64,000 bases of DNA from Sphaerotilus uruguayifluvii (GTDB lineage Bacteria > Pseudomonadota > Gammaproteobacteria > Burkholderiales > Burkholderiaceae_C): the NCBI RefSeq assembly GCF_013294065.1, contig NZ_JABSNM010000008.1, forward strand, positions 1 to 64,000. Direction: 5' to 3'. The notes under the pieces are model-generated. The model was not told where the DNA came from, ran no database searches, and worked only from the letters and a program-made list of their open reading frames with translations. Below, piece after piece: positions 1 through 64,000 of the stretch (position 1 is its first letter; each line of letters opens with the position of its first letter). The translations under genes were made by a program, and so were the position numbers.

Positions 1-86
1 TGTGGAAGAACTGCGAGCGCTGGCTCAACACCAGCCTGCAGTTCGTCCATCTCGCCTTTCTGGCCTTGCTCCTCAGGAGATCGTGA
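1..86 (+). pseudogene. IS5-like transposase, C-terminal end only (cut by window edge)
   Basis: The third forward frame is open from the window edge to TGA at 84-86. Its last residues run W-K-N-C-E-R-W-L-N-T and end in LAFLALLLRRS, which resembles the C-terminal helix of IS5-family DDE transposases as I remember them. The body and catalytic residues lie outside the window, so I cannot tell an intact element from a remnant. The stop codon sits within TCGTGAACACGCTCT (81-95), which resembles a right terminal inverted repeat; the element would then end near 95. The assignment rests on about 28 residues and is tentative. Confidence 0.45.
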
Positions 87-135
87 ACACGCTCTGAGAG
101 CGCACCGCCGCTGCCGCGCCACACCACCCCAAAAA

Positions 136-160
136 CAAAGGCCGGCAAAGCCGGCCTTTG
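136..160. terminator. bidirectional hairpin terminator
   Basis: A perfect 11-bp inverted repeat, CAAAGGCCGGC (136-146) and GCCGGCCTTTG (150-160), with an AAA loop. It lies between the end of the transposase fragment on plus and the stop of the PEP-CTERM gene on minus, and has short A and T runs at the stem ends, so it can serve both converging units. Confidence 0.7.
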
Positions 161-185
161 ATCCCATCCGAGGCGAGGCGCCTGA

Positions 186-749
186 TCAGTCCATCTTGCT
201 GCGGCGGCTCATGAAGGCCAGCGCGCCGAGGCCGGCGATCATCAGGGCGAAGGTCTCGGGCTCGGGGACGGGCGGGGTGACCGGGGCGACCGACACGTTG
301 TCGATGCCGGCGTAGCCCGGGGTGGTGAAGTTCAGGTAGCTCAGGCCGGTCCAGCTCAGCTGGGCCGTGCCGGAGCCGTGCGTGAAGTTCTGCGACAGCG
401 AGCCGGACGAGACCTTCAGGACCGAGGTGGTCTGCCAGTCGAAGCTCGACACGTCGAACGCGGCGCCGTCCTGGCGGGTCATCTGGATGTAGGCGCTGTG
501 GCCGTTGTCGTAGCCGTCGTGCCAGTTCAGCGTGCCCGGCACGTTCGTGCCGTCGCCGATGTGCGGCACCGAGGCGTTCGGCGCGACCAGCGTGAAGACG
601 TAGCCGTCTTCCAGATAGCTCGAGAAGGACGTGTAGTCCGACATCGTCAGGCCGTCGAACGTGATCGTGTCGGCGGCGCGGGCCGGGGCGCACAGGCCGA
701 GGGCGGCGGCGGCCACCAGGCCCAGAAGGGCGGAAGACGTGGACTTCAT
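186..749 (-). CDS. PEP-CTERM sorting domain-containing exported protein
   Basis: A 187-residue protein with an N-terminal signal peptide (MKSTSSALLGLVAAAALG, cleavage likely after APARA) and a C-terminal sorting signal: VPEPE, a hydrophobic stretch ALMIAGLGALAF, then SRRSK. This is the PEP-CTERM arrangement recognised by an exosortase, which processes such proteins for the cell surface or exopolysaccharide matrix. The middle (ADTITFDGL to PGYAGIDNVSVAP) reads as a beta-rich domain of the kind common in this class; I do not recognise its ligand. The start at 749 is chosen over a longer frame because it has GGGAGA just upstream and opens directly into the signal peptide. No exosortase gene is in the window. 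Confidence 0.85.
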   Translation of the reverse strand: MKSTSSALLGLVAAAALGLCAPARAADTITFDGLTMSDYTSFSSYLEDGYVFTLVAPNASVPHIGDGTNVPGTLNWHDGYDNGHSAYIQMTRQDGAAFDVSSFDWQTTSVLKVSSGSLSQNFTHGSGTAQLSWTGLSYLNFTTPGYAGIDNVSVAPVTPPVPEPETFALMIAGLGALAFMSRRSKMD

Positions 750-877
750 GGGGATCTCCCTGCTTGAAACGGATGCAGCAAGGATCCATCGGATGCGCTC
801 GCGCCTTAACCCCACGCCCCCGGGAGCATCTGCGCCGCCAAATGAAACCGGGGATCAGAAAGCGCAGTTTTTCGGCT

Positions 878-6601
<5,724 letters not shown>

Positions 6602-6807
6602 CGCGGGAGGTCTCTCTGACGGGCGAAACGGAACATTCTAGGGATGGCCCGTACCGCAGGGGGGCTCCGGGTTACTGCCGTTCGAGGCCTGATTCCGTGC
6701 TTGATGTCGATCATCCTCAAATGAAAAAAACGAAAAATGTCGCACAATACCGCCCGGTTTCCGTGAACGGGTGCACGGAGGACCATCGGAAGCCATCGGG
6801 GGAATCC

Positions 6808-8985
6808 ATGAACACCACCAAGTCCTCGCGGCCGCGCCTGTGCGCCGGCCTGTCGTTGCTGCTGTCGTGCGGGGCGGCCGTCGCGGCGCCGTCGGCCACC
6901 GTGCCGTGGCTCAAGGTCGATCAGTTCGGCTATCTGCCGTCGATGCAGAAGGTGGCGGTGGTCGTCGACCCCCAGGCCGGCTTCAATGCCGCCGAGGCCT
7001 TCGCGCCGGGCACCGGCAGCGGCCAGTACCAGATCCGCCGCTGGGCCGACGATGTCGTCGTGCACACCGGCACGCTGCAGGCCTGGAAGAGCGGCGCCAC
7101 GCACGCGCAGTCCGGCGACCGCGGCTGGCACTACGACTTCTCGGCGCTGACCGCCGCCGGCTCCTACTACGTCTGGGACAGCGCGCGCCAGGTCGGCTCG
7201 GGCCGCTTCGAGATCGGCGCCGGTGCCTATGACGCGGTGCTGCGCCAGGCGGTGCGGATGTTCTACATGCAGCGCCTGAACCACGCGAAGGTCGCGCCCT
7301 ACGTGGACGCGCGCTGGGCGGACGCCGCCGCCTACGAGCGCGCCGGGCAGGACCGCTCGGCCACCAGCCGCTGGGCCAAGGGCAATGCGACGACCGCGCG
7401 CGATCTCTCCGGCGGCTGGATGGACGCCGGCGACACCAACAAGTACGTGACCTTCGCGCAGTCGGCGGTGCTGCAGCTGCTCGACGCCTACCGCATGAGC
7501 CCGGCCGTGTTCCGCGACGACCTCGGCATTCCCGAGTCCGGCAACGGCCTGCCCGACCTGCTCGACGAGCTGAAGTGGGAACTCGACTTCCTGCGCCGCA
7601 TGCAGGACGCCAGCGGCACGAAGGGCCTGTTCCTGAAGGTCGGCGTCGACAACTACAACGACGTCTCGCCGCCGAGCGCCGATGCGCGCCCGCGCTACTA
7701 CCTGCCCGAATGCACCTCGGCGACGCTGGCCGGCGCGGCGATGTTCGGTGCGTCGCATGTCGTCTACCGCGGCTTCGCGTCGCAGGCCGCCTACGCGGCC
7801 GACCTGCTGGCGCGCGCCGAGGCCGCCTGGGCCCGCGCGAAGGTCACCACCAGCGGCTTCACCAGCTTCCAGACTTCCTGCGACGACGGCGACATCAAGG
7901 CCGGCGACGCCGACGTCGACGCGCAGGGCCAGCTCGAGTCCTCGGTGCTGGCGGCCATCGCGCTGCACGAGGCCACCGGCAAGGCCGAGTACCGCGCCCA
8001 TGTCGAGGCGAACTACGCCCGGGTGCGCCCGTACAGCCTCTGGTGGTGGGGCCCGTACTGGGCGCCGATGCAGGTCGCGCTGCTGCGCCACGCCGGCCAG
8101 CCGGGCGTGTCGGCCACCGTCGCGTCCAACCTGCGCAGCCAGAAGGCGGCGCAGAACGGCGTCGTCTCGCTGACCGACTTCAACGGCGGCAGCAACGGCA
8201 CCGATCTCTACCGCGCCCACCTGGCCGACGCCGAGTTCAACTGGGGCCATGACATGACCCGCTCGAACGCCGGCCTGATCAACCTCGACTTCGAGGCCTT
8301 CAGGCTCAACACCGGCAGCGCCGCGCTCTACCGCCAGATCGCCGAGCAGCACCTGCACTGGCTGCACGGCGCCAATCCGCTCGGGCTGGTGATGCTGTCG
8401 AACATGGGCGCCTGGGGCGCCGAGTCCTCTTTGACCGAGATCTATCACACCTGGTTCGCCAACGGCACCGTCTGGGACAGCACGAAGACCTCGGCGCGCG
8501 GCCCGGCGCCGGGCTACCTGGCCGGCGGACCGAACCGCACCTACACCGGCAGCGTCGCGGGCGTGTCGAGCCAGCCGCCGCAGAAGGCCTACAAGGACTG
8601 GAACACCGGCTGGCCGGAAAACTCCTGGGAGCTCACCGAGCCGGCGATCTACTACCAGGCCGCCTACGTGCAGCTGCTCGCGCGCCTGATGGCGCCGGCC
8701 GACACCCAGGCGCCGACCGCGCCGGCCAAGCTGACGGCCGGCTCGATCACCGCGACCGGCGCGGTGCTGAACTGGAGCAGCGCCAGCGACAACGTCGGCG
8801 TCGCGGGCTACGACCTGTACAACGGCTCGACGCTGCTGGCCGGCGGCCTGCTCGGCAGCACCCGCACGCTCACCGGCCTGAGCTGCAACACCAGCCACAC
8901 GCTGACGCTGCGCGCGCGCGACCTGGCCGGCAACGTCTCGGCCGCCAGCCCGGCGCTGACGCTGAAGACCGCCGCCTGCCCCTGA
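6808..8985 (+). CDS. secreted glycoside hydrolase family 9 endoglucanase with C-terminal fibronectin III domain
   Basis: 725 residues. A signal peptide (MNTTKSSRPRLCAGLSLLLS, cleavage near AVAAP) is followed by an N-terminal Ig-like cellulase domain (about 35-125, opening WLKVDQFGYLP). The GH9 (alpha/alpha)6 catalytic domain follows (about 140-630), and then a linker and FN3 domain (about 635-720, APTAPAKL to TAACP). GH9 hallmarks are visible: GGWMDAGD carries the catalytic base aspartates, and NSWELTEPAIYYQ near the end carries the acid glutamate. The predicted role is hydrolysis of beta-1,4-glucan outside the cytoplasm. The start at 6808 is preferred over upstream in-frame codons because GGGGGAA precedes it and the signal peptide begins there. 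It is a single transcription unit, divergent from uvrA. Confidence 0.9.
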   Translation: MNTTKSSRPRLCAGLSLLLSCGAAVAAPSATVPWLKVDQFGYLPSMQKVAVVVDPQAGFNAAEAFAPGTGSGQYQIRRWADDVVVHTGTLQAWKSGATHAQSGDRGWHYDFSALTAAGSYYVWDSARQVGSGRFEIGAGAYDAVLRQAVRMFYMQRLNHAKVAPYVDARWADAAAYERAGQDRSATSRWAKGNATTARDLSGGWMDAGDTNKYVTFAQSAVLQLLDAYRMSPAVFRDDLGIPESGNGLPDLLDELKWELDFLRRMQDASGTKGLFLKVGVDNYNDVSPPSADARPRYYLPECTSATLAGAAMFGASHVVYRGFASQAAYAADLLARAEAAWARAKVTTSGFTSFQTSCDDGDIKAGDADVDAQGQLESSVLAAIALHEATGKAEYRAHVEANYARVRPYSLWWWGPYWAPMQVALLRHAGQPGVSATVASNLRSQKAAQNGVVSLTDFNGGSNGTDLYRAHLADAEFNWGHDMTRSNAGLINLDFEAFRLNTGSAALYRQIAEQHLHWLHGANPLGLVMLSNMGAWGAESSLTEIYHTWFANGTVWDSTKTSARGPAPGYLAGGPNRTYTGSVAGVSSQPPQKAYKDWNTGWPENSWELTEPAIYYQAAYVQLLARLMAPADTQAPTAPAKLTAGSITATGAVLNWSSASDNVGVAGYDLYNGSTLLAGGLLGSTRTLTGLSCNTSHTLTLRARDLAGNVSAASPALTLKTAACP

Positions 8986-8998
8986 GGCCGCCTCCGGG

Positions 8999-9490
8999 TC
9001 AGTCCATCAGCGCGCAGGGGATCGACCACAGCAGCCGCGCCGGCGCGCCGCTGCCCGGCTCGATCTCCAGGCAGGTCAGCGAGGCCTTCTTGATGCGCAG
9101 GATCGGCTGCTCGCTGCCGAGCAGCCGGCTGATCAGCGCCGACAGGTCCGGCTCGTGGCCGACCAGCCACAGCGGGCCGTCGCCGTGCGCGACCTGCTCG
9201 AGCACGCCGGCCAGCGCGAGCTCGGTCGGCGTGTCGAGCTTCAGCCAGTCGACCACCTGCGGGCGCGGGCATTCGGGCAGCTCGTCGCCGAGCAGCGTCG
9301 CGGTCTCGATCGCGCGGCGCAGCGGGCTGCACAGCAGCCGCGCCGGCAGCAGCGTCTGGCGCTGGCAGAAGCGCGCGACCGCGCGGGTCTGGCGCCTGCC
9401 CTTGTCGATGAGCGCGCGCTCGGCGTCGACCGGCGCGAACAGCCGGTCCTCGGCGGTGGCATGGCGAAGGAAGAGGATCTGCTGGAGCAC
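8999..9490 (-). CDS. sixA: SixA-like phosphohistidine phosphatase (histidine phosphatase family)
   Basis: 163 residues from a GTG at 9490. The N-terminal ILFLRHATAED contains the RHG/RHA active-site motif, with the first His phosphorylated during catalysis. CSPLRRAIETA supplies the second Arg and LVGHEPDLS the second catalytic His. Length and layout match SixA, which dephosphorylates His-phosphorylated proteins such as HPt domains or the nitrogen PTS. The start is uncertain: an in-frame ATG at 9565 would add 25 residues of low-complexity Pro/Val/Ala, and neither start has a clear ribosome site. I chose the GTG because family members begin just before the RHA motif. The stop lies 14 bases from the converging GH9 stop. 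Confidence 0.75.
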   Translation of the reverse strand: MLQQILFLRHATAEDRLFAPVDAERALIDKGRRQTRAVARFCQRQTLLPARLLCSPLRRAIETATLLGDELPECPRPQVVDWLKLDTPTELALAGVLEQVAHGDGPLWLVGHEPDLSALISRLLGSEQPILRIKKASLTCLEIEPGSGAPARLLWSIPCALMD

Positions 9491-9648
9491 GGGCACGGGC
9501 GCGGGGACGGGCGCAGGAGCGAGGACGCGGGCGCCCAGTATCCCGTGCGGGCATGACCCGCCCATGACAGCGGCGTGACGCGCCGCCGGAGGAAAGAGGC
9601 GTGGAAGCGGAGCGGGAACGGTGCGGGAATGGCGCGGGCCAAGAGGGT

Positions 9649-9673
9649 GGCCCCGCCGCGCTGCGGCGGGGCC
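9649..9673. terminator. GC-rich perfect hairpin in gene-free region
   Basis: Arms GGCCCCGCCGC (9649-9659) and GCGGCGGGGCC (9663-9673) with a 3-base loop form an 11-bp perfect stem. There is no strong T run on either side, so factor-independent termination is only possible, not clear. It lies downstream of the minus-strand gene ending at 9847. Confidence 0.45.
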
Positions 9674-9690
9674 CGAGGGATGACGAGGAG

Positions 9691-9786
9691 GCTGTTGGAA
9701 TCCGTTTCCGGATCGACCGGGGGGCCGTTCTGGCGCTCGCTGCACCGGGTCCCCGTGGCGATGGAATCTCGACAGATTCCAACAGC
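9691..9786. repeat. nested inverted repeat built on GGAATC
   Basis: GCTGTTGGAATC (9691-9702) is exactly inverted as GATTCCAACAGC (9775-9786). Inside it, GGAATCT (9763-9769) and AGATTCC (9774-9780) form a second hairpin around a CGAC loop. The region 9491-9846 has no credible gene and mainly holds these hairpins. It could be a REP-like intergenic element or a transcript-end structure. Confidence 0.6.
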
Positions 9787-9796
9787 GCCATCCCCG

Positions 9797-9828
9797 GTGC
9801 GGCACGCCCGCCGGGGGGCCTGCCGCAC
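9797..9828. terminator. hairpin just downstream of the small exported protein gene
   Basis: GTGCGGCA (9797-9804) pairs with TGCCGCAC (9821-9828) across a GC-rich loop. The plus strand continues GGGTTTCTT. It lies about 20 bases after the stop of the minus-strand gene at 9847, so it may end that transcript, although the T run is on the plus side. Confidence 0.4.
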
Positions 9829-9846
9829 GGGTTTCTTATCGGCGTC

Positions 9847-10383
9847 TCAGAGCTGCCACTGCAGCATGACGCTCATCTGGCCGCGGTTCTGGCCGGGCAT
9901 ATTGCCGACCTCGACCTGCAGCGTCGTCTCGTTCGACAGCTGCCAGCTCACGCCGGCACCGGCGCCGACCTGCAGCGCCCGGCCCGGCTCGTCGCGCCGG
10001 GTCTTCATTTCGGTCTCGATGCGGCCATAGGCGCGGGTGCGCGCATCCAGCGGCAGCTCGGCGATCGCGCTGCCGCGGATCCGCGAGCCCGGCCGGCCGG
10101 AGGCCGCCTGGGGCGCGCCGAAGCTGGCGATCTGCGCGTTCCAGCCGCTGCGCGGCTGGACCGGCTCGCTGTAGCGCAGGCGGATCTGGCGCCCGATCTT
10201 CGTCTCGCCGGTCACGCCGGCGCCCTTGGCCTGGGCTGCGCCGCCGCTGCCGAGCAGCGTGCCGCCCATCAGCGCCAGCAGCGTCGCCACCGAGCCCGGA
10301 CGCCGGCGCACGATGCGCACGACGCGGCGCATGCGGCTGGCGGTGCGGTGCAGGGCGTGGCGGGCAGCAGGTCGGCTGGGCAT
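9847..10383 (-). CDS. small exported protein, possibly outer-membrane beta structure; function unknown
   Basis: 178 residues. A very basic N-terminus (MRRVVRIVRRRPG) leads into a hydrophobic stretch ATLLALMGGTLLGSGGAAQA that ends like a signal peptide. The mature part alternates polar and hydrophobic residues and ends in strand-like pieces (GAGAGVSWQL, TTLQVEVGN, MSVMLQWQL) resembling the closing strands of an outer-membrane barrel. I do not recognise a family. The start at 10383 is taken as the longest reasonable one; an ATG at 10332 would give a cleaner signal peptide, and neither has an obvious ribosome site. The 208-base gap upstream (10384-10591) shows no other gene and presumably holds its promoter. 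Confidence 0.55.
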   Translation of the reverse strand: MPSRPAARHALHRTASRMRRVVRIVRRRPGSVATLLALMGGTLLGSGGAAQAKGAGVTGETKIGRQIRLRYSEPVQPRSGWNAQIASFGAPQAASGRPGSRIRGSAIAELPLDARTRAYGRIETEMKTRRDEPGRALQVGAGAGVSWQLSNETTLQVEVGNMPGQNRGQMSVMLQWQL

Positions 10384-10591
10384 GGCCGTGATTGGCGCAT
10401 GCCTCGTTGGCCAGGACGTAACCAGATCTGGTGCCGACAGGTTTTTCAGCCGCCTCCGACAGGGAGCTTTTTCCCCCTCTTTCGGATGAATCTGTGAAAA
10501 ATTCCCATCAGAACCACGATTTCCGCCTCAGGGTGATTGTTTCATTTGGCGGCTGTTTCGAAGCGCCTGGTAACTGGATCGATGCAGATCG

Positions 10592-12676
10592 TCACATGAT
10601 CCCGCCTGCCGGCCGGGGTATTCCCTGATCCGCGACAAGCTGCTCGAGCCAGTCGACGATCTCGGGCGGACTGACGGCGTCGCGGCTCATGACCCGATCG
10701 GCCGGCTCGCCCTGCAGCATCCGGCGCACCGGCAGCTCCATCTTCTTGCCCGAGAGCGTGCGCGGGATGGCCGGCGCGGCCAGGATGCGGTCGGGCAGGT
10801 GGTGCGGCGAGACCTGGGTCGCGATGCGGGTGCGGATGTGCCCGGCCAGCGTCTCGTCGAGCACCGCGCCGCGGGCCGGAACGACCAGCATGACGATCTC
10901 GCCGTCCGGATGCCCGGCGTCGTGCAGGTCGACGACCAGGCTGTCGGCGATCTCGGGCAGCGCCTCGACCGCGCTGTAGATCTCGGCGCTGCCCAGGCGC
11001 ACGCCGCGGCGGTTCAGCGTCGCGTCGCTGCGGCCGAGGATCACCGCGCCGGTGCGACCCTCCTGCGGGTGCGGCACCAGCCGGATCCAGTCGCCGTGGC
11101 GCCAGACCGCGCCGACGCCGTCGTGGCCGGGATAGGTCTCGAAATAGCTCTCGATCAGCCGGCGGTCGCCCTCGTCCTTCCAGAAGTACAGCGGCATCGA
11201 CGGCAGCGGCCGGGTGCAGACCAGCTCGCCGACGGCGTCGGTCAGCGGCTCGCCGCGGCCGTCGGCCTGCGGCGGCCCCCAGGCCTCGACCGCGGCGCCG
11301 AGGCAGCGGCACTGGATCTCGCCGGGCGGGTTGGCCAGCGTCGGCAGGCCGGCGACGAAGGCGCCGGCGAAGTCGGTGCCGCCGGCGATCGAGCTGATCC
11401 ACATCGGCCGGCCCTCGTCCTGCGGCGGCAGCTGCTGCTGCAGCCAGGCATGGACCTCGGCGGGCAGCGGCGAGCCGGTCGAGCCGACCGCGCGCAGCGC
11501 CGACAGGTCGGCGGCCTGCGTCGGCTCGATGCCCGAGCGCGACATCGCGGTCAGCACCGCGGCGCCGGCGCCGAGGTGGGTCGTGCCGGTCTCGGCGGCG
11601 AAGCGCCACAGCAGCCCCCAGTCGGGCGCGTCGGCGCGGCCCGCCGGGTGGCCGTCGTGCAGCGCGATCGTCGTGCCGCCGAGCAGCGCGCCGACCTGCA
11701 GGTTCCACATCACCCAGCCGCTGGAGGTGGTCCAGTGGAAGACGTCGCCGGTGTCGACGCTGGGGCCGAGGTTGTTGTGCAGCACGTTGAGCTTGAGGTG
11801 CTCGAGGATCACGCCGCCGTGGCCGTGCACGATCGGCTTGGGCAGTCCGCTGGTGCCGCTGGAGTAGACGATCCACAGCGGGTGGTCGAAGGGCAGCCAC
11901 TCCGGCTCGAAGTTCCACGGGTTGCCGGCCAGCAGCGGGCGCAGGTCCCAGGCGCGCCGGCCGGGGGCGGCGAACTCGTCGGCCTCGGCGTCGCGGTCCA
12001 GGCAGGGCCACAGGATCATGTGCTCGACCGAGGGCAGGCCGTCCAGCAGCGTGTGCAGCAGCGGGCGTCGGTCATGGTCGCGCCCGCCCCAGGTGCTGCC
12101 GTCGCAGCCGATCAGCACCTTGGGCTCGATCTGGCGGAAGCGCTCGAGCACCGCGCCGGCGCCCATGTCGGGCGAGCAGACCGACCAGATCGCGCCGAGG
12201 CTGGCGCAGGCCAGGAAGGCCACCACCGTCTGCGGCGCGTTGGGCAGGTAGGCGGCGACACGGTCGTTGCGCTGCACGCCCATGCCGCGCATCGCCACCG
12301 CCAGCGAGGCGACCTCGCGGCGCAGCTCCGGCCAGCTCACCCGCAGCGTGCGCCCGGCGTCCTGCAGCATCTCGTTGCGGAACACGATGGCGGGAATGTC
12401 GGCGCCGTGCGCCTCGTCGGCGTGGCGGAAGACCTGGCGCGCGTAGTTCAGCTGCGTGCCGGGAAACCAGACCGCGCCCGGCACCCGCCCGTCGGCCAGC
12501 GCGACCACCGGCTCGACCGGCGACTCGATGTCGAACCAGTCCCACAGCGCGCCCCAGAAGGCGTCCTGGTCGTCGACCGACCATTGCCAGAGATCGTCGT
12601 AATGCTCGAAGCGAAGCCGGCGTTCCTGCGCCAGCCAGCGAAGAAAGAGGGTGATCCGGGGCTCGGGGAGCGCCAT
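10592..12676 (-). CDS. acetoacetyl-CoA synthetase (ANL-family acyl-CoA ligase)
   Basis: 694 residues. It activates acetoacetate to acetoacetyl-CoA with ATP, giving AMP and PPi, which links ketone bodies to PHB and fatty-acid metabolism. The N-terminal part (FWGALWDWFDIESP, VWFPGTQLNYARQVF) matches acetoacetyl-CoA synthetases rather than acetyl-CoA synthetases. The P-loop-like AMP-binding motif is IVYSSGTSGLPKPIVHGHGG, and the C-terminal domain carries RSDATLNRRGVRLGSAEIY and the conserved lysine region RTLSGKKMELPV. The start is set at ATG 12676 with AGGA eight bases upstream; a TTG at 12715 would add 13 residues. It stands alone, separated from the next gene by about 96 bases. Confidence 0.88.
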   Translation of the reverse strand: MALPEPRITLFLRWLAQERRLRFEHYDDLWQWSVDDQDAFWGALWDWFDIESPVEPVVALADGRVPGAVWFPGTQLNYARQVFRHADEAHGADIPAIVFRNEMLQDAGRTLRVSWPELRREVASLAVAMRGMGVQRNDRVAAYLPNAPQTVVAFLACASLGAIWSVCSPDMGAGAVLERFRQIEPKVLIGCDGSTWGGRDHDRRPLLHTLLDGLPSVEHMILWPCLDRDAEADEFAAPGRRAWDLRPLLAGNPWNFEPEWLPFDHPLWIVYSSGTSGLPKPIVHGHGGVILEHLKLNVLHNNLGPSVDTGDVFHWTTSSGWVMWNLQVGALLGGTTIALHDGHPAGRADAPDWGLLWRFAAETGTTHLGAGAAVLTAMSRSGIEPTQAADLSALRAVGSTGSPLPAEVHAWLQQQLPPQDEGRPMWISSIAGGTDFAGAFVAGLPTLANPPGEIQCRCLGAAVEAWGPPQADGRGEPLTDAVGELVCTRPLPSMPLYFWKDEGDRRLIESYFETYPGHDGVGAVWRHGDWIRLVPHPQEGRTGAVILGRSDATLNRRGVRLGSAEIYSAVEALPEIADSLVVDLHDAGHPDGEIVMLVVPARGAVLDETLAGHIRTRIATQVSPHHLPDRILAAPAIPRTLSGKKMELPVRRMLQGEPADRVMSRDAVSPPEIVDWLEQLVADQGIPRPAGGIM

Positions 12677-12772
12677 GGGCGGGGTCCTGTCCTGAGGTTG
12701 GATTGAATTTGCCAACTTTTTATCAGAAACGGCCCGCCTTCCGGGGTCGCGCCCCGGACTGTCAGCGCATCT

Positions 12773-14605
12773 TCAGCTCGACGAAGCCGCGTCGTCGTCG
12801 ATGTCGATCCAGCTCCACCAGTTCAGCCAGAACGGCGGGCGCCGGTAGCCGACGACCTGGCGGTGCATCAGGTCGGTGACCATGCGGTGCACATGATGGC
12901 GGTAGGGCGCCCAGGCGATCAGCAGCCGGTTGGCCTCGCGGAAGGCCTCGAGCCGCTCCGGGCCGTCGGGCAGCGCGGTCAGGCGGTCGTAGACCCGGTC
13001 GAAGGCCGGCAGCACGAAGCGCGCGAGATTGCCCTTGCCGACCGCGGGGCTGTAGCCGCGCTCGAGCGAGCCCTGGCCGTCGGGCGAGCCGGCCGAGGAG
13101 CCCACCCGCCACATCATGAACTTGCCCGAGCGGGTCGACTTGAGGTTCTCGCTCCACTGGCCGACCTTCAGCTCCAGGCGCAGCCCCAGCGTGTCCATGT
13201 TCTTCTTGTAGATCTCGTCGAGCTGGCGGCTGGTCTGGTCGGACTGCGACAGCATCACCAGCGTGAGCTTCGTGCCGTCGGGGCGCTCGCGCCAGCCGTC
13301 GCCGTCGCGGTCGGTCCAGCCCCAGGTGTCGAGCAGCGCGCGGGCGCGCGCCGGGTCGAAGCGGCCCTGCTCGGTGCGCAGCAGCGGGTCGAAGCCGTAG
13401 GTGCCCGGCGGGACGCCGGCCTGCGCGGGAATGGCCTCGCCGCGCCGGCCCAGGCGGATCTCGCGCGGGATGTCCAGCCCGAGGCAGATCGCGCGGCGCA
13501 GCGCCACCTGCTCCGGCGCCAGGCCGCCGACCACCGGATCCTCCATGTTGAAGACGGTCAGCGTGACGTCGCTGGCGGCGACCCGGCTGTGGCGGATGCC
13601 CTTCTTCGCCAGATGGGGCGCGAGCTCGCCCTTGACCAGTGCCTGCGGGATGTAGTCGGACGGCACCCGCTCGAGCAGGTCCTGCTCGCCGTTCAGGAAG
13701 GCCAGCCAGCGCGGCTGCGCCTCCTCGATGATGGCGATCTCGACCCGGTCGATCATCGGCAGGCGCCGGCCCTTGAAGCGCGCCAGCAGCGCCTGGCCCT
13801 CGGCGTCGTCGGCGTTGGGCTGGGCGTCGTAGCGCAGGTCGCGGTAGCCCTTGAAGCGCTCGAGCACGATCTTCGAGCTGCGCCGCCACTCGGCGAGCCG
13901 GAACGGGCCGGTGCCGACGGGGTGCTCCATGATCTTGTCGCCGTGGAACTCGACCACCTCGCGTGCCATCGCCGGCAGGCCGGTGAGCGTGTAGAGGAAG
14001 CGCGGGCGCGGCTCGCGCAGGCGGATGCGCAGCGTGTGGCGGTCGATCGCGGTCAGACCCTCGACCGGCCGGTCGTAGTCGAAGGGCTGCTTCGACTTCA
14101 GCGCGGCCTCGCGCAGCTCGCGCAGGCCGACGATGCCCTGCTCCTCCAGCGAGCTGTGGCCGGGGCTCTTGGTGGCAGGGTCGTAGAAGCGCTTGATCGT
14201 GTAGATGTAGTCCTCGGCGACCAGCTCGCGGGCGCGGCCCTTGAAGGCCGGATCGTCGTGGAACAGGATGCCCGGGCGCAGCTTCAGCGTGAAGCTGCGG
14301 TGGTCGTCGGCGATCTCGGGCAGGGCCAGCGCGGTGCCGGGCCGGATCAGGAAGGGCCGGGCCAGCGGGTCGTAGTCCAGCGGGGACTCGAAGATGTTGG
14401 CGGTGACGGTCAGCGAGTAGATGTCGCTGAGCTGGACCGGATCGAAGCCGGTCTCCGAGGCCGGAAAGGCGTAGCGCAGCACCTTCGGCCGGGGGCCGGC
14501 CGCGGTGCCTGCGCTCGCCGGGGCGGCGTGCAGCCAGTCCGGGGTGCCGGTCAGTCCGGCGCCGGCGGCGGCACCGGCCAGCAGATCACGTCGCGTCAGG
14601 GTCAC
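12773..14605 (-). CDS. ABC-type peptide/opine substrate-binding protein, family 5, Tat-exported
   Basis: 610 residues, a periplasmic solute-binding protein of the oligopeptide/dipeptide (SBP_bac_5) class. The N-terminus TLTRRDLLAGAAAGAGLTG is a twin-arginine signal, unusual for this class but seen in Burkholderiales. Typical motifs are FPASETGFDPVQLSD, NIFESPLDYDP, VGTGPFRLAEW and a C-terminal PFWLNWWSWIDID. The start is a GTG at 14605 with GGAG eight bases upstream. No permease or ATPase gene is adjacent, so the binding protein is an orphan or serves a transporter elsewhere; the substrate is unknown. Confidence 0.85.
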   Translation of the reverse strand: MTLTRRDLLAGAAAGAGLTGTPDWLHAAPASAGTAAGPRPKVLRYAFPASETGFDPVQLSDIYSLTVTANIFESPLDYDPLARPFLIRPGTALALPEIADDHRSFTLKLRPGILFHDDPAFKGRARELVAEDYIYTIKRFYDPATKSPGHSSLEEQGIVGLRELREAALKSKQPFDYDRPVEGLTAIDRHTLRIRLREPRPRFLYTLTGLPAMAREVVEFHGDKIMEHPVGTGPFRLAEWRRSSKIVLERFKGYRDLRYDAQPNADDAEGQALLARFKGRRLPMIDRVEIAIIEEAQPRWLAFLNGEQDLLERVPSDYIPQALVKGELAPHLAKKGIRHSRVAASDVTLTVFNMEDPVVGGLAPEQVALRRAICLGLDIPREIRLGRRGEAIPAQAGVPPGTYGFDPLLRTEQGRFDPARARALLDTWGWTDRDGDGWRERPDGTKLTLVMLSQSDQTSRQLDEIYKKNMDTLGLRLELKVGQWSENLKSTRSGKFMMWRVGSSAGSPDGQGSLERGYSPAVGKGNLARFVLPAFDRVYDRLTALPDGPERLEAFREANRLLIAWAPYRHHVHRMVTDLMHRQVVGYRRPPFWLNWWSWIDIDDDAASSS

Positions 14606-14667
14606 GGCAGCGGCTCCAGCAAAGGCATCGCCGCCGATTATCGTCACCCCGGGCGCCGTGCTCCGCT

Positions 14668-15492
14668 TCAGGCCCGCGCGGCGTCGAGCTGGTCGCGGGT
14701 GGCCATCGCCACGCGGCGCGCCGCTTCGGCGAAGTCCTCGCCGCGGCTGGCGTAGAGCACCGCGCGCGAGCTGTTGACGACGATGGTGCCTGCCTCGGTC
14801 AGGCCGGCCTTCACGGTGGCCTCGGCATCGCCGCCCTGCGCGCCCACGCCCGGAATCAGCAGCGGCAGCGTCGGCGCGATCTCGCGCACCCGCGCGATCT
14901 CGGCGGGGAAGGTTGCGCCCACCACCAGGCCGATCTGGCCGGTGGTGTTCCACTCGGTCTGCGCCAGGTGCGCCAGGTGCTCGAACAGCCGCGGCTGGCC
15001 GGGAACGTCGGCCAGGCGCTGCATCTGCCAGTCGTTGCCGCCGGGGTTGGAGGTGCGGCACAGCAGGATCACGCCCTTGTCCGCGTAGGCCAGGAAGGGG
15101 TCGATCGTGTCGCGGCCCATGAAGGGCGACAGCGTCACCGCGTCGGCCTGGAAGCGCACGAAGGCCTCGCGGGCGTACTGCTCGGCCGTCGAGCCGATGT
15201 CGCCGCGCTTGGCGTCCAGGATGACCGGCACGTCGGGCGCGACCGCCTTCATGTGCGCCATCAGCCGTTCGAGCTGGTCCTCGGCGCGGTGCGCGGCGAA
15301 GTAGGCGATCTGCGGCTTGAAGGCGCAGACCAGATCCTTCGTCGCGTCGACGATCGCCGCGCAGAAGTCGAAGATCCTCGAGGCGTCGCCGGCCCAGGCG
15401 CCGGGAAACTTCGACGGTTCCGGATCGAGGCCGACGCACAGCAGGGACTGGTTCTGGCGCGTGGCGCGGGCGAGCTGGTCGGTGAAGGTCAT
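14668..15492 (-). CDS. pyrF: orotidine 5'-phosphate decarboxylase
   Basis: 274 residues; catalyses the last step of UMP synthesis, OMP to UMP plus CO2. The conserved catalytic segment [18 protein letters not shown] contains the Asp-Lys-Asp network of the enzyme, and [10 protein letters not shown] opens the barrel. Length and sequence fit the longer group 2 PyrF found in many betaproteobacteria and actinobacteria rather than the 230-residue E. coli type. It lies 23 bases downstream of purB on the same strand, so the two nucleotide-synthesis genes probably share a transcript. The start [17 protein letters not shown] is typical. Confidence 0.95.
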
Positions 15493-15515
15493 CGCGGGAC
15501 TCCGGCGGCCGGGAC

Positions 15516-17063
<1,548 letters not shown>

Positions 17064-17522
17064 TCAGTAGAACTGCAGCAGCGGCCCGTCACCGACGCCG
17101 CCGAGCGGGCCGGGCACATGGCCGGGCGCGGGGCCGCGCATCGTGATCGTGACGGCCAGGCGGTAGGCGCCGGCGGGGATGGCGCCGGCCGGGAAGCTGA
17201 AGTCCACCGCGTAGGCCTGCGGCGTGGCGGCGATCAGCGGCGTGGTCTGCTGGCCGCCCGGCACCGAGAACGGGCCGCCGCCCATGCGGTCCATGTACAG
17301 CGTGACGACCCAGTCGCCGGCCAGCAGCGGGCTCAGCGCCCCGCTGGTGCTCCAGCGCACGCGCACGCCCCAGCCCTGCGTCGGCCCGATGCTGTGCACC
17401 GGCGTCACCACGGCCGGGAAGGGGCCGGAGGCGGGCAGCTCGAAGACGGTGGCGGTGGCCGACGGCGCGACGTCGAACAGCGGCAGACCGTCCTCGACGA
17501 GGATGGTGAAGGGGTTGGCCAT
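17064..17522 (-). CDS. unknown 152-residue beta-rich protein
   Basis: No family recognised. The protein has no signal peptide or membrane segment, is rich in Gly, Pro and Val, and alternates hydrophobic residues (VVTLYMDRMGGG, YRLAVTITMRG), which suggests one immunoglobulin-like or other beta-sandwich domain. It has a strong ribosome site (AAGGAG, seven bases before ATG 17522), which supports it as a real gene. Downstream of the BTAD regulator in the same direction, with a 14-bp imperfect inverted repeat (17641-17682) between them, so it may be a target of that regulator. Confidence 0.6.
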   Translation of the reverse strand: MANPFTILVEDGLPLFDVAPSATATVFELPASGPFPAVVTPVHSIGPTQGWGVRVRWSTSGALSPLLAGDWVVTLYMDRMGGGPFSVPGGQQTTPLIAATPQAYAVDFSFPAGAIPAGAYRLAVTITMRGPAPGHVPGPLGGVGDGPLLQFY

Positions 17523-17640
17523 GATCTTGCTCCTTCTGGACAGAGGTTGAGGAAGGGGTCTCTGATGTGTCCGGCATGCCCCCCGGCCTGCCGGCAGAAA
17601 CGACTGTCCGCCGCCCGGCTTAGCGCGCCGCCCGGCCGGC

Positions 17641-17682
17641 GCTTGCGCCCGCGCTTACAGGGCGGCCGGCGCGGGCGTAAGC
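17641..17682. repeat. 14-bp inverted repeat upstream of the 17522 gene
   Basis: GCTTGCGCCCGCGC (17641-17654) is inverted as GCGCGGGCGTAAGC (17669-17682), with one mismatch (a G-T pair in RNA). A further GCGCTT direct repeat overlaps the left arm. It sits after the stop of the BTAD gene (17710) and 119 bases before the next start: either a terminator of the regulator transcript without a T run, or a regulator site. Confidence 0.5.
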
Positions 17683-17709
17683 GGGGCCGGTGCGGAGGCC
17701 CGGTCCGGC

Positions 17710-18678
17710 TCAGACCGGCTCGCGCCGGCCGATGCGCCGGTACAGCGCGGTCAGCGCCTCGCCTGGCGGCAGGTCGAGCTGGCGCCGCAGCGCGCCGACG
17801 CACTGGCGGTACTGGCGCTCGGCGAGCTGGGGCTGGCCCAGGCGCGCGTAGCAGCGCATCAGCCGCGCATGGGCGGCCTCGTTGCACTCGTCGAGGCCGA
17901 GATGGCGCTGCGTGGCGCGCACGCAGCCATGCAGGTCGCCGCTGCCTTCGCGCAGGTCGGAGAGCCGCTCGAGCACCTGGTTGAGGCGGTCGCGCAGCGT
18001 CTGCGCATGCATCTGCAGCGCCCGCTCGGTCTCGTTCTCGTCGACCAGATCGGTCCGGTACAGCGTCGCGGCGATCTCGTAGTGGCCGGCGGCCGCGTCG
18101 GGCCGGCCGGCCTGCTCGGCCGCCTCGCCCAGCGCCGCCTGCTGCTCGAAATGCTCGACGTCGATCCAGGTCTCGCCGTCGCCGGCGATGCGGTAGCCCT
18201 GGTCGTCATGGCGAAGCAGCGCCGGATCGCCGAGCGCGCGGCGCAGGCGGTGCAGCGTGACGTTGAGGCTGTTGCGCGCGGCGGCCGCCTCGGCCTCGGG
18301 CCAGAACAGCCCGGCCAGCCGCTGCCGTGCCAGCGGCCGCCGCCGGTGCAGCAGCAGCCACATCAGCAGCGCGCGGGCCTTGCCGTGAGGCAGGTCCTGC
18401 AGCGGCCGCTCGCCGATCCAGATCTGGAAGCCGTCGAGCATCTGCACGCTCAGCACCGGCGGGGCCGGCTGCACCGGGGCCGCCGACGCCAGGCCGTCCC
18501 GGGCGGGCAGGCGCGGCGGCCGCTCGCCCGGCGTGGCAGGCGCCGGGGGCGGACGCGGCGCGGTGTTCCAGCGCGACAGCGTCGCATCCCAGGCGCCGAG
18601 CAGCTGTCGGGTCGCGGCCAGCATGTCGGCCAGCTCGGGGCCGGCCAGGGCGGCCGGCCACATCGGAGGTGTGCTCAC
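17710..18678 (-). CDS. SARP-like transcriptional activator with winged helix and BTAD domain
   Basis: 322 residues. After a Pro/Ala-rich N-terminus (1 to about 70) comes an OmpR-type winged-helix domain (about 75-165: LSVQMLDGFQIWIGERP, then WPEAEAAAARNSLNVTLHRL). A bacterial transcriptional activation domain of TPR-like helices follows (about 170-315), ending LPPGEALTALYRRIGR. Proteins of this build activate neighbouring genes from tandem repeats. The start is GTG 18678 with GGGAG six bases upstream. A CRP-type box lies 68 bases upstream (18746-18761), and the CRP-like gene itself is next door on the same strand, which suggests the CRP homologue controls this gene. Confidence 0.85.
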   Translation of the reverse strand: MSTPPMWPAALAGPELADMLAATRQLLGAWDATLSRWNTAPRPPPAPATPGERPPRLPARDGLASAAPVQPAPPVLSVQMLDGFQIWIGERPLQDLPHGKARALLMWLLLHRRRPLARQRLAGLFWPEAEAAAARNSLNVTLHRLRRALGDPALLRHDDQGYRIAGDGETWIDVEHFEQQAALGEAAEQAGRPDAAAGHYEIAATLYRTDLVDENETERALQMHAQTLRDRLNQVLERLSDLREGSGDLHGCVRATQRHLGLDECNEAAHARLMRCYARLGQPQLAERQYRQCVGALRRQLDLPPGEALTALYRRIGRREPV

Positions 18679-18745
18679 TTGGAGCTCCCTGTGGGTCGAT
18701 TGCTGGGGGGCGGCGCCAGTCTGCCGCGCTCGAGTCGCGACAGGA

Positions 18746-18761
18746 TGTGAGAAAAGTCACG
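18746..18761. promoter_or_regulatory. CRP/FNR-type binding site upstream of BTAD gene
   Basis: TGTGA-GAAAAG-TCACG matches the CRP consensus TGTGA-N6-TCACA at nine of ten defined positions. It lies between the BTAD gene start (18678) and the stop of the CRP-like gene (18773). Confidence 0.6.
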
Positions 18762-18772
18762 GATTATTTGTT

Positions 18773-19534
18773 TCAATTCGTGTCGTCGGCGCCCCCCGCG
18801 AGCCCCTCCGCCAGACCCTGCGCCAGCCGGCGCAGCCGCCGCGGATCGCTCAGGCACAGCGCGGTGCCGTCGCGCCGCAGCAGGCCCGAGCGCACGAGCC
18901 GGGCCAGCGTGCGGCTGACCTGCTCGCGGCTGCTGCCGATGCAGGCGGCCAGGTCGGGGTGGTGCGGAGCGGGGTCCAGGCGCGGGCCGCCGGCCTCGGC
19001 GCGGCGCAGCAGCTCGGCGGCCAGACGCTGCGGCACGCTGAGTGCGCCGAGCTCGTAGCAGCGGCCGGTCAGCTCGCGCACCGCGCCGGCCAGGCGCAGC
19101 AGCAGCGCCTCGCAGACCGGCCAGTGCCGCTGCAGAAGCTGGAGGAAGTCCTGCGGCGCGAGGTGGCCGAGCACGCTGTCCTCGAGCGCGACGACGCTGG
19201 CGCTGCGCGGTCCGCCGTCGATCGCGGCGATCTCGCCGAACAGCTCGCCGGCGCCGAGCTCGCGCAGCCGCAGCTCGCGCCCGCCCGGCGACAGCAGCGT
19301 CACGCGCACCCGACCGCTGGCGATCAGGATCAGGTCGCGGCCGGCGTCGCTGTGGCGCACGATGGTGCGGCCGCGCCGCCAGTGGTGCCAGCGCGCGGCC
19401 TGCGCGATCTCGGCCAGCTCCGGGTCGGCGAGCCCGTCGAGCAGGTGGATGTGGCGCAGCGCCAGCAGCGGCGCGGGCATCTCCCGGGGGCGGCGACCCG
19501 GGGCCGCGGCGGGCGGATCTGTGCGCATCGTCAT
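18773..19534 (-). CDS. CRP/FNR family transcriptional regulator
   Basis: 253 residues. The cyclic-nucleotide-binding-like beta barrel (about 25-145) contains GAGELFGEIAAIDGGPRSAS, which keeps the Gly-Glu and Arg-Ser of the CRP phosphate-binding cassette, so a cyclic nucleotide ligand is plausible. No FNR-type Cys cluster is present. The C-terminal winged helix (about 165-240) includes ACIGSSREQVSRTLARL with the Arg-Glu pair that CRP uses to read TGTGA. The start at ATG 19534 has AGGAGA seven bases upstream. It is divergent from a gene encoding a cyclase-like protein, and a CRP-type box lies just past its 3' end. Confidence 0.9.
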   Translation of the reverse strand: MTMRTDPPAAAPGRRPREMPAPLLALRHIHLLDGLADPELAEIAQAARWHHWRRGRTIVRHSDAGRDLILIASGRVRVTLLSPGGRELRLRELGAGELFGEIAAIDGGPRSASVVALEDSVLGHLAPQDFLQLLQRHWPVCEALLLRLAGAVRELTGRCYELGALSVPQRLAAELLRRAEAGGPRLDPAPHHPDLAACIGSSREQVSRTLARLVRSGLLRRDGTALCLSDPRRLRRLAQGLAEGLAGGADDTN

Positions 19535-19627
19535 GAGGGGCTCTCCTGAAGCGATACCTGACAGTTTCGCAGCAGCGATTGCCGGCAGAATGTTCCCGGT
19601 TGCCGCGATCGCCCCGATGAGTCCCGA

Positions 19628-22618
19628 GTGAGCCCTGAGTCCGTTCTCGCCGATGAGGCCCGTGAACCCGCTGCGGGCCAGGAGCGGCTGTCCGAGCCGC
19701 CCGCCTGGCCGGTGCTGACGGTGGTGTTCTCCGACCTGGGCGGCGCCGGCGTGGCGGGTGGGCTCGAGAGCGAGCATTACGCGCGGCTGCTGCAGGCGCT
19801 GCGGCAGCTCGGCGACACGGTGCTGAGCGCCCACGGCGGGCAGGTGCTGCGGCTGCAGGGCGACGGCGTGCTGGCGGTCTTCGGCCTGCCGCAGCCGCAG
19901 CCGGACGACACCCGCCGCGCGATCGAGGCGGTGCTCGACCTGCACGAGCGGGTGCGTGCGCTGCGTCCGCCGGTGCGGCCGGCCGGGCTGCCGGCGCTGG
20001 TGCTGCATTCGGGCCTGCATGCCGGGCCGGTGCAGGTCGGTCCGGGCGACGCGCAGCGTGGCCGGCTGACGCTGTCCGGCGACGTGCCCGACCTGGCCGT
20101 GCGGCTGTCGATGGCAGCCGGGCGCGACGAGCTGCTGGTCAGCCTGGAGGCGCTCGGCCCGCAGGCGCAGGCCTTCCTGACCGAGCCGCGCGAGCCGCTG
20201 ATCCTGCCCGGGCGTGACCGGCCGGTCGCGCTGTGCCGGGTGCGCGCGCGGGTGGACCAAGCCGGCGCTCGGGTGCCCCGGCGCCAGCGCGCCCTGCTGC
20301 CCTTCGTCGGTCGCGAGGCCGAGCTGGCCTGGCTCGAGGAGGCGGCCGCCACGGTCGGCCAGACCGGGACGCCGGTCTGCCGGCTGCTGCTCGGGGTGCC
20401 GGGCCTGGGCAAGACACGCCTGCTCGGCGAGTTCGCCGAGCGTTCGGCCTCCCGGTTCCGGCGGGTGCTGACCGGGCACTGCGAGCGCCAGCTCAGCGCC
20501 GAGCCGCTGCAGCCCTTCCTGCAGATGCTGCCCGGCACGGAGCCGCCGCGACGCATCGACGCGCGGGACGCGGCCGGCGATCCGGTGACGCGGCTGTGCG
20601 AGCGGCTGCTGGAGGAGGTGCGCGCCGACGCGCCGGTGCTGCTGTGCATCGACGACTGGCAGTGGGCCGACGAGGCAGCGCTGCAGCTGCTGATGCGGCT
20701 GCGCCGGCAGGCTGCCGGACTGCCGCTGATGATCGTGCTGACCGCCCGCGATCTGTCGGGCGCCGAGCGCAGCCGGCTCGACATGCCGGGGCGTGTGCTG
20801 GTGCCCTTCAGCGACGAGGAGGCGGACCGCACCGTGCACCAGCTGCTGCCCTCGATCGAGCCTGTCGAGATCGACTCGATCCGGCGACTGTCCGGCGGCA
20901 ACGCGCTCTACATCGAGGAGCTCTGCCATGCGCTGCTGGTGCATGCCGAGCTGCGCCGCCAGGCCGGCCGGCCCTATGGTGGCGCCGCGTGGCTGGACCG
21001 GCTGATCGAGGCGCGGCTGGCGCGGCTGCCCGAGCCGGCGCGCGAGGTGCTGCAGATCGCCGCGGTGATCGGCGTGCATGTGCCGGTGGTGCTGCTGTCG
21101 GCCGTCACCGGCGAGCCGGTGGAGGGTGCGCTGGCCCGCCTGGCCGCCGAGGATGTCCTGTTCCCTGACGTGTCCGCCGGCCGGCTGCGCTTCAAGCATG
21201 GCATCACCCGCGACGTGATCTACCGGTCGATCGGGCTGGCGCAGCGCCAGCAGCTGCACCGCCGGGTCGCCGCGACGCTGGCAGGCACCGATGCACAGGC
21301 CCACGAGGCGCTGGCGCATCACTGGCATGCCGCCGGTGTGCCGGAGCAGGCCCTGGAGGCGGCCGAGCGGGCCGCCGACCGGGCGCAGGCGCTGTCATCG
21401 CTGGACCGCGCCCGCGAGTTCCATCGCCTCGCGCTGGCCGCGATCGAGGCGCTGCCGTCGACGCCGGCGCTGCGCCAGCGCTGGTTCGACCGCGTCCAGC
21501 GGCTGGCGCTGGCCGGGGTCTTCGATGCGGCACGGGCGGATCTGGAGGTGGTGCGGCGCGCGGTGTCGCTGGCGATGCAGGGCGACGATGTCGGGGTGCA
21601 GGCGCGCATGCGCTACTGGCTGGCCTACATGCACTATGCGCTCGGCGAGGCGCGCGAGGCGGTACGCGAGGGCCGCGAGGCGCTGGTGCTGGCGCGGCGG
21701 GCCGGTGATGCCCCGCTCGAGGTGCAGGTCCGTGCGACGCTGGGCCAGGCCCTGGCCTCGGCGGCGCGGTATCCGGCCGCGCTGGCGCTGCTCGACGATG
21801 CCGGCGGCATCAAGCGTCGCCATCGCTCCGGGCGGCGACCCTCGGTCGGCCTGGCCTACACGCTGACCTGCCAGGCGGCGATCCACGGCGACCAGGGCCG
21901 CTTCGAGCTGGCCGGGGAGCTGTTCGGCGAGGCGCTGGAGGCGGCTGGCGAGGGCATGCACGAGATCGGCGCGTCGATCCGGGGCTGGCAGGCGGTCGTG
22001 CTGCTGTGGCAGGGCCGCTGGCAGGAGGCGGCGACGGCGGCCGCCCAGGCGCACCGCATCGGCGAGCAGGTGCGCAGCCTGTTCTCGTTCTCGATGAGCC
22101 ATGCGGCGGGCAGCTTCGCGCGCTGGCGCCTCGATCCGGACGGACCGGGGCTGCAGGGCGTGCGCGACGCGACGGTCTGGCTGGCGCCTCGCGACGGCGG
22201 GCTGTTCGCCTCGCTCAACCACGGCTGGCTGGCCGAGGGCGAGGTCGAGCGAGGGCAGCCCGATCGCGCGCGCGAGCAGGCCGCGCTGGCGCTGGCCCGC
22301 GCGCGCCGCGGCGACTGGCTCGGGGCGGCGATGGCCTCGCGGGCGCTGGCGCGGCTGGCCGGCGGCAGTGCGCCGCCGCAGGCCTGGCACCATCTGGTGC
22401 GTGCCGAGCGGGCGGCACGCTGCCGCCATTCGGCGCACGAGCAGGCGCTCAACCGGCTGGCCCGGGTGCGCTGGCTGCTGCAGTGCGGCCGCGACCGCAC
22501 GCCGGAGGGCGAGTCGGCCGTGGCGCTGCTGGACGAGGCCGAGGCGGCCTTCACCGCGATGTCGATGTCCTGGCATGTCGCGCAGATGGCCCGGCTGCGC
22601 GGCATGACCGGCACCTGA
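19628..22618 (+). CDS. class III cyclase-like domain fused to AAA/STAND ATPase and TPR-like repeats
   Basis: 996 residues. Residues about 28-200 form a class III nucleotide cyclase homology domain: both metal-binding aspartates appear to be kept (VVFSDLGG; RLQGDGVLAVFG), but the transition-state Asn of VNLAAR is Asp in VPDLAVRL, so activity is doubtful. An ATPase module follows (about 230-560) with Walker A LGVPGLGKTRL and Walker B VLLCIDDWQWAD, then helical TPR-like repeats to the end. This build belongs to large signal-transducing cyclase-ATPase proteins. The GTG start at 19628 is the first in frame and lacks a clear ribosome site. The stop TGA abuts the stop of the converging gene (TGATCA). 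Confidence 0.85.
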   Translation: MSPESVLADEAREPAAGQERLSEPPAWPVLTVVFSDLGGAGVAGGLESEHYARLLQALRQLGDTVLSAHGGQVLRLQGDGVLAVFGLPQPQPDDTRRAIEAVLDLHERVRALRPPVRPAGLPALVLHSGLHAGPVQVGPGDAQRGRLTLSGDVPDLAVRLSMAAGRDELLVSLEALGPQAQAFLTEPREPLILPGRDRPVALCRVRARVDQAGARVPRRQRALLPFVGREAELAWLEEAAATVGQTGTPVCRLLLGVPGLGKTRLLGEFAERSASRFRRVLTGHCERQLSAEPLQPFLQMLPGTEPPRRIDARDAAGDPVTRLCERLLEEVRADAPVLLCIDDWQWADEAALQLLMRLRRQAAGLPLMIVLTARDLSGAERSRLDMPGRVLVPFSDEEADRTVHQLLPSIEPVEIDSIRRLSGGNALYIEELCHALLVHAELRRQAGRPYGGAAWLDRLIEARLARLPEPAREVLQIAAVIGVHVPVVLLSAVTGEPVEGALARLAAEDVLFPDVSAGRLRFKHGITRDVIYRSIGLAQRQQLHRRVAATLAGTDAQAHEALAHHWHAAGVPEQALEAAERAADRAQALSSLDRAREFHRLALAAIEALPSTPALRQRWFDRVQRLALAGVFDAARADLEVVRRAVSLAMQGDDVGVQARMRYWLAYMHYALGEAREAVREGREALVLARRAGDAPLEVQVRATLGQALASAARYPAALALLDDAGGIKRRHRSGRRPSVGLAYTLTCQAAIHGDQGRFELAGELFGEALEAAGEGMHEIGASIRGWQAVVLLWQGRWQEAATAAAQAHRIGEQVRSLFSFSMSHAAGSFARWRLDPDGPGLQGVRDATVWLAPRDGGLFASLNHGWLAEGEVERGQPDRAREQAALALARARRGDWLGAAMASRALARLAGGSAPPQAWHHLVRAERAARCRHSAHEQALNRLARVRWLLQCGRDRTPEGESAVALLDEAEAAFTAMSMSWHVAQMARLRGMTGT

Positions 22619-23503
22619 TCAGTGCCGTGTCATCAGCGGCAGCCAGCGCGACAGCACCGGCCAGGCGACCGCGACCGTCGCGCTGAAGTCGTCGAAGAAC
22701 AGTCCGAGCAGCAGCGACAGCGGTTCCTGGCGCGCCAGCGTGCGCAGGCCCTGGCGGCGCTGCATCTGCTGCAGCTCCTGGCACAGCGTGTCGAGCAGCG
22801 CCGGATCGTCGCCCGGTCGGGACGGCACCCGGTCGTCGGTGATGACGATCGTGCCGCCGGGCAGGCCGAAGGCTGCCGGCGCCCCGAGCCGGCCGCGGGC
22901 GCGGAACTGCGCGTCCCACGGCGTGGGCGCGCCGGTCGGGCAGCGGCTGGCAGTCAGCTGGCCGAGCTGCTGGCGCAGGTCCTGCTGGGTGGTGGCGGGC
23001 AGCTGGCTGGGCAGCACCCAGCGGGTGTCGAGCTGCGACAGCAGCTCGCGGCCGATGTGGCGGTCGACCTGCGCCGGCACCCGATCGACGAGATGCTCGG
23101 CGGTCGCCGGCAGCGCCAGCCAGGCCGCAGCCAGCGCCAGCGCCACGGTCGCGGCGGTGCGCCAGCGGCGCAGGCCGCCGCGCGCAGGGCCCGTGTCCGC
23201 GTTCGTCCGGTCGAGCCAGCGCTCGAGATCGCAGTCGGCGGGGCAGTCGAGCAGCGCGCCGTCGGGCAGCTGCAGCAGGCAGCGGCCGCTGGCGCTGCGG
23301 TGGCCGATCTGGGTCTGGCCGGGCAGGAAGCGTTCGACGAAGTTGCAGCCGCGCACCTGCAGGTGCCGTTCGTCCAGCGTCAGCAGCACCGGCTGAGGCG
23401 CTCGGACCCGGCTGCCGAAGTAGTCGGCCTCGATCTGCCGGTCTTCGCGGGCGGCGGTGGCCGGCGTGTCGAATGTCCCCGTGCCTGCACTGGTCGTGCC
23501 CAT
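22619..23503 (-). CDS. membrane M48-peptidase-like protein lacking the HExxH zinc motif
   Basis: 294 residues. An N-terminal domain (about 25-100, DYFGSRVRAPQPVLL to DCPADCDLERWL) resembles the small domain in front of betaproteobacterial M48 peptidases. One membrane helix follows (about 115-132, TAATVALALAAAWLALPA), then a peptidase-like domain with GLPGGTIVITDDRV. In M48 enzymes this is followed by AHEIGHVxxRH; here the aligned segment reads CQELQQMQRRQGLR, so both zinc histidines are gone. The domain then ends early at LPLMTRH. A non-catalytic pseudo-protease is inferred. AGGGAG precedes the start. It follows two DUF898 genes, which commonly neighbour M48 genes in this order. Confidence 0.7.
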   Translation of the reverse strand: MGTTSAGTGTFDTPATAAREDRQIEADYFGSRVRAPQPVLLTLDERHLQVRGCNFVERFLPGQTQIGHRSASGRCLLQLPDGALLDCPADCDLERWLDRTNADTGPARGGLRRWRTAATVALALAAAWLALPATAEHLVDRVPAQVDRHIGRELLSQLDTRWVLPSQLPATTQQDLRQQLGQLTASRCPTGAPTPWDAQFRARGRLGAPAAFGLPGGTIVITDDRVPSRPGDDPALLDTLCQELQQMQRRQGLRTLARQEPLSLLLGLFFDDFSATVAVAWPVLSRWLPLMTRH

Positions 23504-23676
23504 CAGCTGCTCCCTGTGATTCCCCTGGGACCGGCGGCACGCTCGAGAGGGTCTGGTGGGTGTCTGCCGGTCCGGCGGGGAGGGCGGATCCCCGCTTTGT
23601 CAGTGGAACTCTAGCGGCCGGCCGTGGCGCTGGCAGTCCCCATGAGGGTGGAGCAGTTGTTTCAATTCATGTGCAT

Positions 23677-24711
23677 TCATGCGCGCGCGATCCGCACCTG
23701 CACCGCCTCGAGCCGCAGCCGCGCGACCGCGACGGCCGCGAACGGCCAGTACAGCCCCAGCGTGACGGTGCACAGCAGCATGTTCTTCAGATAGAGCAGC
23801 ACCAGCCGGTGCACCGGCAGCGCGCTCGAGAACGACAGGTGCTGGCTGCGCATGCGGTTCCACAGCAGGTCCTGCGTGCGGGCGACCCAGTAGGCCCGCG
23901 CGGTCAGCAGCAGGCCGATGTCGACGAGCAGGCCGGTCAGCAGCGGCGCGATCGCCTCGGCCGCCGCGATCAGCGGCGCGCACAGCAGGTGCAGCAGCAT
24001 CAGCCCGAGCAGCAGGCCGAGCAGGCCGGCGTGCATGCGGTAGAAGTCCCGCGGCGCGATCGCCTCGAGGTGGGTGCTTTCCTCGCCGAGGCCGAGATGC
24101 GCATGCAGGTAGCGGCTGCGGCGCTCGTGCAGCCACGGGACCAGGCCGAGCAGCGCCAGCAGCGCCAGGCTGACGACGACCGCCAGCAGCCAGCCGCCGG
24201 GCGGATCGGGCTGCGCCAGCAGCGCCTGCCCGATCAGCAGCACCGCCAGCGGCACCACCGCCGGCCGGAAGACCTCGCGCGCATCGGCCGGCGTGCCCTC
24301 GAAGCGCAGCGGCTGGCCACGCCAGCGCGTGTGGTTGATGCGCCAGCGCAGCGCGTCGCGCATCCGCCAGGGCCAGGCCGGCGCCAGCGCCAGCAGCAGG
24401 ATCGCCGCCACCAGCGGCGCCGAGTGCGCGATCAGCGTGTAGACCGCCAGCGCGCCGAGCATCAGCAGGTGCGGCCGCATCTGCTCGCGGCCGTCGCCGT
24501 CGAAGGCCAGCGGCTCGCCGCCGACCAGCGTGTGCTCGCGCCAGTAGCGCAGCCGGCGCGCCCGGGCCATCGGCAGCAGCACGCCCAGCGTCAGCGCCAC
24601 CATCGCCAGGTTGCCCAGCCACAGCCGCGCGTAGTCGCGTCCGGTGCCTGTGAAGCGGATCGGCAGCACCGCCGCGGTGCTGCCGTGTCCGGCCTGCGGA
24701 TCCTTGGTCAT
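23677..24711 (-). CDS. DUF898 (YjgN-like) multi-spanning membrane protein, second paralogue
   Basis: 344 residues, an inner-membrane protein with about six to eight hydrophobic segments. Family hallmarks are FTGTGRDYARLWLGNL at the start, the short loop ARARRLRYWREHT, WRINHTRWRGQPLRF, and the C-terminal TLGLYWPFAAVAVARLRLE. It is a paralogue of the next gene upstream (24834-26024); both end their membrane part with the same LYWPFAAVAVARLRLE run. The biochemical role of the family is not established. A GGGGAAA ribosome site lies upstream of ATG 24711. The gap to the M48-like gene is 173 bases. Confidence 0.8.
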   Translation of the reverse strand: MTKDPQAGHGSTAAVLPIRFTGTGRDYARLWLGNLAMVALTLGVLLPMARARRLRYWREHTLVGGEPLAFDGDGREQMRPHLLMLGALAVYTLIAHSAPLVAAILLLALAPAWPWRMRDALRWRINHTRWRGQPLRFEGTPADAREVFRPAVVPLAVLLIGQALLAQPDPPGGWLLAVVVSLALLALLGLVPWLHERRSRYLHAHLGLGEESTHLEAIAPRDFYRMHAGLLGLLLGLMLLHLLCAPLIAAAEAIAPLLTGLLVDIGLLLTARAYWVARTQDLLWNRMRSQHLSFSSALPVHRLVLLYLKNMLLCTVTLGLYWPFAAVAVARLRLEAVQVRIARA

Positions 24712-24732
24712 TCCTGAATTTCCCCCACCTCT

Positions 24733-24763
24733 GCGGCCCGCTTTATAAACAAAAGCGGGCCGC
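24733..24763. terminator. strong hairpin between the two DUF898 genes
   Basis: GCGGCCCGCTTT (24733-24744) and AAAGCGGGCCGC (24752-24763) form a perfect 12-bp stem around ATAAACA. It lies 71 bases past the stop of the upstream DUF898 gene and about 20 bases before the start of the downstream one, so it may separate or attenuate the pair. Confidence 0.6.
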
Positions 24764-24833
24764 ATTCCTGCGGGGCGAGGCTGCCAGGGGCTGGAAATGT
24801 TCCCGTGGCGGTCGGAGCGGGGGGACAGTGTGA

Positions 24834-26024
24834 TCAGAGCGCCACGTCGAGCCCGAGCAGTTCGCCCGCCGCGTCGCCGATCGTGCCGGCGGGCTGCTCG
24901 GGTCCGGCCGGGGCGCCGGCCAGCTGCTCGAGCGGCAGGCTGCTGCGGATCGTGACGGACTCGAGCCGCAGTCGTGCCACCGCGACGGCCGCGAACGGCC
25001 AGTACAGACCGAGCGTCAGCACGGTCAGCAGCGTGTTCTTCATCAGCAGCATCCACAGTGCGGTGGCCGACAGCTGGCTGTCGAAGCGCAGGTGCTGGCT
25101 GCGGGTGTGGCTCCACGCCAGGTTCTGCATCCGGCTGGTGGAGTAGGCCATCATCGCGGTGACGATCGCCATGTAGCCCAGCGGTCCGGCGACGAGGGCC
25201 AGCGGCGGCAGGACCATGGTCGCCGCGATGCCGGCCGCGCCGAGCGCCAGCCCGAGCACCATCAGCACCAGCATCGACTTGAAGCCCATCGTGTAGAGGT
25301 CGCGCAGCCGCACGCCCTCGAGCCGCGTGCGCTCGCCGGCGAAGGTGAAGTGGCCGTGCCGGTAGCGCAGCATGCGCAGCAGGGTCCAGGGGCCTGCCAG
25401 ATAGACCGCCAGCGTGCACAGCAGGACGGCCCCGATCAGCCAGGCCGACGGCCCCTGCGGAGCGGCCGCGTCCTCGGCGAGCTCGGGCGACGAGGCCAGC
25501 AGCGGCGTCAGGCCCAGCAGCACCGCCATCGGCACGATCATCGGCAGGAAGACCCGGTAGGCTTCGGCGACCGTGCCGCTGAAGCCCAGAGGGCGGCCTC
25601 GCCAGCGCACATGGCCGAGCCGGAAGCGCAGCGCCGAGCACATCAGCCAGGGCCAGGCGGCGGTGCCCGCCAGCGCGACCGCCAGCGCCAGCATCGGCGC
25701 GAACTCGCTGCCGATCAGGTAGCCGGCGACCACTGCGCCGACGATCAGGTGGCCGCGCAGCATCTTCCACGGGTCGCCGTCGAAGCTCAGCGGCGTGCCG
25801 TCGACCAGCGTGTGCTCGTGGAAATGGCGCAGCTGCCGGGCGCGCGCGAAAGGCAGGTACAGGCCCAGCGTCAGCACCGTGCGCAGCAGGTTGACGATCC
25901 AGATGCGGAAGTACGCGCGTCCGGTGGCGGTGAAGCGCAGGCTCGGCGCCTGTGCCGCCGCGGGGGCTTCGGGTGGCGCCGCGCTGGCGTCGGGTGTGGC
26001 GAGACCGGTGTCCGGATGCATCAT
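24834..26024 (-). CDS. DUF898 (YjgN-like) multi-spanning membrane protein, first paralogue
   Basis: 396 residues. After a Pro/Ala-rich N-terminus come the DUF898 opening FTATGRAYFRIWIVNLLR, the basic loop ARARQLRHFHEHTL, FRLGHVRWRGRPLGF, and the C-terminal LGLYWPFAAVAVARLRLESV, with several membrane helices between. A cytoplasmic tail of about 45 residues, rich in Pro and Gly, follows. The start is ATG 26024, or the adjacent ATG at 26021, after a GA-rich ribosome site. It is divergent from the SPFH operon across 163 bases that include the palindrome CCCCGGCCGGGG (26070-26081). Confidence 0.8.
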   Translation of the reverse strand: MMHPDTGLATPDASAAPPEAPAAAQAPSLRFTATGRAYFRIWIVNLLRTVLTLGLYLPFARARQLRHFHEHTLVDGTPLSFDGDPWKMLRGHLIVGAVVAGYLIGSEFAPMLALAVALAGTAAWPWLMCSALRFRLGHVRWRGRPLGFSGTVAEAYRVFLPMIVPMAVLLGLTPLLASSPELAEDAAAPQGPSAWLIGAVLLCTLAVYLAGPWTLLRMLRYRHGHFTFAGERTRLEGVRLRDLYTMGFKSMLVLMVLGLALGAAGIAATMVLPPLALVAGPLGYMAIVTAMMAYSTSRMQNLAWSHTRSQHLRFDSQLSATALWMLLMKNTLLTVLTLGLYWPFAAVAVARLRLESVTIRSSLPLEQLAGAPAGPEQPAGTIGDAAGELLGLDVAL

Positions 26025-26187
26025 GCCCTCCCCCTCGTGTCGTCGAGGTTTTTCGCGTTATAGCGCGGTCCCCGGCCGGGGATGATGAATTTCATGGTGT
26101 CTGCGTATGATCCCGATCGGTGCCGGGCCGGCCGCCTGCCGAGGACCTGCGCCGTCGTGTCCAGGCCGATTTCCGGGAGAGTGCGCC

Positions 26188-27225
26188 ATGTCGCTGTTCG
26201 ATTTCATCCGCAAGCAGTTCATCGACGTTCTCGAGTGGACCGAGACCGGCGACGGTACGCTGGCCTGGCGCTTCCCGATGGCCGACAACGAGATCCAGAA
26301 CGGCGCCTCGCTCACGGTGCGCGAGTCGCAGGTGGCGGTGTTCGTCAACGAAGGCCAGGTGGCCGACGTGTTCGGCCCGGGGCGCCACACGCTCACCACC
26401 CAGACGCTGCCGCTGCTGACCAACCTGAAGAACTGGGACAAGCTCTTCGCCTCGCCCTTCAAGAGCGATCTCTATTTCTTCAGCACCCGCCAGCAGGTCG
26501 ACCAGCGCTGGGGCACGCAGCAGCCGGTGACGATCCGCGACAAGGACTTCGGCGCGGTGCGGCTGCGCGCCTTCGGCAACTTCGCCTGGCGGCTGGTCGA
26601 TCCGCGCGCCTTCATGAAGGAGGTCAGCGGCACGCGCGAGCGCTGCACCGCCGCCGAGATCGACGGCCAGCTGCGCGGCTTCCTGCTGCAGCACCTGTCG
26701 GACGCGGTGGCGCAGTCGGGCATCCCCTTCCTGGACCTGGCGGCCAACCAGGTCGAGTTCGCCGCGCGGCTCAAGGCGGCCACGGCGCCCGAGTTCGCCC
26801 GTCTGGGCCTGAGCCTGGAGACGGTCACGCTGCAGAACGTCTCGCTGCCGGAGGAACTGCAGAAGGTCCTCGACCAGAAGATCGGCATGGGCATGATCGG
26901 CCAGAACATGGGCCAGTTCATGCAGTACCAGACCGCGCAGGCGATTCCGAAGCTGGCCGAAGGGGCCGGCCAGGGCGGGGGCGTGGCGGGCGAGGCGATG
27001 GGCCTCGGCGCCGGGCTGGCGCTGGGCCAGACGCTGGCGCAGACGATGCAGCAGGGCCTGCAGCCGGCAGCCGCGGCGGCACCGGCGGCCGCGCCGGTCG
27101 TGGCGCTCCAGCCCGACGAGATCATGGCCACGCTGGAGAAGCTCGCCGACCTGAAGGCCCGGGGCATCCTCACCGACGAGGAGTTCACCGCCAAGAAGAC
27201 CGAGCTGCTGAAGAAGCTGGTCTGA
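26188..27225 (+). CDS. SPFH (band-7-like) domain protein with C-terminal SHOCT motif
   Basis: 345 residues. Residues 1 to about 225 match the SPFH family that includes YdjI-type 'virion core protein' homologues: MSLFDFIRKQFIDVLEWTE, GPGRHTLTTQTLP, VTIRDKDFGAVRLRAFGNF. A Gly/Ala/Gln-rich linker follows. The last 35 residues form a SHOCT motif (MATLEKLADLKARGILTDEE), a short oligomerisation element. Such proteins scaffold membrane microdomains. The start at ATG 26188 has GGGAGA upstream and the usual N-terminus. It is the first gene of a unit; the next gene begins two bases after its stop. Confidence 0.88.
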   Translation: MSLFDFIRKQFIDVLEWTETGDGTLAWRFPMADNEIQNGASLTVRESQVAVFVNEGQVADVFGPGRHTLTTQTLPLLTNLKNWDKLFASPFKSDLYFFSTRQQVDQRWGTQQPVTIRDKDFGAVRLRAFGNFAWRLVDPRAFMKEVSGTRERCTAAEIDGQLRGFLLQHLSDAVAQSGIPFLDLAANQVEFAARLKAATAPEFARLGLSLETVTLQNVSLPEELQKVLDQKIGMGMIGQNMGQFMQYQTAQAIPKLAEGAGQGGGVAGEAMGLGAGLALGQTLAQTMQQGLQPAAAAAPAAAPVVALQPDEIMATLEKLADLKARGILTDEEFTAKKTELLKKLV

Positions 27226-27226
27226 G

Positions 27227-28894
27227 GTGGCCGAGACCTACCGCGCCTACCGCGCGGCCTGCCCGAACTGCGGCGCGCCGGTCGAGTTCCGCTCGGCGGC
27301 CTCGGCCAGCGCGGTGTGCAGCTTCTGTCGCTCGACGCTGGTGCGCGAGGGCGAGGCGCTGCGCCGCATCGGCGAGAGCGCCGAGCTGTTCGACGACCAC
27401 TCGCCGCTGCAGCTCGGCGTCACCGGGCGCTGGCAGGGCGTGGCCTTCACGCTGGTCGGGCGCCTCCAGTACGCCTATGCCGACGGGCGCTGGACCGAGT
27501 GGCATGCGCTGTTCGACGCGGGGGGCGCGGGCGACCCGGGCGACTCCGGCGGTGCCGCGTCCGCCGGGCGCAGCGCCTGGCTGTCGGAGGACAACGGCGC
27601 CTACGTGCTGGCGCTGGATCGGCCCCTGGCCGACCGCGTGCCGCAGGCCGGCACGCTGTTCCCCGGCCAGAAGGCGCTGATCGACGGACGCGCCTGGGAG
27701 GTCGCCTCGGTGGTGCAGGCGCAGGTGCACGCCGCCCAGGGCGAGCTGCCGCGCCCGCCGCAGCCCGCCGGGCCGGATCACGCCTTCGTCATCGCCGACC
27801 TGCGCAATGCCCAGGACGAGGTCGGCACGCTCGACTACGCCGAGCCGGCGCGGCCGCAGTGGTCGGTCGGCCGCGCGGTGCGGCTGGCCGAGCTGCAGCT
27901 CGCCGGCCTGCGCGAGCTGGGCAGCGAGAAGACGCTGGCCGGGCGCAGCATCGAGTGCCCGAGCTGCGGCGCCTCGCTGGAGATCCGGCTGGACAGCACC
28001 CGGTCGGTCACCTGCGGCCAGTGCCGCGCGGTGGTCGACGTGTCGCAGGGCGTCGGCGCCGATCTGGCGCACTTCGCGCAGAACGCGGTCACCGAGCCGC
28101 AGATCCCGCTGGGCACGGTCGGCACGCTGGCGCTGGGCACGCCGCAGCCGCTGCCCTGGCAGGTGGTCGGCTACCTGGAGCGCTGCGACCTGCCTGAGCC
28201 GGGCAGCGACGACGAGCAGACCTTCTGGCGCGAGTACCTGCTCTACCACCCGACCGAGGGCTTCGTCTTCCTGGTCGACACCGAGGAGGGCTGGAGCTGG
28301 GTGCGGCCGCTGACCGGCGTGCCGGTGGTGCAGGGCGACCGCGCCACCTGGGCCGGCGCCCGCCATGCGCAGCGCTGGCACTACCGCGCGAAGACGGTCC
28401 ATGTGATCGGCGAGTTCTACTGGCGCATCCGCCGCGACGAGCCGGTCGAGGTCACCGACTACGAAGGCGAGGGCCCGAACCGCCGAAGGCGCCTGAGCCG
28501 CGAGCAGACCGCCGGCCCCGGCGGCGGCGAGATCACCTGGTCGGCCGGCGAGACGCTGGAGGCGCGGGCGGTGGCCCAGGCCTTCGGGCTGGACAGCCGG
28601 GCCGGCGCGGCGCTGGCGCGCGATGCCGCGCCGGTGGCGGCCGGCCGGGGCGGCGGCATCGGTGCCGCCGGTGTCATCATCCTGGTGCTGCTGGTGCTGT
28701 TCGTCGTGCTGCTGATGGCGCGCTGCAGCGACGACGGCTGCGCCGATGTCCGCAGCACCTTCGGCGAGACCAGCGCCGAGTACCGGCAGTGCCTGGCGCG
28801 CCAGCGCACCTCCTCGTCCTCCTCGGGCGGCTCCTATGGCGGCTCGTCCTGGGGTGGCGGCAGCAGCGGGGGCGGCGGAGGCGGCCACAAGTAA
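27227..28894 (+). CDS. DUF4178 protein with two zinc ribbons and a membrane anchor
   Basis: 555 residues. Zinc ribbon 1 is at about 12-35 (CPNCGAPVEF, then CSFCRS), followed by a first DUF4178 domain (about 55-220, LGVTGRWQGVAFTLVGRLQ). Ribbon 2 is at about 243-270 (CPSCGASLEI, CGQCRA), followed by a second DUF4178-like domain (about 285-440, EYLLYHPTEGFVFLVDTEEG). A transmembrane helix lies at about 478-498 (VIILVLLVLFVVLLMARC), and the tail is low-complexity Ser/Gly. The function of DUF4178 is unknown; it recurs beside DUF350, SPFH and polyamine genes. The GTG start overlaps the upstream gene's ribosome region, so translational coupling is likely. Confidence 0.82.
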   Translation: MAETYRAYRAACPNCGAPVEFRSAASASAVCSFCRSTLVREGEALRRIGESAELFDDHSPLQLGVTGRWQGVAFTLVGRLQYAYADGRWTEWHALFDAGGAGDPGDSGGAASAGRSAWLSEDNGAYVLALDRPLADRVPQAGTLFPGQKALIDGRAWEVASVVQAQVHAAQGELPRPPQPAGPDHAFVIADLRNAQDEVGTLDYAEPARPQWSVGRAVRLAELQLAGLRELGSEKTLAGRSIECPSCGASLEIRLDSTRSVTCGQCRAVVDVSQGVGADLAHFAQNAVTEPQIPLGTVGTLALGTPQPLPWQVVGYLERCDLPEPGSDDEQTFWREYLLYHPTEGFVFLVDTEEGWSWVRPLTGVPVVQGDRATWAGARHAQRWHYRAKTVHVIGEFYWRIRRDEPVEVTDYEGEGPNRRRRLSREQTAGPGGGEITWSAGETLEARAVAQAFGLDSRAGAALARDAAPVAAGRGGGIGAAGVIILVLLVLFVVLLMARCSDDGCADVRSTFGETSAEYRQCLARQRTSSSSSGGSYGGSSWGGGSSGGGGGGHK

Positions 28895-28927
28895 CCCGCA
28901 AGTCACGCGCAACCCGGAGAAGATTCC

Positions 28928-29143
28928 ATGGAGATGCTCAAGCCCGCGGTGATCCTCGGCTCGATCCTGTACGCCGTCATCGGCGTGGTCGTGCTGTGGG
29001 TCAGCTTCGTCGTCATCGACAAGCTCACGCCCTACAAGCTCTGGGAGGAGCTGGTCGAGCACAGGAACGTGGCGCTGGCCATCGTGGTCGGCGCGATGTT
29101 CATCGCGATCGGGCAGATCGTGGCCGCGGCGATCCACGGGTGA
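28928..29143 (+). CDS. DUF350 (YjfL-like) small membrane protein
   Basis: 71 residues with two membrane helices (about 8-31, VILGSILYAVIGVVVLWVSF, and about 46-68, VALAIVVGAMFIAIGQIVAA). A short polar loop with an acidic run (LWEELVEHRN) joins them. This is one DUF350 unit, the fold seen in E. coli YjfL, where the family travels with glutathionylspermidine-synthetase-like and other polyamine-related genes. A GGAG ribosome site precedes ATG 28928. Its stop overlaps the GTG of the next gene (GTGA), which supports joint translation and probably a complex in the membrane. Confidence 0.88.
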   Translation: MEMLKPAVILGSILYAVIGVVVLWVSFVVIDKLTPYKLWEELVEHRNVALAIVVGAMFIAIGQIVAAAIHG

Positions 29144-30717
29144 GCGGCGCGGTCGAGGCGCCGCCGGGCCGCGCGCGCATCTCGCCGGCCGAGATCACGC
29201 TGCTGGGCTCGGTCTTCCTGATCGCCGCCTGCGGGCTGGTCTACGAGCTGGCGGCGGGCGCCCTGGCGAGCTACCTGGTCGGCGACTCGATCCGGCAGTT
29301 CTCGACCGTCATCGGCACCTACCTGTTCGCGATGGGGCTGGGCTCGTGGCTGAGCCGCTTCGTCGAGCGCCAGCTGGTGGCGCAGTTCATCGGCGTGGAG
29401 CTGCTGGTGGGCGCGGTGGGCGGGCTGATGCCCGCCGGCCTGTTCGTCGCGCACAACCTGCTGCCCGCCTCGGCCGCCGGCGCCTTCCAGGCGATCCTGC
29501 ATGCGCTGGTGCTGGCGGTGGGCGCGCTGGTCGGGCTGGAGATCCCGCTGGTGATGCGGCTGCTGCAGCGGCGCTTCCGCGAGCGCTACGGGCTGAAGGA
29601 CCTGGTGTCGCAGGTGCTGACCTTCGACTACCTGGGCGCGCTGGTGGTGGCGCTGGCCTTCCCGCTGCTGCTGGTGCCGCAGCTCGGGCTGATCCGCACC
29701 GGGCTGGTGTTCGGGCTGATGAACGCGGGCGTGGCGGTGTGGGCGCTGTGGCTGTTCCGCGCCGAGCTGCGCCGGCTGCAGGCGCTGGCGCTGGCCGCGG
29801 GCGCCACGATGGCGGTGCTGCTGGCAGCGCTGGCCGGCGCCGAGCGGCTGACCACCTGGGCCGAGGACCGCTACTACGGCGACCACATCCTGCATGTGGC
29901 CTCCAGCGACTACCAGCGCATCGTCGTGACCGGCGGGCGCGCGGGCCTGCGGCTCTTCCTCAACGGCAACCTGCAGTTCCACGAGCGCGACGAGTACCGC
30001 TACCACGAGGCGCTGGTGCATCCGGCGATGGCCGCGCACGGCGCGCCGCGCCGGGTGCTGGTGCTGGGTGGAGGCGACGGGCTGGCGGTGCGCGAGATCC
30101 TGAAATACCCCTCGGTCGAGCAGGTCACGCTGGTCGACCTGGACGCGCAGGTCACGCGGCTGTTCTCGACCGAGCCGCGGCTGGTGGCGCTGAACCGCGG
30201 CGCGCTGCGCTCGCCCAAGGTCACGGTGGTCAACGCCGACGCCTTCGCCTGGCTGGAGGCGCAGCGCGACCCGGCCGCCACCTGGGACGTGATCGTCATC
30301 GACTTTCCCGACCCCGGCAACTTCGCGGTCGGCAAGCTCTACTCGACGAGCTTCTACCCGATCGTCGACCAGCACCTGGCCGCGGGCGGCTTCATGGTGG
30401 TGCAGACCACCTCGCCGCTGGTGGCGCGGCGCAGCTTCTGGACGGTGGCGGCGACGCTGGAATCCGTGGGGCTGACGATCACGCCCTACCACGCGCTGGT
30501 GCCCAGCTTCGGCGAGTGGGGCTTCATCCTGGCCGGCCACCGGCCGTGGCATCTGGCGCGCGCGCTGCCCGAGGGCTTGCGCTTCCTGACGCCCGAGGTG
30601 ATGGCGACGCTGCTGCGCTTCCCGCCCGACATGGCCCGCACCGAGGAGGCGCCCAACCGCCTGTCCGACCAGCGCCTGGTGCGGCTGTTCGAGGAGGAGT
30701 GGGGGGCGCCGCGTTGA
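29140..30717 (+). CDS. membrane-integrated spermidine synthase-like aminopropyltransferase
   Basis: 525 residues. The first 230 hold about seven membrane helices (ITLLGSVFLIAACGLVYELA; LGLIRTGLVFGLMNAGVAV). The C-terminal half is a spermidine synthase-like domain: the YYGDHILHVASSDYQRI strand region, the cofactor loop VLVLGGGDGLAVREILKY at about 306, and DVIVIDFPDP, which keeps the catalytic-loop Asp. The expected chemistry is aminopropyl transfer from decarboxylated AdoMet, but the acceptor is unknown and need not be putrescine. The GTG start overlaps the DUF350 stop. A speD gene lies at the end of the same cluster and could supply the decarboxylated AdoMet. Confidence 0.88.
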   Translation: MSGAVEAPPGRARISPAEITLLGSVFLIAACGLVYELAAGALASYLVGDSIRQFSTVIGTYLFAMGLGSWLSRFVERQLVAQFIGVELLVGAVGGLMPAGLFVAHNLLPASAAGAFQAILHALVLAVGALVGLEIPLVMRLLQRRFRERYGLKDLVSQVLTFDYLGALVVALAFPLLLVPQLGLIRTGLVFGLMNAGVAVWALWLFRAELRRLQALALAAGATMAVLLAALAGAERLTTWAEDRYYGDHILHVASSDYQRIVVTGGRAGLRLFLNGNLQFHERDEYRYHEALVHPAMAAHGAPRRVLVLGGGDGLAVREILKYPSVEQVTLVDLDAQVTRLFSTEPRLVALNRGALRSPKVTVVNADAFAWLEAQRDPAATWDVIVIDFPDPGNFAVGKLYSTSFYPIVDQHLAAGGFMVVQTTSPLVARRSFWTVAATLESVGLTITPYHALVPSFGEWGFILAGHRPWHLARALPEGLRFLTPEVMATLLRFPPDMARTEEAPNRLSDQRLVRLFEEEWGAPR

Positions 30718-32321
30718 GGCGCCGCGAGCTGCTGGCCGGGCTGGCTGCCGGGCCCGCGCTGGGCCTGGCCGGCTGCGACACGGCACGGCCTGCGCTGGAC
30801 GGCGGCTGGATCGGCGCCGACTCGGCTGCGCGCGGTCACCGGCTGCGTGAGATCGGCGGCGCCCGGTCCGGCACGCTGCCGGCGCCCGCCCTCACGCGGC
30901 GGGTGGCGGTGCTGGTGGTGGGCGCGGGCATCGCCGGGCTGGCGGCGGCGCGTGCGCTGGAGCGCGCCGGCATCGACGACGTTCACCTGATCGAGCTGGA
31001 GGACGAGGCCGGCGGCCATTCGCGCGGCCATCGGCTGGCGGGCTTCGACTGCCCGCTCGGCGCGCATTACCTGCCGGTGCCGGGCGAGGCGGCTGCCGAG
31101 GTGCGCGAGCTGCTGCAGGACTTCGGCCTGGCGCGGGTCGAGTTCGGCCGCTGGCAGTGGGACGAGCGCCACCTGTGCCACGCGCCGCAGGAGCGGCTCT
31201 TCATCGACGGCGCATGGCACGAGGGCCTGCTGCCGCCGGCCGAGCCGGGCAGCCGCCTGCAGACGCAGTACCGCTCCTTCGCCCGCCTCGTGGCCGAGGC
31301 GCAGCGGCAGGTCGGCTTCTCGATGCCGGCGCTGCGCACGCCGTGGACGCCCGCGCAGGCCGCGCTGGAGGCGCAGACCTTCGCCGCCTGGCTGGACGTG
31401 CACGGGCTGGACGAGCCGCGGCTGCGCTGGTACCTCGACTACTGCTGCCGCGACGACTACGGCGCCGACGCCGCGACCGTCTCGGCCTGGGCCGGGCTGC
31501 ACTACTTCGCCAGCCGCCACGGCTTCCACGCGCCGGGCGATGCGCAGGCCGAGCGCGAGCCGGTGTTCACCTGGCCCGAGGGCAACGCCTGGCTGGCACG
31601 GCGGCTGGCCGCGCCCTTCGCGGCCGGGCGGCTGCATGCCTGCCGGGTCGCGCTGCGGCTGGACGAGGCGCGCGAGGGCGTGCAGGTGCTGGCCTGGGAC
31701 GCACGGGCCGACCGCCTCGAGGCCTGGCAGGCCGATCGGGTGGTGCTGGCGCTGCCGCTGCATGTGGCCGCGCGGTTCTGGCCCGAGGCGCCCGAGGCGC
31801 TGCGCCAGACGGCGGCGCAGGCCCGCCATGCGCCGTGGCTGGTGGCCCATCTGCATCTCGACGGGCCGCTGCTGCAGCGCGTCGGTGCGCCGCCCTCGTG
31901 GGACAGCGTCGCCTTCGGCACCGCCTCGCTCGGCTATGTCGACGCGATGCACCAGTCGACACGGCCGCACGCCGGTCCGACGGTGCTGACCGCCTACCTG
32001 CCGCTGTCCCCGGCCGAGCGGCCGGCGCTGCTGGGCGCGGACTGGCGCCCGTGGGCGCAGCGGGTGCTGGCCGACCTGCTGCCGCTGCATCCTGACCTGC
32101 CCGCCCGGCTGCGCCGCATCGAGCTGGCGCGCCACGGCCACGCGATGCGCATTCCGCTGCCGGGCACGCGCTCGGCGCCAGCGCATCAGGCCCTGGTGCA
32201 GTTGCCAGGCCGGGTCACGCTGGCGCATGCCGATCTGGCGGGCTACTCGGTCTTCGAGGAGGCCTTCACGCTGGGCTCGCTGGCGGGGCGCAGGGCGGCG
32301 GACCGAGCGCGCCGCGGATGA
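30714..32321 (+). CDS. FAD-dependent amine oxidase-like flavoprotein, Tat/lipoprotein-type N-terminus
   Basis: 535 residues starting with TTG at 30714, which overlaps the previous stop (TTGA). The N-terminus MRRRELLAGLAAGPALGLAGC combines a twin-arginine-like motif with a lipobox (LAGC), so export and lipid anchoring are possible. The FAD-binding dinucleotide fold follows at about 63 (VAVLVVGAGIAGLAAARALE, then ELEDEAGGHS), as in amine oxidases and phytoene desaturase-like enzymes. The C-terminal cap ends with HADLAGYSVFEEAF, the second FAD contact. Next to polyamine enzymes, oxidation of an amine product is a reasonable inference; the substrate is unproven. The last 56 bases overlap speD on the opposite strand. 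Confidence 0.82.
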   Translation: MRRRELLAGLAAGPALGLAGCDTARPALDGGWIGADSAARGHRLREIGGARSGTLPAPALTRRVAVLVVGAGIAGLAAARALERAGIDDVHLIELEDEAGGHSRGHRLAGFDCPLGAHYLPVPGEAAAEVRELLQDFGLARVEFGRWQWDERHLCHAPQERLFIDGAWHEGLLPPAEPGSRLQTQYRSFARLVAEAQRQVGFSMPALRTPWTPAQAALEAQTFAAWLDVHGLDEPRLRWYLDYCCRDDYGADAATVSAWAGLHYFASRHGFHAPGDAQAEREPVFTWPEGNAWLARRLAAPFAAGRLHACRVALRLDEAREGVQVLAWDARADRLEAWQADRVVLALPLHVAARFWPEAPEALRQTAAQARHAPWLVAHLHLDGPLLQRVGAPPSWDSVAFGTASLGYVDAMHQSTRPHAGPTVLTAYLPLSPAERPALLGADWRPWAQRVLADLLPLHPDLPARLRRIELARHGHAMRIPLPGTRSAPAHQALVQLPGRVTLAHADLAGYSVFEEAFTLGSLAGRRAADRARRG

Positions 32322-32661
32322 TCTCGCGCTCCTCGACTCGGGCCGGATCCAGCAGCGCGCGCAGCGCCGCCAGCAGCTGGCGCGCCTGCCGGGAGTGATC
32401 GCCCGAACGGTTGCAGACATAGACGTCGAGCGTCACCGCCGCCAGCTCCGGCCAGGTGTGCAGCGCCAGGTGCGACTCGGCCAGCAGCACCACGCCGGTC
32501 ACGCCGCCGGGCTCGGGAAAGGCGTGGAAGACCTCGCCGACGACGCTCAGGCCCGCCTCGCGCGCTGCGCGCACGCCGGCCTCGCGCAGCGTGTCGCGGT
32601 CGCGCAGCAGCGCCGTCGCGGCGCAGTCATGCCACTCGGCGCAGAGGTGAAGTCCGTCCAT
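32266..32661 (-). CDS. speD: S-adenosylmethionine decarboxylase proenzyme, bacterial class 1b type
   Basis: 131 residues. It makes decarboxylated AdoMet, the aminopropyl donor for spermidine-type products. The proenzyme cuts itself at Glu62-Ser63 in VLLAESHLALHTWPE to form the pyruvoyl group. His68 and Cys83 (VYVCNRSGD) fall exactly where the Thermotoga maritima enzyme has its processing and catalytic residues, so the protein should be active. The last 18 codons (GALGPPPCAPPASPA and stop) overlap the 3' end of the amine oxidase gene on the other strand. It is convergent with the operon that holds its likely partner aminopropyltransferase. Confidence 0.9.
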   Translation of the reverse strand: MDGLHLCAEWHDCAATALLRDRDTLREAGVRAAREAGLSVVGEVFHAFPEPGGVTGVVLLAESHLALHTWPELAAVTLDVYVCNRSGDHSRQARQLLAALRALLDPARVEEREIIRGALGPPPCAPPASPA

Positions 32662-32697
32662 GTTCCGGGTCCGTCATGTGACCAGCATACACATGCC

Positions 32698-32726
32698 TTG
32701 CGGGCACAGGGTGACTGTGCGATACT
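32698..32726 (+). promoter_or_regulatory. sigma-70 promoter of the ribosomal protein operon
   Basis: TTGCGG (32698-32703) and GATACT (32721-32726) are separated by exactly 17 bases. Transcription would start near 32733 and give a leader of about 130 bases before rplC. The leader contains a small hairpin, TCCTTC-GCGG-GAAGGA (32787-32802). Position and spacing fit well; activity is inferred. Confidence 0.55.
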
Positions 32727-32864
32727 CGCGAGCTTTTCGGGCGTTGGGATTCCTGCGCCCCATTTCGCCGTTGCGCGACCGGGCCGTCCTTCGCGGGAAG
32801 GATCCGAGCGTGCAGCAAGACAAGTCAGCCCGGCCAATCGTTGTCGGGTTATTGGAGAAGAACC

Positions 32865-33536
32865 ATGAGTCTTAGCAATCGCCTCGGGTTGCTGGGCCGC
32901 AAGGTGGGCATGATGCGCATCTTCACGGACGACGGTGATACCGTGCCCGTGACCGTGCTGGACGTGTCCAACAACCGCGTTGCCCAGGTCAAAACCGCGG
33001 AAACGGACGGCTACACCGCTCTGCAAGTCGCGTTCGGCACCCGCAAGGCGTCGCGCGTGAACAAGCCGGAAGCCGGTCACCTGGCCAAGGCCGGCGTCGA
33101 AGGCGCCGAGCTGCTGCAGGAATTCCGCGTCGCTCCGGAAGTCGCCGCCGAGTACAAGGCGGGTGCCGCCCTGTCGGTGTCGATGTTCGCCGCCGGCCAG
33201 CTGGTCGACGTGCAGGGCACCTCGATCGGCAAGGGCTTCGCCGGCACGATCAAGCGCCACAACTTCGGTTCGCAGCGCGCCTCCCACGGCAACAGCCGTT
33301 CGCACAACGTCCCGGGCTCCATCTCGATGGCGCAGGATCCGGGTCGCGTGTTCCCGGGCAAGAAGATGACCGGCCACATGGGCGACGAGACCGTCACGAC
33401 CCAGAACCTCGACGTCGTCCGCGTCGACGAGGCTCGCCAGCTGCTGCTGGTCAAGGGCGCTGTTCCGGGTGCCAAGGGTGGCTTCGTCACCGTGCGCCCG
33501 GCCGTGAAGGTCAAGGTCAAGAAGGGAGCCAACTGA
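32865..33536 (+). CDS. rplC: 50S ribosomal protein L3 (uL3)
   Basis: 223 residues, a primary 23S rRNA-binding protein near the peptidyl-transferase centre. [20 protein letters not shown] and the loop [16 protein letters not shown]-like segment ([20 protein letters not shown]) are the L3 signature; the Gln in [15 protein letters not shown] lies where PrmB methylates L3. The start at ATG 32865 has GGAGAAG upstream. It is the first gene of the operon: rpsJ, which normally precedes it, is absent, and the upstream neighbour is speD on the other strand. The stop overlaps the rplD start (TGATG). Confidence 0.97.
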
Positions 33537-34159
33537 TGGCACAGCTGGAACTCCTGAACGAGCAGGGTCAGGCCGCGTCGAAGGTCGAGGCCGCCGATGC
33601 CGTGTTCGCGCGTGACTACAACGAGTCGCTGATCCACCAGATCGTCGTCGCGTACCAGGCCAACGCCCGCCAAGGCACTCGCGCCCAGAAGGACCGCGAG
33701 CAGGTCCACCACTCGACCAAGAAGCCGTTCCGCCAGAAGGGCACCGGCCGCGCTCGCGCCGGCATGACCTCGTCCCCGCTGTGGCGTGGGGGCGGTCGCA
33801 TCTTCCCGAACAGCCCGGACGAGAACTTCTCGCACAAGATCAACAAGAAGATGTACCGCGCCGGCATGGCCGCCATCTTCTCGCAGCTGGCCCGCGAAGG
33901 CCGCCTGGTCGTGATCGACTCGCTGTCGGTCGAGGCGCCGAAGACGAAGCTGCTGGCTGCCAAGCTGAAGGCCCTGAATCTGGATCACGTCATGGTCATC
34001 GCCGACCAGGTCGACGAGAACCTGTTCCTGGCCGCTCGCAACCTGGCCAACGTGCTGGTCGTCGAGCCGCGTTACGCCGATCCGCTGTCGCTGGTCTTCT
34101 ACAAGAAGGTCGTCGTGACCAAGGGCGCGATCGACAAGCTGCAGGAGATGTTCGCATGA
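33536..34159 (+). CDS. rplD: 50S ribosomal protein L4 (uL4)
   Basis: 207 residues. It assembles early on 23S rRNA and lines the exit tunnel; in enterobacteria L4 also represses its own S10 operon through the leader. Conserved parts are the long tunnel loop [20 protein letters not shown] and WRGGGRIFP. It starts inside the rplC stop codon and ends in ATGA shared with rplW, so translation is coupled on both sides. Confidence 0.97.
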
Positions 34160-34470
34160 GCGCACTGAAGTTCGAAGAAGGCCGTCTGGCCCAGGTGCTC
34201 GTCGCGCCGATCATCTCGGAGAAGGCCACCAGCGTCGCCGAGAAGCACAACCAGGTGATGTTCAAGGTCCTCCAGGACGCCACCAAGCCCGAGATCAAGG
34301 CCGCTGTCGAACAGATGTTCGGCGTGCAGGTCGCGTCGGTGCAGGTCGTCAACCAGAAGGGCAAGACCAAGCGCTTCGGCGGCCGTCCGGGTCGTCGCAA
34401 CAACGTGCGCAAGGCCTATGTGTCCCTGAAGGAAGGCCAGGAACTCAACTTCTCCGGGGAGGCCGCGTAA
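34156..34470 (+). CDS. rplW: 50S ribosomal protein L23 (uL23)
   Basis: 104 residues. It sits at the tunnel exit and docks trigger factor and SRP. The conserved opening is [20 protein letters not shown], and [21 protein letters not shown] forms the rRNA-binding extension. The ATG overlaps the rplD stop (ATGA), and the TAA overlaps the rplB ATG by one base. Confidence 0.96.
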
Positions 34471-35294
34471 TGGCTGTCGTCAAGGTCAAACCGACTTCGC
34501 CCGGCCGCCGTGCCGTGGTGAAGGTGGTGCACAAGCACCTGCACAAGGGCAAGCCGGAAGCTTCGCTGCTGGAGCCGCAGAAGCAGAACGCCGGCCGCAA
34601 CAACAACGGTCACATCACCACCCGTCACAAGGGCGGTGGTCACAAGCACCACTATCGCGTGGTCGATTTCGTCCGCAACAAGGACGGCATCCCCGCGAAG
34701 GTCGAGCGCATCGAGTACGACCCGAACCGCACGGCCCACATCGCCCTGGTGTGCTACGCCGACGGCGCGCGTTCGTACATCATCGCGCCGCGTGGCCTGG
34801 AAGTGGGCCAGACCGTGATCAGCGGCGCCGAGTCGCCGATCAAGGCCGGCAACACGCTGCCGATCCGCAACATCCCCGTGGGTTCGACCATCCACTGCGT
34901 CGAGATGCTGCCGGGCAAGGGTGCGCAGATCGCGCGCTCGGCCGGCACCAGCGTCACGCTGATGGCCCGCGAAGGCACCTACGCCCAGGTCCGCCTGCGC
35001 TCGGGTGAAGTGCGCAAGATCCACATCGACTGCCGCGCCACCATCGGCGAGGTGTCGAACGAAGAGCACAACCTGCGCCAGTACGGCAAGGCCGGTGCGA
35101 TCCGCTGGAAGGGCATCCGCCCGACCGTCCGCGGTGTCGCCATGAACCCGGTCGACCACCCGCACGGTGGCGGCGAAGGCCGTACCGGCGAGGGTCAGGT
35201 CCCCGTGTCGCCGTGGAACACCCTGACGAAGGGCTACCGTACCCGCAACAACAAGCGCACGCAGAACATGATCGTGTCGCGTCGCAAGAAATAA
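34470..35294 (+). CDS. rplB: 50S ribosomal protein L2 (uL2)
   Basis: 274 residues, needed for subunit joining and peptidyl-transferase activity. The signature [18 protein letters not shown] near the C-terminus includes the conserved His (His229 in E. coli numbering). The N-terminal [19 protein letters not shown] and the segment [20 protein letters not shown] are typical. It shares one base with the upstream rplW stop and is followed by rpsS after 13 bases. Confidence 0.97.
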
Positions 35295-35307
35295 GGGGTA
35301 GCACGAC

Positions 35308-35583
35308 ATGTCTCGTTCGCTGAAGAAGGGTCCGTTCGTCGATCATCACCTGCTCGCGAAGGTCGAGAAGGCGGTTGCCACGAAGGACAAGAAGCCCATC
35401 AAGACCTGGTCGCGTCGCTCGACGATCCTGCCGGAATTCATCGGCATCACGATCGCCGTGCACAACGGCCGCCAGCACGTGCCCGTGTACGTGTCCGACC
35501 AGATGGTCGGCCACAAGCTGGGCGAGTTCGCGCTGACCCGCACGTTCAAGGGTCACCCCGCGGACAAGAAGGCCAAGCGCTAA
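35308..35583 (+). CDS. rpsS: 30S ribosomal protein S19 (uS19)
   Basis: 91 residues, a protein of the 30S head that contacts S13 and t[19 protein letters not shown] and the segment [22 protein letters not shown] are diagnostic. The final KKAKR is basic as usual. A GGGGTAG ribosome site lies in the 13-base gap after rplB. Confidence 0.97.
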
Positions 35584-35595
35584 GGAGCACTGACG

Positions 35596-35925
35596 ATGGA
35601 AACGAAAGCAGTCGTCCGCGGCGTGCGCCTCTCGTGCGACAAGGGTCGCCTGGTGGCCGACATGATCCGTGGCAAGAAGGTCGACCACGCGCTGAACATC
35701 CTGACGTTCACGCAGAAGAAGGCCGCCGGCATCATCAAGAAGGCGCTGGAGAGCGCGATCGCCAACGCCGAGCACAACGACGGCGCGGACATCGACGAGC
35801 TGCGCGTCACCTCGATCTATGTCGAGCAGGGTGCCACGCTGAAGCGCTTCGCCGCCCGTGCCAAGGGCCGTGGCAACCGCATCAGCAAGCCCACCGCTCA
35901 CATCTACGTGACCGTCGGCAACTGA
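35596..35925 (+). CDS. rplV: 50S ribosomal protein L22 (uL22)
   Basis: 109 residues with the globular core and the beta-hairpin that reaches into the exit tunnel ([20 protein letters not shown]), the site of macrolide-resistance changes in other bacteria. The opening [20 protein letters not shown] matches betaproteobacterial L22. AAGGAG lies 9-10 bases before the ATG. Confidence 0.96.
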
Positions 35926-35941
35926 GGCAGGAAAGAGAACC

Positions 35942-36739
<798 letters not shown>

Positions 36740-36751
36740 GGAGAACAAGGA

Positions 36752-37168
36752 ATGTTGCAACCTTCGCGTCGCAAGTTCCGCAAGGAACAAAAGGGCCGCA
36801 ACACCGGCGTCGCCACCCGTGGCGCCCAGGTGTCGTTCGGCGAGTTCGGTCTGAAGGCCACCGAGCGCGGCCGCATCACCGCTCGCCAGATCGAAGCCGC
36901 CCGTCGTGCCATCAGCCGCCACATCAAGCGCGGTGGCCGCATCTTCATCCGCATCTTCCCGGACAAGCCGATCTCGCAGAAGCCGGCCGAAGTGCGTATG
37001 GGTAACGGCAAGGGCAACCCGGAGTACTACGTCGCCGAGATCCAGCCGGGCAAGGTGCTCTACGAGATCAACGGCGTGCCGGAAGCGCTGGCGCGCGAGG
37101 CGTTCACGCTGGCTGCTGCGAAGCTGCCGCTGAGCACGACCTTCGTGACCCGCCAGTTCGGTTCCTGA
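36752..37168 (+). CDS. rplP: 50S ribosomal protein L16 (uL16)
   Basis: 138 residues. It helps to place A-site t[20 protein letters not shown] and [20 protein letters not shown] are diagnostic, with [20 protein letters not shown] carrying the conserved basic loop. It starts 12 bases after rpsC with AAGGAG upstream. Confidence 0.97.
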
Positions 37169-37183
37169 GCCGGGAGAGATTGA

Positions 37184-37384
37184 ATGAAAGCATCTGAACT
37201 CCGCGCCAAGGACGTCGCTGCGCTCGAGAAGGAAATCAGCGATCTGCTGAAGGCCCATTTCAGCCTGCGCATGCAGAAGGCGACCCAGCAGCTGGGCAAC
37301 CACCAGCTGCTCGGCAAGACCCGCCGCGACATCGCTCGTGCCCGCACCATTCTGGCCGAGAAGAAGAAGGAGGCCGCGCAATGA
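37184..37384 (+). CDS. rpmC: 50S ribosomal protein L29 (uL29)
   Basis: 66 residues, a two-helix protein near the tunnel exit. [20 protein letters not shown] and [15 protein letters not shown] match the family. Its stop overlaps the rpsQ start (ATGA at 37381-37384). Confidence 0.95.
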
Positions 37385-37653
37385 GCGAAGCCCAAGCCAC
37401 CAAGAACGTGCGCACGCTGATCGGCCGCGTCGTCAGCGACAAGCGCGCCAAGACGATCACCGTCCTGGTCGAGCGCCGCGTCAAGCATGAGCTGTACGGC
37501 AAGATCGTCGCTCGCTCGCGCAAGTACCACGCTCACGACGAGAACGGCGAGTACAAGATGGGCGATCTGGTCGAGATCGCCGAAGGCCGCCCCATCTCGA
37601 AGACCAAGAGCTGGGTCGTGACCCGCCTGATCGAGAAGGCGCGTCTGGTCTGA
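37381..37653 (+). CDS. rpsQ: 30S ribosomal protein S17 (uS17)
   Basis: 90 residues, a primary 16S rRNA binder with an OB fold. The segment [20 protein letters not shown] and the loop [19 protein letters not shown] are conserved, ending in [19 protein letters not shown]. It is the last gene of the cluster; rplN, which normally begins the following spc operon, does not come next. Confidence 0.96.
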
Positions 37654-37680
37654 CGCCTGATCGGATCTGACCGATGTTTT

Positions 37681-37746
37681 CCGGGGTCTTTTGACCTCGG
37701 ACAACAGAAAAACCGGCACGCTGGAATACTGGCGGCCGGTTTTTTC
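37681..37746 (+). terminator. terminator after rpsQ with an extra upstream hairpin
   Basis: AAAAACCGGC (37708-37717) pairs with GCCGGTTTTT (37735-37744) around a 17-base loop and runs into T residues, a classical rho-independent terminator. A second hairpin, CCGGGGTC-TTTT-GACCTCGG (37681-37700), lies just before it. The terminator ends only 18 bases before the peroxiredoxin ATG. Confidence 0.8.
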
Positions 37747-37763
37747 ATTGGAGATGACTCATC

Positions 37764-38270
37764 ATGCTGAAGATCGGTGACGCCCTGCCGTCCGCAACCG
37801 TCTACGAATACATCGAGGTCGAGGGCAATGGCTGCTCGCTGGGCCCGAACGCCTTCGATGTCGCCAAGGAAGCGGCCGGCAAGAAGATCGCGATCTTCGC
37901 GCTGCCCGGCGCCTACACCCCGACCTGCTCGGCCCAGCATCTGCCCGGCTATGTCCGGACGGCCGAGGAGCTGAAGGCCGCGGGCGTCGACGAGATCTGG
38001 TGCCTGTCGGTCAACGACGCCTTCGTGATGGGCGCCTGGGGTCGCGAGAACGCGGCCGGCGGCAAGGTGCGCATGATGGCCGACGGCTCGGCCGACTTCA
38101 CCCGCGCGGTCGACATGGTGCTCGACCTGACCGCCAAGGGCCTGGGCGTGCGCTCGCAGCGCTACTCGATGCTGGTCGACGACGGCGTGGTCAAGACGCT
38201 CAACGTCGAAGGCCCGGGCAAGTTCGAGGTCAGCGACGCCGCGACGATGCTGTCGCAGGCCCGCGGCTGA
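37764..38270 (+). CDS. peroxiredoxin, Prx5 (AhpC/TSA, redoxin) subfamily
   Basis: 168 residues. It reduces H2O2 and organic peroxides with thiols such as glutathione or glutaredoxin. The peroxidatic Cys55 is in FALPGAYTPTCSAQHLPGY, the Prx5 form of the PxxxTxxC motif. Cys80 (IWCLSVNDAFVMGAWG) sits in the conserved second segment, and Cys24 is additional. The start at ATG 37764 follows GGAGATG. It lies immediately after the ribosomal terminator on the same strand; an own promoter is not obvious. Confidence 0.92.
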   Translation: MLKIGDALPSATVYEYIEVEGNGCSLGPNAFDVAKEAAGKKIAIFALPGAYTPTCSAQHLPGYVRTAEELKAAGVDEIWCLSVNDAFVMGAWGRENAAGGKVRMMADGSADFTRAVDMVLDLTAKGLGVRSQRYSMLVDDGVVKTLNVEGPGKFEVSDAATMLSQARG

Positions 38271-38288
38271 TCCCGCGCGCCTCCCCGC

Positions 38289-40151
38289 TCAGGGATAGAA
38301 GGCGGCCAGCGTGTAGCCGGTGATCCGGCTGTCGCTGCTGGTGAACTCCAGCGACCAGATCGCGTCCGCCTGACCCGGCAGCATGCCGGGCTGGCGGAAC
38401 TCCGTCGGAGTCAGCACCCGCCGCAGCACCACCTGGCCGCGGGTGTCGGTCAGGCTCAGCTCGATGTGCGGCGCGGCCACCGGGTGCTCGGCACGGTTGT
38501 GCAGCGTGACGCCGAGCAGGAAGCCGCTGGCGCCGGGGGGCCGGGTCAGCGAGGTGCTGTCGACCACCAGCGCGTCGAGCAGGCGCGGCGGCTGAAGCTG
38601 GCACTGGCACAGCGTCTCCAGCAGCGGCTGCAGCACCGGCCAGCGCGCGCCGAAGCGGTCGCGCCACTGCACGCCCACCTGTGCCATCAGCGTCAGCGTC
38701 AGGCACAGCGCCGACGCGCCGAGCGCGCCGCGAACCCAGGGCCGCTGCCAGCGCGCCTGGTTGTTGGCCTTGCGGATGAAGTCCAGCGTCGGCTCCGGAT
38801 CGATCTCCGGGCCGCCCGCAGGCGTCGCATCCGTGGCCGCATCCTGCGCCTCGGTGCGCGAGGTCGCCGCCTCTTCGGGCGGCGTCTCTTCGACGACGGG
38901 TTCTCTCGGCGGCAGTCCGGCGGGTTCGGCCTGAGTCGCCTGTGCATTCGCGCCGGGGCGCTGCGGCGCCAGCAGTTCGCTGGTCAGGTCGATCGTCTTC
39001 TCGAAATGGTCCTCGCCCGATCGCGGCACCGCGGCGGGCATCGTGTCGGCCAGCGCTGCATCGGGTCCGGCGGTCGCTTCCACCACGTCCTGTGCCACCC
39101 GCTCAGCCGGCGTCTCCGCTGCGGTCGCGGTGAGCGGCTGCATCTCCGCCGGAGGCAGCTGCACTTCTGACCCTTCCTGTGCCTCGTGCGAGGCGCTCGC
39201 CTCGGGGGCGGTGGGGGGCGGCTGCGGCGCTTCGGCTTCCGGGGGCAGCGGCTCGTCGTCCGGCGTGGCGGTCGCGACCTGCGCTGCCGCGGCGTCGGCC
39301 ACCTGCGGCAGGGGGATCCCGCTGGCGGCGGGTTCTTCCTGAAGAGGCGCCTGCTCCGGTTCCGGCTCCGCGAGGGCCGATGACCGCGGTGGCGTGGACG
39401 GGGCGGCCTCCTCCTCGGGCTCGGGTCGCACCGGAGCCGGAGCCGCGGCGGGCTCCTGGCGTGGCGCGAACGCGGGCATCGGCCGCGGCGGCGGCGGCAT
39501 GACCGGGGCCGGATCGGGCAGCGTCAGGTCGACGTCCGGACGGCCGTGGCGCTGCTGCAGCTTCGCGGACGCGAAGGCGCTGAAGGCCTCGGAGCGGAAC
39601 TCGAGCGTCGTGGCCGGATAGCCCTGGTCGTCGTGCGGCTCGCTCGGTGCGGGTGCCAGCAGGCTGTCGCTGGCGTCGGCCTCGGTCGCGAGCGCCCCGT
39701 CGGGCGAGGAGGGGTCGCGCAGCAGCCGCCATGAGCCGGTGTCGGGCTGCGTCGGCGCCATCGACATGCCGGAGTCCTGCACGGACGGATCCCAGGTCGC
39801 GGCATGGCGCGTGCCGATGTGCACCTGCTGCTGCGGTCGCGGCGGCGCGGGCGGAGGCAGGCTCGACTTCGAGCCGGAGAACATCGCCGGCCGCGTCTCG
39901 GCCCAGGCCGGATCGTTCGGATCGTGGCCGGGGGGCGGCAGGGACGGCTGGGGAGCGGGGCGGGGCGTCTGCGCGATGCCGCTGCGCGTGGTCGCCGAGG
40001 ATTCGCGCCGGTCGAGGTCGAACAGCCCTTCGAGCGCGTTGAAGACCTCCTGGCACTGGCCGCAGCGGACCCAGCCCTCGGAGGTCTTCAGCTGGTCCTG
40101 CACCACCCGGAAGACGGTGCCGCAGGAGGGACAGGAAGTGGCCAGGCTCAT
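38289..40151 (-). CDS. zinc-ribbon DUF3426 membrane protein
   Basis: 620 residues. The N-terminal MJ0042-type zinc finger (CPSCGTVFRVVQDQL, then WVRCGQCQEVFNA; Cys 8, 11, 31, 34) is followed by a Pro/Glu/Ala-rich stretch of about 400 residues that is probably disordered. One membrane helix lies near 470-490 (RGALGASALCLTLTLMAQVG), and the C-terminal DUF3426 domain contains SFLLGVTLHNRAEH-like sequence and VVLRRVLTPTEFRQPG. The function is unknown. It follows prmA by 28 bases, the standard betaproteobacterial order accB-accC-prmA-DUF3426, and is probably cotranscribed. Confidence 0.85.
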   Translation of the reverse strand: MSLATSCPSCGTVFRVVQDQLKTSEGWVRCGQCQEVFNALEGLFDLDRRESSATTRSGIAQTPRPAPQPSLPPPGHDPNDPAWAETRPAMFSGSKSSLPPPAPPRPQQQVHIGTRHAATWDPSVQDSGMSMAPTQPDTGSWRLLRDPSSPDGALATEADASDSLLAPAPSEPHDDQGYPATTLEFRSEAFSAFASAKLQQRHGRPDVDLTLPDPAPVMPPPPRPMPAFAPRQEPAAAPAPVRPEPEEEAAPSTPPRSSALAEPEPEQAPLQEEPAASGIPLPQVADAAAAQVATATPDDEPLPPEAEAPQPPPTAPEASASHEAQEGSEVQLPPAEMQPLTATAAETPAERVAQDVVEATAGPDAALADTMPAAVPRSGEDHFEKTIDLTSELLAPQRPGANAQATQAEPAGLPPREPVVEETPPEEAATSRTEAQDAATDATPAGGPEIDPEPTLDFIRKANNQARWQRPWVRGALGASALCLTLTLMAQVGVQWRDRFGARWPVLQPLLETLCQCQLQPPRLLDALVVDSTSLTRPPGASGFLLGVTLHNRAEHPVAAPHIELSLTDTRGQVVLRRVLTPTEFRQPGMLPGQADAIWSLEFTSSDSRITGYTLAAFYP

Positions 40152-40179
40152 GACCGGATCATGCCATCCGCCCCCTGGA

Positions 40180-41109
40180 TCAGGGGCGCCGACCGCTCAG
40201 CAGGACCCAGCCTTCTTCACGATCTGCCACTTCCAGCGCGATCCAGGGCGCGTAGGCGGCCTGCAGGTCCTCGATCTGGCGCTCGAGCAGGCCGGCCATC
40301 ACCAGCGAGCCGCCCGGCGCGACATGCTGGCTCAGCAGCGGTGCCAGCAGCTTCAGCGGCGCGGCCAGGATGTTGGCCAGCACGACCGGATAGAGGCCCT
40401 CGGCCTGGTCGGGCAGGCCGACCCGGTTCAGGCTCACGCCGTTGGCGGCCGCGTTGGCGCGGCTGGACTCGACCGCCGCCGGATCGATGTCGACCGCGTC
40501 GATGCCGGTGGCGCCGTGCAGGCCGGCGCCGATGGCCAGGATGCCCGAGCCGCAGCCGTAGTCCAGCACCCGCGGCCACGGGGCCGACAGGTCGGCGTGG
40601 CGCGCGATCCAGCGCAGGCACATGCGCGTCGTCGGATGCGTGCCGGTGCCGAAGGCCAGGCCCGGATCGAGCCGCATCACGCGCGTGGCGCCTTCCGGCG
40701 CCTTGTGCCAGGACGGCACGATCCAGAAGTCCGAGGTGATCAGCACCGGCTCGAACTGCGACTGCGTCAGACGCACCCAGTCCTCGTCGGCCACCGGCAG
40801 CAGGCCGTGGATGTGCAGGTCGTCGAACAGCGGCGCGCCGCTGTCGTCGTCCTGCGCCAGCAGCAGCGTGGCGGCCTCGGTGGCGCTGTCCTCGTCGCCG
40901 AACAGGGCCTTGACGATCGAGCGCTGCCAGCCGCCGATCTGCGACGACAGCGTCGCCGGCATGCCCGGCTCGCCGAAGATCGGGGCCTCGTCGGGCGTGT
41001 CGGCGTCGGCATCCTCGACGGTGACCGCGAGCGCGTCGAGCTCGTCGGTCAGCGCATCGCTCAGCGCGTCGACCTGGTCGGCGCGGGCCAGAAGGACCAG
41101 CTCGAACAT
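40180..41109 (-). CDS. prmA: ribosomal protein L11 methyltransferase
   Basis: 309 residues. It trimethylates L11 using AdoMet. The substrate-binding N-terminal domain starts [20 protein letters not shown]. The methyltransferase domain carries LDPGLAFGTGTHPTTRMCL, typical of PrmA, then motif I VLDYGCGSGILAIGA, the acidic loop AVDIDPAAVESSRANA and motif IV VLANILAAPL. The start overlaps the accC stop (ATGA), so it is translationally coupled to acetyl-CoA carboxylase. Confidence 0.95.
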   Translation of the reverse strand: MFELVLLARADQVDALSDALTDELDALAVTVEDADADTPDEAPIFGEPGMPATLSSQIGGWQRSIVKALFGDEDSATEAATLLLAQDDDSGAPLFDDLHIHGLLPVADEDWVRLTQSQFEPVLITSDFWIVPSWHKAPEGATRVMRLDPGLAFGTGTHPTTRMCLRWIARHADLSAPWPRVLDYGCGSGILAIGAGLHGATGIDAVDIDPAAVESSRANAAANGVSLNRVGLPDQAEGLYPVVLANILAAPLKLLAPLLSQHVAPGGSLVMAGLLERQIEDLQAAYAPWIALEVADREEGWVLLSGRRP

Positions 41110-42464
41110 CACAGCGCCGCCTTCCGTGCCGCCAGCCAGCCTTCCAGGTAATGGATGCTGGTGCCTCCGGCGATGAAGGCGGTGTCGGCCATCAGCTGGC
41201 GGTGCAGCGGGATGTTGGTCTGGATGCCCTCGACCAGCATCTCGCTGAGCGCGCTGCGCATGCGTGCCATCGCCTGCTCGCGGGTGTCGCCGTGCACGAT
41301 GATCTTGCCGATCATCGAGTCGTAGTTCGACGGCACGTAGTAGTTGCTGTACGCATGCGAGTCGACGCGCACGCCCGGGCCGCCCGGCGGGTGCCACATC
41401 GTGATGCGGCCCGGCGACGGGGTGAACTTGTACGGGTCCTCGGCATTGATGCGGCACTCGATCGAGTGGCCGCGCAGGCCGATCTGCTTCTGCGTGAACG
41501 GCAGCGGCTCGCCCGCGGCGATGCGGATCTGCTGCTGCACGATGTCGATGCCGGTGATCAGCTCGGTCACCGGGTGCTCGACCTGCACGCGCGTGTTCAT
41601 CTCGATGAAGTAGAACTCGCCGTTCTCGTACAGGAACTCGAAGGTGCCCGCGCCGCGGTAGCCGATCTTGCGGCAGGCGGCGGCGCAGCGCTCGCCGATC
41701 TTCTCGATCGTCTTGCGCGGGATGCCCGGCGCCGGCGCCTCCTCGATGATCTTCTGGTGGCGGCGCTGCATCGAGCAGTCGCGCTCGCCCAGCCACACGG
41801 CGTTGCCGTGCTCGTCGGCCAGTACCTGGATCTCGACGTGGCGCGGGTTCTCGAGGAACTTCTCCATGTACACGGCCGGGTTGTTGAAGGCCGCGCCGGC
41901 CTCCGCCCGGGTCGTGTCCACCGAGTGGATCAGCGCCGACTCGCTGTGCACCACGCGCATGCCGCGACCGCCGCCGCCGCCGGCGGCCTTGATGATCACC
42001 GGATAGCCGACCTCGCGGGCCATGCGGATGATCTCCTTCGGATCATCCGGCAGCGCGCTGGCCGAGCCGGGCACGGTGGGCACGCCGGCCTTGATCATCG
42101 CGTCCTTGGCCGAGACCTTGTCGCCCATCAGGCGGATCGACTCGGGGCGCGGGCCGATGAAGGCGAAGCCGCTCTTCTCGACGCGCTCGGCGAAGTCGGC
42201 GTTCTCGGACAGGAAGCCGTAGCCGGGGTGGATGGCCTCGGCGTCGGTCACTTCCGCCGCCGAGATGATGGCCGGCATGTGCAGATAGCTCTTCTGCGAC
42301 GGCGGCGGGCCGATGCAGACCGCCTCGTCGGCGAGCTTGACGTACTTGGCGTCGCGGTCGGCCTCGGAGTAGACGATCACCGCCTGGATGCCCATCTCGC
42401 GGCAGGCGCGCTGGATCCGCAGCGCGATCTCGCCGCGATTGGCGATCAGGATCTTCTTGAACAT
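41109..42464 (-). CDS. accC: acetyl-CoA carboxylase, biotin carboxylase subunit
   Basis: 451 residues, an ATP-grasp enzyme that carboxylates the biotin on AccB with bicarbonate, the first step of fatty-acid synthesis. [17 protein letters not shown] opens the protein, the glycine-rich ATP loop is [17 protein letters not shown], and [16 protein letters not shown] carries the metal and catalytic residues. It follows accB after 13 bases, and its last codon overlaps the prmA start. Confidence 0.98.
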
Positions 42465-42477
42465 GGCGCAGGCCCTG

Positions 42478-42930
42478 TTATTCGATGATGAACAGCGGCT
42501 GTCCGTACTCGACGGCCTGGCCGTTCTCGACGAGCACCTTCGAGACCGTGCCGTCGAATTCCGACTCGATCTCGTTCATGATCTTCATGGCCTCGATGAT
42601 GCACACGGCCTGGCCCTTCTTGACCTGGGTGCCGACGTCGGCGATGGCCTTGGCGCCCGGGCTCGACGCGCGGTAGAAGGTGCCGACCATCGGCGACTTG
42701 ATGACCTGGCCGGAAATGGCCTCGGCGGCCGGAGCGGCGGCCGGGGCCGCGGCGGCCGGTGCGGCGGCCGCCGCCGGCGGCGCGGCGTAGACCGGTGCCG
42801 GCATCGCGACGACCTGGGTGGCGCTCTGCTTGACGATGCGCACCTTGCCGTCGGCTTCGGTGATCTCGAGTTCGGAGACGTTGGATTCCGACACCAGGTC
42901 GATCAGGGTCTTCAGCTTGCGAAGGTCCAT
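42478..42930 (-). CDS. accB: acetyl-CoA carboxylase, biotin carboxyl carrier protein
   Basis: 150 residues. Lys116 in [14 protein letters not shown] is the biotinylation site; the C-terminal 75 residues form the biotinyl domain. An Ala/Pro-rich flexible linker (about 44-70) joins it to the N-terminal [20 protein letters not shown]. It is the first gene of accB-accC-prmA-DUF3426. Upstream is a 385-base gap (42931-43315) without a credible gene; it should carry the operon promoter, but I could not fix -10 and -35 boxes with confidence. A GTTGCAAC palindrome lies in it at about 43211. Confidence 0.97.
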
Positions 42931-43315
42931 GGAGGAGGCTCCGGGATTCTTGGGTTGCAGTGGACGGGACCGGCCAGGCCGCCTCGGCGGCCGGCCTGCG
43001 CGGGCAGCGCGCAGGGCTCAGGTCGTGTCCGCAGGAAAAGGCCGATGGCCGGCCTGGGTCGGCGCGGTGTCGTTCATGCCGGTCCGCATCCTGCGGGGAT
43101 GCGCGGGACGGACCGACGGGAAGCTCTGGAGGCTGCCGATGTGCATGGATACCGCGAGTTTCTGGAGGAAGTCCCGACTTTACGCGCTTTTCGTTTCAAG
43201 TCGAGCAGCGTTGCAACGAAGTTGCGGTCGGACAGGATCCCGGCCGGCCGGCGCGGGGGCGCGATGATGCCACGGCGCGGACCCGCCCGGAAACCCGTCG
43301 AGGGTATCCGGGGAC

Positions 43316-43903
43316 TCAGGAGCGGGGCAGCGATGCGTCCTGACGACGCCAGTCTTGCAGTTCCTTCAGATCGGTCGATCCGAGCTTGCGCTGCATCACG
43401 CGGCCGTCGGCGCCGAGCACGACGGTGAAGGGCAGGCCGCCGCCGTCATTGCCCAGCGAGCGGGCCAGCTCGGTGCCGCCGAAGCCGGCCAGGCCGACCG
43501 GAAAGCCCACCGGCGTGCGCGCGAGGAACTCGCGCACCGGCGTCGGGCCGTCCACCGCCAGGCCGATGACCTGCCAGCCCTGCGCGCCCAGCGCCGCCTG
43601 CTCGCGCGCGAAGCGGTCGAGCTCGGGCATCTCCTTGACGCAGGGCGGGCACCAGGTGGCCCAGAAGTTGATCAGCAGCGCGCGACCGCGCAGCGAGGCC
43701 AGCGCCAGCGTGCCGCCTTCCGGGCGATCGAACTGCAGCGACCACAGCGCGTCCGCCCCGCCGCCGGCCGAGGCGGCCGGGCCGGTCGGCGCCGGTGCCG
43801 CGCCGGTGCTCGCGCCCTGACGGCGCAGGCCGGTCCAGAGGCCCGCGCCGACGCCCGCCAGCGCGGCGCCACCGGCCAGCATCATCCAGGTCCTGCGTTG
43901 CAT
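43316..43903 (-). CDS. TlpA-family thiol:disulfide oxidoreductase
   Basis: 195 residues. An N-terminal signal anchor (WMMLAGGAALAGVGAGLW, about 6-23) leads through a Gly/Ala linker to a thioredoxin fold with the redox pair Cys85-Pro-Pro-Cys88 (LLINFWATWCPPCVKEMPEL). GGLPFTVVLGADGRVMQRK provides the cis-proline loop. It is a periplasm-facing reductase, possibly for cytochrome c maturation or protein repair; the partner is unknown. The start is ATG 43903: its first base is the last of the upstream TGA (TGATG), and GGAGG lies seven bases before; the adjacent GTG is less well placed. Confidence 0.9.
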   Translation of the reverse strand: MQRRTWMMLAGGAALAGVGAGLWTGLRRQGASTGAAPAPTGPAASAGGGADALWSLQFDRPEGGTLALASLRGRALLINFWATWCPPCVKEMPELDRFAREQAALGAQGWQVIGLAVDGPTPVREFLARTPVGFPVGLAGFGGTELARSLGNDGGGLPFTVVLGADGRVMQRKLGSTDLKELQDWRRQDASLPRS

Positions 43904-44502
43904 CACGCTTCCTCCGAGTCCAGAAGGCGGCGCAGCGCCGCCAGGTCGCCGCGCTGGGTCATGCCGCGCGCGTCGGCCTTGAGCGCGCCGCGCAGGTCGT
44001 CATGATCGAGCACCGACAGGAACACCGTCACCGTCTCGCCCAAGGCAGGACAGCGCGAGGCCAGCGACAGCACGTCGATGTCGCGTCCCTGCGGCCCGCG
44101 GGTGCTGGCGATGTCGAAGTCGACGCCGCGGTCGAGCAGCGCGATCTCGGCCGACTTGCCGTCGTCGCAGTAGAGCTCCAGGTGCAGCGCCGACAGCCGG
44201 GTCGCGGTGCCGCGCCAGACCGCGCCGGTCAGGTGCGGGCGGAAGACGGCCAGGCGCTCCATCCAGACCGCGGCCAGCTCGCGCAGCGCGCGCAGCTCGC
44301 CCGGCTGGGTGTCGGCGCAGAAGATGTCGAGGTACTCGCGCACCGCGTCCTCGACCTCGTCGTTGCCGGGCAGCTCGGTCTGGCGCGCGCCGCGGCCGAG
44401 GTCGCGCGCGGCGCGGCGCTTGGCCGCGCCGTACTCCAGGCCCTCCTCGACGACAAGGCGGGCGGCGGCGGCGGCGATCTCCGCGGTCAGCGACGAGGGC
44501 AT
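43903..44502 (-). CDS. conserved betaproteobacterial protein of unknown function
   Basis: 199 residues, soluble, no signal peptide. The N-terminal half is helical (AEIAAAAARLVVEEGLEYGA, then RAARDLG, VREYLDIFC). The C-terminal half alternates strands (VWRGTATRLSALHLELYCDD, AEIALLDRGVDFDIAST) and resembles a nucleotidyltransferase-like fold, but I see no clear catalytic motif. Relatives are sometimes labelled UDP-N-acetylmuramate-alanine ligase; nothing here supports that (no ATP loop, far too short). It lies between mtgA and the tlpA-like gene and is coupled to the latter by TGATG, so an envelope-related role is possible. Confidence 0.7.
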   Translation of the reverse strand: MPSSLTAEIAAAAARLVVEEGLEYGAAKRRAARDLGRGARQTELPGNDEVEDAVREYLDIFCADTQPGELRALRELAAVWMERLAVFRPHLTGAVWRGTATRLSALHLELYCDDGKSAEIALLDRGVDFDIASTRGPQGRDIDVLSLASRCPALGETVTVFLSVLDHDDLRGALKADARGMTQRGDLAALRRLLDSEEA

Positions 44503-44540
44503 CGGGGGCTCTCCTTCAGGAAGGGCTGAGGGCGTGGGGC

Positions 44541-45356
44541 TCAGCGCGGGGGCTGCACCGCGCCCATGCGTGCGGCGATCGTGCCGGCGCGGCCGACCAG
44601 GTAGCCGGAACCCGGGCGCTGCTCGAAGCGCTTCGGGGCCGGCAGCATCACCGCCAGGCGCGCGGCCTGCGCGGAGCCCAGCCGGTCGGCGTCGGTGTGG
44701 AAGTAGTGGCGCGCTGCGGCCTGCGCGCCGAACAGGCCTTCGCCCCACTCGACATGGTTCAGGTAGATCTCGAGGATGCGCCGCTTGCTCAGCAGCGCCT
44801 CGAGCATGAAGGTGATGGCGAATTCCTGCGCCTTGCGCGCGGCGGTGCGCTCGCCCGACAGGAACAGGTTCTTGGCCAGCTGCTGCGTGATGGTCGAGCC
44901 GCCGACCACCCGGGCCTCGACCCGCGCGGGCACCGCGGCCGGCGCGCGGCCGCGCGCCAGCGCCTGCTGCTGGCGTCGCTCGAGCTGCTCGTTGCGGCGC
45001 TCGGCCACCGCCTCGGCGCGCTGGTTGCGCTCCCAGGCCTTTTCCAGCGCGTCCCACTCGACGCCGCTGTGCTCGACGAAGCCGGCATCCTCGCTGGCGA
45101 TCACCGCGCGGGCGATCGGCGTGCCCAGCGCGGCATAGTCGCGCCACTCCTGCGCCCACTCGATGCGGCCGCGCTCGGTGGCCAGGCGCCAGATCTCGCT
45201 GCGCTGGAAGGTGGTCGAGGCCGGATCGAGCACCGTCATCAGCGCGATGCGCAGCACGAAATACAGCTGCAGCGCCACGCCGGCGAGCAGCACCAGCGCC
45301 AGCAGCCGGCCCAGACGGGCCGGCCAGGACAGCGTCGCGACAGGGGCGTCCGACAT
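44541..45356 (-). CDS. mtgA: monofunctional biosynthetic peptidoglycan transglycosylase
   Basis: 271 residues. It polymerises lipid II into glycan strands at the inner membrane. An N-terminal anchor (about 15-40, RLLALVLLAGVALQLYFVLR) precedes a GT51 domain with ARAVIASEDAGFVEHSGVEW (catalytic Glu in the E-D motif), GGSTITQQLAKNLFLS, RKAQEFAITFMLEALLSK and EIYLNHVEWGEGLFG. Between the first two motifs lies an Arg/Glu/Gln/Ala-rich insertion of about 35 residues (ERNQRAEAVAERRNEQLERR), longer than in most MtgA proteins. It follows aroE by 24 bases. Confidence 0.95.
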   Translation of the reverse strand: MSDAPVATLSWPARLGRLLALVLLAGVALQLYFVLRIALMTVLDPASTTFQRSEIWRLATERGRIEWAQEWRDYAALGTPIARAVIASEDAGFVEHSGVEWDALEKAWERNQRAEAVAERRNEQLERRQQQALARGRAPAAVPARVEARVVGGSTITQQLAKNLFLSGERTAARKAQEFAITFMLEALLSKRRILEIYLNHVEWGEGLFGAQAAARHYFHTDADRLGSAQAARLAVMLPAPKRFEQRPGSGYLVGRAGTIAARMGAVQPPR

Positions 45357-45380
45357 CGCGCGTCTCTCCGGGCGGGATGC

Positions 45381-46226
45381 TCAGCGCGGCGCGTCGACCC
45401 GCGCGCGCAGCTCGGCCAGCACCGGCGCGGTGTCGGGCCGCACGCCGCGCCAGGCCAGGAAGGCCTCCGCCGCCTGCTCGACCAGCATGCCCAGGCCGTC
45501 GCGGCCGGTGGCGCCGTGCTCGGCCGCCCAGGCCAGGAAGCCGCGTGCGCCGGCGCCGTACATCATGTCCAGCGCCAGCGCGCCCGGGCGCAGCACCTCG
45601 GCCGGCACCGGCACGCCGGCGCCCGACAGGCTGGAGGCGGTGCCGTTGATGACGACGTCGAAGGCTTCGCCGGGGGCCTCCAGCGGCGCGATCTGCAGCG
45701 CCACGCCGTGCTCGCGCGCCAGCGCGGCATGGCGCAGCGCCAGCGCCTCGGCCTTCTGCGCGGTGCGGTTGGCGATGACGATGCCGGCGGGCCGCGCCTC
45801 GATCAGCGGCCCCAGCACGCCGGCTGCCGCGCCGCCGGCGCCGATCAGCAGCACGCGCCGGCCGGCCAGCGCGACGCCGGCATTCACCGTGATGTCGCGC
45901 ACCAGGCCGGCGCCGTCGGTGTTGTCGCACCACCAGCCGCCGTCGGCCTCGGCGTCGAATCGCAGCGTGTTGGCGGCCTGCGCCAGCTCGGCGCGCGGCG
46001 TGCGGCGCGCCGCCAGCTGCCAGGCCTCGAACTTGAACGGCACGGTGACGTTGCAGCCGCGTCCGCCGGCCGCGGCGAAGCCGCGCACGGTCTCGACGAA
46101 GCCGTCCAGCGGCGCCAGCAGGCGCTCGTAGACCAGCGCCTGGCCGGTCAGGGCGGCGAAGCGGGCGTGGATGGCGGGGGAGCGGCTGTGCTCCACCGGG
46201 TGGCCGATCACGACATAGCGGTCCAT
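45381..46226 (-). CDS. aroE: shikimate dehydrogenase (NADP)
   Basis: 281 residues. It reduces 3-dehydroshikimate to shikimate in aromatic amino-acid synthesis. [18 protein letters not shown] holds the substrate-binding serines, [13 protein letters not shown] the catalytic lysine, [18 protein letters not shown] the dinucleotide loop, and [13 protein letters not shown] the NADP-specific Asn-Arg-Thr. It starts at ATG 46226, in the run aroE-mtgA-unknown-tlpA. Confidence 0.96.
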
Positions 46227-46299
46227 GGCAGCGGGCGGGGAAAGGCGTGGGAGGAGGAAGCGCGACGGAGTGGCGATGCGGCGGGTCGGGCGGAGGACA

Positions 46300-47193
46300 T
46301 CAGGGCCGCTCCGCGGCGTCGCGCGGTGCGTGCTGGTTTTCCTCGACCGTGGCCTGCAGGCCCTGCTCGCGGGTGAAGCGGAAGCGCGAGACGAAGACCA
46401 GTCGGTCGAACTGCGCGCGCATCGCGGTGGTGAAGGGGCCGTACGGGGCGCCGCCGCGCACGATCGACTGCGCCTTGCGGTCGAGCAGGCGGTTGCCCGA
46501 GGACTTGATGATCTCGGACTCGACGACGCGGCCGAGGCTGTCGATCTCGATGAGCATGCTCAGCTCGCCGTAGAGCTTGACGCCGCCGGACTCGGGAAAG
46601 TTGCGCGTGCCGATGTCCTCGATGCGGCTGCGCAGCGAGTCGTAGTACAGCGCGTGCACGCCCTCGCGGGCGGCCGGGCTGACATAGCGGCGGCGCGGTC
46701 TCGCGTTCTCGTCGTTGATGCGCTTCTCGATCTGCGCGAGCTGGTCGATCAGCTGGCGGCGGCGCTCCTCCTCGGCGCGCGCGGCCTGCGGGCTGCGCTC
46801 GGCCTGCGCCGCGTCGGGCGTGCTGATCTTCGCCAGCTCGCGCTTCATCTGCGCCAGCAGCTGCATCTGCTGCGCCTGCATCTGCTCGATCTGGCGCTGC
46901 GCGTCGTCGAGCGCGTTGCCGGCCTGGTTGGCCGGCGAGGGCGGCAGCGGCGAGGTGGCGCGGCCCTCGGCGGCGTCGCCGCCGCCGGCCAGATTGCGCT
47001 GCGCGATGACCTGCGCCTTCGTCGGCTTCTCGGCGGTGCTGGCGTTGACCAGCACCACCTCGAGCGGCGTGTCCTGCAGGATGCGGTCGAAGGCCTCCGG
47101 ATCGACGACCCGGAGCGTCAGCACGGCGGCATGAAGGCCCAGCGACAGCAGCAGGGCGATCTGGAGGGTCGAGAGTTGCTTGAGGCGCTGCAT
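46300..47193 (-). CDS. TonB-like energy-transducing protein
   Basis: 297 residues. It has a short cytoplasmic start and one N-terminal membrane helix (about 10-28, [20 protein letters not shown]) with the His seen in many TonB homologues. A long Gln/Ala/Glu/Arg-rich coiled-coil region follows (about 90-165, [20 protein letters not shown]). The C-terminal TonB fold (about 175-280) contains [39 protein letters not shown] and [19 protein letters not shown]. It probably couples proton motive force to an outer-membrane process. No exbB or exbD is next to it. Confidence 0.87.
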
Positions 47194-47231
47194 CGGCGGG
47201 GCGTCGGGGCGGAGAGGCGAAGGGATCGGAC

Positions 47232-49304
47232 TCAGGCGGCCGGTGCGGCGCCGCCGTCGGCCGCGGCCGGCGCGTCGGCATCGGCGACGTCGATGGCCAG
47301 TGCCAGGCCGGTGGCGGCCGCCTCGGCGCCTTCCTCGGCCTCGTCCTCGATCACCGCGTCGTCGTCCGAGCGGGTCGGATCATCCAGGCGGGCGATCACG
47401 CTGCCGCCGATCTCCAGCGTCAGCAGGTCCGGCTCGCCCAGGCGCACGCGCACCCGCGCGCCGCGCGGCAGGCCGTCGGCGCCGACCGCACGCAGCACCA
47501 GCGGCAGCGTGTCGGCGCGCACCAGGCCGTCCTTCATCGCGGCGCAGTCGAGCTCGGTCACGCCGTTCTGCTGCAGCCAGCGCAGCGTCCAGTAGCGCTC
47601 GATGCCGTTCTGGAAGCCGTTGTAGGCCGAGTAGGCGGCGTCGAAGCCCGAGATGATCGCGAACAGCGCGGTGTCCTTGGGCTTGAAGTGCGCCGCCAGC
47701 GCCGCGGTGCGGCCGTGGCGCGCGCAGGCGATGATCTGCCACTGGTTGACCAGGTCGACGTAGCGGCGCAGCGGCGAGGTCGCCCAGGTGTAGTGCGCGA
47801 CACCCATGCCGGCGTGCGGCAGCGCCTTGGTCGACATGCGCACCTTCACGCCCGGCGCCATGCTGGCCTGGCTGCGGTAGATGCCCGGCACGCCCAGCTC
47901 GGCCAGCCAGCCGCCCCAGGTGTTGTTGGCCAGGATCATCGCCTCGGCGACGATGGTGTCGAGCGGCGCGCCGCGGCGGCGCTCGCTGATGACGACCGTC
48001 TCGCGGCCGTCGGGCGGCGCGCTCGGCGGCTGGCCGTCGGCATCGACGAGGCGGAAGTTGTAGTCGGGCCGGTTGAAGTTCTCCGGCTTGCCGCGCACCA
48101 CCTCGCGCTGCGCCTTCAGGTGCCGCGCCAGCCGCCAGCCGAAGGCCAGCTCGGGCGCGAAGTCGAAGTCGGCGGGGGCCTCGCCGCTCAGCGCCGCCTC
48201 GGTCACGACCGCGTCGAGCCGGTCATGGCGCAGGTTGGCGACGATGGGCACGCGCTCGAGCTTCGTCACGCTGGACTTCACCTCCAGCGTGGCCTCGTCC
48301 ATCGTGACGTAGAGCGACACGGCCGGGCAGTCGCGGCCCTCCTGCAGCGTGTAGCTCTGCACCACCTCGTCGGGCAGCATGGTCAGCTTCCAGCCCGGCA
48401 TGTAGACGGTGGAGAAGCGCTCGCGCGCGACCTTGTCGACGGCCGAGTCCGGCTGGATCGCCAGCGCCGGCGCGGCGATGTGCACGCCGAAGACGATGGT
48501 GCCGCTGCCCAGGCCCTGCACCGACAGCGCGTCGTCGATCTCGGTCGTGGCCGAGTCGTCGATCGAGAAGGCGCGCACGCCCTCGGCCAGGGGCAGCTCG
48601 TCGCGGATCTCCGGCGCCACCAGCGAGGCCGGAAAGCCCGCGCCCTTCGGGAACTGCTCGAACAGGAATCGGCGCCAGTGGAACTGGTAGGGGCTGTCGA
48701 TGGCGCCGGCGGCCACCAGCAGGTCCAGCGGCGCGCGCTGGGCCTTCTTCGCGGCATCCACGACGGCCTTGTATTCCGGCGCGTTCTTGTCCGGCTTGAA
48801 CAGGATCTTGTAGAGCTGCTCGCGCACCGGCTGCGGACACCGGCCGGCGACCAGCTCGGCCGCCCAGCCCTCGATCTGCGCGGCGAGCTGCGCCTTCTTC
48901 TCGATGGCGAGCAGGGCCGCCTTCACGATGTCCTCGGGCGCCTTGCGGAACTGGCCGCGGCCCATGCGGCGGAAATAGTGCGGCGCGCCGAACAGGCGGA
49001 ACAGCGCCGCGGCCTGGTGGCTCGTGCCGGCGCCGGCGTCGAAGTAGTCGCGCGCCAGATCCGCGAAGCCGAACTCGCCCTCGGGCGCGAATTCCCAGGC
49101 CAGGTCCAGGTCGATCTCCTCGGCCAGGCGCTGGCCCTCGGCGATCAGCACGGCCGGCGCGGGCTTGTCGAACTTCAGCAGCACGTTGGCCGCCTTGACC
49201 TTGACACGCTTGCCCGAGTCCAGCTCGACCTGCATCGAGCTCTCGGCCTCGGACAACACGCGGCCGGCGAGGAACTTGCCGGCGTCTTCGAAGAGGGCAT
49301 TCAT
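47232..49304 (-). CDS. RNase II-family 3'-5' exoribonuclease
   Basis: 690 residues. After an N-terminal region without clear twin cold-shock domains comes the RNB catalytic domain, with the metal-binding Asp cluster AFSIDDSATTEIDDALSV (about 255) and the signature YTWATSPLRRYVDLVNQWQ (about 510). An S1-like part may follow. The last 60 residues are Asp/Glu/Ala-rich, an acidic tail not found in E. coli RNase II (644 residues). It hydrolyses single-stranded RNA to nucleotides. The start at ATG 49304 opens MNALFEDAGKFLAGRVL, typical of the betaproteobacterial form; whether to call it rnb or rnr-like is left open. Confidence 0.88.
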   Translation of the reverse strand: MNALFEDAGKFLAGRVLSEAESSMQVELDSGKRVKVKAANVLLKFDKPAPAVLIAEGQRLAEEIDLDLAWEFAPEGEFGFADLARDYFDAGAGTSHQAAALFRLFGAPHYFRRMGRGQFRKAPEDIVKAALLAIEKKAQLAAQIEGWAAELVAGRCPQPVREQLYKILFKPDKNAPEYKAVVDAAKKAQRAPLDLLVAAGAIDSPYQFHWRRFLFEQFPKGAGFPASLVAPEIRDELPLAEGVRAFSIDDSATTEIDDALSVQGLGSGTIVFGVHIAAPALAIQPDSAVDKVARERFSTVYMPGWKLTMLPDEVVQSYTLQEGRDCPAVSLYVTMDEATLEVKSSVTKLERVPIVANLRHDRLDAVVTEAALSGEAPADFDFAPELAFGWRLARHLKAQREVVRGKPENFNRPDYNFRLVDADGQPPSAPPDGRETVVISERRRGAPLDTIVAEAMILANNTWGGWLAELGVPGIYRSQASMAPGVKVRMSTKALPHAGMGVAHYTWATSPLRRYVDLVNQWQIIACARHGRTAALAAHFKPKDTALFAIISGFDAAYSAYNGFQNGIERYWTLRWLQQNGVTELDCAAMKDGLVRADTLPLVLRAVGADGLPRGARVRVRLGEPDLLTLEIGGSVIARLDDPTRSDDDAVIEDEAEEGAEAAATGLALAIDVADADAPAAADGGAAPAA

Positions 49305-49363
49305 AGGGGCCGGATTGTCGCCGATGGCGGGCCCCGATTCGCGCCGCGGGCCACGCGCGCCTG

Positions 49364-50983
49364 TCAGCAGGGCGAGGACATCGCGTGCGCGATGCCGGCA
49401 CCGGCGCCGATCTCGCCGGGAGCCAGCGGCAGCGAGACGGTGAACACGACGCCGTCGCCGCGCTCGTTGTCGCGGGCGCCGACCCGGCCGCTGTGGTACT
49501 CGGCGACCAGCCGCACGACATGCAGACCGATGCCCAGGTGGGGGGGGGCCGAAGGCGTCTCGGGCGACGTCGCTCGCAGCGACAGGAAGGGCTCGAACAG
49601 CGTGTCGGCCGCTCCCGGTGGCAGGCACGGTCCCTGGTTGGCGACGCTGATGTCGACCCGGTCGCCGCGACGCCGGCAGTCGACCACGATCGGCGTGGCC
49701 GGGGCGGCAAAGTCGCAGGCGTTCGACAGCAGCTTGTCGAGCATCTGTGCCGCCCATTCGGGATGGCCGAGCACCGGAACGGCGCCGGCCTCGGTGCGGA
49801 TCTCGAAGATGTGCTCCGGCCGGCTGGCCGCCCAGGCATCGACATGTCCGCGCAGGAAGTCGGCCAGGTCGAAGCGCATGCGCGGGCAGTCGGCCAGCAT
49901 GTCCTCCAGCCGCGAGGCCTCGGTCATGGCCGTCAGCACCAGGTTGACCCGTTGCACGCCCCGTCCGGCGCGCTCGAAGTAGATGGCGTGTCCGGGCGTC
50001 GTGTCGAGCTCGCGCAGGTTGTCGAGCGACATGCTGATCGACGTGACCGGCGTGCGCACCTCGTGGGCCAGCAGCCGGGCGAGCTTCTGCAGGTAGTCAT
50101 GATGGCGGTCGAGGCGCTCCAGCAGCGTCGAGAAGCTGCGCGACAGGTCGCCCAGCTCGTCGTGCGCGTCGCGGCAGGCCTGCAGGCCCTGCCCGCGGCG
50201 CATGCGGCCGCGCATGTCCACGCTGCTTTCCGCCTCGGCCTGCAGCTGCAGCAGGCGGCGCGTCAGCCTTCCGGCGTAGAGAGCCAGCACGCCCGCCACC
50301 GCCAGGCAGGCCAGCAGCGTCATGAGGCCGAGTCGCTCCCGGGCGTGCCAGACGGCCCGCGTGATCGTTTCATCCCCCTGCTCGACGATGAGCACACCCT
50401 CGACGCCGGAGGGGCCCCAGATCGGCGCGGCCACCGAGAAGACCTGCGCGTCGCGCCCGGGCAGACGGACGGGCCGCATGCCGATGCTGCCCTGGGCGGC
50501 GGCTCGCACCGTGTCGTCGATCGGCGGGGCCTCGGCCGGCTCGAGGTCGGAGAAGTCGACGCTCCGGGGCACCACCCAGGGGTGGACCCAGCGCACGATC
50601 CATCTGTCCAGCGCATCGGCCGGCTCCGCGGCCGTCTCGTTCATGAACAGCGGATCGCGCCGCACCAGGCTGCCCCAGTGGTCGCGCACCTGCAGCCGGG
50701 TGTCGAGCCGCCAGATCTGCAGGCCGCTGCGTGCGACCGAGACCGGCGGCGGCCGGCGCGACGCGTCGGTCCCGGCGGGCGCGGACTGCAGCGCCCTCGC
50801 CCAGGCCTCGGCGATGTCGAGCAGTGCGCGCTGCTGCGCCTGCTGCAGGCGCTGGCGCATCTCCTCGACATGATGCTCGTGCATCCAGGGCAGCACCGCC
50901 AGCAGCAGCAGCGCCACCCCCACGCCCTGGGCACGCAGGCCCGGCCACCTGCGCAGGCGCCGACCAGAGCGGGCGGCGTTCAT
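49364..50983 (-). CDS. sensor histidine kinase, resembles proteobacterial sortase-system kinase
   Basis: 539 residues. The first membrane helix is at about 18-36 (LRAQGVGVALLLLAVLPWMH). The periplasmic domain (about 40-215) has WIVRWVHPWVVPRS and FSVAAPIWGPSGVEGVLIVE. The second helix is at about 218-240, followed by a HAMP-like linker, H-box ARLLAHEVRTPVTSISMSLD (His near 307), N-box MLDKLLSNACDFA, and G-box HLGIGLHVVRLV. The ALPW-M opening and the layout recall the kinase of the dedicated sortase systems of marine proteobacteria; this is a resemblance only. The start overlaps the response-regulator stop (ATGA). Confidence 0.82.
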   Translation of the reverse strand: MNAARSGRRLRRWPGLRAQGVGVALLLLAVLPWMHEHHVEEMRQRLQQAQQRALLDIAEAWARALQSAPAGTDASRRPPPVSVARSGLQIWRLDTRLQVRDHWGSLVRRDPLFMNETAAEPADALDRWIVRWVHPWVVPRSVDFSDLEPAEAPPIDDTVRAAAQGSIGMRPVRLPGRDAQVFSVAAPIWGPSGVEGVLIVEQGDETITRAVWHARERLGLMTLLACLAVAGVLALYAGRLTRRLLQLQAEAESSVDMRGRMRRGQGLQACRDAHDELGDLSRSFSTLLERLDRHHDYLQKLARLLAHEVRTPVTSISMSLDNLRELDTTPGHAIYFERAGRGVQRVNLVLTAMTEASRLEDMLADCPRMRFDLADFLRGHVDAWAASRPEHIFEIRTEAGAVPVLGHPEWAAQMLDKLLSNACDFAAPATPIVVDCRRRGDRVDISVANQGPCLPPGAADTLFEPFLSLRATSPETPSAPPHLGIGLHVVRLVAEYHSGRVGARDNERGDGVVFTVSLPLAPGEIGAGAGIAHAMSSPC

Positions 50984-51699
50984 CGGCCGGCTGCGCCGTT
51001 CCAGCGGTAGCCGCGTCCGTAGACGGTGTCGATCATCGAGAACGAGGGGTCGACCGCCACGAACTTGTCCCGGATGCGCTTGATGTGCGCCGTCATGGTG
51101 TTGGGCTCGACATAGATGTTGGCCGAGCGCATCAGCGTGTCGCGGTCGCGCAGGTGGCCGACCTGCCGAGTCAGCGCGCGCACGATCTCGAACTCGGTGA
51201 TCGTCAGGTCGACCACCTTGTCCTTCCACCGGGTCTCGAGGCGGTCCAGGTCCAGGCGCAGCGCGCCGATGTCGAGCGGCTGCTGTGCGCTGCGCACCTG
51301 CTCGAGCGCATCCTGGCGCCGGAACAGCGCCGAGATCCGGGCCAGCAGCTGTGCCATCGTGATGTGCGCCTTGACAAGGTAGTCGTCCGCCCCCAGGCGC
51401 AGTCCGCTGACGATGTCGATCTCGCTGTCCATGTTGCTCAGGAAGATGATCGGCAGCGCCGGATCGCGCGCACGCAGGTCGCGGCACAGTGTCATGCCGG
51501 CTTCGCGGTCGGCGCCGAGCCAGATGTCCAGGATGGCCAGATCCGGCAGCCGACGGGCAAAGGCCGCCTCGGCCTCGGCCCGGGTGGCATGGCCCTCGAC
51601 CTCGTGGCCGGCGCGGGCCAGGGCCTCGAGATAGTTGTCCCGGATGTCCTGCTCGTCCTCGACGACGGCGATCCGGCGTGCTGCGCTCCGTGCTGCCAT
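50980..51699 (-). CDS. OmpR-family response regulator, PdsR-like
   Basis: 239 residues. The receiver domain has the acidic pocket AVVEDEQDI, phospho-acceptor Asp58 (LPDLAILDIWLG) and the Lys of LGADDYLVKAH. The C-terminal winged helix ends NTMTAHIKRIRDKF, then SFSMIDTVYGRGYRWNG. The phrase set LPIIFLSN, SEIDIVSGLRLGADDYL closely follows the response regulator of proteobacterial dedicated sortase systems. ATG 51699 has GGGAG upstream. It is the first gene of the two-component pair and divergent from the TPR protein at 51926; TCATC repeats in the shared upstream region may be its site. Confidence 0.85.
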   Translation of the reverse strand: MAARSAARRIAVVEDEQDIRDNYLEALARAGHEVEGHATRAEAEAAFARRLPDLAILDIWLGADREAGMTLCRDLRARDPALPIIFLSNMDSEIDIVSGLRLGADDYLVKAHITMAQLLARISALFRRQDALEQVRSAQQPLDIGALRLDLDRLETRWKDKVVDLTITEFEIVRALTRQVGHLRDRDTLMRSANIYVEPNTMTAHIKRIRDKFVAVDPSFSMIDTVYGRGYRWNGAAGR

Positions 51700-51790
51700 G
51701 GCGTGCTCCCTGCTCCCCGCAGCGTGATGACTGCGATGCCTGACATTGGAGCGCATGTGCCGCCCGCCGGGGGCGGAATCGGGCACCGCG

Positions 51791-51809
51791 GTCATCATTC
51801 GTCATCACC
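51791..51809. promoter_or_regulatory. TCATC direct repeat, candidate response-regulator site
   Basis: GTCATCATTCGTCATCACC lies between the divergent regulator and TPR genes. A shortened copy, GTCATCGTTCATCACC, occurs at 54165-54180 upstream of the 54257 gene. The paired copies in front of the two neighbouring target-like genes suggest an operator; this is inference from position and similarity. Confidence 0.35.
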
Positions 51810-51925
51810 GGCCCGGGATCGGGCAGGATCCGGCCGGTTTCGATGCGTGATCCTCGGGCGGCCCTGGGCTAGGGTCGACCTGTTGCAGCGCATTGCCGCA
51901 GCACACGACATGAAGGGAGGTCGGC

Positions 51926-54139
51926 ATGATCGGTTCGACGGGGCGGGCGAGCGTGCCCGTGCTTCTGGCCTGGGTGGTGGCGGGGCCGGTGCTGGCCGCC
52001 GACGGACGGGCGGCGGGTCTGGAGCAGGCGGTGGGGCAGGCCGAGTCCTGGCTGGAGCAGGGGCGCCTGGAGCAGGTGGTCGACCGGCTCGAGCCGCTGC
52101 TGCGGCTGCAGGCGGAGCCTGTCGGCCTCGGTCCGTCCGACGACGGCGCGACCGCAGCCCTGCTGGGGCGGGCCTGGGCGCTTCTGGCCGAGGCCCAGGA
52201 GCGTCGTGGCCAGTTCGCGGCGGAGCTGCGCGCCCGCACGCACGAGATCGCCCAGTGGAGCCGTGCCGTCGGTGCCGCTCACCCGGTGGTTCTCGGTGCC
52301 CGTGTCCAGCGGGCTCTGGCGCTGCGCCGGCTGCAGCAGCCCCGCGAGGCCGAGACGGCGTTGCGCGAGGTGCTGGCGCAGCGCATGGCCCTGCTTCCGG
52401 TCGGCGCCATGCCGGCCGCACGCGACCATCTGCTGCTGGCACGCCTGTTCCTGATGCCGCAGCGCCGCTTGGCCGAAGCCGAGGCCGCGGTTCGCCAGGC
52501 CCTGCAATTGCTGCAGTCCGCCGCGGCCGCCGGGGTCGGCGTGACGCCGGCCGACCTCCTGCCCTGCCGGCTGGCGCTGGCGGCCATTCTTCTCGAGCGG
52601 GGGCGGGCCGAGGATGCGCAATCGGTGCTGCTGCGCGTGCTGGCGGTCCTCGACGAGCAGGGGGCGCCCGCGCTGCCGAAGGTGCGACTGGACGCGCTGC
52701 GCCAGCTCGGGGAGGTGCAGATGGTCCTGGGGCAGCCGGCTCCCGCCGAGCGCACGCTGCGTGCCGCGCTCGAGGTGGCTGCCGTGCATCCGGGGCCGCG
52801 CGACATCGATCTCGATCTGGCACGCACGCGTCTGGCCGAGGTGCTGGTCTTCCAGGAGCGGCCCGCCGAGGCCCTGGTGCAGGTGATGGCCGTGCTCGAC
52901 AGCCGTCGCCGCGGCGTGCGGGGCGCCTTCCACCCGGATCTGCTGGCGATCTGGACCCGGATCGGCGATCTGCTGATCCGTCTCGATCGTGCCCGGGAGG
53001 CGGCGGACCTGCTGGCCCGGCTCGTCGACGAGACCCGGGCACAGCGCGGGGCGCAGCATCCCGAGACCGCACAGGCGCTGGCCTCGCTGGCCCGGGCCCA
53101 GCATGAGACCGGCCTGAACGAAGCCGCCGAGCGGCATCTGCGCATCGCGCTCGACATCGAGGCCGCCCAGCCTGCCGGTGCACTCACCGAGGGTCGCATG
53201 GCCGGCCTGCGCAACCAGCTGGGCCTGGTGCTGCTGGCCCAGGGGCGGCCTGCCGAGGCCGCGCCGGTTCTGCGCCAGGCGCTGCAGGCCGAGCAGTCCC
53301 TGCGGAGCGCGACTTCGCCGGACATCGTCACGCTGCAGTCCAACCTGGCCCTGGCGCTGCGGCAGCAGGGGTTGCTGGGCGACGCGGCGGCCGTCCTGCG
53401 GCAGGCGCTGGCGGCACAGGAGTCGCTGCAGGTCGCGGCGCCTTCCCGGCAGGTCGATCTGCTGCAGGATCTGGGGGCGGTGCTCGCCGAGATGCAGGAT
53501 CTGCCGGCCGCCGAGGCCGCCCTGAACCGGGCCATCGAGATCCGGCGCCGGCAGACCGGCGATCCGCGGGACCTGCGCCTGGCCCGTCTGCAGGGCGCGC
53601 TCGGCCGGGTCTGGGTGCAGGCCGGGCGGCTGTCCGAGGCCGAGGCGACGCTGCAGGCATCGCTGATCCTGCTGGAGGCGGCCGATCCTGCCGACCCGGA
53701 CCTGCCGGGCCTGCTGGTCAGCCTGGGCGGTCTCCATCGTCGTCGCGGCGAGTTCGATCTGGCCCTGGCCCGCGTCGGGCGTGCCGTGGACCTGAGACGG
53801 CTGCGCTGGGGCCGCCGGGCGGGACCGACCGCGATCGCGGAGATCGCGCTGGCGCAGGTGCTGGATGCGGCCGGTCGTTCGCGGGCGGCGGAGCCGCTGC
53901 TGCGCCAGGTGCTGGAGGTGCTCGATCGTGGCGGGACCCGCGGCACGCCCGCGGTGGCCCAGGCGCACCTGCGTCTGGCCGAGGTGCATCTGCACGCCGG
54001 TCGCTTCCCTGCGGCCGCGGGCGAGGCGCGCTCCGCTCTGCAGATCTACGAGCGCACCTATGGGCTCGCCCATCCGGATGCTGTGGCCTGCCGCGACCTG
54101 CTCGGGGTCGCGAAGGCCGGGGGGCGGCCGGGCCGCTGA
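51926..54139 (+). CDS. exported TPR-repeat protein
   Basis: 737 residues. A signal peptide (VPVLLAWVVAGPVLAADG, cleavage near residue 25) is followed by tetratricopeptide-type helix pairs along nearly the whole length. Recurrent pieces are LAEVLVFQERPAEALVQV, QLGLVLLAQGRPAEAAPVLR, NLALALRQQGLLGDAAAVLR and LQGALGRVWVQAGRLSEAEA. TPR arrays bind partner proteins; no enzyme domain is present. AGGGAGG precedes ATG 51926. It is divergent from the kinase/regulator pair and is probably its target or partner. Confidence 0.85.
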   Translation: MIGSTGRASVPVLLAWVVAGPVLAADGRAAGLEQAVGQAESWLEQGRLEQVVDRLEPLLRLQAEPVGLGPSDDGATAALLGRAWALLAEAQERRGQFAAELRARTHEIAQWSRAVGAAHPVVLGARVQRALALRRLQQPREAETALREVLAQRMALLPVGAMPAARDHLLLARLFLMPQRRLAEAEAAVRQALQLLQSAAAAGVGVTPADLLPCRLALAAILLERGRAEDAQSVLLRVLAVLDEQGAPALPKVRLDALRQLGEVQMVLGQPAPAERTLRAALEVAAVHPGPRDIDLDLARTRLAEVLVFQERPAEALVQVMAVLDSRRRGVRGAFHPDLLAIWTRIGDLLIRLDRAREAADLLARLVDETRAQRGAQHPETAQALASLARAQHETGLNEAAERHLRIALDIEAAQPAGALTEGRMAGLRNQLGLVLLAQGRPAEAAPVLRQALQAEQSLRSATSPDIVTLQSNLALALRQQGLLGDAAAVLRQALAAQESLQVAAPSRQVDLLQDLGAVLAEMQDLPAAEAALNRAIEIRRRQTGDPRDLRLARLQGALGRVWVQAGRLSEAEATLQASLILLEAADPADPDLPGLLVSLGGLHRRRGEFDLALARVGRAVDLRRLRWGRRAGPTAIAEIALAQVLDAAGRSRAAEPLLRQVLEVLDRGGTRGTPAVAQAHLRLAEVHLHAGRFPAAAGEARSALQIYERTYGLAHPDAVACRDLLGVAKAGGRPGR

Positions 54140-54164
54140 GGCCGCGCCGCGGCCCGCGGTGCCT

Positions 54165-54180
54165 GTCATCGTTCATCACC
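54165..54180. promoter_or_regulatory. second TCATC repeat, upstream of small membrane protein gene
   Basis: GTCATCGTTCATCACC resembles the repeat at 51791-51809 and lies 77 bases before the ATG at 54257. It is considered a site for the same regulator. Confidence 0.3.
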
Positions 54181-54256
54181 GTGGCGTGATGATCGTGTCC
54201 GGCCGGATCGGCACGATGGCCTCACGCGATCCGCGTGATGCCCAGGAGGAGATCCG

Positions 54257-54901
54257 ATGACGCTACCGAACGAACCGCCCGTTGCGGGTCTGAGCCCGGC
54301 CTGCCGCCGTCTGGCCTTCATCTGCAGGCTGGCGACGCTGGTCGTGCGCATCCATCTGGTGCTGGTCATCGGCCTGGCCCTGGCCGCGGCCTGGACGAGA
54401 AGCGGCAGGGATCTGTCGGAGCTGTTGCGATCTCCCCCGCTGACGGTCTTCTTCCTGGCGCTGGGCGTGCAGTTCCTGCTGGCCTCGATGTTCGACGTGC
54501 TTCAGGCGTATGTCCTGGGCTGCGCGATCCCGGACTGGCCGCAGGTGCCGGCACGGGTCACCGGGCACCGCACCGAGGTTCGCCACACCGGCGGCGAGGT
54601 CAGCGAGGAGTACGACGTGGTCGTCTTGTCCTGCGTCTATGTGCATGACGGCCAGGTGCGCTCCGCCCTCTGCGATCTCCAGGAGACGATGGCCGAGGCG
54701 AGGCAGCGGCTGCCGGACGGGCATGAGCTGCGCATCCGTGTCGATCCTGCCGGGTGCTTGCCGCCGGTCTTCCCTTGGCAGGAGGCCGCCGCCCGGCGCG
54801 GCCTGCCGGGCACGCTGCTGTCGCTGGCCCTGCGTCTGGCGGGCTACGTCGTGTGCGTGCGCATCGCGCTGGTGCTGTGGCAGGCGAGCGCAGGACTGTG
54901 A
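54257..54901 (+). CDS. DUF3592-like membrane protein of unknown function
   Basis: 214 residues with membrane helices at about 30-48 (VRIHLVLVIGLALAAAW), 60-83 (LTVFFLALGVQFLLASMF) and 188-207. Between them is a soluble beta domain (VPARVTGHRTEVRHTGGEV, YDVVVLSCVYVHDGQVRS, LRIRVDPAGCLPPVFPW). The pattern 'membrane helices - beta domain with a bound-like VDP stretch - helix' is that of DUF3592 proteins, whose role is unknown. AGGAGGAG precedes ATG 54257. It lies 118 bases downstream of the TPR gene on the same strand. Confidence 0.7.
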   Translation: MTLPNEPPVAGLSPACRRLAFICRLATLVVRIHLVLVIGLALAAAWTRSGRDLSELLRSPPLTVFFLALGVQFLLASMFDVLQAYVLGCAIPDWPQVPARVTGHRTEVRHTGGEVSEEYDVVVLSCVYVHDGQVRSALCDLQETMAEARQRLPDGHELRIRVDPAGCLPPVFPWQEAAARRGLPGTLLSLALRLAGYVVCVRIALVLWQASAGL

Positions 54902-54911
54902 CCGGACGGGG

Positions 54912-54937
54912 GCGGATCCTTTTTCATCACGATCCGC
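54912..54937. terminator. hairpin after the DUF3592-like gene
   Basis: GCGGATC (54912-54918) pairs with GATCCGC (54931-54937) over a 12-base loop containing TTTTT. It lies 11 bases after the stop at 54901 and before the converging SDR gene. The stem is short and the T run is in the loop, so terminator function is uncertain. Confidence 0.35.
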
Positions 54938-55042
54938 GGAGGATCTTCCGGATCCGTCTTCCCACAATCGACTCCATTCACCCGAGTCGTGCGTGCCGGG
55001 GGTGGCGGGCGGGTCTAGGCTGCGCTGCAGCAAGCGGCAGGA

Positions 55043-55783
55043 TCAGACCGTCAGCCCGCCCGCCACCTCCAGCACCGCGCCGTTGACATAGCTGGCCTCG
55101 TCGCTGGCGAGGAAGGCGTAGACATTGGCGATCTCCTCCGGCCGGCCCAGGCGGCGCAGCGGCACCTCGGCGCGCATCTGGTCCATCACCTTGTCGGGAA
55201 TGGTCGCCAGGATCGGCGTCTCGATGAAGCCGGGCGCCACCGCGTTGACGCGCACGCCCTTGGGGCCGAGCTCGCGGCTCCAGGTCTTCGTGAAGCCGAT
55301 GACGCCGAACTTGGTCGCGGCGTAGTTGGTCTGGCCGAAGTTGCCGTAGATGCCGACCACCGAGCTGGCGTTGAGGATGACGCCCGCGCCCTGCGCGACC
55401 ATCGTGTCGGCCACCGCCTGCGCGCAGTGGAAGACCGCGCGCAGGTTCACGTCGATGACCGCGTCGAACTGCTCGAGCGTCATCTTCTGCAGCCGCGCGT
55501 CGCGGGTGATGCCGGCGTTGTTGACCAGCACGTCGATGCGGCCGAACTGCGCCTTGACGGCGGCGACCATCGCGTCGACCGCCGCGCGGTCGGTGACGTC
55601 GACCGCGAATCCCGTCGCCTGCGCGCCGGCCTCGCGGCACTGCGCGACCGCGGCGTCCACCGCCTCGGGCTTCATGTCGCAGACGATGACGATCGCGCCC
55701 TCGGTGGCGAACTTCAGCGCGGTGGCCAGGCCGATGCCCTGGGCGGCGCCGGTGATGATCGAGACCTTGTCCTTCAGTCGCAT
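55043..55783 (-). CDS. fabG: short-chain dehydrogenase, 3-oxoacyl-ACP reductase type
   Basis: 246 residues, a Rossmann-fold SDR. The cofactor loop is [19 protein letters not shown], followed by [16 protein letters not shown] (the catalytic Asn lies nearby), [21 protein letters not shown] with catalytic Ser, Tyr and Lys, and [16 protein letters not shown]. Length and motifs match FabG, which reduces 3-oxoacyl-ACP with NADPH in fatty-acid synthesis; an acetoacetyl-CoA reductase role in PHB synthesis cannot be excluded. It stands apart from other fab genes, so it may be a FabG paralogue. Start at ATG 55783. Confidence 0.85.
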
Positions 55784-55878
55784 GCGGGCTGTCTCCTCGT
55801 GCAGCAGGGGGAAAGTGGCGGGATGGGCGGGCAGGGTGGGGCGACCCGGCGGGCCACCTCCGGTTTGTAGGCCAGGAA

Positions 55879-56481
55879 TCAGGGGCACAGGTTGAGGAAG
55901 CGCAGCATCGCGTCGCGGTGCGTGTCGAAGCTGCTGAGCGCGTGGTCGCCGCCTTCGAGCACATGCAGCTCGGTGGCGGCGTGGCGCGCGGCCATCTCGC
56001 GCCAGTCCAGCACCTCGTCGCCCTGCGCGATCCAGGTCTGGACGGCGGCGGGTTCGCGCGGCGCGCCGGGGTCGATCGTCTCCAGCTCGGCGATGAATTC
56101 CGCGCGGAAGAAGAAGCGCACGTCCGGATCGTGCCAGGCGGTCTGCTCGCCGATGTATTTCGCCAGGTCGCGTGCCGGATGCACCGCCGGGTTGATCAGC
56201 ACCGCGCGCCAGCCGCCGTCGCCCGCCAGCGCGGTGGCGTAGAAGCCGCCCAGCGAGCTGCCCATCACCGCGCGCCGGCCGGCCGGCCAGTGGCTCGTGC
56301 CCTCGCGCACCAGCGCCATCGCCTCGGCCGGCGAGGGCGGCAGCTGCGGGCACCACCAGGTCAGTCCCGGCTGCTCGGCCGCCCAGGCCGCCATCTTGGC
56401 CGCCTTCATCGACTGCGGCGACGAGCGGAAGCCGTGCAGATAGAGCAGATGGGTGGTCGAGGGGGGCGCGGCGGAGGTCAT
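55879..56481 (-). CDS. YqiA/UPF0227-type alpha/beta-hydrolase esterase
   Basis: 200 residues. [20 protein letters not shown] provides the oxyanion-hole HG motif, [16 protein letters not shown] the nucleophile Ser in G-x-S-x-G-G, [15 protein letters not shown] the acid region, and [13 protein letters not shown] the catalytic His. The family hydrolyses short acyl esters; the physiological substrate is unknown. It starts at ATG 56481, five bases after the mpl stop, so the two are probably cotranscribed. Confidence 0.85.
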
Positions 56482-56486
56482 GCGCG

Positions 56487-57869
56487 TCAGGCCTTTTTCG
56501 CGGCGAGGGCGTCCAGCAGCCTGGCGTGGATGCCGCCGAAGCCGCCGTTGCTCATGCACAGGACATGGTCGCCGGGGCGCGACAGCCGCACCACCGCGTC
56601 GACCAGCTCGGGGATGCTGCCGTAGACCCGCGCCTGCTTGCCCATCGGCGAGAGCGCCTCGGCCGCGTCCCAGCCCAGGCCGCCGCTGTGGCAGAAGGAG
56701 AGGTCGGCCTCCTCCAGCGCCCAGGGCAGCTGCGACTTCATCGTGCCGAGCTTCATCGTGTTGGAGCGCGGCTCGAAGACGGCCAGGATGCGTGCCTCGT
56801 CGCCGATGCGCCGGCGTAGGCCGTCGACGGTGGTGCGGATCGCCGTCGGATGGTGGGCGAAGTCGTCGTAGACCTTGATGCCGCCGGCCTCGCCGCGCAG
56901 CTCCATGCGCCGGCGCACGTTCTCGAAGCGGCCGAGCGCCTCGGCGGCCACCGCCGGCGTCACGCCCACATGCTCGGCCGCGGCAATGGCGGCCAGCGCG
57001 TTGAGCTGGTTGTGCTCGCCCAGCAGGCTCCATTCGACGCGGCCGACCTTCAGGCTGCCGCGCAGCACGTCGAAGGCATGCGGCTCGCCGCGGGCGCGCA
57101 GCGCGCCGGGCTCTTCCTTGCGGGCGCCGAAATGCTGCACCGGGCTCCAGCAGCCGCGCGCCAGCACCCGCTTCAGCGCCTCCTCGCGGATGTTGACCAC
57201 CAGCCGGCCCTGCGACGGCACGGTGCGCACCAGGTGGTGGAACTGCGTCTCGATGGCGGCCAGGTCCGGGAAGATGTCGGCGTGGTCGTGCTCGAGGTTG
57301 TTCAGGATCGCGGTGCGCGGGCGGTAGTGGACGAACTTGCTGCGCTTGTCGAAGAAGGCGGTGTCGTACTCGTCGGCCTCGATGACGAAGGGCGTGCGCT
57401 CGCCCGGGGCCCCGAGGCGGCCCAGCCGCGCCGACACGCCGAAGTTCTGCGGCACGCCGCCGACCAGGAAGCCCGGCTGCAGCCCGGCCGCCTCCAGGAT
57501 CCACGCCAGCATCGAGGTGGTGGTCGTCTTGCCGTGCGTGCCGGCCACCGCCAGCACATGGCGCCCGGCCAGCACGTTCTCGGCCAGCCACTGCGGGCCG
57601 CTGACATAGGGCAGACCGGCGTCGAGGATGGCCTCCATCAGCGGGTTGCCCCGGCTGACGACATTGCCGACCACGAACAGGTCGGGCTTGAGCGCGAGCT
57701 GGTCGGGCGCGAAGCCCTCGATCAGGTCGATGCCGAGCGCGCGCAGCTGGTCGCTCATCGGCGGGTAGACATTGGCGTCACAGCCGGTGACGCGATGACC
57801 GGCCTCGCGGGCCAGCGCGGCGACGCCTCCCATGAACGTGCCGCAGATGCCGAGGATGTGGATGTGCAT
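56487..57869 (-). CDS. mpl: UDP-MurNAc:L-alanyl-gamma-D-glutamyl-meso-diaminopimelate ligase
   Basis: 460 residues. It re-attaches recycled murein tripeptide to UDP-MurNAc. [19 protein letters not shown] is the Mur-family opening, [15 protein letters not shown] the ATP loop, [16 protein letters not shown] a conserved central part, and [20 protein letters not shown] the Mpl-specific C-terminal motif that separates it from MurC. The start is ATG 57869 ([10 protein letters not shown]); upstream in-frame codons are not needed. It is divergent from the phosphofructokinase gene across 125 bases. Confidence 0.96.
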
Positions 57870-57994
57870 GGACGGCGATTCTAGGATCCGGCTCAAGGTC
57901 CGCCGAGCGGAGTCCCCCTAGACTGGAAGCCTTCCGGACCCCGCATCTGCCGGGGCCGCGGTTCGACAGAAATGAAAACCGAGAGGTACCTCTG

Positions 57995-59056
57995 ATGCGC
58001 ATCGGCATGCTCACCGGCGGGGGCGACTGCCCCGGCCTGAACGCGGTCATCCGCGCCGTCACCAAGTCGCTGATCCGCCAGTGCGGCGCCGAGGTGATCG
58101 GCATCGAGGACGGCTTTCTCGGCCTGATCGAGCGCCGGGTGCGCCCGCTGGGCTGGGACGAGGTCGGCGGCATTCTCGCCACCGGCGGCACCATCCTGGG
58201 CACCAGCAACACCGCCAGCCCGTTTGCCTGGCGCGGCCGCGACGTCTCGGCCGAGGTCGTCGCCTACCAGCGCGAGCTCGGGCTGGACGCGCTGGTGACC
58301 ATCGGCGGCGACGGCACGATGACGATGGCCGCGCGGCTCGGCGAGGCCGGCGGCGTGCCGATGGTGGGCGTGCCCAAGACCATCGACAACGACATCGCCG
58401 GCTGCGAGCGCAGCTTCGGCTTCGACACCGCGGTGGCCACCGTGACCGAGGCTCTGGAGCGTGTCGAGACCACCGGCCAGAGCCATGGCCGCGTGATGAT
58501 CGTCGAGACGATGGGGCGCTACGCCGGCTGGATCGCGCTGGAGGCGGGGCTGGCGGGCGCGGCCGACGTGATCCTGCTGCCGGAGATCGACTTCGACGTC
58601 GAGCGCGTCGCCGCCGTCTGCCGCGAGCGCCATGCGCGCCGGCGTGCCACGCTGATCTGCATCGCCGAGGGCGCCAAGCCGGTCGGCGGCGCGCTGACGG
58701 TCGAGCGCACGGTCGCCGGCAGCCCCGATCCAATCCGCCTCGGGGGTGTGGCGCACCTGCTGCGCGAGCAGCTGCAGCCGCGGGTCGACGCCGAGGTGCG
58801 CGCGACCGTGCTGGGCCACGTCCAGCGCGGCGGCAGCCCCACGCCCTTCGACCGGGTGCTGGCGACGCAGTACGGCAACGAGGCCGCGCACCTGCTGCGC
58901 CGCGGCCAGTTCGGCCGCATGGTCACGCTGCAGGACGGGCGGCTGGCCAGCGTGCCGCTGGCCTCGGTCGCCGGCCAGAACCGCCGCGTGCCGCTGGATC
59001 ACCCGCTGCTGGTATGTGCGCGGGAGATCGGGGTGTGTCTGGGGGAGGCCGGCTGA
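57995..59056 (+). CDS. 6-phosphofructokinase, G104/K124 type
   Basis: 353 residues. It phosphorylates fructose 6-phosphate in glycolysis. IGMLTGGGDCPGLNAVIRA is the phosphate-donor loop, VTIGGDGTMTMA and VPKTIDNDIAGCE the active site, and VETMGRYAGWIALEAGLAG the sugar-phosphate site. The donor-selecting positions are Gly (GGDG) with Lys (PKTIDND). ATP enzymes of the E. coli type have Gly/Gly, and PPi enzymes have Asp/Lys. This mixed pair occurs in the actinobacterial-type group III, some of which use ATP and some PPi, so the donor is left open. The ATG has GAGAGG upstream. Confidence 0.9.
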   Translation: MRIGMLTGGGDCPGLNAVIRAVTKSLIRQCGAEVIGIEDGFLGLIERRVRPLGWDEVGGILATGGTILGTSNTASPFAWRGRDVSAEVVAYQRELGLDALVTIGGDGTMTMAARLGEAGGVPMVGVPKTIDNDIAGCERSFGFDTAVATVTEALERVETTGQSHGRVMIVETMGRYAGWIALEAGLAGAADVILLPEIDFDVERVAAVCRERHARRRATLICIAEGAKPVGGALTVERTVAGSPDPIRLGGVAHLLREQLQPRVDAEVRATVLGHVQRGGSPTPFDRVLATQYGNEAAHLLRRGQFGRMVTLQDGRLASVPLASVAGQNRRVPLDHPLLVCAREIGVCLGEAG

Positions 59057-59073
59057 CGCGCCAGCCCGACCCC

Positions 59074-59571
59074 TCAGAGACTGCTGAGATAGGCATTCAG
59101 GGTCGCGATGTTCTTGTCATAGGCCGACGAATCCCCCAGGGTCAGGTCCGGCTTGCGGACATAGAAGGCGAACACCAGTTCGCGCGTGGCGAAGAACGGC
59201 AGGAGATTGTCCGGCTGCAGCGTGTCGCCATTCAGGCCGATCGCCCAGTTCTTGGCCTTGTAGTCGTTGAGGGTGGCGATCGTGGCCGTGACCAGGGCCT
59301 TTTCATTGGCCTTGATTCTGGCCATGTAGACATTCAGGGTGTTGATGTTGTTTTGATAGGCGGTGGGATCACCCAGGCTCACGCCTTGCTGCGAACGGAC
59401 ATAGTAGGCGAAGGGCAGTTCACGATTCGTGAAGAACGCAAGGAATTCGTCGGGAACAAGGGTGTTGCCCGTCAGGCCGATCGCCCAGTTCTTCGACTTG
59501 TAGTCGTTCAATTTGGCGATGAGCGCGGTGACGGACTTGATCTCGGTCTTGGCGTTGACATTGATGCTCAT
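59074..59571 (-). CDS. unknown protein of two 80-residue tandem repeats
   Basis: 165 residues with no recognised family. Two copies of one unit fill the protein: residues about 13-90 and 93-165. Matched pieces are LNDYKSKNWAIGLTGNTL against LNDYKAKNWAIGLNGDTL, FFTNRELPFAYYVR against FFATRELVFAFYVR, and SLGDPTAY against TLGDSSAY. There is no signal peptide, membrane helix or Cys. GGAG lies five bases upstream of ATG 59571. Base composition of gene and upstream region is clearly lower in GC than the neighbours, and the codon choice differs (AAG AAC TGG and more A/T third positions), which suggests recent gain. Confidence 0.7.
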   Translation of the reverse strand: MSINVNAKTEIKSVTALIAKLNDYKSKNWAIGLTGNTLVPDEFLAFFTNRELPFAYYVRSQQGVSLGDPTAYQNNINTLNVYMARIKANEKALVTATIATLNDYKAKNWAIGLNGDTLQPDNLLPFFATRELVFAFYVRKPDLTLGDSSAYDKNIATLNAYLSSL

Positions 59572-59942
59572 GATTTCTCCAGTAAATATCTGAAATGAAA
59601 GAGAAGGTTTTCCTACTCGTCTGGCTTTTCGGTTCCGCCCCGGATGGATGTGGTTTCCGGATCCCACTGAAATGATTTTTTGTCGTCGATGAATTGATTC
59701 TTTCGGATCTGGAAGAGCTTGCCAATGAGGCTTTGGTCGTAGGTTCGGACCGGGACTGGGACATTGGTCCCGGCGAGCGTGTGCTAATTCATGCGGCCTT
59801 TCGTTTGTGTGCCAATGGCTTCCCCTTGAGCGGGGGGATCCGTGAGATCTGTCGGGACAGAGGCCGACACCGATCGATCGGGGCCTAGGCATTCATGCCC
59901 CGAAGTGATCAAATCATCCGATTCCCGCTACCACGCTGTCCC
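59572..59942. other. low-GC gene-free region between divergent genes
   Basis: 371 bases, by eye about half G+C with AT-rich stretches around 59640-59700. No credible coding frame. It should hold the promoters of the repeat-protein gene (minus) and the LuxR-type regulator (plus), but I could not place boxes with confidence. Confidence 0.5.
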
Positions 59943-60587
59943 ATGAAGTTCCTGCTTGTGGATGACCACCCGATGTGGCGGCAGGGCATGGTCTTTTTCC
60001 TGCGCAGCCATGCCGCCGCGACGGCCGTGCTGGAGGCTGCCAGCGGGGCCGAGGCGCTGGGGCTGGTCGATCGGCATGACGATCTGGATCTCGCCCTGGT
60101 CGACCTCGACATGCGGGGCATGGACGGACTGGAGACCGTCGCGCGGCTGCGCGAACGCCGGCCCGACCTGCGCTCCGTGGTGCTGTCGGCGTCGGACCGG
60201 CAGGAGGACGTGTGGCGCAGCCTGTCGGCCGGGGCCTGCGGCTTCATTCCGAAATCGGCCGAGCCCCAGGCGATGAAGTCGGCGCTGGTCGAGGTGATGG
60301 GCGGGCGCCCCTGCGTGCCGACGCTGGAGGCCGTGGGCGGCGTCTCGCGCCGGGCCCCGGAGGCGCCGTCGGATTCAAGCGGCGATCTGACGCTGCGGCA
60401 GCAGGAGGTGCTGGCCTTGATGTGTCAGGGCCTGCCCAACAAGTGCATCGCGCAGGAGCTGGCGCTGACCGAGAAGACCGTCAAGGTCCATGTCGGGGCG
60501 ATCTTCAAGGCTCTGGGGGTGACGAACCGGACCCAGGCCGTGATTGCCGCACGGGCATGGCCGGGGTTGGGCGCGGCATTGCTGTAG
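59943..60587 (+). CDS. NarL/FixJ-type response regulator with LuxR helix-turn-helix
   Basis: 214 residues. The receiver domain (1 to about 120) has LLVDDHPMWRQG, phospho-acceptor Asp54 (ALVDLDMRGMDGLETV), VVLSASD and the Lys of GFIPKSA. The LuxR domain (about 145-205) reads LTLRQQEVLALMCQGLPNKC, then AQELALTEKTVKVHVGAIF. The start is ATG 59943 (MKFLLVDDH), preferred over an upstream in-frame ATG at 59895 that would add 16 residues. Convergent with the hybrid kinase gene 18 bases away, which is its likely partner. Confidence 0.92.
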   Translation: MKFLLVDDHPMWRQGMVFFLRSHAAATAVLEAASGAEALGLVDRHDDLDLALVDLDMRGMDGLETVARLRERRPDLRSVVLSASDRQEDVWRSLSAGACGFIPKSAEPQAMKSALVEVMGGRPCVPTLEAVGGVSRRAPEAPSDSSGDLTLRQQEVLALMCQGLPNKCIAQELALTEKTVKVHVGAIFKALGVTNRTQAVIAARAWPGLGAALL

Positions 60588-60605
60588 CGCCACCCCGCGG
60601 TCTGT

Positions 60606-62348
60606 TCAGGGCGCACCGACCCTGGCCAGTCGTTCGATCGTCGCCTTCAGCCGGTCCGGATCGACGGGCTTGTGCAGCAGGGCATGGCCGGCGGCGCGCG
60701 CCTCGCGCAGACGCTCGGGCGCGGTGTTGCCGGTGATCAGCAGGGCGGGCAGGTCGCTGTTGAATTCCTCCCGCAGGGCCTCGATGGCCTCCAGGCCGCC
60801 GGTGCCGTGCTCCAGGCCGAGGTCGGTGATGATTAGCGCGGGGCATTCATGGTCTTGCGTGGCCCGCTCGCGCAGGGATTCCAGCGTGCCGGCCAGGACC
60901 GGCTGCCAGCCCCAGCGGGTGAGCAGCAGCTCCAGCGCGATCAGGATCGACGGGTCGTCGTCGAGCACCAGCACCCGCCGGCCGGTGGCGATGTGGGGCG
61001 ACGGCGGGCGTGCCGGGGCCGGATCGGCGGGCTCGGGCGTCGGGGTCGTCGTCGGCAGGACGATGCCGACGGCGGTGCCACGGCCGGGATGCGAGCGCAT
61101 GTGCAGCGGATGCTCCAGCAGCCGGGCCAGGCGCTGCACGATGGCCAGGCCCAGCCCGATGCCCTGCCGCTCCGACGAGGCGGGCTGAAGCTGGACGAAC
61201 TCCTGGAAGCAGCGCCGCTGATCCTCCTCGGTCATGCCCAGGCCGGTGTCGATGACCTGCACCTCGATGCGCAGGCCGCGCCGGCGGCAGCCCAGCACGA
61301 CGCGGCCCCGCTCGGTGTAGCGGATGGCGTTCGACAGCAGGTTGCGCACGATGCGCTCCAGCAGCACCGGATCGGTCCGCACCGTGACTTCGGGGCCGTG
61401 CAGGCGCAGCCCCAGTCCCTTGGCCTGGGCCAGCGGCCGGGCCTCCTCGGCCAGCCGCGTCAGCAGCGGGCGCAGGGCCACCGCGCGGGGGCGGGCCTCC
61501 ATCACGCCGGCGTCCAGGCGCGAGATGTCCAGCAGCGACGAGAACAGCGTGCCCAGCGTGCGCACCGCCTCGCCGATGTGATCGACGATCGGGCGGGCGG
61601 TGTCCGGCAGGGGTTCCTGTCGCAGCGTGCCCACCAGCAGCGACAGGCTGTGCACCGGCTGGCGCAGATCGTGGCTGGCCGCGGCCAGGAAGCGCGACTT
61701 GGCCATGTTGGCCTGCTCGGCGGCGTCCTTCTGCTCGCGCAGGCGCTCGGCCAGGGCCGCGATCTCGAAGCGGGCCCGCAGCGACTCGACCAGCTTGCCG
61801 TTGAGGGTGTGCGCGAAGCGGATCGTCAGCAGCACATAGGCGAACACGGCGAAGGCCACCGCCTGGTAGAGCGGTCCCCCCAGCCCGAGGCTGCCGCCCA
61901 CCGCCCCGACCGCGCAGGGCAGGAAGAAGGCCATGAAGGCCGGCAGGTGGATGGTCTGCGAATGCAGCGAGCTCGACACCATGCCGGCCAGCATGAAGAT
62001 CACCAGCAGCCGGTGTTCGATCTGGCCGTGCGGCAGGAAGGCCAGGGCGCCGCCCGCCCACAGCAGGCCGGAGGTCAGCGAGAGCGCGGTGTGCCGCCGC
62101 AGGAGCGCGTCGACTTGGGCGGGCCAGTCCCGGCGCCGCGCGGTGTGGCGCCACAGCGCCAGGCGCAGCACCGAGTGCAGGCCCAGCAGCGCCAGCCAGG
62201 GAAGCAGCCGGCGCGCCGGCACGACGCCCGCCAGCACGCCGGTCTGCGCGGCCGCCACCAGCAGGCTGCCGAGCACGATGAACGGCGTGTTGCGCTGCAG
62301 CGCCGCCAGCTGGTGGAGCCGGACGCGGCGGGCATGCATGTCAGGCAT
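60606..62348 (-). CDS. hybrid sensor histidine kinase/response regulator with 5-6 membrane helices
   Basis: 580 residues. The N-terminal part (about 20-185) holds about five or six membrane helices and no periplasmic sensor domain (FIVLGSLLVAAAQTGVLAG; AVAFAVFAYVLLTIRF). A coiled segment then leads to H-box FLAAASHDLRQPVHSLSLLV (His near 226). N-box NLLSNAIRYTE and G-box GLGMTEED, GIGLGLAIVQRLARL follow. A C-terminal receiver (about 460-575) contains VLVLDDDPS and ALIITDLGLEHG with the phospho-acceptor Asp. The 'HDLRQP' kinases are typically orphan hybrids. The convergent LuxR-type regulator is the natural partner. Confidence 0.9.
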   Translation of the reverse strand: MPDMHARRVRLHQLAALQRNTPFIVLGSLLVAAAQTGVLAGVVPARRLLPWLALLGLHSVLRLALWRHTARRRDWPAQVDALLRRHTALSLTSGLLWAGGALAFLPHGQIEHRLLVIFMLAGMVSSSLHSQTIHLPAFMAFFLPCAVGAVGGSLGLGGPLYQAVAFAVFAYVLLTIRFAHTLNGKLVESLRARFEIAALAERLREQKDAAEQANMAKSRFLAAASHDLRQPVHSLSLLVGTLRQEPLPDTARPIVDHIGEAVRTLGTLFSSLLDISRLDAGVMEARPRAVALRPLLTRLAEEARPLAQAKGLGLRLHGPEVTVRTDPVLLERIVRNLLSNAIRYTERGRVVLGCRRRGLRIEVQVIDTGLGMTEEDQRRCFQEFVQLQPASSERQGIGLGLAIVQRLARLLEHPLHMRSHPGRGTAVGIVLPTTTPTPEPADPAPARPPSPHIATGRRVLVLDDDPSILIALELLLTRWGWQPVLAGTLESLRERATQDHECPALIITDLGLEHGTGGLEAIEALREEFNSDLPALLITGNTAPERLREARAAGHALLHKPVDPDRLKATIERLARVGAP

Positions 62349-62385
62349 GGCGCATGGCGGCGGCGCGTCCCGGCGTCCGGAACGA

Positions 62386-63261
62386 TCAGTCCTCGGCCAC
62401 CAGCGTCTGCATGCCGGCCCATTCCTCGCCCGGGCTCAGGCGCACCGGGTTGCCGATCTGCGCGGCCTCGACGCAGAGCATCAGCGGCCAGTCCTCGTCG
62501 GGCATGTCGGGCAGGCTGGCGCACTTCTCGGGGCCGGGGTTCCAGACCACCGTGTCCTCGAACTGGCTGGCGATGATGCGCACCTTGCGGCCGGCCTCGC
62601 GCAGCAGCAGCTCGCGCGGCGCTTCCCAGTAGATGCGGTCGAGCTCCTGGGCGATGGTGACCACGTCGACCCACTGCTGGCGCGGCTGGTCGATGACGGC
62701 GTCCTGGTAGTTGACGTTCTGCAGACCCTCGAGCTGCGCGCGGCGCACGTCGCCGCAGCGCAGGTAGGTGTGCAGCGCGGCCTGGAACTCGATCGTGCTG
62801 TCGCCGGTGTTGATCACGGCCAGCTCCATCTCGAGGCGGCGCGCGTCGACGCTGATGGTCATTTCCACCGCGAAGCCGTGCGGCCAGATCGCGCGGGTGG
62901 CCTCGTCGGCGTCCAGGCGCAGCACCGCGAAGGCGTGCTCGCCGCGCACGGTGGCCTCCTGCAGCGTCCAGGCGCGGTTGCGCGCGAAGCCGTGCTTGGG
63001 CAGCGGGCCCTGCTGGTTGAACTGCGGGAAGATCACCGGCACGCCGCCGCGCACCGCGGCCGTGCCGCCCAGCGCGCTGGTGGGCGAGAGGTAGAGCTGC
63101 TCCTCGCCGAGCGCCGGAATCCACGACACGACATGCGCGCCGTGCAGCAGGACGGTGGCCTGCGCGCCGGCGGGCGAGCGCAGGTGCACGGCCGGCTGGC
63201 CGTCGAACAGGCAGGCGCCGGTGGGTTGCGAGGCGCGGGGCAGGGCGGTGTCGTCGCTCAT
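62386..63261 (-). CDS. D-hexose-6-phosphate mutarotase (aldose 1-epimerase family)
   Basis: 291 residues. It interconverts the anomers of glucose 6-phosphate-type sugars. GAQATVLLHGAHVVSWIPAL opens the galactose-mutarotase-like fold, RGGVPVIFPQFNQQGPLPKH and GFARNRAWTL contain the catalytic His region, FQAALHTYLRCGD the second His, and DTVVWNPGPEKCASLPDM the C-terminal catalytic Glu area typical of YeaD. Start at ATG 63261 (MSDDTALPRA). It lies 19 bases downstream of hemL on the same strand. Confidence 0.9.
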   Translation of the reverse strand: MSDDTALPRASQPTGACLFDGQPAVHLRSPAGAQATVLLHGAHVVSWIPALGEEQLYLSPTSALGGTAAVRGGVPVIFPQFNQQGPLPKHGFARNRAWTLQEATVRGEHAFAVLRLDADEATRAIWPHGFAVEMTISVDARRLEMELAVINTGDSTIEFQAALHTYLRCGDVRRAQLEGLQNVNYQDAVIDQPRQQWVDVVTIAQELDRIYWEAPRELLLREAGRKVRIIASQFEDTVVWNPGPEKCASLPDMPDEDWPLMLCVEAAQIGNPVRLSPGEEWAGMQTLVAED

Positions 63262-63280
63262 CGTGCGTGGAGACTGGGGA

Positions 63281-64000
63281 TCAGAGGGTGCGGAAGACCT
63301 CGGCGGCGGCGGCCACCGTCGCGGCGATGTCGGCGTCGGTGTGCGCGGCGCTGACGAAGCCGGCCTCATAGAGCGCCGGCGCCAGGTAGATGCCGCGGTC
63401 CAGCATGCCGTGGAAGAAGCGGTTGAAGCGCGGCTGGTCGGTGGTCATCACCGTGGTGTAGTTCTGCGGCAGCTCCGGCATCAGGAAGAAGCCGAACATG
63501 CCGCCCTGGCTGTCGACGCAGAAGGGCACGCCGGCGGCGTCGGCCGCGCCCTTCAGGCCGTCGACCAGCGCGCGGGTCTTGGCGCCCAGCGCGTCGAAGA
63601 AGCCGGGGCGGCTGATCTCGCGCAGCGTGGCCAGGCCGCAGGCGGTGGCCACCGGGTTGCCGCTGAGCGTGCCGGCCTGGTAGACGCCGCCCAGCGGCGC
63701 CAGGTGCGCCATGATGCGCCGCGAGCTGGCGAAGGCCGCCAGCGGCATGCCGCCGCCGATGACCTTGCCGAACACCGAGATGTCCGGGCGGAAGCCCGGA
63801 ATCGCCGCGGCGTACAGGCTCTGCGCCGAGCCCGGCGCGACCCGGAAGCCCGTCATCACCTCGTCGAAGATGAACAGCGCGCCATGCTGGTCGCACAGCT
63901 CGCGGATGCGCTTCACGAAAGGCACGGCCGCGCGCACGAAGTTCATGTTGCCGGCGATCGGCTCGATCATCACGCAGGCGATCTCGGGGCCATGCGTCTT
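63281..64000 (-). CDS. hemL: glutamate-1-semialdehyde 2,1-aminomutase, C-terminal part (runs off window)
   Basis: The last 239 residues of a PLP enzyme that makes 5-aminolevulinate for haem. [20 protein letters not shown] and [20 protein letters not shown] carry the cofactor Asp. [20 protein letters not shown] carries the Lys that binds PLP, and [20 protein letters not shown] follows. The frame stays open to base 64000; the N-terminal half lies beyond. The C-terminal ends [14 protein letters not shown] as usual. Confidence 0.96.

Follow-up and report, generated by a model that had tools for sequence, protein, structure and literature searches.

A six-gene cluster joining S-adenosylmethionine decarboxylase to a membrane-fused spermidine-synthase-like protein in Sphaerotilus uruguayifluvii, with a possible role in aminopropylation at the inner membrane

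The presence of SpeD (S-adenosylmethionine decarboxylase, AdoMetDC) is usually taken to indicate that spermidine is made. Li et al., in Biochem J in 2019, reportedly found AdoMetDC together with DUF350 and a fused MFS/SpdSyn-like protein where SpeD occurs without SpeE. Such fusions are said to number in the thousands and the AdoMetDC to be functional; spermidine was reportedly absent, an E. coli speE deletion was reportedly not complemented, and an acceptor other than putrescine is said to have been proposed. Ravi et al. 2024 (PMC11237479), who cite Li et al. 2019, describe polyamine-linked operons in which a 7TM transporter-like domain precedes a spermidine-synthase-like domain and which also encode DUF350 and DUF4178; one variant combines band-7 and SHOCT with AdoMet decarboxylase and polyamine oxidase. 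For SpdH of P. aeruginosa, a Tat signal is reported and periplasmic polyamine oxidation is proposed (PMC11107197). All six components of the band-7 variant of Ravi et al. 2024 are present together at the locus analyzed here, and the suggestion of an earlier note on this DNA that the system is undescribed is, given those published operons, not borne out.

The locus lies in the window, by which we mean the whole 64,000-nucleotide stretch of DNA that was analyzed, and Pfam matches and coordinates place six genes where the earlier note had put them. Five run on the forward strand: an SPFH/Band_7_1 gene with a C-terminal SHOCT domain (26188..27225, 345 amino acids [aa]; assigned by Pfam and hydropathy), a DUF4178 gene (27227..28894, 555 aa; Pfam, alignment, and structure model), a DUF350 gene (28928..29143, 71 aa; Pfam and hydropathy), a gene for a membrane-bound spermidine-synthase-like protein (29140..30717, 525 aa; Pfam, NCBIfam, and structure model), and a gene for an FAD oxidoreductase of the flavin amine-oxidase superfamily (30714..32321, 535 aa), whose TTG start overlaps the synthase stop. 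On the reverse strand, the convergent speD (32266..32661, 131 aa), assigned by TIGR03330 as a class 1b-type AdoMetDC gene, overlaps the oxidase gene tail to tail by 56 bases. The five forward genes had been described as abutting or overlapping: the GTGA and TTGA overlaps are real, whereas DUF4178 and DUF350 are 33 bases apart, and the gap between SPFH and DUF4178, given as 2 bases, is 1 base. The cluster is flanked on one side by two divergent DUF898 genes and on the other by ribosomal-protein genes starting with rplC. At the synthase, the DNA agrees with a metagenome bin labeled Pseudomonadota bacterium at 98% and with two Sphaerotilus genomes at 84 to 85%.

Conservation near home was assessed in the best 80 of at least 572 synthase relatives in genome contigs, with flanks of up to 8 kb; these loci are closely related, so that the counts are not independent and indicate a stable unit without proving independent origins. 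Within these best 80 of 572 loci, DUF350 is present in 76, DUF4178 in 74, the oxidase in 72, SPFH in 67, and SpeD in 33. All five forward genes are present in 58 of the 80, always on one strand and in the order SPFH-DUF4178-DUF350-synthase-oxidase (58/58), which agrees with their having been read as one coupled unit; in the other 22 loci, the retrieved sequence is missing at least one of the five, and some of these loci lie at contig ends. All four intergenic gaps are below 350 bases in 38 of the 58 five-gene loci, and SpeD is also present in 29 of them. Wherever SpeD occurs among the best 80 of 572, it is convergent (33/33), and it overlaps the oxidase gene in 9 of the 33 loci having both. 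In the more spread-out loci, the extra genes mostly separate DUF350 from the synthase or the synthase from the oxidase. The aligned subsets were hand-picked for spread and comprised, besides the window's own protein, 53 synthases, 53 DUF4178 proteins, 35 oxidases, and 19 DUF350 proteins.

The gene grouping also recurs in other families of the window's phylum. Among 199 genomes drawn across the phylum, 16 contain DUF4178; besides the window's genome, four are from the same family, two are from the same class, and nine lie further away. On the fetched stretches of these 15 genomes, the synthase and DUF350 are each present in 14, SpeD in 7, SPFH in 5, and the oxidase in 4. The oxidase is less widely kept than the synthase and DUF350 and, missing as it is from 11 of the 15 regions, is therefore not essential to the core. 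When whole genomes are considered, a synthase of fused length is found in 15/15 (one of them divergent, its match falling into two pieces), and 14/15 have SpeD, with G095 carrying DUF4178 and the divergent fused gene without SpeD; three of the 15 (G066, G140, and G225) additionally have a canonical SpeE. Thirteen plasmid records match the synthase at E<=1e-20, and all seven that match DUF4178 are among these 13. An alphaproteobacterial plasmid from Novosphingobium encodes, in one direction, SPFH, two DUF4178 proteins, a small gene, DUF350, the synthase, an FAD oxidoreductase, and speD; an Alteromonas plasmid carries the synthase, speD, a toxic-anion-resistance protein, DUF4178, and DUF350; and a plasmid of Gemmatirosa (Gemmatimonadota, another phylum) has matches to all six families. 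Because order and strand are kept in 58/58 five-gene loci (best 80 of 572) and the grouping recurs in distant lineages, it does not reflect chance, and this neighborhood survey upholds the conserved co-occurrence that the earlier note had claimed.

The speD product matches AdoMet_dc (Pfam, E 3e-27), scores 88.5 bits with TIGR03330 (cut-off, 75.65), and carries S63, H68, and C83, as expected for class 1b AdoMetDC; we take S63 to be the self-processing Ser and H68 and C83 to be the catalytic His and Cys. The motif ESH..HTWPE is kept in all 33 linked SpeDs of the best 80 of 572 loci. Of 60 genomes sampled from the order, 18 contain SpeD, and a Spermine_synth match above 90 bits is found in exactly these 18. 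Matches below 70 bits were left out of this work with one exception, the divergent fused gene that G095 carries (63 and 45 bits, both in a single frame). The match above 90 bits is a canonical speE-type frame of 320 to 485 aa beside speD in nine of the 18 and lies in a frame of at least 504 aa, corresponding to the fused membrane synthase, in the other nine (fusion being judged by frame length in eight of the nine, the window's genome excepted). The two types occur together in none (0/18), and the remaining 42 of the 60 have neither: half of the sampled SpeD genomes of the order pair SpeD only with a membrane-fused synthase. Seven of these nine genomes have SpeD no more than 8 kb from the fused gene on a shared contig, and the other two carry the two genes on separate contigs. 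The window's genome has a single SpeD and no canonical SpeE, only a 32-bit Spermine_synth paralogue of a weak kind that occurs in most relatives with or without SpeD and was not counted as SpeE, and it has no match to NspC above the cut-off; neither of the two tested spermidine routes is therefore present in it. The expectation that no separate soluble SpeE serves speD here thus held, and the proposed enzyme logic, in which SpeD would supply decarboxylated S-adenosylmethionine (dcSAM) to a membrane aminopropyltransferase, gains support at the level of sequence.

The synthase joins a seven-helix membrane domain (residues 16-232; 29185..29835; delimited by model helices, loop charges, and conservation) to a catalytic domain of the aminopropyltransferase fold (about residues 248-503; 29881..30648), both on the forward strand. 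The latter matches Spermine_synth (Pfam, E 5.9e-34) and is preceded by the multi-helix N-terminal half; the whole scores 666 with the NCBIfam equivalog NF002956 (cut-off, 472), whose name for the fused protein is polyamine aminopropyltransferase, and 42.2 bits with NF037959, fused MFS/spermidine synthase (cut-off, 40). The AlphaFold model (mean pLDDT, 85.6) contains seven long helices, giving helices and not sidedness, and the N-terminal part is also hydrophobic by hydropathy; with this membrane domain, the protein is without the solubility of canonical SpeE. In alignment, it retains the dcSAM-binding (donor) and catalytic residues of SpeE. Six residues separate the fused synthases from the canonical SpeE of relatives, and position 457, in the acceptor region, is Phe in 24/24 fused synthases versus Tyr in 12/12 canonical SpeE. 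Four of the six are common to the soluble T. thermophilus triamine/agmatine enzyme, which has Gln, Ala, Gln, and Phe at synthase positions 279, 368, 422, and 457 and is also the best fold match; plant thermospermine synthase likewise has Gln, Ala, and Gln at 279, 368, and 422. With this overlap, the residues that set the fused synthases apart do not point specifically to a membrane acceptor, and a larger free amine is possible.

Loop charges bear on the sidedness of this protein. Mean Lys/Arg numbers in 78 close synthases (counted by alignment among the best 80 of 572, two cut frames being left out) are 1.99, 4.63, and 3.03 in loops 2, 4, and 6 and 0.00, 0.01, and 1.01 in loops 1, 3, and 5. 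The resulting N-in bias is positive in 98/98 synthases, namely, 78/78 close, 14/14 other (three of them from the window's own family), and 6/6 plasmid members; combined with the odd helix number, it would place the C-terminal domain outside and suggests that the catalytic domain faces the periplasm. Within the membrane, E36, E134, and D163 are present in 98/98 and E87 in 95/98 synthases, buried acids that might be expected of a cation carrier. The catalytic domain is free of Cys in 76/78 close, 14/14 other, and 5/6 plasmid synthases, and canonical SpeE has 1 to 5 Cys in 12/12, but this absence counts little for a periplasmic side because the SPFH protein, taken as cytoplasmic, is also Cys-free in 66/67 of the same loci (0 to 2 Cys in eight others). 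In an earlier, motif-based Cys count, 27 of the 80 synthases (best 80 of 572) were without the motif.

The oxidase matches Amino_oxidase (Pfam, E 9.6e-22), the PF01593 profile is matched at E<=0.01 by 33/36 oxidases, and a profile search against the PDB returned putrescine oxidase as best (E 3.8e-12). Polyamine and monoamine oxidases have a conserved active-site lysine near flavin N5. No conserved lysine was found in the 36 aligned oxidases, the most lysine-rich column having K in 10/36, and for this reason the sequence assigns the protein to the flavin amine-oxidoreductase superfamily only and to no narrower family. Its N terminus has a predicted Tat lipoprotein signal (MRRRELL...LAGC; 30714..30776, forward strand), in which Cys21 is invariant (36/36) and R3 and R4 are each kept in at least 90% of the alignment. 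Two written Tat/lipobox patterns match 52/70 and 59/70 oxidases, respectively, from the best 80 of 572 loci (two short frames of 72 having been dropped); among the 11 misses of the second pattern, four do contain the Arg pair without fitting the pattern, whereas seven have no Arg pair before the Cys at the start codon chosen for each. The Pfam TAT_signal model matches 1/36 oxidases, and three plasmid-borne members show the signal as well. The oxidase is thus probably a Tat-exported lipoprotein and, if so exported, would act on the periplasmic face.

As for the remaining proteins, SPFH matches Band_7_1 (Pfam, E 9.7e-78) plus SHOCT, with no transmembrane (TM) segment above a Kyte-Doolittle mean of 1.6, and DUF350 (Pfam, E 1.3e-14) is about half the Pfam model's length, with two TM helices. 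The DUF4178 protein (Pfam, E 2.2e-23, in two stretches; mean pLDDT of the model, 83.3) has two zinc-ribbon-like Cys quartets (Cys 12, 15, 31, 34, 244, 247, 263, and 266, invariant in 54 aligned), two beta-rich domains, a single TM helix (residues 478-496 by hydropathy, 28658..28714; 480-499 in the model), and a disordered Gly/Ser tail with a terminal His-Lys (28811..28891), these last two features being on the forward strand. The tail is predicted to be extracytoplasmic, the N-terminal Cys quartets being taken as cytoplasmic.

The explanation that we favor, with slightly less than even confidence, is a membrane aminopropylation unit in which a membrane or periplasmic acceptor is aminopropylated and then oxidized on the same face. 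We infer its acceptor, dcSAM route, order of steps, and scaffold as follows. SpeD would produce dcSAM in the cytoplasm; the fused inner-membrane synthase would bind it in the manner of spermidine synthase and transfer the aminopropyl group to an amine of a non-putrescine acceptor, most likely membrane associated (e.g., an aminophospholipid head group); the exported FAD lipoprotein would oxidize or trim the product on the periplasmic face; and SPFH, DUF4178, and DUF350 would form a membrane scaffold or sensor. If the catalytic domain is periplasmic, delivery of dcSAM would fall to the seven-helix domain, whose buried acids are invariant. The predicted topology gives a hint of chemistry on the outer face of the inner membrane, and we put forward, more tentatively still, that the seven-helix domain exports dcSAM, with the tethered periplasmic domain and FAD lipoprotein adding a cationic group to the outer leaflet of the inner membrane or another envelope component. 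We know of no precedent for the dcSAM export that a periplasmic catalytic domain requires, nor of aminopropyl transfer outside the cell interior. Points against the favored explanation are the G095 fused gene without SpeD, the canonical SpeE found alongside in 3/15 genomes, the oxidase's absence from 11/15 regions, and the single oxidase of 36 recognized by the TAT_signal model. Should the acceptor prove to be part of the envelope, a modification widespread among bacterial membranes has gone unnoticed, and the sidedness prediction shows where its product should be sought.

A membrane aminopropyltransferase facing the cytoplasm would work at the inner leaflet, and its membrane domain would pass the product, by flipping or export, to the oxidase on the other side. 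This accords with dcSAM being made in the cytoplasm, and an outside oxidase would need product export, fitting the transporter-like domain recognized by NF037959 (42.2 bits; cut-off, 40), but seven helices with N-in loop charges in 98/98 synthases put the C-terminal domain outside, and we regard this arrangement as rather unlikely. Ordinary polyamine synthesis, by a membrane-tethered spermidine synthase or agmatine/triamine enzyme with the oxidase serving periplasmic polyamine catabolism, has in its favor the NF002956 score (666 versus 472), the kept catalytic residues, the 4/6 group-separating residues common to the T. thermophilus enzyme that is also the best fold match, and a Tat signal like that reported for P. 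aeruginosa SpdH (PMC11107197). It is less easily squared with the residues that differ from the 12 canonical SpeE of relatives (such as Phe457), with the constant company of the SPFH, DUF4178, and DUF350 membrane proteins, or with the three genomes that keep a canonical SpeE as well. The absence of spermidine and the lack of E. coli speE complementation reportedly found by Li et al. 2019 also speak against it, and we consider it unlikely.

The acceptor could also be the terminal lysine of the DUF4178 tail, yielding an N6-aminopropyl-lysine, similar to hypusine, for the oxidase to modify. The tail ends in HK in 74/74 untruncated close homologues (best 80 of 572 loci) while otherwise varying, and tail, oxidase, and perhaps catalytic domain would share one face. 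However, only 5/15 other DUF4178 regions have the HK-ending tail, four of them from the window's family; it is missing from the DUF4178 of clusters that keep the synthase (L111, L112, L116, L122, and L138-L141), some of which keep the oxidase and SpeD too; and among the frames of regions L111-L125, the combination of a Gly/Ser-rich sequence with an HK end is confined to these five DUF4178 proteins. The HK tail is a lineage feature of DUF4178 proteins, and we give a lysine acceptor very little credence.

Compared with known systems, the soluble aminopropyltransferases (T. thermophilus 3anx/1uir and human 2o06) are without the seven-helix membrane domain of the window's synthase and keep other gene company. 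The system of Li et al. 2019 reportedly resembles this locus in that SpeE is absent and SpeD stands next to DUF350 and a membrane-fused SpdSyn-like protein. MprF is one protein with a membrane transport domain and a transferase that alters lipid charge; it resembles the synthase in joining transport and transferase domains, its transferase and donor being unrelated. SpdH (PMC11107197) is like the window's oxidase in its Tat signal and proposed periplasmic site; the window's oxidase differs in being a predicted lipoprotein encoded with the synthase. The variant of Ravi et al. 2024 (PMC11237479) has two TM segments with band-7 and SHOCT; hydropathy, at a Kyte-Doolittle mean of 1.6, picked up no such segment in the window's SPFH protein. 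The CesT/Tir-PspA pair that stands between genes in those operons has no counterpart between the genes here. The word periplasm occurs nowhere in the main text of that article, and its passages on these operons assign no sidedness to the synthase. What the present locus adds to that account is the predicted export of the oxidase, the sidedness and buried acids of the synthase, the residue comparison with canonical SpeE, and the HK tail.

The DUF4178 protein ends in a Gly/Ser tail (window positions 28811 to 28891) whose terminal His-Lys is invariant in 74 of 74 close homologues among the best 80 of at least 572 loci with relatives of the synthase, the tail being otherwise variable between homologues. 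Within the same best 80 of at least 572, a block of 4.8 to 5.7 kb sets synthase and oxidase apart in seven loci (L054, L056, L057, L065, L067, L069, and L078), and in each the block contains a frame of about 1,250 amino acids, joined in five of the seven by a response-regulator-like frame.

A pair of neighbouring DUF898 genes, together with a gene for a DUF7092 protein (Pfam; 22619 to 26024, minus strand), lies beside the cluster and divergent from it; matches to these genes are confined to the two Sphaerotilus loci among the best 80 of at least 572. The 996-amino-acid protein encoded at 19628 to 22618 (plus strand) matches AAA_16 and, more weakly, nucleotide-cyclase and TPR families (Pfam). 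At 59606 to 59672 (minus strand), a DUF805 RNA motif (RF03081) scores 51.2 bits, barely above the gathering score of 51.1.

On an Alteromonas plasmid (locus L143, 6001 to 12659), the synthase-speD-DUF4178-DUF350 operon, in which no SPFH gene is annotated, also encodes a toxic-anion-resistance protein (TelA-type).
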